Positions 1-35,097 of a DNA stretch of 35,097 bases are shown here, in pieces (the stretch's first letter is position 1; the number at the start of each line of letters is the position of its first letter). The DNA lies in assembly GCA_030066985.1 (NCBI GenBank), contig JASJAN010000046.1:1-35097 (forward strand), in the 5' to 3' direction. Both the position numbers and the translations under genes were made by a program. The notes under the pieces are model-generated. The model had not been told where the DNA came from. It did no database searches and saw nothing but the letters and a program-made list of their open reading frames with translations. The stretch is from Desulfobacterales bacterium (GTDB taxonomy: Bacteria; Desulfobacterota; Desulfobacteria; Desulfobacterales; JAHEIW01).

Positions 1-460
1 AGCTTTCTGCCAGGGCCTTTAAAAACCAATGATGGGCATTGAGGATCAGAAACATTAAAAAGGCAAACAGCTGATAAAATTGTGACAGCAGCGGCACCTG
101 CTGACCGGCAGACGGATCCATAACGCGCGCCAGCGCCAGGCCCATCTGGTAACCGGATATCTGTCCAGCCATCTGCAGGCCCACAAAAATCAAATTCACG
201 GCCATACCGATGCTGATGCCCAGGAAAATTTCACCGACAGCGCCCAGAGCAAAATTGCCTAGATTCCCCGGTACGGCGAATGCCGTGCGGTCCAAGAGCG
301 GATATAAGGCAAAACTGGCCGCCAGCGCCAAACCGATTTTAAATAAGACCGGTATGCTTTTGCTCTTAAATATGGGTATGCTCATCAAAATGGCGCCGAT
401 TCGCAAAAAGATCAGAAAAAAAATCTGCAATTCATCTATCGGAATCGAGAACGATATCAT
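1..460 (-). CDS. fliR: FliR, flagellar export gate protein (C-terminus cut by window edge)
   Basis: Inner-membrane component of the flagellar type III export gate, which forms the FliP5-Q4-R1 channel with FliP and FliQ. I translated it by hand: the ATG at 460 opens a frame that stays open to base 1, giving 153 visible codons. It begins MISFSIPIDELQIFFLIFLR and continues with hydrophobic segments and the FliR-like stretch VGLQMAGQISGYQMGLALA (about residues 97-115). Full FliR proteins are about 260 residues, so roughly 40 percent is missing to the left. The start is chosen because a purine-rich AAGGTG lies 10 nt upstream; another ATG at 470 is closed by a stop after 12 codons. It follows fliQ by 40 nt at the end of the motA-to-fliR operon. 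Confidence 0.9.
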   Translation of the reverse strand, partial: MISFSIPIDELQIFFLIFLRIGAILMSIPIFKSKSIPVLFKIGLALAASFALYPLLDRTAFAVPGNLGNFALGAVGEIFLGISIGMAVNLIFVGLQMAGQISGYQMGLALARVMDPSAGQQVPLLSQFYQLFAFLMFLILNAHHWFLKALAES

Positions 461-500
461 CTATGAACATCACCTTCTGACAATGTTTAGTTAGCCGGCA

Positions 501-770
501 TCAACGAATGTAAGTAGCAATGTTACTGAACAAATTGGTTGTGAACGCCAGCATGGTTTGCATCATCCAGGGTAGAAAAAACAATAGCGCACTTGCCACC
601 GCCAGCATCTTGGGAATAAAGGTCAGCGTCATCTCGTTTATGGAGGTTGCAGACTGAAATATGCTGACCATCAGTCCCACCAGCAAACCGGCCAGCAGCA
701 TTGGCGCGGCCAGCAAAATAGCGGTTTTAATGGCCTCAAAAAAAAAGCCGGTTAAGAATTCAGGTGTCAT
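501..770 (-). CDS. fliQ: FliQ, flagellar export gate protein
   Basis: Small inner-membrane subunit of the flagellar export gate; four copies pack around FliP and FliR. The 89-residue product starting [19 protein letters not shown] has the usual FliQ length and two hydrophobic hairpin helices (about 15-40 and 52-78) with the [17 protein letters not shown] stretch between them, which is typical of the family. A longer open frame extends to 812, but the start at 770 matches the family N-terminus and its ATG overlaps the fliP stop as ATGA, a translational-coupling arrangement. It lies between fliP and fliR, the conserved order. Confidence 0.96.
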
Positions 771-1639
771 ATCACAAAGCTCCTGACCAATGATCCAATC
801 AGCAGATTCCAACCATCTGCCAATACAAACAGCATCAACTTGAACGGCAATGAAATCATAATCGGGGGCAGCATCATCATCCCCATCGACAGCAAAACAC
901 TGGCCACCACCATGTCAATGATTAAAAAGGGTACATACAGCAACAACCCGATCTGAAAAGCGGTTTTGACTTCGCTGATGATAAAAGAGGGAATCAGCAC
1001 CGACGTCGGAATATCGTCTACATCCTTGGGACGCTGCACTTTTGCGATTTCGACAAACAAGGCCAGATCCTTTTTCCGTGTCTGCTTGAACATAAATTTA
1101 CGCACCGGTGCAGCCGCATTTTGCAGGGCCTGCTGCTGATCAATTTTTTCATCCAGATACGGTTGCAGCGCATTTTGATTGACCTGTTGCCAAACCGGCG
1201 TCATGATAAAAAACGTTAAAAACAGCGCCAAACCCACAATGACCTGATTGGGCGGCATTTGCATGGTTCCCAGAGCACGGCGTAACAGTGACAGCACAAT
1301 CACACAGCGCGTAAATGAGGTCAGCATGATTAAAATGGCCGGCGCCAGTGACAGGATGGTCATTAACAGAAAAATCTGTAACACCACTGCCATTTTCCCC
1401 GGCTCCCGGCTTTCATCCATATCGATAGAAATGAAGGCCGGGGTTTGAACTGGCTCGGCCGCGGCACTGTCGTATGCCGTGCCAAAAATCGCGCCTATGG
1501 CGACGACGATCACCGCCGCAACCAACAGCAATCGCTGAAGGCCATATCGCAGACTGCCCTTATCGCAGCCGTTTTGTTTGCGGGCAGCGACACGACAACC
1601 AGCCCCGATGGGGCCATTTAAAGCATTTTCTTTGGTCAT
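767..1639 (-). CDS. fliP: FliP, flagellar export gate protein
   Basis: Core inner-membrane subunit of the flagellar type III export gate (five copies per gate). Residues 1-60 form a basic region followed by a hydrophobic stretch ending SAAAEP, which looks like the cleavable signal sequence known in FliP, though this one is longer than usual. The mature part carries hallmark FliP sequence: [19 protein letters not shown] and [16 protein letters not shown] near the N-terminal half, and [20 protein letters not shown] with [17 protein letters not shown] near the C-terminus. The ATG overlaps the fliO TAA stop (TAATG) and the stop overlaps the fliQ start, so fliO, fliP and fliQ are probably translationally coupled. 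Confidence 0.97.
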
Positions 1640-2019
1640 TATTGGTCGTTTTTTGACGCCGCAAACCGGCGGGTTAATTTATTAAGGTGCTCTGAAAACG
1701 TAGGGGCAATCCGATCGTTTCCCGGTTCATGAATTTGGTCCAAAATCACGGGGTCTTTTATTTTCGTCAGCAGACGAATGGTATCGCCGGCGATTCCCAC
1801 CACCAGTATGGCCCCCGGGACTTCCACCAGAGAAATATTTTTCTTCAAACCAATATACTGGCTGGCCAATATGCGGATCATTTTGCCGCCAGAACCAAGG
1901 GTGTCTTTGCGCATGACGCGTTTGCTGATATAAAAAAAGACGCCCAGACCCGCCAGTACCAATGCCAACGCAGATATCATTTTTAAGGTCGTTGTCAACA
2001 TGTCGGGTGTCGCATTCAT
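1639..2019 (-). CDS. fliO: FliO, flagellar export gate assembly protein
   Basis: Membrane chaperone needed for stable FliP ring assembly in the export gate. It is 126 residues long with one N-terminal membrane segment (about 10-30, [19 protein letters not shown]) followed by a cytoplasmic domain with the family pattern [20 protein letters not shown] and [15 protein letters not shown]. FliO is poorly conserved, so the assignment rests on this pattern, its size and its position between fliN and fliP. The start overlaps the fliN stop (ATGA). Confidence 0.92.
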
Positions 2020-2417
2020 TTTAACCCCTTAATTCGTTCGCTGGGACTGATAATTTCACTCAAACGGATGCCATATTTCTCATTCACCACGACCACCTCT
2101 CCCCGCGCGACGAGTTTTTGGTTGGCAAAAATCTCCAGGGTTTCTCCGGCCAATTTGGATAACTCGATGACCGATCCCTGGCCCAGATGCAGCAGTTCAT
2201 TGATTAACATTTTGGTTCGACCGAGCTCGACTGAAATTTCCAGCGGAATATCCAACAAAAAATCCATATCGCCCGTTAAGGCGTTGTGTTTGGCACCGGT
2301 GGCTTTCTCATTTTTAGCGGTCGCCGGTTTCGGTTGATCATCCGCTTTGTCAGCGGCTGCCGGATTGGCCTCCGATGGCGCCTTATGTTTATCTTGCTTT
2401 GTGTCTGTCTCAGGCAT
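2016..2417 (-). CDS. fliN: FliN, flagellar switch C-ring protein
   Basis: Lower C-ring component of the motor switch; binds FliM and docks the FliH-FliI export complex. It is 133 residues: a charged Lys/Ala/Asp-rich N-terminal tail (about 1-45), then a canonical SpoA/FliN domain beginning DFLLDIPLEISVELGRTKM and containing LLHLGQGSVIELSKLAGE and VARGEVVVVNEKYGIRLSEI. The gap after fliM is 2 nt and the stop overlaps fliO, so it is a tight member of the operon. It lacks the phosphatase module of the longer FliY type. Confidence 0.97.
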   Translation of the reverse strand: MPETDTKQDKHKAPSEANPAAADKADDQPKPATAKNEKATGAKHNALTGDMDFLLDIPLEISVELGRTKMLINELLHLGQGSVIELSKLAGETLEIFANQKLVARGEVVVVNEKYGIRLSEIISPSERIKGLK

Positions 2418-2419
2418 CG

Positions 2420-3400
2420 CTATCTTTTGCCTCCATTTGAATTTATCAATTTTGCAATTTCCACAGCGCGGTTGCCCTTGATAATACCCGGGTAGCCGAG
2501 ATATTTGGGAACCTGATCAACGCTGATGGAAATCAAGTCTTCCGGTCCGGCTTTGAGACTAATCACATCTTCCACTTGCAGGTTAATCAGTTCGCGCACG
2601 GTCTGCTGGGTTCGACCCAACTCAGCGATAATGGTCACAAAAGTATCTTTGAGCAAATTTTTGAGCTGGGGACTCCAGGTATTTTTGAGGTCTTGGTCGC
2701 GCAGATATTTGGGCGACAGTTTTTCTTTAATCGGTTCCAGCATCAGGTAAGGAAGCGCCAGATGAAAGTTACCGGAAAACTCCTGCCCTTTGAGGGCAAA
2801 AACGATGATCAGCATCACATCGTTGGGCGGAACCAGCTGCACAAATTCAGGCTTGGTTTCAATTTTTTTCAGGTCGATCTGGACGGGATAAATGGCCGAC
2901 CAAGATTGCTCAAAGCGCACCAAAAGATCGAGGGCAAACTTTTTAATCATGCGCTGTTCGATCTGGGTAAAATCACGTATTTGGGTAGATGGCTTACCAT
3001 CGCCGCCGAACATGCAGTCGATCAGGGAAAAGACAAGATTAGACTCGATGCACAGCAGGGCCTTGCCGATCAGCGGTTTCATGCTAAACATATTGAAACT
3101 CGTCGGGCTTGAAAAGGCGCTAATAAACTCCTGATATTTAACCATTTCAGTCGAGACAAAATCGATGGTGATCGTTCTTTGCATCGCAGACAGCAACGTG
3201 TTTTGCACGGTGCGCAGGAACTTATCATACACTTCTTCCAAGGCTGAAAATTGATCACGTAAGATAACATCGTGGGATGTTAAGTTATACGGAGCGGCCT
3301 CGACCTCTTTTGACGGACCCTGCTCAACATCAACATCCCCTCTATCCATGGCGGAAAGCAGCGCATCAATTTCATCTTGTGTCAGTATTTGATTAGACAT
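2420..3400 (-). CDS. fliM: FliM, flagellar motor switch protein
   Basis: C-ring switch protein that receives phospho-CheY and transmits it to FliG. It is 326 residues, the normal length. The N-terminal ILTQDEIDALLSAM is the conserved CheY-binding segment. A middle domain of about 45-230 includes the characteristic MFGGDGKP loop, and a C-terminal SpoA domain has LGRTQQTVRELINLQVEDVI. It starts 11 nt after fliL. The presence of the CheY-binding tail means the motor can be controlled by chemotaxis, although no che genes are in the window. Confidence 0.97.
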   Translation of the reverse strand: MSNQILTQDEIDALLSAMDRGDVDVEQGPSKEVEAAPYNLTSHDVILRDQFSALEEVYDKFLRTVQNTLLSAMQRTITIDFVSTEMVKYQEFISAFSSPTSFNMFSMKPLIGKALLCIESNLVFSLIDCMFGGDGKPSTQIRDFTQIEQRMIKKFALDLLVRFEQSWSAIYPVQIDLKKIETKPEFVQLVPPNDVMLIIVFALKGQEFSGNFHLALPYLMLEPIKEKLSPKYLRDQDLKNTWSPQLKNLLKDTFVTIIAELGRTQQTVRELINLQVEDVISLKAGPEDLISISVDQVPKYLGYPGIIKGNRAVEIAKLINSNGGKR

Positions 3401-3411
3401 ATTACGACGCT

Positions 3412-3873
3412 TTATTGCACAACAAATTCAGTAAAAAAGATATCGCTGACCACCTCTGCCGGGAACAGGCTGTTGAGTTTACCGATAATCTCATCGCGCA
3501 ACGCGACCTTGCCTTCCACACTGGCGATGTCTTCAAATCGCTTGGTGGGCAGAATCATCAAGATGCGGTCTCGAATCTGAGGCAATCTTTCGTTGAGCTT
3601 ATCGGTATCGGTTGGCGCCGCCAACTCGAGATCCATGGTGATTCTTAAATACCGGTTGCGCTCTTCGTCAGCCAGATTGACAATAAACGTGTCTAGCGAA
3701 AAAAGCGGCCCCAGTTGGGCTGTTTGGCTCTGTTCAGCTTCAGTGTTGGCTTCTCCGTTTCCCGCCGTATTGATCTCAGAAAGCTTATTCCACATCATAA
3801 AAAATCCGGCGGCCAGACCAATGGTGATGACCAGCATGGCAGCGATAACGATAAACATTAGTTTATTTGACAT
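3412..3873 (-). CDS. fliL: FliL, flagellar basal-body stator-associated protein
   Basis: Single-pass membrane protein with a stomatin-like periplasmic domain that surrounds and supports stator units. It is 153 residues: a transmembrane helix at about 7-28, a Ser/Thr/Glu-rich linker, then the FliL domain with LFSLDTFIVNLADEERNRYLRI and the C-terminal EIIGKLNSLFP followed by VSDIFFTEFVVQ. The ATG lies inside the end of the upstream motB gene (11 nt overlap), which ties it to the stator genes. The order motA-motB-fliL-fliM is conserved in many bacteria. Confidence 0.96.
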   Translation of the reverse strand: MSNKLMFIVIAAMLVITIGLAAGFFMMWNKLSEINTAGNGEANTEAEQSQTAQLGPLFSLDTFIVNLADEERNRYLRITMDLELAAPTDTDKLNERLPQIRDRILMILPTKRFEDIASVEGKVALRDEIIGKLNSLFPAEVVSDIFFTEFVVQ

Positions 3874-4615
3874 TTTCCTGTTTACCCTCCGTTAATAATA
3901 AAATTTCCACCCGTCTGTTTTTCAATCGGTTGGCGGGCGTATCATTGTCGACCAGCGGCCTGGATTCGCCATATCCGACCGCTGAAAGCCGACGGGGATC
4001 GATGTTGCCGTTCTCAATAAAATACTTGACCACATTCACCGCACGGGCCACCGACAGTTCCCAGTTTGAAGGATAACGCGGCGTCTGGATGGGGATGTTG
4101 TCAGTATGCCCTTCCACCCGAACCGCATCAGAACCGAGATGAATAACCTTGGCGACTTGATTTAACAGCCCATTGCCCTGTCGGTTGATGTCTGCTTTAC
4201 CAAAATCAAATAGAATCTGGTCTTCAAAAGAAAGCCGAATCCCCTGGTGTATCGGGGTGATTTGAATGCCAAAATCGGCTTGCAAAGATTTAACCAGCGC
4301 ATCGTTCAACAGCCCGGTTAGACGCTTTTTGTCTTTGTCAGTCTTGACGCCCTCGGGCTGGGTGAGAATGTGGGACATATCCTCAACCGGCTGAGCCGCT
4401 CGGACACTGATACCGACTTTTTGGCCTTCTTCGAGCAGGCCCAGCCCGCTTTGCAGCGCAAACTGAAAATCCTGCATTTTTCTGGCATCAACGCTGCTCA
4501 TGGTGAACAGCAACACAAAAAAAACCATCAGCAGCGTCACCAAATCATTGAAAGTGGTCAGCCAGCCGGCACTGTTACCGCTTTGTTCTCCGGAATTTTT
4601 TGGCCGTCTTCTCAT
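3863..4615 (-). CDS. motB: MotB, stator protein with intact ion-binding Asp
   Basis: Peptidoglycan-anchored B subunit of the stator that drives rotation. It is 250 residues. The N-terminal membrane segment reads WLTTFNDLVTLLMVFFVLLF (residues 18-37) and keeps the essential Asp (Asp24, codon 4544-4546, GAT), the ion-binding residue corresponding to Asp32 of E. coli MotB. A linker is followed by a C-terminal OmpA-like peptidoglycan-binding domain with the motif VEGHTDNIPI and YGESRPLVDNDTPANRLKNR. The start overlaps the stop of a second MotB-type gene (ATGA). It is therefore the catalytically competent B subunit of a two-motB stator cluster. Confidence 0.95.
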   Translation of the reverse strand: MRRRPKNSGEQSGNSAGWLTTFNDLVTLLMVFFVLLFTMSSVDARKMQDFQFALQSGLGLLEEGQKVGISVRAAQPVEDMSHILTQPEGVKTDKDKKRLTGLLNDALVKSLQADFGIQITPIHQGIRLSFEDQILFDFGKADINRQGNGLLNQVAKVIHLGSDAVRVEGHTDNIPIQTPRYPSNWELSVARAVNVVKYFIENGNIDPRRLSAVGYGESRPLVDNDTPANRLKNRRVEILLLTEGKQENVK

Positions 4616-5355
4616 GAGCGCTCCTCGTCCGCTGAATTCTGAATCTGCGGTCTAATGAAGATCACTTCAACCCGGCGATTTTTAGTGCGGTTTTCAGCAG
4701 TGTCGTTGGCCACCAGGGGCTGAAACTCGCCAAACCCTTCAGCTGACAGACGCTGCGCATCGATTTGGTGATGTTCAATAAAATACCGTAATACATTCAC
4801 CGCCCGGCCGGTGGACAATTCCCAGTTGGACGGGAACAAAAACGTGTGGATGGGCACATTGTCGGTATGTCCCTCAATGCGGATTAAATATTGGGTTTGG
4901 GCAATAATCGCCCCGATTTTTTCAAGCAACGGCAATGCCTGCGGTGAAATGGTCGCCACGCCCGATTCAAAAAGGGTAAGTTCAGACAGACGCATCACCA
5001 GGCCTTCTTTGGAAAACAGCACCTCGAGCTCATCTTTGAGGTCAAACCGATCCGAAAGCCTCTCAAGATGTTCATGAAGCTTGGCCATAGTCGAGCGGGT
5101 TTCAACCATACCGGCTGATCGGGGCACGGCGGCCGATCCGGATTCAAATTTGATCCCTCCGGGGAAAAAGCTGACAGCATTGCTAAAGGAACGTACAAAT
5201 CGCATCACCTTGGCCTCTTCCATGGTGGAAAATGAGCACAACATGATAAAAAAGCACAGTAAAATGAGAATAAATCCGGAGTAGACGATTTCCCATCCTG
5301 GCCCTGAATCGCCATCACCCTTTTTGGATGCATCATGTCGATGCCTTTTGCTCAT
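4612..5355 (-). CDS. MotB-family protein lacking the ion-binding Asp (Gly27)
   Basis: MotB/OmpA-family protein of 247 residues, 3 nt after motA and overlapping the next motB by 4 nt. The membrane segment WEIVYSGFILILLCFFIMLC (residues 21-40) aligns without gaps to that of the downstream MotB (Trp, then FF, then SxS positions coincide). At the position of the essential Asp it has Gly27 (codon 5275-5277, GGA on the minus strand). The OmpA domain is intact (RIEGHTDNVPIHT, FPSNWELSTGRAVNVLRYFI, NRTKNRRVEV), so peptidoglycan anchoring should be kept. Family knowledge says loss of this Asp abolishes ion flow in a homodimer. I infer a non-conducting partner or a structural subunit. The reading frame shows no decay, so it is not a pseudogene. 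Confidence 0.92.
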   Translation of the reverse strand: MSKRHRHDASKKGDGDSGPGWEIVYSGFILILLCFFIMLCSFSTMEEAKVMRFVRSFSNAVSFFPGGIKFESGSAAVPRSAGMVETRSTMAKLHEHLERLSDRFDLKDELEVLFSKEGLVMRLSELTLFESGVATISPQALPLLEKIGAIIAQTQYLIRIEGHTDNVPIHTFLFPSNWELSTGRAVNVLRYFIEHHQIDAQRLSAEGFGEFQPLVANDTAENRTKNRRVEVIFIRPQIQNSADEERS

Positions 5356-5358
5356 ATT

Positions 5359-6138
5359 TTATGCTTTCGCCGGTTCGGCACTGGCGCTGATACGCGCTTT
5401 GGGTGCAATAAAGGCCTTTAATTTCTGCTCAACCACACGATGGTTGTCACCGGACTGGATCGAAATAACCCCTTCCAAAATCATCTGCTTGACCAGAACT
5501 TCTTGCTTGCTGCGCGTTTTCAGTTTGTTGGATACCGGCAAAAACAGTAAGTTGGCCAGCATGGTGCCGTAAAAAGTGGTCAGCAAAGCCACCGCCATGG
5601 GTGCGCCGATCTGACTGGGATCCTCCATCTGCATCAGCATTTGCACCAACCCGATAATGGTACCCAACATCCCGACAGCTGGCGCAAAGGTTCCCATAGT
5701 TGTGAATATTTCAGAGCCCAATCGGTGACGCTCCTCCAGGTACTGAATCTCAATGGACATCACTTCCTCAATGGACGAGGACTCCATGCCGTCAATCGCC
5801 ATCTGGATGCCGCGGGCCAAAAAAGGGTCCTTGATATCCTTGAGTTGGGATTCAAACGACAGGATGCCTTCTTGGCGCGCTTTTTTGGCAAAACCCGACA
5901 TTAACGGGATAAATTTGCTGGCAACCTGTGAACGGTGCAAGAACACATTTTTAGCCACTTTAATCACCCCCAGGACCTCTGAGAGGGGATATGCCAGCAG
6001 GGTGGCCCCCATGGTACCGCCCAGAACGATCATTACTGAGGGGTAATTCACAAACCAGGTGCCATCACCCCCCATCAAGATCGAAATGATGACCAAACCA
6101 AACGCAACAACAATACCGATAAGAGTTGTGATATCCAC
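5359..6138 (-). CDS. motA: MotA, flagellar stator protein A
   Basis: Four-helix membrane subunit forming the pentameric ring of the stator, which pushes FliG. It is 259 residues. Helices are visible at about 1-22, 33-50, 145-170 and 178-200. The last two carry FAPAVGMLGTIIGLVQMLM with the conserved Pro, and AVALLTTFYGTMLANLLFLP. The cytoplasmic loop between helices 2 and 3 is of normal length. The start is GTG at 6138, with a strong GGAGGAG 7 nt upstream. It opens the motA-to-fliR operon, downstream of the sigma-54 promoter at 6257-6272. Whether the coupling ion is H+ or Na+ cannot be decided from sequence alone. Confidence 0.97.
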   Translation of the reverse strand: MDITTLIGIVVAFGLVIISILMGGDGTWFVNYPSVMIVLGGTMGATLLAYPLSEVLGVIKVAKNVFLHRSQVASKFIPLMSGFAKKARQEGILSFESQLKDIKDPFLARGIQMAIDGMESSSIEEVMSIEIQYLEERHRLGSEIFTTMGTFAPAVGMLGTIIGLVQMLMQMEDPSQIGAPMAVALLTTFYGTMLANLLFLPVSNKLKTRSKQEVLVKQMILEGVISIQSGDNHRVVEQKLKAFIAPKARISASAEPAKA

Positions 6139-6592
6139 GGGTCAACTCCTCCGCTATTTTAAGACCTTAATTGTATTTAAATGGTTGAAATTAGCCGCCT
6201 AACTGATAACAAAGCGGTCGGAAAAATTCGGAATCATTATTATTTTCAATGATTTTAGCAAGTATTGTGCCATTGGTCGGAATTGCGAGGCTGAAATTCA
6301 GAAATGATAAGGAAAGTAGGTAATCACCTAAACTTACTGTAAAAAGTGCCGATTTCAGGCGATCTGCCCGGTGGGTTAAGCTAAAGGGGGGCCTCCTGGG
6401 CGCCAAAACTGATCAAATTCCCGTATAGAATCCCGCTTGAACGTCAATTTTCACTGATATTTGTCAACAGTTTGACGATAACCAGCAACAAATCTCGTTA
6501 TGTGGGGATCACAATATATGGTGTAGGGGCGCTATTTCACCCCCAAACTGATCGTTATTGACGCGCAACGACGAATCGACTTAAGACAGTTC
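6139..6592. other. Intergenic region between flbD and motA
   Basis: A 454-nt stretch without a convincing gene. It holds the motA sigma-54 promoter (6257-6272) and about 108 nt of motA leader. A 71-codon minus-strand frame (6191-6406) overlaps the promoter, has no family resemblance and is discounted. A G/C-rich patch near 6522-6543 (GGGG then CCCC) is a weak inverted repeat of no clear role. The part between 6280 and 6592 would be the place for upstream activator sites of the sigma-54 promoter. Confidence 0.6.
6257..6272 (-). promoter_or_regulatory. Sigma-54 promoter for motA operon
   Basis: The minus strand reads TGGCACAATACTTGCT, an almost perfect match to the RpoN consensus TGGCACG-N4-TTGCW with exact GG-N10-GC spacing. 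The expected start of transcription is near 6247, about 108 nt before the motA GTG. It should need an NtrC-type activator; FlrC, encoded in this window, is the obvious candidate. Confidence 0.85.
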
Positions 6593-6802
6593 TTAAGGCT
6601 GACAGACGGTACTGTCAGGATTGGCATTGATGATGCGCTGATACTCGACAATTCGCTGCGACACCTCCTCGAGCGGTTCTTTGACCATAATCTTATCGTT
6701 ATTGGTAAATGTAATGACCGTCTCGGGGATGGCCTGCAGCGACTGAATACGATCCACATTGACCATCAACACAGAATCATTGAGTCGTGTTACTTTAATC
6801 AT
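6593..6802 (-). CDS. flbD: FlbD/SwrD-type flagellar protein
   Basis: Small protein (69 residues) of the FlbD family found next to flgE and motA in spirochaetes, Firmicutes and Desulfobacterota. The family signature is clear: MIKVTRLNDSVLMVNVDRIQ at the N-terminus, then IPETVITFTNNDKIMVKE and EEVSQRIVEYQRII. In Bacillus the homologue SwrD raises motor power, apparently through the stator, which fits its place directly upstream of motA here. It is unrelated to the Caulobacter transcription factor also called FlbD. It lies 117 nt after flgE, and its stop overlaps a 7-bp palindrome (6580-6597). Confidence 0.92.
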   Translation of the reverse strand: MIKVTRLNDSVLMVNVDRIQSLQAIPETVITFTNNDKIMVKEPLEEVSQRIVEYQRIINANPDSTVCQP

Positions 6803-6919
6803 CTTGACCCCACTTTAGTTGGGTTGGTAACACAGCCGGCGCTGGTGGTAGGTATCAGAAAGAGGCTTTGTGAAACCCGCATATCCAAAACCACCACTAG
6901 AGCACCGCTGTGATTAGGA

Positions 6920-8164
6920 TTAGCGTTTAATATTGATCAGCTCGGCAAGAATTTCGTCACTGGCGGTAATCACCCGGGAGTTGGCCTGAAAGGCGCGCTG
7001 GGTGGTAATCATCTTGACAAATTCCTGGGCAAGATCGACATTTGACATCTCAATGGCGTTGGGACTGATACTGCCCAGCCGGGCGGTCTGGGGAGGTCCG
7101 GTCATGGGCTGGCCCGAATCCCGTGACTCCGTATACAGGTTTTTGCCCATTTTGCTCAAACCATAATAATTGGGAAAATCCGCTAGCACCACCTGGTACA
7201 GCGGTGTCAACTGGCCATTGGAATAGCTGCCAGTTACCACCCCGGCTTCATCAACCGATACGCCCCGCAAAACCCCTGAAGGAAAACCGTCTTGGGTCTG
7301 GAAGGTTGTCATGAAGGGTGCTGCGAACTGGGTCAAGTCTCCGTGCGTCACACCGGCAGCATCAACAAGGTCCCAGGTCAGCGTCAGATCGCTGGCACCG
7401 CTGGTCAGACCGCTAATGGTAATCTGCGGATCAGTGTTGTTGAGCAAACCGCCAGTGGCGCCATCAAATGTATAATTGGTAACATCGATACTGATACCAC
7501 CCCCACCCCCGAAGGTCCCGGCCGGCACGGTCGGGGTGACATCCCAATCATTGGCGGAGTTTTTGTCAAAGGTCAGGGTAATCGGTATGCCATTACCCAA
7601 CGATTCATAAACAATGACAGTGGTAGAATAGGTATCTCCGGCGGCCGCCCCGGCGTCCAAGTTAACATCAAGAGTAAATTGTTGGGTTGCCCGTGGCGGG
7701 GAAGTGCTTTGCCCAGGCACATTGATGTCGGTAATGTTACCGATGGTAAACGTTCCGTCTGTGGCGACCGAGGTCACCTCATAGCCCTGCACATAGAGGC
7801 CGTCGGGATTGATTAGATACCCATCACGATCGAAGGTAAAATCACCGGCCCGAGTATAAAATTCAGTACCGGCGTTATCCTGCAGCAGGAAAAATCCGGC
7901 GCCGCTGATGGCCATATCGGTGGGGCTGGCGGTATTTTCAACAGACCCCTGGCTCCAAATGGGCGTAGTGCCCCAAAACTCCACCCCGCGGCCAATTTCA
8001 TCGGCACCGGTGCCCGCCAATGATTGACTTAAGATGTTGGCAAAAGAAGTCCGGTTGGATTTAAAAGCCGTGGTGTTGACATTGGCAATATTGTCGCCAA
8101 TAACGGTTAACGCTTTTGAATTGACATTGAGTCCGGAAATACCGGCAAATAGTGAACCAATCAT
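6920..8164 (-). CDS. flgE: FlgE, flagellar hook protein
   Basis: Structural subunit of the hook, exported by the flagellar type III system. It is 414 residues, within the family range though at the shorter end for this lineage. The N-terminal rod/hook signature GLNVNSKALTVIGDNIANVN is followed by TTAFKSNRTSFANIL. The C-terminal helix has NVDLAQEFVKMITTQRAFQA and ends SDEILAELINIKR. The middle is Gly/Thr-rich beta structure, as expected for surface domains. A GGAGGG Shine-Dalgarno precedes the ATG. It follows flgD by 2 nt, the normal scaffold-then-hook order. Confidence 0.96.
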   Translation of the reverse strand: MIGSLFAGISGLNVNSKALTVIGDNIANVNTTAFKSNRTSFANILSQSLAGTGADEIGRGVEFWGTTPIWSQGSVENTASPTDMAISGAGFFLLQDNAGTEFYTRAGDFTFDRDGYLINPDGLYVQGYEVTSVATDGTFTIGNITDINVPGQSTSPPRATQQFTLDVNLDAGAAAGDTYSTTVIVYESLGNGIPITLTFDKNSANDWDVTPTVPAGTFGGGGGISIDVTNYTFDGATGGLLNNTDPQITISGLTSGASDLTLTWDLVDAAGVTHGDLTQFAAPFMTTFQTQDGFPSGVLRGVSVDEAGVVTGSYSNGQLTPLYQVVLADFPNYYGLSKMGKNLYTESRDSGQPMTGPPQTARLGSISPNAIEMSNVDLAQEFVKMITTQRAFQANSRVITASDEILAELINIKR

Positions 8165-8166
8165 AT

Positions 8167-8895
8167 TTATAGCCCTCCATGTGGTTTTTCATTTAAATTT
8201 GGTTCTGGATATGTTGTCGCCGTCAATGCAGACGGCGGAGCTTCAGAGACATTGCGCACATCCCCAAGGGCCACGGTCTGAAGCTCAGTCATCAGGTGCG
8301 CGGTGTTATCTTTAAACGCTACACCGGTGACCATTGCGCTCATCAGCGGTGTCACCGTCACGTTCTGGTTGGTGTGGTCTATCGCCTGGATCTCAAATTC
8401 ATAGACACCGGGTGGCATCTGATTCCCATTAAAATCCGTCCCGTCCCAGACCGCACTTTGACTGCCTGCACCCCGCAGACCAGTCTCAAAAGACGTCACG
8501 AAGCCTCCGGTGGTATCATAGATACTGATGGCTGTGATAGCGGCGGTGGTTTCCAATTCAAACCGGCAGGTGGCCGTTTGCCCCTCTTTTAGCAGGAGGC
8601 CATTGCCCTCAGCGGTGATGTCTTTTCCGATGTAAGAAACCGCCTGTGAATGGGTCAGCGACGCTTGAAACGCCTCCATGCTCTTGAGACTATCATGGAT
8701 ATTGCTTAGCTGCTCCAGAGAGCTGAACTGCGCCAGCTGAGCGGTGAACTCAGTGCTGTCGGCCGGGTTCAGCGGATCCTGATGCTGAAGCTGGGCAATC
8801 AACATATTCAAAAAATCATCTTTGCCCAGAATCTTAACCGGTGCGCTCGATGGCGCATCGCTTGTATTTGTATCGATGGCATTAATGGGTGTCAT
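8167..8895 (-). CDS. flgD: FlgD, hook-capping scaffold protein
   Basis: Cap protein needed for polymerisation of FlgE at the growing hook tip. It is 242 residues. The conserved N-terminal region reads LGKDDFLNMLIAQLQHQDPL (about 23-42), followed by TEFTAQLAQFSSLEQL, both FlgD hallmarks. The C-terminal half has the Ig/FNIII-like part with SAVWDGTDFNGNQMPPGVYEF. It lies 65 nt downstream of fliK and 2 nt upstream of flgE. The ribosome-binding site is weak, so it may depend on readthrough from fliK translation. Confidence 0.95.
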   Translation of the reverse strand: MTPINAIDTNTSDAPSSAPVKILGKDDFLNMLIAQLQHQDPLNPADSTEFTAQLAQFSSLEQLSNIHDSLKSMEAFQASLTHSQAVSYIGKDITAEGNGLLLKEGQTATCRFELETTAAITAISIYDTTGGFVTSFETGLRGAGSQSAVWDGTDFNGNQMPPGVYEFEIQAIDHTNQNVTVTPLMSAMVTGVAFKDNTAHLMTELQTVALGDVRNVSEAPPSALTATTYPEPNLNEKPHGGL

Positions 8896-8960
8896 ATGTG
8901 TCTCACAGTTTGTTAGGCATCCATATTAGAATCGGTTTTTATGGTTTCCATTTTGGGTCG

Positions 8961-10739
8961 CTAAACAAAAAAATCAATTGCGCTATCTGCCCTGCCGTAC
9001 CCTTGGGCCGGCTTCTGTTGGCTCTGCTCTTCTGCGGCTACATCCGCGCTATGACGGTTATTTTGCGAAGCCCTGGCACGGCGCGCTTCAGCCGCTTTTT
9101 GGTAAAGATCATCATCCGCCCGCGAATCATGGGCAACCGATACCTCTAGCTCGTCAACTTCCAGACCCTGGGCCTGTAATTCAGCCTTTAATTGATTCAG
9201 GTTGTTTTCAAGCATGTCTTTGACAAACGGAATTTCAGCCATGATGCGCACGGCGACCAGCTGGTTTTCGGTCACAATTTGCATGCGGATATGCCCTAAA
9301 AATTCGGGTTTCAGATCAATTTGAACCATATTTTGGCCGTTGTTGTTTAGCAGGACCGCTTTTTGAACAATCTGGTTGAGGGTCTGAGATGCCAGGTTGC
9401 GTTGGCTGCTTTCAGCTGAACGACCGGTATGCTCAAGCTTGGCAAGATGCTCGGGTAAATTCTCCTGGGATGCCAAAAATCCGCTGTCTTTGGCATCACC
9501 ATCGATCTGGATAACCTTGCCGCTGGATTGATCAAAAGATAGAATCTCATTCTGCGGGCCGACGCCTTTGACATTGATTGCTTCGTCTGCTGCGGGTTTG
9601 GCAGAAAGGCTTTCAGCGGCAGCATTTGAGTTGAGCGCTGTTTCGACAGCTTTGGGCGCCGACTGCGATTTGGCAGCCTGCAAATGACCATCGTTTTTGT
9701 GCGGCCCTGAATCCAACAGGGTTTCAAGGCTAACATTTTTCGGCACTCCGCCCGTCTGGCGACTGTCTTTTTCGGCACTGGCCGGTTGGGTCATCTCAGG
9801 GGCCGGGAGTTCGCTGGTCTGTGCCGGATTGGTTATCTTGGGCATCAGCTGAGATTCGTTGCTGCTCAAAGCTTCCGCATGGACAATATTAACAGCCGTC
9901 TTTGGTGCGTTGGTTTCAGTGGTTGCTGTTTCTAAACCGGATGTCGCTGATGCACTGTCATAAGGCTGCAGTAGAAACTGAATTAGTTCATTTACCCGGG
10001 TGCTGAAGGCCTCAGTACGGCCACCGGTAATAGCGCCTTCGGGTATCGCTGCTGTCAAGGTTCGCCAAAAATCAAAAGACGCGTTTTCACCTTGGGCATT
10101 CGGTGGTTGAGCGGCAAACGGATGCACGATGGCCCGGTTGATCAGATGTCTTAGAAACGCCAGATTGTTGGCTTCTGGTGAAATCGTGGTTTGCAGCTGT
10201 TCAAATGGCCCGATACCCACGCGCCCAGCGCTCGGCGCTTGTCCTTCTGGGTAAAGGCGCCCTATCAATTGGTTTAGAGCCGCAGGCAACGCTTGATCGC
10301 TGTCATCTAATGAAGCTTCATCGATCAGGGCACCATCTTCGGCAGACAACAGTTGCAGCAAAAGATCATGGAGCACAGCAATGGCCGGTTTTTCCGCGGT
10401 TAACGGTGTTTCCGGCATTGATTCGGTTACCTCGGCTTTTGCAGATGAATCTTGAAGCGCATGTTGATGTGTTCCCTTGTCGGTGTGCGCCGACTGGGCC
10501 GATTTTTGCTTCGGCCGATGTGTTTGGGCGCTATGGGCTACCTCTTTTTGCGATGAAACCGGCTTGCTGCATTTGCGTTCAGATACGCGGTTTAGGGTGG
10601 TCAGAAAGCTTTGTTTATGATCGTCAGATTCAGCCGGACGGTCAATTTTAAACGACGCGACATCTGTGCTCTGTGAGCTGTGAGTTCCTGCAGCAGGCGG
10701 CTGAGGGGCAGCTGGAATCATAAGGGCATCAAACGACAT
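8961..10739 (-). CDS. fliK: FliK, hook-length control protein
   Basis: Exported molecular ruler that ends hook growth and switches export to filament substrates. It is 592 residues. The first about 470 are low-complexity (Ala, Ser, Gln, Thr, Pro) with little fixed structure, as in the family. The C-terminal Flg_hook domain is recognisable: MVQIDLKPEFLGHIRMQIVT, then NQLVAVRIMAEIPFVKDMLE and LEVDELEVSVAHD. A strong AAGGAAGGA precedes the ATG. It is the first gene after the sigma-54 promoter at 10802-10817 and leads fliK-flgD-flgE-flbD. The assignment is secure from the C-terminal domain plus context. Confidence 0.93.
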   Translation of the reverse strand: MSFDALMIPAAPQPPAAGTHSSQSTDVASFKIDRPAESDDHKQSFLTTLNRVSERKCSKPVSSQKEVAHSAQTHRPKQKSAQSAHTDKGTHQHALQDSSAKAEVTESMPETPLTAEKPAIAVLHDLLLQLLSAEDGALIDEASLDDSDQALPAALNQLIGRLYPEGQAPSAGRVGIGPFEQLQTTISPEANNLAFLRHLINRAIVHPFAAQPPNAQGENASFDFWRTLTAAIPEGAITGGRTEAFSTRVNELIQFLLQPYDSASATSGLETATTETNAPKTAVNIVHAEALSSNESQLMPKITNPAQTSELPAPEMTQPASAEKDSRQTGGVPKNVSLETLLDSGPHKNDGHLQAAKSQSAPKAVETALNSNAAAESLSAKPAADEAINVKGVGPQNEILSFDQSSGKVIQIDGDAKDSGFLASQENLPEHLAKLEHTGRSAESSQRNLASQTLNQIVQKAVLLNNNGQNMVQIDLKPEFLGHIRMQIVTENQLVAVRIMAEIPFVKDMLENNLNQLKAELQAQGLEVDELEVSVAHDSRADDDLYQKAAEARRARASQNNRHSADVAAEEQSQQKPAQGYGRADSAIDFFV

Positions 10740-10801
10740 AAAATCCTTCCTTGGTGTGGCCGGTGCGGGCGCCGGTAATATTGTTGACGGTCAATGCTTT
10801 G

Positions 10802-10817
10802 TGCATCAAGTATGCCA
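10802..10817 (-). promoter_or_regulatory. Sigma-54 promoter for fliK-flgD-flgE-flbD
   Basis: The minus strand reads TGGCATACTTGATGCA: GG-N10-GC spacing is exact, the -24 element is TGGCA and the -12 element is ATGCA instead of TTGCA. The predicted start is near 10791, about 52 nt before the fliK ATG, which makes the hook genes a separate transcription unit from flgB-fliJ. Confidence 0.75.
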
Positions 10818-10999
10818 ATTGTTAGAAAACAGGATAGATATTTCAGGCAGGAACTTAAGGCGAAAAGGATTGCAGTATAAGCTATTGATATTTTTTGATT
10901 TATTACTTATTGGCGTTCGGTGGCAATTTACAGGCGGTCGATTGGCGACAGCTGCGCGAACACAAATAAATGGCAATTTTACGGGCAATATTTTCCTGA

Positions 11000-11018
11000 A
11001 AAGGTAATCTTTACCTTT
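11000..11018 (-). terminator. Possible terminator hairpin after fliJ
   Basis: A perfect 8-bp inverted repeat (AAAGGTAA / TTACCTTT) with a 3-nt loop lies about 120 nt past the fliJ stop. On the minus strand it is followed by a short run of four T. The stem is A/T-rich, so termination strength is doubtful. Its place between fliJ and the fliK promoter is what makes it worth listing. Confidence 0.35.
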
Positions 11019-11137
11019 ACCCTGGGCGCACCCCAACAGAATCGCAGAGTGCCAAAAAACAGCCGGGGAAGTTGATGTCTTGCGCAACAATTCGGGGAGC
11101 GGGAAAACATAGCCCATGTTGGAAATGATTATTGTCT

Positions 11138-11575
11138 TCAGGACTTTAAAATGAATTGATGGCCGGCCACATCGTCTAACAGTTTGCGTTCCTTTGTTAG
11201 CTCGGCCTGCTCATAGGCTCTGCGGCCTTTTGCTTTCAGCTTTTCAAGTGCCTTGCGTTTTTTCATGGCAGCAATTAAAGCCTCGTGGGTGGTATCGAAG
11301 CGTCGCTGTGCTTCACTGACTTTTTCACTCTGGGCTTCCATTTCAGCTGTCAAGTGATCGATGAAATCAACATAGAGTTTAAGCTCAGATGCCGGACGCC
11401 CTTCTTTTTGCCGGATTTGAAGTTGTTGCAGATTTTGGCGTTTCCGATCTTTGAGATCCCGCAATAACCGCTGTTCGGCTAAAAGAGCCTTTTTATGATC
11501 AGCCAGCTCTTTTTGAAGAACCTCTTCCTGATAGCGGCGGTGATTTAAAAGCGGTTCTAATTTGAATTGATACAT
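11138..11575 (-). CDS. fliJ: FliJ, flagellar export chaperone/stalk protein
   Basis: Coiled-coil protein that acts as the central stalk of the FliI ATPase ring and escorts export chaperones. From the ATG at 11575 it has 145 residues, opening MYQFKLEPLLNHRRYQEEVL, the usual FliJ start. Almost all the rest is charged heptad-type helix rich in Lys, Glu, Gln and Arg. The frame extends to a GTG at 11590, but the ATG start fits the family. It follows fliI after an unusually long gap (221 nt) that is filled by 7-nt-period repeats. Confidence 0.9.
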   Translation of the reverse strand: MYQFKLEPLLNHRRYQEEVLQKELADHKKALLAEQRLLRDLKDRKRQNLQQLQIRQKEGRPASELKLYVDFIDHLTAEMEAQSEKVSEAQRRFDTTHEALIAAMKKRKALEKLKAKGRRAYEQAELTKERKLLDDVAGHQFILKS

Positions 11576-11610
11576 CGGGTTGCGTTCCACAAGTCATTTA
11601 CAAAACAGGA

Positions 11611-11666
11611 TTTTGGGTGTTGGGTGCCAGACCCCCGGTGACTGGCTTCTGGTCTCTGGTCTCTGG
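11611..11666. repeat. Heptanucleotide tandem array, left arm (8 units)
   Basis: Eight consecutive 7-nt units on the plus strand, most ending in GG: TTTTGGG, TGTTGGG, TGCCAGA, CCCCCGG, TGACTGG, CTTCTGG, TCTCTGG, TCTCTGG. The last two are identical. The array lies between fliI and fliJ, outside both coding regions. Read on the minus strand, the units begin with CC (CCAGAGA). A second array of related composition lies 27 nt away. Confidence 0.7.
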
Positions 11667-11693
11667 CTACTTGATAGAATTCAGTAATGCAGA

Positions 11694-11733
11694 GCCAGCG
11701 GCAAGTCGCCAGCAGCAAGTGGCCAGTGACAAG
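11694..11733. repeat. Heptanucleotide tandem array, right arm
   Basis: Five 7-nt units on the plus strand plus a partial one: GCCAGCG, GCAAGTC, GCCAGCA, GCAAGTG, GCCAGTG, ACAAG, with consensus GCMAGYR. Together with the array at 11611-11666, which shows CCAG on the opposite strand, it forms a loosely inverted pair around a 27-nt centre containing an EcoRI-like GAATTC; a second GAATTC follows at about 11733. Such heptad arrays are known in some bacterial genomes as short tandemly repeated repetitive sequences. Confidence 0.65.
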
Positions 11734-11796
11734 AATTCTAAATCTTTGATCAACGTGATTTTTGGATATTTAAGGGCCAAGGCACAAGACAGGAAA

Positions 11797-13119
11797 TCAG
11801 GATTCAAACAGTTCGGTCAGCTGGCAAGCGCACGCGTCAAAAGTGGTTGTTTCATCGATATCCTGTTTCAGATAGCGATTGATTTTTCCCATCATTGCGA
11901 TCGCATAATCGATTTTCGGATTGCTGCCAGCCACGTAAGCGCCAATGTTAATCAAATCCTCTGCTTTGCGATAGGTGGCCATGACCTCCTTTAATTTCCG
12001 CGCGCTCTGCTTTTGTTCCGGATCAACGATGTCCTCCATTACCCGGCTGACACTGCCCAAAACATCGATGGCCGGATAATGGGCATGGTTGGCCAAATCC
12101 CGTGACAAATTGATATGACCGTCCAGAATGGACCGCAATGCATCGGCAATGGGTTCATTGGTGTCATCTCCTTCCACCAGAACGGTATACAGACCGGTGA
12201 TGGTGCCCCGGCCAGCAGAGGTGCCTGCCCGTTCGCATAATTTGGGTAAAAGTGTAAATACAGATGGGGTATAGCCTTTGGTGGTCGGCGGCTCACCCAA
12301 TGCCAGCCCGATTTCCCGCTGTGCCATGGCAAAACGGGTGACCGAATCCATCATTAAATTGACGTGCTGGCCCTGATCACGGAAAAATTCTGCAATGGCG
12401 GTCGCAATGAATGCACCTCGCATGCGAATTAGCGGCAGATGATCAGAGGTTGCCACCACTATCACCGATCGTTTGAGGCCTTCGGGGCCCAGTTCTTTTT
12501 CGATAAATTCATTGACCTCACGGCCGCGCTCACCGATCAGGGCAATCACGTTTACATCGGCAGCGGTTTTGCGGGCAATCATACCCAGCAATACGCTTTT
12601 GCCCACACCAGAGCCGGCAAAAATACCGATTCGCTGGCCGCAACCCAACGTGAGCAATCCGTTAATGGCCCGGATACCCAGATCAAGCGGTTTGCTAATG
12701 CGCTGGCGGGACAGGGGATTGACCGGTGTGCCGTATATGGGATATTCAGATTCAACGCAAATCGGGCCCTTGCTGTCGATGGGGTTGCCAAGTCCATCAA
12801 TGACCCGACCCAGCAGCCCCTTGCCGACCGGTATGACCGCCCGCTGCTGCCGCGCAACTATGGGGCAGCCCGGACCGATGCCCCGCATTTCCTCCAGAGG
12901 CATCATCATGACCTTATCATCGCGAAAACCCAGCACTTCAGCACTTATTTTCCGCATATCTCCTTTGGTGAAAATATCACAAACAGTACCCAGTCGGGAT
13001 AGCGGCCCCTGGGCTTCGATGACCAGCCCCACGATGTTGGTCACTGTACCGTTGGCTTGCATGGTGCAGGTAGCGTCTAAACATTGGTGATACTTATCGA
13101 AGCGTAAATTGGTTCCCAT
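11797..13119 (-). CDS. fliI: FliI, flagellum-specific export ATPase
   Basis: Hexameric ATPase of the flagellar type III export apparatus, related to the F1 beta subunit. It is 440 residues. Walker A is GIFAGSGVGKSVLLG (about 166-180). The stretch IALIGERGREVNEFIEKELG carries the catalytic Glu. The Walker B region is VNLMMDSVTRFAMAQREIGL, followed by GEPPTTKGYTPSVFTLLPKL. The C-terminal helical domain ends CACQLTELFES. It starts 6 nt after fliH, and the FliH-FliI-FliJ complex is thus encoded together. All key nucleotide-binding residues are present. Confidence 0.97.
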   Translation of the reverse strand: MGTNLRFDKYHQCLDATCTMQANGTVTNIVGLVIEAQGPLSRLGTVCDIFTKGDMRKISAEVLGFRDDKVMMMPLEEMRGIGPGCPIVARQQRAVIPVGKGLLGRVIDGLGNPIDSKGPICVESEYPIYGTPVNPLSRQRISKPLDLGIRAINGLLTLGCGQRIGIFAGSGVGKSVLLGMIARKTAADVNVIALIGERGREVNEFIEKELGPEGLKRSVIVVATSDHLPLIRMRGAFIATAIAEFFRDQGQHVNLMMDSVTRFAMAQREIGLALGEPPTTKGYTPSVFTLLPKLCERAGTSAGRGTITGLYTVLVEGDDTNEPIADALRSILDGHINLSRDLANHAHYPAIDVLGSVSRVMEDIVDPEQKQSARKLKEVMATYRKAEDLINIGAYVAGSNPKIDYAIAMMGKINRYLKQDIDETTTFDACACQLTELFES

Positions 13120-13125
13120 CTAAGC

Positions 13126-13908
13126 TTATTGGCTCTCTTGTTTCTGCTGATCAAACTGTATTTGGAAGGCTTCTTCTATGGCCTCAAATTGCTTTTCAAT
13201 CCGCGCGTCGATGTCTCCCCTATCGGTCTCAATCAAACAGCCCCCGCTTTGAATCGAATCCTGCGCTTCAAATTCGACCTGGTCGAAACTTTGCAAAAAG
13301 CGGGTAAATTGAGACTGGGTGTCTTGGATGAACTGCAAATCGTCTGGATTGAGCCTGATCTTTATCTTACCGGGATGGTCAACCCGGGCCAAAGCCTCAC
13401 GTGCAACACAGGCCACAGTTTCCTGGCTGGTTTTAATCTCGTGACAAACAATCTTTTTGGCGATCGATAGCGCCAGGTGGGTGACTTCTTTTTCAATTTC
13501 TTGATGAATTTCGACGCGCACATTCTGCAATTGTTCGAGGGTGCTTCGCAGACTTTCAACGACTGTTGCTGCTTTTTTAGAACCGGATTCAAAACCGACC
13601 CTTTTGCCTTCAAGAAAACCCTTTTGAAATGCACCTTCTTTGACCTCATCAAGGTCAGGCCCTGATGGCGCAACCGGCGTTTCGAGCGGGTCTGAAACCG
13701 TTGGTTCCGCAGCACAGGTTGGTTCTGGGTCGATATCTTTAAAGTGCGAGCGCTTGAATTCACTGTTTTTGCCCGGGTGGCTGCTATGATGGCGGGCTTC
13801 ATCAACCGGGATATTGGGAAAATAGTGCAGACGAAAACCATCTGCCAGCGTTTGAGATTCTTTTTTAATCACATCAGTCAACGATATCATCTCCTCGGCG
13901 TCCGGCAA
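13126..13908 (-). CDS. fliH: FliH, export ATPase regulator
   Basis: Stator-like regulator that binds FliI and tethers it to FliN in the C ring. It has up to 260 residues. A variable acidic N-terminal half is followed by GAFQKGFLEGKRVGFESGSK, a FliH-type glycine-repeat helix. The C-terminal domain is related to V/F-ATPase E/delta subunits (IEKEVTHLALSIAKKIVCHE and IKIRLNPDDLQFI). The start is uncertain: the TTG at 13908 has AAAGGTG 9 nt upstream, while the ATG at 13890 has its purine run directly abutting it. Either way the gene overlaps the end of fliG. Confidence 0.92.
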   Translation of the reverse strand: MPDAEEMISLTDVIKKESQTLADGFRLHYFPNIPVDEARHHSSHPGKNSEFKRSHFKDIDPEPTCAAEPTVSDPLETPVAPSGPDLDEVKEGAFQKGFLEGKRVGFESGSKKAATVVESLRSTLEQLQNVRVEIHQEIEKEVTHLALSIAKKIVCHEIKTSQETVACVAREALARVDHPGKIKIRLNPDDLQFIQDTQSQFTRFLQSFDQVEFEAQDSIQSGGCLIETDRGDIDARIEKQFEAIEEAFQIQFDQQKQESQ

Positions 13909-14848
13909 TGATCAATTCACCTTTGGTCTCCATCTCCTGAATGATATTGGTAATGTTTTGCTGGGCATCGGTCACTTCTTTCATGCGAACCGGACCCATA
14001 TCTTCTATTTCTTCCTGCAGCATTTCACCGGCACGTTCTGACATATTTTTGAAGATCTTTTCCTTAACCTCCTCAGAGGCCGCTTTGAGCGCAATCGCCA
14101 GCTCCATAGTCTCAACCTTGCGCAACAGTTTTTGAACGCCGCGGTCATCGACCAGCAGGATGTCTTCAAATACAAACATGCGTTGTTTGACCTGGGCGGC
14201 CATGTCCATGTCCGCTTCTTCCAGCTCGTTTAATATCAGCTCGCTGGATATTTCATCGGTCTGATTCAACATTTCCGCCAGACGGTCAACACCGCCGGTG
14301 ACATTGGAGATTGAATTTTGTTTGGTTTTTAAAATTTCTTTTAAAACCGCATTGACTTCATCAACGATTGCAGCCGTTACCTTATCCAAATTGACGATCC
14401 GCATGGCCACTTCTGTTTTAATTTCATCCGGCAATTTTCCGATAACATCACTGGCAACGCTGCTTTGAAGATGCACCAGGATGATGGCGATGGTCTGTGG
14501 TTGTTCATCTTTGATCAGGTCGTATACCTGATCAGCATTTAGCGACTTAAGGGCTTCTAATCCGCTGGTTTCAGCAGTGGTATCGCCGCCAGCCGCGTTT
14601 TCATTGACGTCGGCAGCAACAGACCCGGCGGCCTGATTTTTCCGATAGCGCTGGGCAATAGCGGCAAATTCCCGGGCGACCTGCTCAACAACCGCAGGCG
14701 ATATGGTCCGAATCTGCGCCAGATGGCTTTGAATGCGTTCTTTCTCCGACGCATTCAACCGCTGAAGCAGTCGTTCCGCCAAAGGTCTGCCCAGCGCGTG
14801 AATCAGAATGGCCGCTTTCACCGGCCCTGTTATACTTTGTGAGTCCAT
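13874..14848 (-). CDS. fliG: FliG, flagellar motor switch/torque protein
   Basis: Rotor protein that binds FliF through its N-terminal domain and contacts MotA through its C-terminal domain. It is 324 residues. The N-terminal domain (1-70) is followed by an unusual Ala/Gly/Asn-rich linker (about 72-95). The middle domain has DEQPQTIAIILVHLQSSVAS, where the common EHPQ motif reads EQPQ. The C-terminal domain has MFVFEDILLVDDRGVQKLLR, with the charged torque helix, and a GPVRMKEVTDAQQNI tail. It lies 25 nt after fliF. Length and motifs are those of an intact FliG. Confidence 0.96.
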   Translation of the reverse strand: MDSQSITGPVKAAILIHALGRPLAERLLQRLNASEKERIQSHLAQIRTISPAVVEQVAREFAAIAQRYRKNQAAGSVAADVNENAAGGDTTAETSGLEALKSLNADQVYDLIKDEQPQTIAIILVHLQSSVASDVIGKLPDEIKTEVAMRIVNLDKVTAAIVDEVNAVLKEILKTKQNSISNVTGGVDRLAEMLNQTDEISSELILNELEEADMDMAAQVKQRMFVFEDILLVDDRGVQKLLRKVETMELAIALKAASEEVKEKIFKNMSERAGEMLQEEIEDMGPVRMKEVTDAQQNITNIIQEMETKGELIIAGRRGDDIVD

Positions 14849-14873
14849 ATGTTATGAAACCTAAATGGGTGCC

Positions 14874-16481
14874 CTACTCTTCCTTTAGCCAGTCGCGCAT
14901 CACGCCCACAGAGGCATCATTGTCGCGGGTAATCAATTGCGATATTTCATCCGTGAATGCCAATTGTTTGGGATCAGCGCCGTATTCAGATTCCAGCTCA
15001 CCGACAGTTTTTGGAAGCTGTCCTAAAATTTCAGTCTCACCGGTTGTATGCGATGTCAGCCACTTGATCAGGGGCTTTACCACAAACATAAACGAAAGAA
15101 GCAAAAACAAACTCAAAAACGTATATTTGAAATAAGGCTTGTATTTGTTCAGCTGCGTCAGCCAGCGCTCGATGGTCGATTCTGCGTCTGCCTGCGTGAT
15201 GGGTGTCGATTCAAAAGGGATATTGACCACTTCGACTTGATCGCCACGATCCGCATCATAATTGACAGCCCGTTTCACCAGGTTTTCAATCTTGGTCAAT
15301 TCTTCAGGAGAGCGGGCCGCATAGGAGACCTCTGTCTCACCGTCCTCGGTCACCTTCGTCGTGTAGGTGCCGTCAACCATCACCGCAACTGAAATACGGT
15401 CAATTCCACCAACCGGTTCCAGGGTGCGACTCGTCAATTTGCCGATTTCATAGTTTACGGTTCGATCCTGTTTGGCAAAAGTGGTATTTTCGTCTTCGGT
15501 CTTTTGGGTAGCAGCTGCACTGCTTTCAGGCAGATTCGATTGAATCCCGGGAATGCCCTTGGGAATCATCTCGTCGTCTTTGGCGGTTTCATTGTAAGTC
15601 TGTTCACTGCGAACGACTTGATTTTCAGGTAAATATCGCTCTTCGGTCAATTCATGCTGTTTAAAATTTAATGCGCAGGAAACACGCACAATGGCCCGGT
15701 TGGCGCCCAGGGCCTTTTCGAGCATCGACAACACCCGATTTTCCAATTTGCGTTCCACTTTTACCTGGTGGTCAAGTTGATCCGAACTCAGTGTAGCCAC
15801 ACCAGAAGGGTTGTTTCGGCCGGTTAGCAATCTGCCGTTGCTGTCCACCACCGTTACATTTTCAGGGTTCAAGCGCGATACACTTGAAGATACCAGGTGC
15901 ACGATGCCTTGAACCTGTTGCGGCGAGAGCCACTTACCGTGACGCAATTTCAAAACGACAGAGGCCGATGCTGATTCTTCGTTTTCGACAAACAACGATT
16001 TTTCAGGCATCACAATATGGACACGGCAACTCTCAACCTCTTCAAAACCATTGATGCTGCGCACCAGTTCACCCTGCAGCGCTCTTTGATAGTTCACATT
16101 TTGGGCAAATTCGGTCATGCCCAGTTTGGTGTTGTCAAAGAGCTCAAAACCCATGCTGCCACCCTGGGGCAACCCTTCGGATGCCAGGTCCATGCGGGTT
16201 TCATAGATCAATTCCTGCGGGATGAGAATAGTGCTGCCATTGGCCGAAAGGCGATACGGTATTTTTTGGTCTTTCAATCGGCTGAGGATAACCCCGGCAT
16301 CGTTGGCATCCAGGTTGCTGTACAACGGATGAAATTCAGGTTTGCCGGCCCAATTCATTAAAAATACAAATGCAGCCACCGAGCCCACAGTTAGTGTCAG
16401 CAGAGCAATGCGCTTGCCAATACTGATGCTTTTAAAAAAAGTTTGCAGTTGTGATAAAATTTGACGAAAGGGCATCGACAA
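14874..16481 (-). CDS. fliF: FliF, flagellar MS-ring protein
   Basis: Builds the MS ring in the inner membrane and templates FliG assembly. It is 535 residues. The first transmembrane helix is at about 24-44. Periplasmic ring-building motifs include SNLDANDAGVILSRLKDQKI (about 58-77) and ALQGELVRSINGFEEVESCR. A long central RBM3 part is Thr/Glu-rich. The second transmembrane helix (about 445-467) is followed by a cytoplasmic tail ending MRDWLKEE, the FliG-binding end. A CGGAGA ribosome site lies 6 nt before the ATG. It is 9 nt downstream of fliE. Confidence 0.97.
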   Translation of the reverse strand: MSMPFRQILSQLQTFFKSISIGKRIALLTLTVGSVAAFVFLMNWAGKPEFHPLYSNLDANDAGVILSRLKDQKIPYRLSANGSTILIPQELIYETRMDLASEGLPQGGSMGFELFDNTKLGMTEFAQNVNYQRALQGELVRSINGFEEVESCRVHIVMPEKSLFVENEESASASVVLKLRHGKWLSPQQVQGIVHLVSSSVSRLNPENVTVVDSNGRLLTGRNNPSGVATLSSDQLDHQVKVERKLENRVLSMLEKALGANRAIVRVSCALNFKQHELTEERYLPENQVVRSEQTYNETAKDDEMIPKGIPGIQSNLPESSAAATQKTEDENTTFAKQDRTVNYEIGKLTSRTLEPVGGIDRISVAVMVDGTYTTKVTEDGETEVSYAARSPEELTKIENLVKRAVNYDADRGDQVEVVNIPFESTPITQADAESTIERWLTQLNKYKPYFKYTFLSLFLLLSFMFVVKPLIKWLTSHTTGETEILGQLPKTVGELESEYGADPKQLAFTDEISQLITRDNDASVGVMRDWLKEE

Positions 16482-16490
16482 TCTCCGATT

Positions 16491-16793
16491 TTAGGCCTGC
16501 ATGCGCATGATCGTGTCATAGGCGGCAATGATCTTGTTGCGCACCTGCATCAATAGCTGAAAGGCTACATCCGCTTTTTCCATCGCGATCATGGTCTGGT
16601 GAATGTCCTTTTGTTGGCCGGCCGCTAATTTCTGAACAGCATCATCTGAGGCGGCATGCAACTGGTTGACTTCATCCAGCGAACGCGCCAACATATTGCC
16701 AAATGAGGCGCTATCCGGTTTTTCAGTCGCCCGGCTGCCGGATTCCGGACCAATTAAAGACGGCAGATCTTTTTGAAAACTGACTTCATTCAT
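16491..16793 (-). CDS. fliE: FliE, hook-basal body adapter protein
   Basis: Connects the MS ring to the proximal rod and is the first rod-type export substrate. It is 100 residues with the family signature SFGNMLARSLDEVNQL near the middle and ADVAFQLLMQVRNKIIAAYD at the C-terminus, ending IMRMQA. It sits 2 nt after flgC and 9 nt before fliF, the standard flgB-flgC-fliE-fliF order. Confidence 0.95.
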   Translation of the reverse strand: MNEVSFQKDLPSLIGPESGSRATEKPDSASFGNMLARSLDEVNQLHAASDDAVQKLAAGQQKDIHQTMIAMEKADVAFQLLMQVRNKIIAAYDTIMRMQA

Positions 16794-16795
16794 GA

Positions 16796-17233
16796 TTATT
16801 GTCCTATTTCAAGTGCTTTGAGCGCCATGTCTTTGGCGGATTGAATAGCGGTCACACCGGCTTCATAGCTTCGTGTAGCTGAGATCATATTCACCATTTC
16901 TTCCATCAGATTGATATTGGGCATGGCCAGGTAACCGTTATCATCTGCATCGGGATGGGTGGGATCGTATTTCATAATCGGCTTACGGGTATCCTCGACA
17001 ATATCCACTACAGCGACTTCTTTTAAATATTCTGTTTGCCGGGAACGCAGCATTTCCCGGAATGAGACTGCGTGTGGCTGGGCAGCAAAAATCGGATCTT
17101 GGCGGCGATAGGGCCCGCCGTCCTTTGTGCGCGTGGTATTGATATTGGCCAGATTGGCAGAAATCAGGTTCATGCGAAGACGCTGCGCTGATAATCCCGA
17201 TGAGCTGACGTGAAGGGCATCAAAGAAATCCAT
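16796..17233 (-). CDS. flgC: FlgC, proximal rod protein
   Basis: Proximal rod subunit. It is 145 residues with the N-terminal rod signature SSSGLSAQRLRMNLISANLA followed by NINTTRTKDGGPYRRQDPIF, which is diagnostic of FlgC. The C-terminal region is NINLMEEMVNMISATRSYEA. A very strong AAGGAGGAGGG lies just upstream of the ATG, inside the end of flgB. The gap from flgB is 2 nt. Confidence 0.97.
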   Translation of the reverse strand: MDFFDALHVSSSGLSAQRLRMNLISANLANINTTRTKDGGPYRRQDPIFAAQPHAVSFREMLRSRQTEYLKEVAVVDIVEDTRKPIMKYDPTHPDADDNGYLAMPNINLMEEMVNMISATRSYEAGVTAIQSAKDMALKALEIGQ

Positions 17234-17235
17234 GA

Positions 17236-17655
17236 TTATTTCCCTCCTCCTTGAATAACATTCCTAAGTCCCTGAAATTTTTTCTTAATAAGCTGGGCAG
17301 CAGTCCGGTACAAAATGGTATTTTCTGCTAATTTACCCATGGTCCGGTCCAAGTCAACGGTATTGCCGTCAGCCCTCAAGTTAAGCGGCGACGGATCGCT
17401 TTGTTTGATCTTGACATCATCGCTGGTCTGCCGGCGCCCGTTTAAATGCCGGGGTCCGGTGCGGATCAACGTCAGAGGTCTTGCGGAGCGGCCTTTTCTC
17501 TGGCGCACATCCTCCATAACGACCTCAAATGCTTTGTAATTGGGCGTATCTATATTGGCGATATTGGATGTCAACACCCGATGTCGCAAGGAACCCCTGT
17601 TAAGGGTTTTTTGAAGGCTCGAAATAGTCCCTTCAAAAAGTGTTTCCGTTGGCAT
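17236..17655 (-). CDS. flgB: FlgB, proximal rod protein
   Basis: Proximal rod subunit, 139 residues from the ATG at 17655. It has the motif LRHRVLTSNIANIDTPNYKA near the N-terminus and the C-terminal LAENTILYRTAAQLIKKKFQ. The open frame reaches an ATG at 17673, but that extension (ATGAGGAGA) contains the AGGAG that serves as the ribosome-binding site for the ATG at 17655, so the shorter form is preferred. It opens the flgB-to-fliJ operon behind the sigma-54 promoter at 17817-17832, with a leader of about 150 nt. Confidence 0.94.
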   Translation of the reverse strand: MPTETLFEGTISSLQKTLNRGSLRHRVLTSNIANIDTPNYKAFEVVMEDVRQRKGRSARPLTLIRTGPRHLNGRRQTSDDVKIKQSDPSPLNLRADGNTVDLDRTMGKLAENTILYRTAAQLIKKKFQGLRNVIQGGGK

Positions 17656-17725
17656 AGGCAACTTTCTCCTCATGTGCTTAGGGCCTCAAAAATAATTTGT
17701 TTCTATTAATCAAGGCAGTTTTCCA

Positions 17726-17788
17726 CCACAAAGGGCACGAAGGGGCTTTGAAGTCACTACAATTATTATCTCCTCGTGCTCTTCGTGG
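17726..17788. repeat. Imperfect 19-bp inverted repeat in flgB leader
   Basis: The left arm at 17726-17744 begins CCACAAAGGGCACGAAG. The right arm at 17770-17788 is the reverse complement of CCACGAAGAGCACGAGG plus AG. The arms match at 15 of 19 positions. All four differences are transitions, and two of them become G-U pairs in the minus-strand transcript. The 25-nt loop is A/T-rich. It lies between the predicted transcription start (about 17806) and flgB. The CACGAAGRG unit is itself repetitive, so this may be a dispersed palindromic element. Confidence 0.6.
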
Positions 17789-17816
17789 TTTTATTAAACG
17801 CATTAATATTAGATCG

Positions 17817-17832
17817 AGCAATTTTCATACCA
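17817..17832 (-). promoter_or_regulatory. Sigma-54 promoter for flgB operon
   Basis: The minus strand reads TGGTATGAAAATTGCT: exact GG-N10-GC spacing, a perfect TTGCT -12 element and a -24 element differing from TGGCACG only by two C-to-T transitions. The predicted start is near 17806. This is the likely target of FlrC for the rod, MS-ring, switch and export-ATPase genes. Confidence 0.83.
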
Positions 17833-17985
17833 GCGTGCTGAGACGGCATACTGAGAGCAGGAATATACATTTATTCAATAAATACAGAATAATACCTATA
17901 TATCTTTTCATGGGCTGCAAACCTGCAAGCGGCAAAAACTACCGTCTAACCGTTTACATACGGGCCCTTGCCGGCGTTAGAATAT

Positions 17986-19380
17986 CTAACTGTTTTGAGC
18001 TGCGGTTTCAGCCTGAGATGCTTCCAGTTCCTGTTTGTATTCTTTTAGCTTGTTTCGCAGTGTTCTAATGCTGATGCCAAGCAATTCCGCAGCCCGGGTA
18101 CGGTTGTCGTCAACATCACTCAGGGTTTTGGTGATCAATTTCTTTTCCATCTCCTTGACCGTCATACCGGCCTGAATCGAAATGGCCGGCTGGGCGGCGT
18201 CATCAAATTCGTCAACGTCTAAAAACAGGTGCTCCGGTAACAGTTTGGGGCCGTTGCTGATGAGCACCGCCCGCTCGATCGTGTTTTCCAGTTCTCTGAT
18301 ATTGCCTTTCCAAGGATTGCCGACCAATCGCGCCAGAGCGGCATCGGACATCTTGAGCATTTCCCTCTGGTTCATTTGACAAAATTTCTCGAGAAAATGC
18401 GTCACCAGAAGCGGGATGTCCCCTTTGCGTTCTCGGAGCGGTGGAATGGTAAATGGCACCACATTGATGCGATAATACAAATCCTCACGAAATTTGCGTT
18501 CTGATACGGCTTTTTTCAAATCCACATTGCTAATAGCCACCACACGCGCATTCATGGGAACGGATCGGCTGCCCCCGATCCGATCGATCTCCCTTTCCTG
18601 CAAAACGCGCAGCAGTTTGGCCTGCAGAGGCGGTGTCATTTCACTGATTTCATCGAGCACAACAGTTCCGTGTTTGGCCAGTTCAAACTTGCCCATTTTA
18701 CGACCCACAGCACCGGTAAAAGCACCTTTTTCATGACCGAACAGCTCACTTTCAGCCAACGTTTCTGGTAAAGCTGCGCAATTGAGCGCTACATAGGGTT
18801 CGTCCGGATAGCCGCTGTTTTCATGAATGTAAGCAGCCAATAGTTCTTTGCCGGTTCCGCTCTCGCCCTGAATCAGAATGGTTGAGCGGCTGGCTGCCAC
18901 GTTCTTTGCAAGCTTTAAAATATCTAATAATTTTATATTATTAGTAACTAATGTCTTAACTGTTGCTGTAGGATTAGACATTTGCTTTGATGGCCATTTA
19001 TCACCATTTTCATCCATACACCCAAGGACTTTTTTGACCGTCGCCACCAAGGTTTCAAATGAAAACGGCTTCAACAAATAATCAGCTGCGCCGGCTTGCA
19101 TGGCCTCAACTGCATTGTGGATGGAACCAAAGGCGGTGATCACAATGACCGCAATCTCGGGCTTTAGCTTCTTTAGCGCTCCGATAAGTTCCATACCTGA
19201 CATTCCAGGCATTTTTAGGTCCGTGATGACCAGGCTGATCGGATCTTTTTTGATCTTAACCAGAGCGTCCGTGCCGCTAACCGTGCTCTCAACGCTAAAA
19301 CCACTTCTGGTGAGCGCATGTGAAAGTGCGCTGCGCATCTCCGATTCGTCATCGACGATTAATATTGGCGCAAGGCCCAT
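17986..19380 (-). CDS. flrC: FlrC/FleR-type sigma-54 response regulator
   Basis: NtrC-family transcription activator of 464 residues. The receiver domain (about 4-118) has acidic residues in [12 protein letters not shown], the phosphoacceptor Asp in [13 protein letters not shown] and the conserved Lys in YLLKPF. The AAA+ domain (about 150-385) has Walker A GESGTGKE, the sigma-54 contact loop [15 protein letters not shown] as Walker B and an R-finger region. The C-terminal Fis-type helix-turn-helix reads [20 protein letters not shown]. It lies 23 nt after the FlrB kinase, so the pair is cotranscribed. By position and family it should activate the flgB, fliK and motA promoters. Confidence 0.93.
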
Positions 19381-19403
19381 AATGTAAAACTCCGCCTAAC
19401 ACT

Positions 19404-20552
19404 TTAAATGTTGTCAACATCTCCTTGTGGTTCAGCCCAGACCGGCAGGGTCAGAACACATCGGGTGCCCTCGGGGCTGCTGGTAATATCGATGCTGCCG
19501 CCATGCATTTTGATAATATTATGAACAATGGTCAGCCCTAATCCGGTACCCTTCTTGCGAGTGGTGTAGAATGGGTCAAAAATTTTGGGTAAATCTGCCT
19601 GGGCAATCCCACAACCGTTATCAACCAGATGAACTTCAGCCAATAGTGATCCGGATAGGCTGCTGGTTTTGTGGGTAGAAATCACCAATCGACCCCCGTT
19701 GGACATCGCCTGGATGGCATTTAAGATTAAATTCAAAAAAACCTGCTTGAGCAATTCCAGATCACCCTTGATGGACATCGTTTCTGCGATCAGCTCGGTC
19801 TGAACCTCAATACCGTCCTGGGCATCCAACAAATGCCCGGCAAAAAACAGAGAATCTTTTAATGCCTCATGAACGTCTAACACCTGTTCGTCCAGCTGCT
19901 GATCCGGGCGCATAAACAGCAACAAGTTGGAAACAATATTATTAATGCTTTTAACACCCGCAGAAATATGCTCTGCCAATGTTTTCAACTCATCAAATTC
20001 CTGCAAATCAGCAACCAACATGGTTGAGAATAACTCGATACTGCCTAGTGGGTTACGGATTTCATGGGCAATTCGGGCAGCCATCTCACCCATCGCCGCC
20101 AATCGACCTGTGCGTTTGGCCTGCAACTCAGCGCTTTGCATCCGCGTGATGTCGGTCAGAGAGACTAACGTCCCAATATTGCCATCGTTGACCGAATTCA
20201 GGGGAGATACGGCGACATTCAGATGCAACTGCTGTTTTTCGTTGGCGGGCACGAGTATTGTTTGTATTTCGGTGGTCGCTTTCGTTTTGAGAATCTTCTT
20301 GATATCCAGCGCCGGATGTTGAAAATAGCCGGCTTCAAACGCCTGCTCGAATGTGTGGCCCAATACGTCTTTGGCAGCATATCCGGTTATCTGCTCGGCG
20401 GTTCGGTTAAAGCTGACAATTTTGCCCGTTGGGTCCAATGCCACCACACCGGTCGGGATACTTTCAAAAATAGGTGTCATGTAGCAATTTTGAGCAATTG
20501 GTTTTGCAGCGGCAGTATTGACCGCCGTAATAACATTTTTAGAAGATGGCAT
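19404..20552 (-). CDS. flrB: FlrB/FleS-type PAS sensor histidine kinase
   Basis: Soluble histidine kinase of 382 residues, the presumed partner of FlrC. A PAS domain (about 27-140) includes GVVALDPTGKIVSFNRTAEQ. The H-box is MAARIAHEIRNPLGSIELFS with the phosphoryl-accepting His at about 167. ATP-binding motifs are NLILNAIQAM (N box), VDNGCGI (G1), IFDPFYTTRKKGTGLGL (F/G2) and GTRCVLTLPV. No transmembrane segment is seen, so it senses a cytoplasmic signal, as FlrB does for assembly state. A sigma-54 promoter lies about 95 nt upstream. The ribosome site is weak; an internal ATG at 20480 is a less likely start. Confidence 0.92.
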   Translation of the reverse strand: MPSSKNVITAVNTAAAKPIAQNCYMTPIFESIPTGVVALDPTGKIVSFNRTAEQITGYAAKDVLGHTFEQAFEAGYFQHPALDIKKILKTKATTEIQTILVPANEKQQLHLNVAVSPLNSVNDGNIGTLVSLTDITRMQSAELQAKRTGRLAAMGEMAARIAHEIRNPLGSIELFSTMLVADLQEFDELKTLAEHISAGVKSINNIVSNLLLFMRPDQQLDEQVLDVHEALKDSLFFAGHLLDAQDGIEVQTELIAETMSIKGDLELLKQVFLNLILNAIQAMSNGGRLVISTHKTSSLSGSLLAEVHLVDNGCGIAQADLPKIFDPFYTTRKKGTGLGLTIVHNIIKMHGGSIDITSSPEGTRCVLTLPVWAEPQGDVDNI

Positions 20553-21136
20553 TTAATTCTTAACTATTCGTTATTTATATTTATTTTATTAAAAACACCT
20601 GTTACATCAAAAGGTCCGCAAAACAGGTTTGACGCGCATCAATTGAGCAATTATCATGCCATGGAAGACTAGCGGTTTCAGCTGTTTAGGATGCAGGAGC
20701 GGTTCTGCATCTGCCGCTTTTCTTTTCGGGTGGTGAGTCGAATTGTAAAATAGTCGCTGATTAATATAACCACTTGAAATAATGTTTAAATAATTAATAT
20801 TAAAAAATATCTTGTTTAATAAAAGGATTTTTGCACAATCTCACTGATGCGCAAAACCCAAAATAATTTAACTAAATTTCAGTCACTTCGATGGTGATTA
20901 GGTTCCAAGTTCTGTCAATTTTTCACGTCGCACACGTCACCGCATTGACGCTCAAGTACCGGTTTTGAAAGACAAAGTGAACACTACAAGGGATAGATCC
21001 GTATGTGGCTGAATCACACGGTATGGTCTGGGAAAACCGCATGATCGGACCGTCGGGATTTTTCTCGAGTGGGAGTGCGCCAATCAGGCAGCACGGTGAA
21101 TCAAACGCTTCTCATTGGAAATCAAAATACAATCGG
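20553..21136. other. Intergenic region between flrA-like gene and flrB
   Basis: A 584-nt stretch without a gene I can support. It holds the flrB sigma-54 promoter (20646-20661). Upstream of this is a very A/T-rich tract (about 20760-20830), in the position where DNA bending or activator binding would be expected for a sigma-54 promoter. The portion 20990-21136 is more G/C-rich; short plus-strand frames there match nothing I recognise and could be remnant sequence. Confidence 0.55.
20646..20661 (-). promoter_or_regulatory. Sigma-54 promoter for flrBC
   Basis: The minus strand reads TGGCATGATAATTGCT, with exact GG-N10-GC spacing, TGGCA(T)G at -24 and perfect TTGCT at -12. The predicted start is near 20635, with a leader of about 83 nt. 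The obvious activator is the receiver-less FlrA/FleQ-like protein encoded just upstream. Confidence 0.85.
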
Positions 21137-22198
21137 TCAAGTGGCGTATTGTTGAATTCGGTGACGCTTAATTTTCTCTACCAAAGTTGTGCGGTTCAAT
21201 TGGAGCAGTTTGGCAGCTTTATTTTTGACCCATTTGGTTTTTTCCAAAGATTGTAATATTAAATCTTTCTCAAACTCGGTAACAGCGCTGTTTAAACAGA
21301 TTCCCGCGTCTGTAACCTCTATGGACTGGTTATTTTGATACCCGTTAACCACCATAAGCTCTTTTGGCAAATCATTTAATGAGATCTGGCCCGAACCGAT
21401 GAGCACCACCAGTCTTTCGATGACGTTGCGAAGCTCGCGCACATTTCCCGGCCACCCATAATGCACCATAACATCAAGTGCTTCATCAGAAATCCCATCT
21501 ATCTGCCTATTATTCTTGTTATTATACATTTGAATAAAATAGGAGGTCAAATAGGGTATATCAGCTCTACGATCTCTTAGAGCAGGAAGGCCAATGGGAA
21601 TGACGTAAAGACGGTAAAACAGATCGTCTCGAAAATGTCCATTTTTTACCGCTTCTGGCAAATCGCGATGTGTCGCTGCAATCACCCTGACATCCACTTT
21701 AATGGTCTTGGCACCACCGACCTGCTCAAATTCACCCTCTTCCAAAACCTTGAGCACCTTGACCTGCAAATCAGGACTCATATCGCCGATCTCATCTAAA
21801 AAAATCGTGCCGCCATGGGCCAGTTCAAATTTTCCTGATTTGGAAACCGTAGCACCGGTGAATGCACCCCGCACATGTCCAAACAGTTCACTCTCAAGTA
21901 AATTTTCAGGTATTGCACCACAATTTATTGAAATAAATGGTTTATTTTTACGATTGGATCTTTGATGAATTGCTTTGGCCACCAGTCCTTTGCCTGTGCC
22001 GGTTTCACCGGTGATCAAAATCGTGCTGTCACTATCGGCTACTTTTTCAACCAACTCGAAAACCGCTTGCATCCTTTCACTACGACCGATGATGGCATTG
22101 CATGAATCATGCGAATTGAGTTGCGCCAGAACCATTGAGTTTTTAACAAAAAGATCGGAATTGGGGGCTGGAACTTTGCTGACGGCCAAATTCTGCAC
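21137..22198 (-). CDS. FlrA/FleQ-like sigma-54 activator without receiver domain
   Basis: Enhancer-binding protein of 353 residues. A short N-terminal tail (about 38 residues) has no receiver or FleQ-type domain. The AAA+ module (about 36-270) has Walker A GETGTGKG, GAFTGA in GHVRGAFTGATVSKSGK, Walker B TIFLDEIGDM and the sensor region YGWPGNVRELRNVIERL. The C-terminal Fis-type helix-turn-helix NKAAKLLQLNRTTLVEKIKR closely resembles the FleQ/FlrA recognition helix. The start is GTG with a strong AGGAGG 5 nt before the AAG that precedes it. It lies upstream of flrBC, where a master regulator of the FlrA/FleQ type is expected. In Walker A the usual Glu after Lys is Gly. Activity may be controlled by synthesis or a partner such as FlhG rather than by phosphorylation. 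Confidence 0.88.
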   Translation of the reverse strand: MQNLAVSKVPAPNSDLFVKNSMVLAQLNSHDSCNAIIGRSERMQAVFELVEKVADSDSTILITGETGTGKGLVAKAIHQRSNRKNKPFISINCGAIPENLLESELFGHVRGAFTGATVSKSGKFELAHGGTIFLDEIGDMSPDLQVKVLKVLEEGEFEQVGGAKTIKVDVRVIAATHRDLPEAVKNGHFRDDLFYRLYVIPIGLPALRDRRADIPYLTSYFIQMYNNKNNRQIDGISDEALDVMVHYGWPGNVRELRNVIERLVVLIGSGQISLNDLPKELMVVNGYQNNQSIEVTDAGICLNSAVTEFEKDLILQSLEKTKWVKNKAAKLLQLNRTTLVEKIKRHRIQQYAT

Positions 22199-22326
22199 CT
22201 TCTCCTCCTTTGAATGGGTTTAGAAACAGTTGCTAACTTCGCCGGGAGTGCTGAATTTTATAATGAGGTCATCTTTTTCCGCGTAGCTCGCGCGTGATCT
22301 GAGTGATCAGAGACAAGGACGGATTT

Positions 22327-22342
22327 AGCAATAACCATGCCG
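22327..22342 (-). promoter_or_regulatory. Sigma-54-like promoter for flrA-like gene
   Basis: The minus strand reads CGGCATGGTTATTGCT: exact GG-N10-GC spacing and perfect TTGCT at -12, with the first T of the -24 element replaced by C. The predicted start is near 22315, about 117 nt before the GTG start. If real, the master activator would itself be sigma-54 dependent, perhaps autoregulated. Confidence 0.65.
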
Positions 22343-22728
22343 TCAACTAACATATGGTGGGTAGCATAGCGGAAGAATGTCGCGTGATTCCAGTCGCAGA
22401 AAAATACAGCTCAACATGAAGGTATGGGTAAGATCTGGTGCCACTATATTTTGTGCTAAACAATGGCTTTACAAAATGTGGGTGTTGGCGAAGAAAATAA
22501 CAAGCAGCCTTTCCGGCTGAATTTGGGAGCCAATAATTTGCCGATTCAGCGCACTAATTTTTGCAATCTGCAAAAAATGTCGCCATTGGCTTTTGCTAAA
22601 TGAAATAATTTGTGTTCACCCCCGCTTGATGGGATATAAGAGCAGCCCGATTCTGGATTGAAGTCCTGTCCGGTTTTAGGGCAAAGATTTTAAATGAGGA
22701 ATAAATTTAGGTTGTTGGAATAAAGCTT

Positions 22729-22764
22729 GGGGCGCATCCCCATGGCGGCAAACCCATTTGCCCC
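22729..22764. repeat. G/C-rich palindromic element
   Basis: Two adjacent inverted repeats: GGGG-CGCAT-CCCC (22729-22741) and GGCAAA-CCCA-TTTGCC (22747-22762). An alternative outer pairing joins GGGGC (22729-22733) with GCCCC (22760-22764). No T-tract follows on the minus strand, so it is not a standard terminator, though it lies about 70 nt past the HDOD stop. It resembles dispersed REP-like palindromes. Confidence 0.45.
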
Positions 22765-22830
22765 TACTGATCTAAAATTAAATCCAATATGCAATTTTGC
22801 ATTTTGCCAAAACCGTTATCAGGGTCCGTA

Positions 22831-23688
22831 TTAGGGGGTATAGGTAATAAAAAGGCTGATATCATCAAATTCCTTTTGGATGTCGGCCAGAAGTGCTTCA
22901 ATGGCTTGAGGTCTGATCCGCAAACTATCCCAGGCAGCTTTATCCAGTGCCGGCATCTTGTTGTCGCCCGCATAGCCGATATTGAGGGAGCGGCACAGAA
23001 TATCCGCCAGATGCACAATGGCAGCTTCAAATGCAAAACGACCGGCCGTACTGGGCTGATGATGGTGTAAAATGACGCTCACCAATTTAGGGGGCAAATT
23101 CCAGCGTTCAGCCAGCAATTTCCCGACTTCCGGATGACCGTAGCCTAGAATGGTTTCCTCGGCTGTGATCATCAGTATATTCTTATCTCCAACCAGCCGG
23201 TTAATATCTTTGAAGGCCTGGGACAAAAATATCATTTCTACAATTTTTCCAATATCATGCAAAAGACCGGCAACAAACAGCTCCTCAACCTTGTCGTAGC
23301 GCAAATGTTTGCCGATCACCTTAGCGGCTACTGCACATCCCAGTGAGTGATCCCAGAACTGTTCCTGGCGTATCAGACTGATTTTTTTACGATTCGAAAA
23401 AAGGTCAAACACAGAAGTGGTTAGCAGCAAATTGCGAATGGCATCAAAGCCCAGCAGCACGATGGCCCCGGTGATCGTTGAAATTCGCTGAGGAAATCCA
23501 TAAAAAGATGAATTTACCAATTTTAGCAACCGGGCAGCCAAAACCTGATCGTCGGTAATGATTCTGGCCAGATCCCGGGCGGAGGACTTGGGATCGTTGA
23601 CAAGCTCCGTTATCCTCAGAACGGTTCGCGGCAAAGTCGGCAGATCCTCTACCCGCGAAATGACTCGGTCGATATCAGGTGCTTTCAT
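22831..23688 (-). CDS. HDOD domain protein
   Basis: HDOD-family protein of 285 residues. HDOD is a metal-dependent-phosphohydrolase-like fold that usually acts in signalling and is often near motility or cyclic-di-GMP genes. The domain spans about 12-215. Typical sequence includes VEDLPTLPRTVLRITELVND, LARIITDDQVLAARLLKLVN and SSFYGFPQRISTITGAIVLL, and an HD-like GLLHDIGKIVEMIF (about 140-153). No receiver or output domain is attached. Its start overlaps the end of the preceding small gene by 14 nt, so the two are translationally coupled. The position next to the flagellar regulators suggests a role in controlling flagellar gene expression or number, but that is inference. Confidence 0.85.
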   Translation of the reverse strand: MKAPDIDRVISRVEDLPTLPRTVLRITELVNDPKSSARDLARIITDDQVLAARLLKLVNSSFYGFPQRISTITGAIVLLGFDAIRNLLLTTSVFDLFSNRKKISLIRQEQFWDHSLGCAVAAKVIGKHLRYDKVEELFVAGLLHDIGKIVEMIFLSQAFKDINRLVGDKNILMITAEETILGYGHPEVGKLLAERWNLPPKLVSVILHHHQPSTAGRFAFEAAIVHLADILCRSLNIGYAGDNKMPALDKAAWDSLRIRPQAIEALLADIQKEFDDISLFITYTP

Positions 23689-24025
23689 TTTGCTTATCCG
23701 GATCCGTTAAGCTCTTTTGCAGCTGCCGGCTGGCGGCCTTCATGATTTCCTGCATGACCGGATCATCCACCACGTCGGCAAACTTGGCCTGCAGCTCCTT
23801 TTCAATACTCTCGCGGGTCTCAAACTCAACCGTGTATTCAGATGATTCACTCTTTTGGCCCCGCCCTTTAACGCTGATCTGCTCGATTCCCCAGGTTTTG
23901 AGCATCCAGATGCGTTTGCGGGTCAGAGCGGTTCCCTTCTCAATCAGCAACAAGTCTTGCTGGTTATAAACTGATCTCGCCAGAACCATTCCAGGTTTTA
24001 AGGCATCAATTTTTAGATGGACCAC
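23675..24025 (-). CDS. Small protein resembling the N-terminal domain of HD-GYP proteins
   Basis: A 116-residue soluble protein. The first about 52 residues follow a pattern often found in front of HD-GYP/HD domains (DUF3391-like): LKPGMVLARSVYNQQDLLLI then KGTALTRKRIWMLKTWGIEQ. The rest is a charged helical tail. It is coupled to the HDOD gene downstream (14 nt overlap). A sensor/partner subunit normally fused to an HD-type domain may have been split off here into its own gene. No function is established. It is divergently arranged with respect to the flagellin transcription unit. Confidence 0.7.
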   Translation of the reverse strand: MVHLKIDALKPGMVLARSVYNQQDLLLIEKGTALTRKRIWMLKTWGIEQISVKGRGQKSESSEYTVEFETRESIEKELQAKFADVVDDPVMQEIMKAASRQLQKSLTDPDKQNEST

Positions 24026-24323
24026 AACAACCTCAAGTATTTTTACTTTGGCGTAATCGGGTATTGGTGCAAAACCGTATGCGTTTGAACCAGTCTTAGG
24101 TCGGTTTTTTACAGCCTGTTGTGCTCAATGCGCATGATGCTTTGCATACACCACCTTATCTTCAAATGCAATAATCGCAACGAATTCGGATCCTTTTTTT
24201 GACCCTCCCGTTAAATATCCACATTAATTCAATAAATTATATCATTCAAAGCCCAATTCTGCCAGCGGTTAATGAAAAATTTCGACCCAAGATTTTGGAT
24301 TCCCGCCATGCCTGCCAGCAAGA

Positions 24324-24350
24324 TCAAGTAACTTTCCAAAAGACCGATAA
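24324..24350 (+). promoter_or_regulatory. Sigma-28 (FliA)-like promoter for flagellin
   Basis: TCAAGTAA, 11 nt, then ACCGATAA: the spacing equals that of the FliA consensus TAAAGTTT-N11-GCCGATAA. The -10 element matches 7 of 8 and the -35 core TCAA matches TAAA at 3 of 4. The predicted start is near 24357. Late-class sigma-28 control of flagellin behind a sigma-54 cascade is the usual arrangement. No fliA gene is visible in the window. Confidence 0.65.
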
Positions 24351-24483
24351 TACAGAAAAGGGTGTTGAGGTTAAAACATGCGGTCATGGCGAATCAGCCG
24401 TGCTTCAGAAAAGCACCCAAATAGTAAAAAAACTTAAAGTTATCCACTATTTTCCCGATAACAATCTGGTAGCCAAAAAAACA

Positions 24484-24520
24484 GGGTCTGAAAGGAGGCG
24501 GGGCAACATCAGAAAGACCC
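24484..24520 (+). promoter_or_regulatory. Leader hairpin with orphan Shine-Dalgarno in loop
   Basis: GGGTCT (24484-24489) pairs perfectly with AGACCC (24515-24520), and the 25-nt loop contains AAAGGAGG (24491-24498) with no start codon at a suitable distance. A second hairpin (GTGCTT-CAGA-AAGCAC, 24400-24415) lies upstream. GGA in a loop is the type of site bound by CsrA; FlbT, encoded next to flagellin, is another RNA-level regulator that acts on flagellin leaders in Caulobacter. Confidence 0.45.
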
Positions 24521-24614
24521 ATTACGGCCACCAAGAAACAATGATTAGCAAAAATTTGATAAACCCAATTGGCAAGAACGCCAAAATCAACAACCTAGGA
24601 AAGGAAATTTAATC

Positions 24615-25472
24615 ATGGCACTAAGTACAATTAATTTAACTGCTGGTATGCGGGCCAATTTGTTCAGCCTACAGCAAACGTCCAAGGATTTTGAAGTCAC
24701 CCAGAAACGCCTGGCCACCGGTCTGCGCGTCAACACCGCCCTGGATGATCCGATCAACTTTTTTGCCGCCCAGGAACATAAATTACGGGCCACCGACCTT
24801 GCCGGACGTAAAGACGGCATGTCGGAAGCCATCCAGACCATCAAGGCCGCCAACGTGGGTGTTGAAGGTATCAACAACCTGATTGCCCAGGCCAAATCTC
24901 TGGCTCAGTCAGCTCTGTCGGCTACGGCCGCAGATGCCACGATCTTTGCCAGCCAGTATGCAACGGTTATGACGCAGATCAACCGGATGGCTGCGGATGC
25001 CAATTACAAGGGCGTCAACCTGTTGCAATCGGGTGAAATGACGGTAGAATTTGCACCGACCGCCGGCGATTCCACTTTAAAACTGACCGGTTTTGGTGAC
25101 TCCTCAACCAACTTCAACATTAGTGGCTTGAGCTCAGAAGTCACCGCCGGTGGCACCAACTGGGTTACCAGTGGCAACACCACGGTCAATGCTGCCAACA
25201 TTCAGAGCTCGATCAACAACCTTGAAACCGCTATGGGTGCGTTGAGAACTGAATCCAAGAAGCTGTCCAACAACCTGTCGATCATCACCGCGCGTGAGGA
25301 GTTCAGTGCCCAGATGATCAACACCCTAAACGACGGTGCGGCGAAACTCACCGAGGCCGACATGAATGAGGAAGGCGCCAACATGCTGATGCTGCAAACG
25401 CGTCAGGCGTTGGGTACGACCTCATTGAGTCTGGCCGGTCAAGCCGCTCAGGGAGTTCTGAGATTATTCTAA
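24615..25472 (+). CDS. fliC: Flagellin, alphaproteobacterial-like
   Basis: Filament subunit of 285 residues, a short flagellin with reduced D2/D3 domains. The N-terminal D0/D1 region has MRANLFSLQQTSKDFEVTQK, RLATGLRVNTALDDPINFFA and DGMSEAIQTIKAANVGVEGI. The C-terminal D1/D0 region has NNLSIITAREEFSAQMINTL, then EGANMLMLQTRQALGTTSLS and ends AAQGVLRLF. These motifs (RLATGxxVNxALDxPxNFF and IQTIKAA) are like those of alphaproteobacterial flagellins rather than the SSGxRINSAxDDAAG form usual elsewhere. The middle (about 130-200) is Ser/Thr/Gly-rich and could be O-glycosylated. A strong AGGAAAGGA lies 9 nt upstream. The gene symbol is generic. Confidence 0.95.
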   Translation: MALSTINLTAGMRANLFSLQQTSKDFEVTQKRLATGLRVNTALDDPINFFAAQEHKLRATDLAGRKDGMSEAIQTIKAANVGVEGINNLIAQAKSLAQSALSATAADATIFASQYATVMTQINRMAADANYKGVNLLQSGEMTVEFAPTAGDSTLKLTGFGDSSTNFNISGLSSEVTAGGTNWVTSGNTTVNAANIQSSINNLETAMGALRTESKKLSNNLSIITAREEFSAQMINTLNDGAAKLTEADMNEEGANMLMLQTRQALGTTSLSLAGQAAQGVLRLF

Positions 25473-25474
25473 AT

Positions 25475-25517
25475 CAGATAGCCGATTTGGAGGGGGAGCG
25501 ATCCCCCTCCATATCTG
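25475..25517 (+). terminator. Strong stem-loop after flagellin, no T-tract
   Basis: A perfect 8-bp G/C stem GGAGGGGG-AGCGAT-CCCCCTCC (25489-25510) is enclosed by an outer pair CAGATA/TATCTG (25475-25480 and 25512-25517). It starts 2 nt after the flagellin stop. No U-run follows, so it is more likely a 3'-end stabiliser or partial attenuator that lowers flbT-flaF expression relative to flagellin than a full terminator. Confidence 0.55.
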
Positions 25518-25620
25518 ACGCCTTATCGCCAATTCTAATCCCGGTCTGATTCAGCGGTTTTTAAAGATCCTATGCTTCTCAGGCGTTAAACGGACAGGCA
25601 AATGAACGGACAGTTTAAAA

Positions 25621-26037
25621 ATGGCCCTCAAAATCACCTTAAAACCCAATGAAAAAATGATTATCGGCGGCGCGGTTTTAACCAACGGCAACAGTAAAAA
25701 TACGGACCTGATCATTGAAAACAGTGTGCCGGTTCTGCGCCAGAAAGATATACTGTGCCAGGAAGATGCAACCTCGTATTGCCGTCAGATATATTTCGTT
25801 ATCCAGTTAATGTACATCGATTCTGAAAATCTAACCGAGCATCAGCAAGCCTATTGGAAGCTGGTTCACCAGCTGCTTGACGCTATTCCGCGTTTAACCG
25901 GTCATATCGACGAAATTAACGAGCATATTCTAATCGGAAATTATTACCGGGCTCTAAAACTGGCCCGCCATTTAATAAACTATGAACAGGAGGTTCTAAA
26001 GCATGCAGACCCAGGCCCACTCACTGAAAGCATATGA
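25621..26037 (+). CDS. flbT: FlbT, flagellin post-transcriptional regulator
   Basis: FlbT-family protein of 138 residues. The family pattern is clear: ITLKPNEKMIIGGAVLTNGN, then LIIENSVPVLRQKDILCQED, CRQIYFVIQLMYID and NYYRALKLARHLINYEQEVL. In Caulobacter FlbT binds the flagellin mRNA leader and reduces its stability when hook assembly is incomplete; in some relatives it acts positively. It lies 148 nt after flagellin, past a strong hairpin, and overlaps flaF by 35 nt. The ribosome site is weak (GGACAG). FlbT is best known from Alphaproteobacteria, matching the flagellin type next to it. Confidence 0.93.
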   Translation: MALKITLKPNEKMIIGGAVLTNGNSKNTDLIIENSVPVLRQKDILCQEDATSYCRQIYFVIQLMYIDSENLTEHQQAYWKLVHQLLDAIPRLTGHIDEINEHILIGNYYRALKLARHLINYEQEVLKHADPGPLTESI

Positions 26038-26395
26038 AAGTGTCGGCAAAGCCACCCAATCCGGTCGCGAAATTGAAGCGGCCGTGCTCACCAAAGCCGC
26101 GATAAAACTCAAGGAGTGCCAGGATAATTGGAATGCCCCGGACCGAGATCTGAAATTGGATGAAGCCCTTAAATACAACCAGCGCATCTGGAGTATTTTC
26201 CAAAGCGAGCTGTCGCGCGACGATCACGAGATGCCCAAAAAATTGCGTCTCGATATTCTGCGCCTGGCGGCCTTTATCGATAAGCGTATTTTTGAAACCA
26301 TGGCATTTCCGTCACCTGAAAAACTGAATATCGTCATCAATATCAACAATAATCTGGCTGCCGGGCTAAGAGGATCGCCTGAACAGGCACTTTAG
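26003..26395 (+). CDS. flaF: FlaF, flagellin expression regulator
   Basis: FlaF-family protein of 130 residues: AHSLKAYESVGKATQSGREI at the N-terminus, EAAVLTKAAIKLKECQDNW, LKYNQRIWSIFQSELSRDDH and LRLDILRLAAFIDKRIFETM are typical. FlaF works against FlbT in Caulobacter, promoting flagellin synthesis and secretion by direct contact with flagellin. The ATG lies inside the end of flbT, preceded by a perfect AGGAGG 9 nt upstream, so it should be translated much better than flbT. A terminator follows. Confidence 0.93.
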   Translation: MQTQAHSLKAYESVGKATQSGREIEAAVLTKAAIKLKECQDNWNAPDRDLKLDEALKYNQRIWSIFQSELSRDDHEMPKKLRLDILRLAAFIDKRIFETMAFPSPEKLNIVININNNLAAGLRGSPEQAL

Positions 26396-26466
26396 CAATT
26401 CATTAAAATGACAAGATGAGCCGATCTCAAGCAGACATCTGATGGTTATCATCAAGAGCAAAAAAA

Positions 26467-26492
26467 GGCCTCTTTCTCAAGAGGCCGTTTTT
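26467..26492 (+). terminator. Bidirectional Rho-independent terminator
   Basis: A perfect 8-bp stem GGCCTCTT-TCTC-AAGAGGCC (26467-26486) is preceded by six A and followed by GTTTTTAATTTTTT. It ends the flagellin-flbT-flaF unit (flaF stop at 26395) and, read on the minus strand, the glycosyltransferase unit (stop at 26529), so it works in both directions. Confidence 0.9.
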
Positions 26493-26528
26493 AATTTTTT
26501 CTATCGCGTTTTTAGCTAACCTTATGAA

Positions 26529-29006
26529 CTAGTCCGCAACAATTTCAATTTGCCGTGGAGCCCTTCCTTCCCTGAATATAGACCACATTTTTTGGTAAGC
26601 TGTCTCCAGATGACCGATAAACTCAGGCGTATCAAACAAGGGGGTTGTCAATCGGTTCGCTGACAATTGCATTTTGATGCTTTGACGTTCTGTATGCTGG
26701 GAGCCCAATCGAACGGCCAGTTGTTCGTAAGCGTCTAAATCGTCCACGACCAAATCAGATAGTCCGACGGCACCCAGCAAACTGGCTGAAACTCGCGTTG
26801 CAAATTGATCCCCCATCAGGGTAATTACCGGTACACCAGCCCACAATGAATCGCTGGTGGTTGTGTGTCCGTTGACAATTCGGGTGTCCAGTGTCAGATC
26901 GGACAACTGCAGCCGCGCCAGATGCTCGGCTTTGGGCAATTTTTCGCCAAATACCAGCCGACATGGATCAACGCCTCTGATGCAGGCTTGATGTTGGAGA
27001 TTATGTGTCGTTGTTTCACCGCCTTTAAACAGCCACAAGACACTGTCTGGAACTTGTTTCAATATGCGCATCCAGCAATCAAACATCAGCGGATCTATTT
27101 TATACGGCAAATTAAATGAACTGAACACACACCCTGTCTCCGGCAGCCCCAATTCTTTTTTTGTCCAGATGCGGGCAGCAATTTTTTGATGGTGATCATT
27201 GACCTGATAGCTGGAAGGCATAAAAACAAGGCATTCGCTATAAAAAGATGACTGTTCAATCGGCGTGACGATTCTGTCGCTGATCAGATAATCAATGAAA
27301 TCGGCACCGGTCGTGCCCGGATACCCCAAATAGTGAACTTGAACCGGCGCCGGGCGATGCGCCAGTATGCCCAGCCGGGCCCCTTTTGTATGCCCTTTTA
27401 GGTCGACTAAAATATCGACGCCGTCGTCGTAAATCCGACTAGCCGCATCAATATGAGACCACATGTGGATGTCCACAAATTGATCACTTTGTTCACATAT
27501 TTGTTTTCGATAAACACTGTGATCGTTCGGACCATATGAGTATGTACAAATGTTAAATTTGTCTCGGTCATGAAGACCGAAAAGACTGCGCATCAAATGG
27601 GCGGTGGCATGATCATGAAAATCACCGGAAAGATAGCCCACCGTCAGTTTGCCGGTTTTTTGTCGTCGGGATTCAAATGAAAACCCTAATGTTGAATTTG
27701 GAAGGGGCTGTGCGCATTTTCGGCACCACAGTCGGGCATTGTCCAGCTGCTGCAGCGGATCTGATTGCCGTGCCATCTGAAGAAAGGGTGGCTCAGCCAG
27801 CATGAGGTGATCACGAGTGTCTTGGCGCCTTAACCGGTCGAATCTTTGCAAATAGATCTGCAGCTGTTGCCAATCACAGGCATACTGCAACTCATACATC
27901 AGATAACTGTATGCCTCAGTGTAGGCCTGGTTAATCTCAATCGCTTTTTTAAAGCAATCAATGGCCGCGTCTCGCTTTCCCATTTCAGCCAGTGTTAGCC
28001 CCATATAATTGTGAGCTTCTGCAAATTCCGGGTGTATGCGGGTGGCTTCGTGAAAATGATCGACGGCTTCGGCCGGGCGATCTAATTCAGCCAGGCATAT
28101 CCCTAAATTTAAATGCGCTTCGGCATACTGGGGGTGAGCCTGCAGCGATTTTTGATAGCAGGCAATTGCCTCAGGATAATAGCCTTGATCTTTAAGCGCA
28201 TTGCCCAAATTATTTTGAGCGGCATAAAGACCGGGTTTCAGCTTAACGGCCATTTGGTAATGCGAAAATGCCTGCTCATATAGGCCCTGGCGCTTAACAA
28301 GATTGCCTAGATTATTATAGGCCTCGGCCCATTGAGGATGGATACGCAAACATTGGTTTAGACAATCAATGGCATCATCATAGCACCCTTGCTTTTCCAA
28401 CACGTTGGCTAAGTTATAGTGGGCCTCTAAAAAATTTGGATTGATGCGCAATGCCTGCCGATAGCAGGTTATGGCGTCATTGAATCGCTGCTGCTCTTTG
28501 AGGGTGTTGCCCAGATTGTAATGGGCTTCGACACTGTCAGGCTTTAAAGTGATCGCCTGGCGATAGGCGGTTTCCGCACGCTCAAACTCGGCTAATTGAT
28601 GCAAGGCGATACCCAAGTTAATATGGATTTCAACCAAATCCGGCTTGAACTGCAGCGCTTTATAATAGCTGTCAATCGCCCTCTGGTAGTGGCCGCTGTC
28701 GCGCAAAGCATTGCCCAGGTTGGCGTGATAAATAGGCTGATGAGGAATAACGTCGATAGCACGGCTAATTAAATCAATAGCGGTTGTATTATCTTGCCGT
28801 TGATGGCAGATCACACCAAGCAGATGCAACGCGTCCGCATGTCCGGGTTTGGCATGCAGAATCTTGCGGTAATCGTTTTCGGCCTGCTCTAATTCACCAT
28901 GCTGATGAAGTTTTAAACCGCGTTGCAGTATGGCGGACAGATCTATGGCGTCGATCTCCGTTGAAGACATGAGCTTGGAATTCAATTCAAAGGCTTTCTC
29001 AGGCAT
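26529..29006 (-). CDS. TPR protein with O-GlcNAc transferase (SPINDLY-type) domain
   Basis: Cytoplasmic glycosyltransferase of about 825 residues. About ten to twelve TPR units of 34 residues fill the N-terminal half, e.g. EAHYNLGNTLKEQQRFNDAI. The C-terminal GT41/OGT domain (about 450-800) has VGYLSGDFHDHATAHLM with the catalytic-type His, VDLKGHT, APVQVHYLGYPGTTGADFID, SFNLPYKIDPLMFDCWMRIL with the UDP-binding Lys, and NGHTTTSDSLWAGVPVITLM. It should transfer a sugar to Ser/Thr of proteins. Adjacency to flagellin (convergent, sharing a terminator) suggests flagellin as substrate. The frame extends to a TTG at 29057 overlapping the upstream gene; the ATG at 29006 is preferred, but neither has a well-spaced ribosome site. 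Confidence 0.9.
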   Translation of the reverse strand: MPEKAFELNSKLMSSTEIDAIDLSAILQRGLKLHQHGELEQAENDYRKILHAKPGHADALHLLGVICHQRQDNTTAIDLISRAIDVIPHQPIYHANLGNALRDSGHYQRAIDSYYKALQFKPDLVEIHINLGIALHQLAEFERAETAYRQAITLKPDSVEAHYNLGNTLKEQQRFNDAITCYRQALRINPNFLEAHYNLANVLEKQGCYDDAIDCLNQCLRIHPQWAEAYNNLGNLVKRQGLYEQAFSHYQMAVKLKPGLYAAQNNLGNALKDQGYYPEAIACYQKSLQAHPQYAEAHLNLGICLAELDRPAEAVDHFHEATRIHPEFAEAHNYMGLTLAEMGKRDAAIDCFKKAIEINQAYTEAYSYLMYELQYACDWQQLQIYLQRFDRLRRQDTRDHLMLAEPPFLQMARQSDPLQQLDNARLWCRKCAQPLPNSTLGFSFESRRQKTGKLTVGYLSGDFHDHATAHLMRSLFGLHDRDKFNICTYSYGPNDHSVYRKQICEQSDQFVDIHMWSHIDAASRIYDDGVDILVDLKGHTKGARLGILAHRPAPVQVHYLGYPGTTGADFIDYLISDRIVTPIEQSSFYSECLVFMPSSYQVNDHHQKIAARIWTKKELGLPETGCVFSSFNLPYKIDPLMFDCWMRILKQVPDSVLWLFKGGETTTHNLQHQACIRGVDPCRLVFGEKLPKAEHLARLQLSDLTLDTRIVNGHTTTSDSLWAGVPVITLMGDQFATRVSASLLGAVGLSDLVVDDLDAYEQLAVRLGSQHTERQSIKMQLSANRLTTPLFDTPEFIGHLETAYQKMWSIFREGRAPRQIEIVAD

Positions 29007-29037
29007 TCCTTTAGTATAAGCGTGCCTAATAATATGA

Positions 29038-32000
29038 TTAATGCGATAAGTTATCAAACGTATCCGGCTGATGGTGCGCCAAATCGGATGATGGGATCTC
29101 AGACATGTTGCGGTTCTTATCGTTTAGTTTAATGCACTCGGTGAACAGCTCTATAATCTCCTTATTAACAATATCGCATTCAATTGCCGCCCCGAGCACG
29201 AGCAATGCATAGTGTATCTGGTGGGCTGCGATCAGGCTCTGGCCGAGTTCCAGAGAAGGCATTTCCAGAAATTTGCCCATGGACGTATTTTTCTGCTGTT
29301 TTAGACCCTCAAGACCTTTTTGTTTTTGATCCGCGCAACAATATGCGGCACTTAAAATAAACCGTGCCGGTGGGTAATCTGGAAACCCGCGCAATAGATT
29401 CTCAAGCGTTTTGACAGCGGCTGGTGCATTTCCGCAGTGCAATTCAGCCACTGCGTAGTTATATTGGGCCTCTTTCAGCTCTGGATCATACTTGAGTGCT
29501 TTTTGGGCCACATCCATAGCAGCTTCAAAATCTTCGAGTCGACTGTAAACCGTGCCCATATTCACATAAGCGATAGCGGCCAGCTCGGGAAACGGATTTA
29601 CCGTCAGCAGTCGTTGCCACAAATCCAGCGCTTCCTGGTTACGCTCCAAAATGGTGGCTTGAATCGCCAGCTCCCGCAATGCGTTGACGTCTTCACCCGT
29701 CTCAGAGAGCTTTTTTTGACCGATTTCAAAATATATTTCGCCTTTGCGATCCAGTTTGGCTTTATCCAGCCGCCCGTAATGGTGTATCGGAATACCACAA
29801 TCTTTGATTTTAATGTTTTTTCGATGTAATACCGGATCGACCAGTTCATGTACCGCCCCTTCAAAGCTGATTTGATCTTTGCCATAAAACAGCCGCACCT
29901 TTTCACTGGGCAACCAGCCAATGGCAGCTTCTTCTGCCGGGTATTGCCCGTCATTGGGTACCCAGCCGACAAAGTTGGCCAGTGGGTTATAATTACGGGT
30001 GGTGATGTTATAAGCAACCGGCGAATTGGGTTTTTGGGCAACAATTTCATTGAAGCGGTCATAATCCAGCGAGGAAATCACTTCATCTCCGTCAAGGATT
30101 AAAATCCAATCACCCGAGGCTTGGGAAATCGAAAAATTTCGTGCGGCGGCAAAATCATTTCTCCATTGGTAATCATAAACTTTAGCGCCAAAGGCAATCG
30201 CTAAGTCTCTCGACTGGTCCGTAGAGCCCGTATCCACCACAATCATCTCGTCGACAAGGGGTTTAACACTGTGAAGACATCTGGCCAAATACTTTTCTTC
30301 ATCCTTGACAATCATACATACCGAAACTGGAACCTTTTGCGTGGATTTCTGGATGGTCATGGGCCCCAGTTTTTTTCTGATTTTCAGCGCGGCTGCTAAA
30401 ATGCCGTCAGCCATACCAAATTTGATAATGGCACTCTCAATCTCAGACATGGCCATTTCATATTTACCCTGCTGGATCAGAAAATCGATCAGCATATATT
30501 TGATTTTCTGGTTGTGCGGATAAAGGGCAGCTGCTTCGCGCACAATTGTTTCTGCTCTCTCATAGCTTCCGATTTCGGCAACCAGGCTATGATAATTTGC
30601 TGCAATGTCAAGGTCTGTGGGTGCCAGTCGAAAACCTTTCTCAAAAGACGCCAGCGCGTCCTTCTGCCGTTCGGCTTCCAATTGAAGCGTCCCTAAATTC
30701 GAATAGGGTTCACCGTAACCGGGATCTGCCTTAACCGCTGCCTGGAAGTGCTTTTCAGCTAGATCGCGATCACCGTTGTGATACGCCAGAATACCCCTTA
30801 GGTTTAACCCGGATGCATGTTTGGGATTTAGGGCCAGCAATTGATCGAGGCAGATCTGCGCCGCATTATAATTTGACAGTCCGACTTCAGCATATCCCAG
30901 TAATTCAAGCTTTTGCAGATCAGCATGTCCGTTGCTTGGGGGTATTTCATTTAAGGCATCCTTGGCATCTTGAAAACGTTTGGCTGCGATAAGAACTTTT
31001 GCCAAAGCGACGTATAAGCGTTTTTCTTCCGGCTGGGTACCGATAGCAGCCAGTAAGGCATCAACCGCTTGATTAACCTGACCTTTCTGACTGATTTCTT
31101 TTGCTCCCGTCAACAGCTCGATCGTCTTAAAGGCATTGACATCAGGGTTTTGGATGTCATTCCATTTTTCTCTGTATTTTTTGAGATCTTCGCTAGCGGC
31201 CGAAAGTTTCGCACCGCTATTCTTATTGGCTTTATGTCGATCGTAATGGTAGACATACGTATCGGCGGCCACCCAATTCTGATAACCGGCTGCTGCCACA
31301 CGCTTGCAAAAATCTTCAACAGCCAGCTCGGCCGAAATAAACTTTTCGTCAAAAGATCCGATTTTGACGATTAGCCCATGCCGAAAACCCAGACAGACAT
31401 CCGATAGTTTAGACGTCCTTACCCTTCTGTGCTGGTTTTGATCAAAAAACGCGGCGGCGTCAGTTTCAAAATCGGTCCGATCAAATTCTTCGGCTTGCAA
31501 AACCTGCTGGATCCCTGTCGTTCTATTAACCATTGGACCAATGATACCGGTATTCGGTTCAGATTTGATACCCGTCAAAAATGCGTCAAGCCAGGCGTCC
31601 GGCAACACCACGTCATTGTGCATCAGAACAATAAGACTACCAATGGCCTTTGTGAGGGCTCGATTGATGCATGCGGCCCACCCAGCTTTTGGGCTGCAAT
31701 CGATAAGATGCACATGGTCATTGTTCTCCACAAGTTTTTGCGCCCATTTGCGCATGCCTTTCGTGGTCTCACCATCGATAAGCAGCATTTCATAGGGTTT
31801 GGTCGTATGCAATTGAATGCTTTTCACACACTCTTTAATGCGGTTTTGGATACCATCTAGGCTAACCACAATCGAAACAGTGGTTTCGTATTCTGCGTCT
31901 AATTTTTCTGATGCTTCCATAATAGGACGAAAGGTGCCGTTTTCAGCGTCTGGATAGCTGTTCTCCTTTAACGTATTTGATTGAATCGATATTTTGTTGT

Positions 32001-35000
32001 TTTCCCGATCAAGTATAGCGCTTAAATTTCGGCTGGCATCCGCATGGTCCGGCTCCAGCGCTAAAACGCGTCGGTAAAATTCTTTGGCATCATCAAATTT
32101 TTCCAGCGCCACACAAATGTGGCCGGTAATGCACAGCGTCTCGATATCTTCAGGATGCTTTGTCAGTATGTTTACATATATTTGCAGGGCATCTTCCACC
32201 CTGCCCAGTTCAACAAACAAAAAATCAGCCAGGTTCTTTTTAAAATTGATGTTATCCGGCATCAGTTGAACGGCACGTTCATAGTGAATTTGTGCTTTTT
32301 CTTTGTCGCCGGTATGATAAAAAAGAACACCCAGATCATTGTGGGCGACAGCAAAATCCGGAAACTTTTGCAGTAATTCCTCTAAGGCGTTGATAGCTTT
32401 TTTCAGATCGCCATTGTTCAGTAGCGGTTGAATTTCATGGTACATTGCTTCAGCAGTCTTATTTTCAAGTGTATTCGTCTTCGTTTGGTTTAATTTTTCA
32501 AAATGACCCCCGTCTGCCGAACTTTTTCGCACTCCTGGAAATGTTTTTTCCAATGCTATAATTTGTTGGCGAGCCTCTGTATTTACAGGTTCAATTTGCA
32601 ATACCTGGTTGAAAAAATCGCGGGCGTCATCGAATTTCTCCAATGCTTTGCAAATCTGCGCGGTGGCCATCAGGGTCTCTACATCCTGCGGATCTGTCTT
32701 TAATATGCTGACATATACTTGCAAAGCATCTTCGATCCAGCCCATCTCGATGCAGTAAAAATCTGCCAGGTTCTTTTTAAAATTGATGTTATCCGGCATC
32801 AGTTGAACGGCACGTTCATAGTGAAATTGTGCTTTTTCTTTGCCGCCGGTATGATAAAAAAGAACACCCAGATCATTGTGGGCGACAGCAAAATCCGGAA
32901 ACTTTTGCAGTAATTCCTCTAAGGCGTTGATAGTCTTTTGCGGATCACCGTTGTTCAGAAGCGGCTTGATTTCCTGGTACATTTCTTCAGCGGTTTGCTT
33001 ATCAGGAAGATTCATCTGCAGGCGCTTTATTTTCTCAAGATTCTCGCGGGCTGTATCATTCGTGGGCTCCAGCTCCAATACCCGTTCATAAAACACGCGG
33101 GCATCATCAAATTGATGCTGCGAAACACAGATATGGCCTGTAATCAACAGGGTTTCGACATCTTGAGGATTCGCCTTCAGAATGCTGATATATAATCGTA
33201 GGGCATTTTCGATGTCACCGTGCTCGACATAGTAAAAATCCGCTAGATTCTTTTGGAAAATCATATTATCGGGTTCAAGCTGCAGGGCTTTTTCGTAAGA
33301 CTGATGCGCTTTTTGTTTGTGGCCGGTGTGATAGTACAAAACACCCAGGTCATTGTGGGCCAAGGCAAAATCCGGAAAAGATGATGCCAGGCTCTTCAAG
33401 GCATCAATAACTTCTTCAGGCTTTTTATGCTTCATCGTCTCCTGGATATTTTGGTATATGACCTGTGGAGATGTCATCCCTTGATGCGTTTGGTCATTCG
33501 ACGAGCCAACAAACCGTCGTACCGGCTGATCTTTTAACGCTTTTAAACGATCTATAATTTTATCTGCTGACATTTTCCAGTCCACCTTTGACTTTATAAG
33601 ATTTGCTGCAATTTGTCCTTTTCGTTTGGCCTCATTAGGGTGTTCGTAAATAAACCTGAGCCGCTCATTTAACTGCGGTTTATCCGGCTCGAGCAACCAG
33701 GCCGGCGCACTGAGCTCATAGCAATTTAATTGAATGGGTCTTTTGGTGCTGTCAATGAAATAAACGCTTTCTTCAGAGCAAAAATCGTCACAGGCTCCTC
33801 CCCGGGTGACGATCACCGGCAGCCCGCAAGCCATGGCCTCCGCCACCGGCAATCCAAATCCTTCGCCCCGGTAGGGATGCACCAAACAATCGCAGGCGGT
33901 ATACAAACGCGCCATTTCTTCACCTTTGAATGTGTCGGTCAAATACAGTATTTCAGGTGCTTTCGGATCCTTTTTAATATTTTTGATGAGGTGCGCGGCA
34001 TTCTGGCCCTTGTAAAACGATTCGCCGCCCATGTCTTTGATGACCAGGCAGACATCATCTTCGCAGGAGAAGGTCTCCGTATAAGCGCTTAATAAAACAT
34101 CGATGCCTTTGCGCATGATGGTACCGCCGACAAATAAAAATTTGAAAGGCTTCTTCGTATCGAGTGGATACGCAGTCACTTTTGGATTGAACTGGCCGTA
34201 ATGGATTCCATTGGGAATCACAAAGACTTTGTCGGGTGATACACCGCTGTTCACATAAACATTGCGCACATGATGACTGGGCACCCACAGCTCATCAACG
34301 AGGGTCTCCATGGGCTCGACCCAATCTTGGGGCAAAGCGCCGAATTCCCAAGGCTGGATCATGATCCAGTGACCTTCCGGTGGTGGTGTAAAACAAGGCG
34401 GCCATTGGTGACGCACATGAAAATCGGCCGCACCAGGCAACGCTTGTTGCAGTCGCTCTTGGATAAGGCCGAATCGGTCCGGATCTTCCTCCGGCCCGTA
34501 TTCATGCGGTTCATAAGGGATAAGGGAAAGTTCAATATCCTGACGGCCGGCAAGTTCGATGCACAACTCCCGGTTTACCAGCGCCAGGCTGTGGTTGACA
34601 AATTGAGACCCCTCCCACCGGATGCGATAGGTCTCATCGGCGATTTCGGCCGGTTTCCCGCTGGGATTGAGTTGGGTTCCAATTTCTTGTAGACGCTTTG
34701 CGGCAACGGTGGCGATTTTTTCCCAGGTCCATCGACGCTCAATTTCCTCCCGCGCGTGTTGACCTAATTTTTGTGCTTCATCTGTATTGCCCGCTACCTT
34801 TTGCAGTAATTCACTCAGATGTTCTACCGACGGCTCTGCCCATTTTTGTCCACGATAAAAAGCGATCTCAGCACGCTCATCGATTTCAACCAATCCCTTG
34901 GTATCAACCAGAAGACTATTATCAGCGTTCATGAAATCAAGGCTAGCGCCCCAGCAAGTGGATATCACCGGAAGGCCACAGGCCATGGCCTCCATTTGAG

Positions 35001-35097
35001 TTCGTCCCCATCCTTCACCCCGACAAGGCAGGACATAAGCATCAGCTGCTGCGTATAGGCGGGGCATATCCTGCTCATGAAGCTGATCGGTTAAAAC
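29038..35097 (-). CDS. Giant multi-glycosyltransferase/TPR protein (5' end beyond window)
   Basis: The open frame runs off the right edge (2019 codons visible, stop 29038-29040). Residue numbers count from the ATG at 35067, which is internal. Order: C-terminal half of a GT4 domain (1-130, GEGWGRTQMEAMACGLPVIS); a full GT4 domain (about 150-525, FKFLFVGGTIMRKGIDVLL and YRGEGFGLPVAEAMACGLPV); three long TPR modules (about 530-1015); a GT2 domain (about 1060-1305, MHNDVVLPDAWLDAF); TPRs (about 1320-1560); a second GT2 domain (about 1575-1790, VCMIVKDEEKYLARCLHSVK and LILDGDEVI as DXD); and C-terminal TPRs. At least four transferase domains in one chain suggest a processive or multi-step glycan assembler. 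The ten codons before the ATG continue GT4-like sequence, so the true start lies outside. Confidence 0.92.
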   Translation of the reverse strand, partial: VLTDQLHEQDMPRLYAAADAYVLPCRGEGWGRTQMEAMACGLPVISTCWGASLDFMNADNSLLVDTKGLVEIDERAEIAFYRGQKWAEPSVEHLSELLQKVAGNTDEAQKLGQHAREEIERRWTWEKIATVAAKRLQEIGTQLNPSGKPAEIADETYRIRWEGSQFVNHSLALVNRELCIELAGRQDIELSLIPYEPHEYGPEEDPDRFGLIQERLQQALPGAADFHVRHQWPPCFTPPPEGHWIMIQPWEFGALPQDWVEPMETLVDELWVPSHHVRNVYVNSGVSPDKVFVIPNGIHYGQFNPKVTAYPLDTKKPFKFLFVGGTIMRKGIDVLLSAYTETFSCEDDVCLVIKDMGGESFYKGQNAAHLIKNIKKDPKAPEILYLTDTFKGEEMARLYTACDCLVHPYRGEGFGLPVAEAMACGLPVIVTRGGACDDFCSEESVYFIDSTKRPIQLNCYELSAPAWLLEPDKPQLNERLRFIYEHPNEAKRKGQIAANLIKSKVDWKMSADKIIDRLKALKDQPVRRFVGSSNDQTHQGMTSPQVIYQNIQETMKHKKPEEVIDALKSLASSFPDFALAHNDLGVLYYHTGHKQKAHQSYEKALQLEPDNMIFQKNLADFYYVEHGDIENALRLYISILKANPQDVETLLITGHICVSQHQFDDARVFYERVLELEPTNDTARENLEKIKRLQMNLPDKQTAEEMYQEIKPLLNNGDPQKTINALEELLQKFPDFAVAHNDLGVLFYHTGGKEKAQFHYERAVQLMPDNINFKKNLADFYCIEMGWIEDALQVYVSILKTDPQDVETLMATAQICKALEKFDDARDFFNQVLQIEPVNTEARQQIIALEKTFPGVRKSSADGGHFEKLNQTKTNTLENKTAEAMYHEIQPLLNNGDLKKAINALEELLQKFPDFAVAHNDLGVLFYHTGDKEKAQIHYERAVQLMPDNINFKKNLADFLFVELGRVEDALQIYVNILTKHPEDIETLCITGHICVALEKFDDAKEFYRRVLALEPDHADASRNLSAILDRENNKISIQSNTLKENSYPDAENGTFRPIMEASEKLDAEYETTVSIVVSLDGIQNRIKECVKSIQLHTTKPYEMLLIDGETTKGMRKWAQKLVENNDHVHLIDCSPKAGWAACINRALTKAIGSLIVLMHNDVVLPDAWLDAFLTGIKSEPNTGIIGPMVNRTTGIQQVLQAEEFDRTDFETDAAAFFDQNQHRRVRTSKLSDVCLGFRHGLIVKIGSFDEKFISAELAVEDFCKRVAAAGYQNWVAADTYVYHYDRHKANKNSGAKLSAASEDLKKYREKWNDIQNPDVNAFKTIELLTGAKEISQKGQVNQAVDALLAAIGTQPEEKRLYVALAKVLIAAKRFQDAKDALNEIPPSNGHADLQKLELLGYAEVGLSNYNAAQICLDQLLALNPKHASGLNLRGILAYHNGDRDLAEKHFQAAVKADPGYGEPYSNLGTLQLEAERQKDALASFEKGFRLAPTDLDIAANYHSLVAEIGSYERAETIVREAAALYPHNQKIKYMLIDFLIQQGKYEMAMSEIESAIIKFGMADGILAAALKIRKKLGPMTIQKSTQKVPVSVCMIVKDEEKYLARCLHSVKPLVDEMIVVDTGSTDQSRDLAIAFGAKVYDYQWRNDFAAARNFSISQASGDWILILDGDEVISSLDYDRFNEIVAQKPNSPVAYNITTRNYNPLANFVGWVPNDGQYPAEEAAIGWLPSEKVRLFYGKDQISFEGAVHELVDPVLHRKNIKIKDCGIPIHHYGRLDKAKLDRKGEIYFEIGQKKLSETGEDVNALRELAIQATILERNQEALDLWQRLLTVNPFPELAAIAYVNMGTVYSRLEDFEAAMDVAQKALKYDPELKEAQYNYAVAELHCGNAPAAVKTLENLLRGFPDYPPARFILSAAYCCADQKQKGLEGLKQQKNTSMGKFLEMPSLELGQSLIAAHQIHYALLVLGAAIECDIVNKEIIELFTECIKLNDKNRNMSEIPSSDLAHHQPDTFDNLSH
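32228..32396 (-). repeat. Internal duplication, copy A (169 nt)
   Basis: This segment and 32765-32933 differ at only two positions over 169 nt (T/A near 32289 and T/C near 32306). They lie 537 nt apart, a multiple of three, and encode the same part of successive TPR modules in the giant glycosyltransferase. The flanking parts of the modules are much more diverged. Confidence 0.9.
32765..32933 (-). repeat. Internal duplication, copy B (169 nt)
   Basis: Near-identical partner of 32228-32396 (167 of 169 positions by eye). It encodes ALEELLQKFPDFAVAHNDLG and the following TPR up to FKKNLADF. A third, clearly older copy of the module lies around 33260-33420 with many differences. The identity patch therefore points to recent duplication or gene conversion within the array. 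Confidence 0.9.

Follow-up and report, generated by a model that had tools for sequence, protein, structure and literature searches.

A MotB paralogue lacking the ion-binding aspartate, encoded next to an ordinary MotB behind a single motA in Desulfobacterales and other members of their phylum

Introduction

The closest described relatives of the locus analyzed here are the MotA-MotB and PomA-PomB stators, in which five A subunits are combined with two B subunits. In a published model of the 5:2 stator every 72 degrees of rotation consist of two half-strokes, with one ion carried per MotB and the aspartates alternating (PMC9175137). For PomAB, the two aspartates were described in different states, and the ion-binding Asp was called universally conserved (PMC10374538). 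Both articles agree with the statement in the first-pass annotation of the locus that known stators use both Asp residues.

Two different B subunits next to one A subunit have also been described. Aquifex aeolicus possesses a motA-motB1-motB2 operon, and chimeras of each of the two MotBs functioned with MotA in E. coli when its counterpart was missing (PMC4525482). Pairing is thus not obligatory for two MotBs encoded with a single MotA. In Aquifex, the two proteins are 97% identical in their membrane and N-terminal regions, where only Gly20/Ser20 differs, and share 23% in their periplasmic regions (PMC4525482). The near-identical membrane regions suggest that both proteins keep the Asp. The gliding machinery AglR-AglQ-AglS of Myxococcus likewise comprises one MotA-like and two different MotB-like proteins (PMC9389320, PMC9120999).

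With the 5:2 stators the present locus shares the MotA ring protein, the MotB helix and OmpA-type anchor, the position in a flagellar cluster and the PomA-type threonines. Its two MotBs do not show the combination of near-identical helices and a periplasmic difference described for Aquifex. In AglRQS, which is not flagellar, both B subunits are described with a conserved aspartate (PMC9389320), whereas the present genes belong to a cluster with flgE, flgD, fliL, fliM, fliN and fliP, and one of the two copies is Asp-less. No Asp-less MotB partner was found in the open literature searched, which took in few subscription papers, and a word search of a survey published in 2025 on how MotAB evolved (PMC12505986) returned no mention of two MotBs or of the ion-site aspartate. 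The two-MotB operon as such is already known from Aquifex; the Asp-less partner is apparently new.

Gene organization of the locus

The window, i.e. the whole analyzed stretch of 35,097 nucleotides from a Desulfobacterales bacterium, harbors a minus-strand flagellar cluster. Based on open reading frames and Pfam matches its order is flgE-type/motA/motB/motB/fliL/fliM/fliN, with fliP further down. The gene for the flgE-type hook protein (6920..8164, minus strand) lies upstream of motA (5359..6138, minus strand), which has a GTG start and encodes a MotA of the two-MotB group whose residues T160, T187 and T188 align with T158, T185 and T186 of PomA. It is followed by the first motB (4612..5355, minus strand), encoding an intact, Asp-less protein of 247 aa (MotB1), and by the second motB (3863..4615, minus strand), encoding an intact protein of 250 aa (MotB2) with Asp24 present. 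The stop of the first and the start of the second motB overlap in the four bases ATGA (4612..4615, minus strand), and translational coupling of the two genes is possible; the same overlap was seen in 14 of 39 loci, window counted. The end of the second motB is overlapped by fliL (3412..3873, minus strand), which encodes a stator-associated protein, and fliM (2420..3400, minus strand) is the next gene of the cluster.

In the whole genome four MotB_plug matches were found, namely the tandem pair and two others, each of which adjoins its own motA. The tandem pair therefore shares one MotA, and a separate MotA for MotB1 elsewhere in the genome was rejected as an explanation. On contig C34 of the same genome, a third motA-motB set (L004) was observed, with the MotB helix LWSYVDLITLLLVLFILF and a score just below the MotB_plug cut-off. 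Two very large proteins are encoded at 26529-35067 of the window (minus strand), near a flagellin gene (24615-25472, plus strand) whose C-terminal Pfam match is below the cut-off. One of them (842 aa) contains TPR and glycosyltransferase 41 domains according to Pfam and the other (2009 aa) is similar by eye; possibly they act in flagellin glycosylation.

Comparison of the two MotB proteins

The first-pass annotation had described two genes of full MotB architecture that align without gaps across the membrane helix, with Asp24 in the downstream copy and Gly27 in the upstream copy. All of this was confirmed. The codons are GAT for Asp24 (4544..4546, minus strand; FNDLVTLLMVFF) and GGA for Gly27 (5275..5277, minus strand; VYSGFILILLCFF). 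Both proteins exceed the Pfam cut-offs for MotB_plug (44.5 bits in the first and 59.8 in the second copy, cut-off 24) and OmpA (64.5 and 72.3 bits, cut-off 27.2). They share 36% identity (86/241), and G27 is placed in the Asp column of a gap-free membrane helix by pairwise and profile alignment alike. The second copy has the membrane helix, the Asp and the anchor domain, and is classed as an ordinary MotB. The first copy possesses the MotB_plug membrane helix and the OmpA-type anchor and lacks the ion-binding Asp; since this is the defining ion site of a MotB, it is to be named a MotB paralogue.

In the predicted structure of MotB1 (mean pLDDT 76), the membrane helix spans residues 20-42, a further helix (47-62, low pLDDT of about 60-64) occupies the would-be plug site, and the putative peptidoglycan-binding domain covers about residues 89-236, with blocks mostly at pLDDT 84-97. 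Foldseek matched the predicted anchor domain to the periplasmic domains of MotS (E 1e-17) and PomB (E 1e-14).

Relatives within the order

A search for the first MotB in 58 genomes, own genome included, recovered orthologues in eight others with 52-82% identity, of which three belong to the same genus, two to the same family and three to different families of the order. Each of them adjoins a second MotB. When 84,980 named genomes were scanned with the N-terminal region of the first MotB, 35 loci were obtained, a set that leans to the Gly-type because two peptide patterns were derived from Gly-type sequences, one of them containing the Gly. By title, all 35 belong to Deltaproteobacteria, Desulfobacterales or members of these; most are metagenome assemblies, and a named strain, Desulfatitalea alkaliphila M08but (L067), is among them. 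Both MotBs are visible in 32 of the 35 loci; of the exceptions, two (L062, L066) are truncated by the contig end, and in L069 the first motB contains an N stretch and is not followed by a second one. Matches to FliL and FliM follow downstream in 31 loci; L042, L062 and L066 end earlier, and L069 has no fliL or fliM match in the rest of the locus.

When a profile built from ten first copies was run against 389 genomes of the order, 41 places scored at least 229 bits; the next best hit, at 217 bits, was a second copy with Asp. The number 41 is a minimum, because the order also has S-type first copies (e.g. L185 and L186) that are absent from the set. The residue in the Asp column was read in 40 of these places (all but G311), and none has an Asp. 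Pooling of the named scan and the order-wide search resulted in 41 distinct first copies, of which 40 were aligned and L065, whose start is missing, was omitted. Among these 40, which were found with Gly-type probes and include the window, 37 have G at residue 27, two have S (L042, L096) and one has A (L062). The second copies carry N23-D24 in 39 of 39 cases. The split motA of L038 was set aside, as were L062, L065, L066 and L069.

Occurrence in the phylum

Judging by the named relatives, the phylum is presumably Thermodesulfobacteriota. A phylum-wide count of Asp-less copies by profile score was dropped because distant ones overlap ordinary MotBs at around 220 bits. The count was started from MotA instead and is thus unselected with respect to the Asp residue. 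A profile of the MotA of such trios matched 144 of 395 genomes of the phylum at E<=1e-75, and all 91 MotA places of at least 305 bits among the matches listed were read, one per genome and window included; the 305-bit line was set after the scores had been seen (306.7 vs 303.3). A non-Asp copy followed by an Asp copy was present in 60 of the 91 places. Two places have two Asp copies in tandem (L172, L204), two have a non-Asp copy followed by the contig end, ten have a single Asp MotB behind MotA, and 17 have no adjacent MotB. The first copies of the 62 complete pairs carry S in 37 cases, A in 14, G in five, T in two, N in one and D in two, and one copy was unaligned (L196, S by eye and included in the 60). 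In all 62 pairs, D is found in the second copy. As a control, the 19 MotA places read below 305 bits, among the matches listed, all have a single Asp MotB.

The 17 places without an adjacent MotB at first looked like counter-examples. In the 14 of them whose frames were viewed, fliL and fliM follow motA by eye, and each of the 16 genomes searched (all but L229) harbors two motB genes in tandem at another site, both of them with the Asp. In these 16 genomes (L260-L285) motA stands alone before fliL; in 11 of them the tandem pair is located on the contig of motA, at a distance of some 16-17 kb. This is a rearranged two-MotB system, which differs from the trio of the same phylum in that its first copy has the Asp.

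The first-pass annotation had left room for the Asp-less MotB being a local oddity, which was not the case, as it is widespread among relatives. Restriction to the genus or order of the window is rejected because the trios recur among genomes of the phylum, and a sequencing artefact because intact copies occur in numerous independent genomes and because of the dN/dS values given below. A conserved gene order that includes the Asp-less copy, named in that annotation as the check to be made, was strongly borne out, the order being the same in 60 of 60 places.

The MotAs with a single Asp MotB (L198, L211, L213, L214, L217, L219, L220, L224, L226, L227) carry Gln instead of Glu at position 96 of the window MotA (10/10, vs 6/60 MotAs of trios). 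By numbering rather than alignment, this position corresponds to the rotor-contact residue E98 of E. coli and to E96 of Aquifex (PMC4525482). At position 157, which is Met in PomA (M155), Leu was observed in 18 of 60 trio MotAs; PomA M155 has been discussed as a direction-setting residue (PMC10374538).

Residues lost and kept

The ion path was followed through the Asp column and the T/S residues at positions -3 and +3 from it, of which the former corresponds to PomB T21, part of the Na+ site (PMC10374538). Counted on the sequences of the tree described below, all three residues are missing in 51 of 58 Asp-less first copies (48/55 without the rows gapped at -3). They are complete in 49 of the 57 partners of Asp-less copies, in 13 of 14 first copies that keep the Asp, in 14 of 14 partners of these and in 17 of 18 single MotBs. 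Replacements in the Asp column are confined to G, A, S, T and N.

The aromatic core of the Asp-less copies is retained, with F at +9 in 58 of 58, and F28, L30, I31, L33, F35 and F36 of the first-copy membrane helix are invariant in 29 sequences. In the anchor domain, the D and R columns, which we take to be residues of the peptidoglycan-binding motif, are each kept in 53 of the 58 Asp-less first copies. With these residues and the predicted fold retained, MotB1 keeps a putative peptidoglycan anchor.

W45 of E. coli MotB is a MotB-MotB contact (register from PMC10659934). The residue at this position is mostly small or polar in Asp-less copies (mean volume 121, 72% polar) and bulky in their partners (mean volume 174, 0% polar). 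Mean volumes of 163-170 were obtained for Asp/Asp pairs and for single MotBs. The commonest combinations of first copy and partner among 57 are C-F (13), N-L (8), T-I (6) and Y-I (5). Such a contrast between small and bulky residues would be expected if the helices of MotB1 and MotB2 pack together and thus indirectly suggests pairing, although another contact could explain it.

The dN/dS values are 0.10-0.20 for MotB1 in four pairwise comparisons, 0.16-0.17 for MotB2 in two comparisons, two more being saturated, and 0.03-0.05 for MotA in three comparisons; some of the synonymous distances are large. Judged by these ratios MotB1 is under purifying selection. Together with the invariant D of the second copies this means that decay or random scatter, the outcome that would have spoken against a role of the first copy, was not seen. 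The dN of MotB1 is several-fold higher than that of MotA, which counts against the heteromeric stator proposed below, though it is similar to that of MotB2. The three PomA-type threonines of MotA are T in 60 of 60 trio MotAs and also in the 46 other MotAs tabulated; Na+ is therefore the likely ion, yet this is not specific to the trios.

History of the aspartate loss

A tree was calculated from 161 selected MotB rows after removal of the Asp columns, comprising 58 Asp-less first copies with 57 partners, 14 Asp first copies with 14 partners and 18 single MotBs. The distinction between first and second copies requires one change on this tree, single MotBs uncounted. All first copies fall into one branch, which is starred (98) and includes the single MotBs L004 and L253 as well. 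The second copies do not form one resolved clade, as 7 of 71 are located outside the main group, in open forks. The 12 detached Asp/Asp pairs on the tree divide in the same way, their first copies being placed in the first-copy branch and their second copies with the other second copies, which indicates that the presence of two MotBs is an old condition.

The Asp-less state requires five changes on the 161-row tree, three of them forced by starred branches, and four on a subset of 63 rows. A single clade of Asp-less first copies was rejected (p-AU 7e-5) with these 63 hand-picked rows of the 161. The Asp was thus lost repeatedly, or lost and regained, and in these sets the sequences support such a change in the first copy only. 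Nested among Asp-less first copies, the Asp is kept in L135/L172 (G761) and L204 (G492), and Asn is found in L134/L206 (G614). Placement of the long rows L180, L225 and L004 is uncertain.

A proposed heteromeric stator

Starting from the gene trio, the residue loss in its first copy, the selection on that copy, its intact anchor domain, the distribution and the tree, we infer a pairing of MotB1 with MotB2, the number and type of ions and a need of the trio for motility. It is fairly probable, judging from the sequences, that a MotA5 ring surrounds a MotB1:MotB2 heterodimer with one ion site. In such a stator five MotA would enclose an axle of one MotB1 and one MotB2, and the ion-binding Asp would be carried by MotB2 alone. 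MotB1 would contribute the second membrane helix, the second peptidoglycan anchor and perhaps a plug without having an ion site, so that it would keep the axle straight and share the anchoring to the wall. As every MotA would encounter a single ion site, one ion would pass in each 72-degree step and five instead of ten in a full turn of MotA, with Na+ as the presumed ion. The chances are about even that, beyond this, many members of the phylum possess an obligately asymmetric MotA5:MotB1:MotB2 stator with a single ion site and one ion per 72 degrees, derived from an older two-MotB axle by repeated loss of the Asp. A single ion site is no rule of two-MotB systems, since Asp is present in both copies of 2 of 62 adjacent and 16 of 16 detached pairs.

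The first-pass annotation had offered three alternatives, a heteromeric stator with one ion channel per unit, a dominant regulator of torque and a structural ring subunit. The first of these fits best, while its heteromeric composition and one-channel step keep the conditional form given above. Against the heterodimer count the Aquifex chimeras, which functioned with one MotB each, the related MotA group that manages with a single Asp MotB (10/91), and the second copies not being resolved as one clade. With two further MotAB sets in the same genome, a role of the trio stator in swimming is presumptive. The single-MotB group also agrees with a reading in which MotB2 homodimers are the working stator and MotB1 enters some complexes as a poison, torque-tuner or assembly helper. 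As T160, T187 and T188 of MotA are unchanged, MotB2 homodimers could still conduct. However, in the places read the Asp-less copy always occurs with an Asp copy except at two contig ends, the order of the two never varies, and within one lineage the Asp-less state had more than one origin or underwent reversal. A fixed partner fits this better, and a modulating role of MotB1 is considered unlikely.

MotY and FlgT in Vibrio are envelope-anchored ring proteins of the basal body. MotB1 might be a protein of this kind, located outside MotA, and its intact OmpA-type anchor domain, the missing ion-path residues and the neighboring fliL would agree with it. But the membrane helix of MotB1 is still MotB-like and strongly conserved, with six invariant residues, and the complete ion path persists in 13 of the 72 first copies on the tree. 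The lineage is therefore that of a MotB rather than of a new scaffold, which makes this explanation improbable. The retained aromatic core, the helix following it and the anchor domain would also allow MotA5 to combine with two MotB1, forming a unit silent for ions that would attach to the rotor as placeholder, anchor or brake. This is likewise improbable, because it leaves the small-versus-bulky contrast at the W45 position unexplained and a homodimer with small polar residues there would be under-packed. That MotB1 is a relic, a duplicated motB on its way to losing function, is suggested by the absence of a supposedly essential residue but is highly improbable given the intact frames, the low dN/dS, the narrow set of replacements and the retained anchor residues.

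If the heteromeric MotA5:MotB1:MotB2 stator is true, it would be a natural and widespread stator with one Asp and would show that alternation of two sites is dispensable. It would lend itself readily to comparisons of ions per turn, torque and step size, and would clearly illustrate how a homodimer became an obligate heterodimer with specialized halves.
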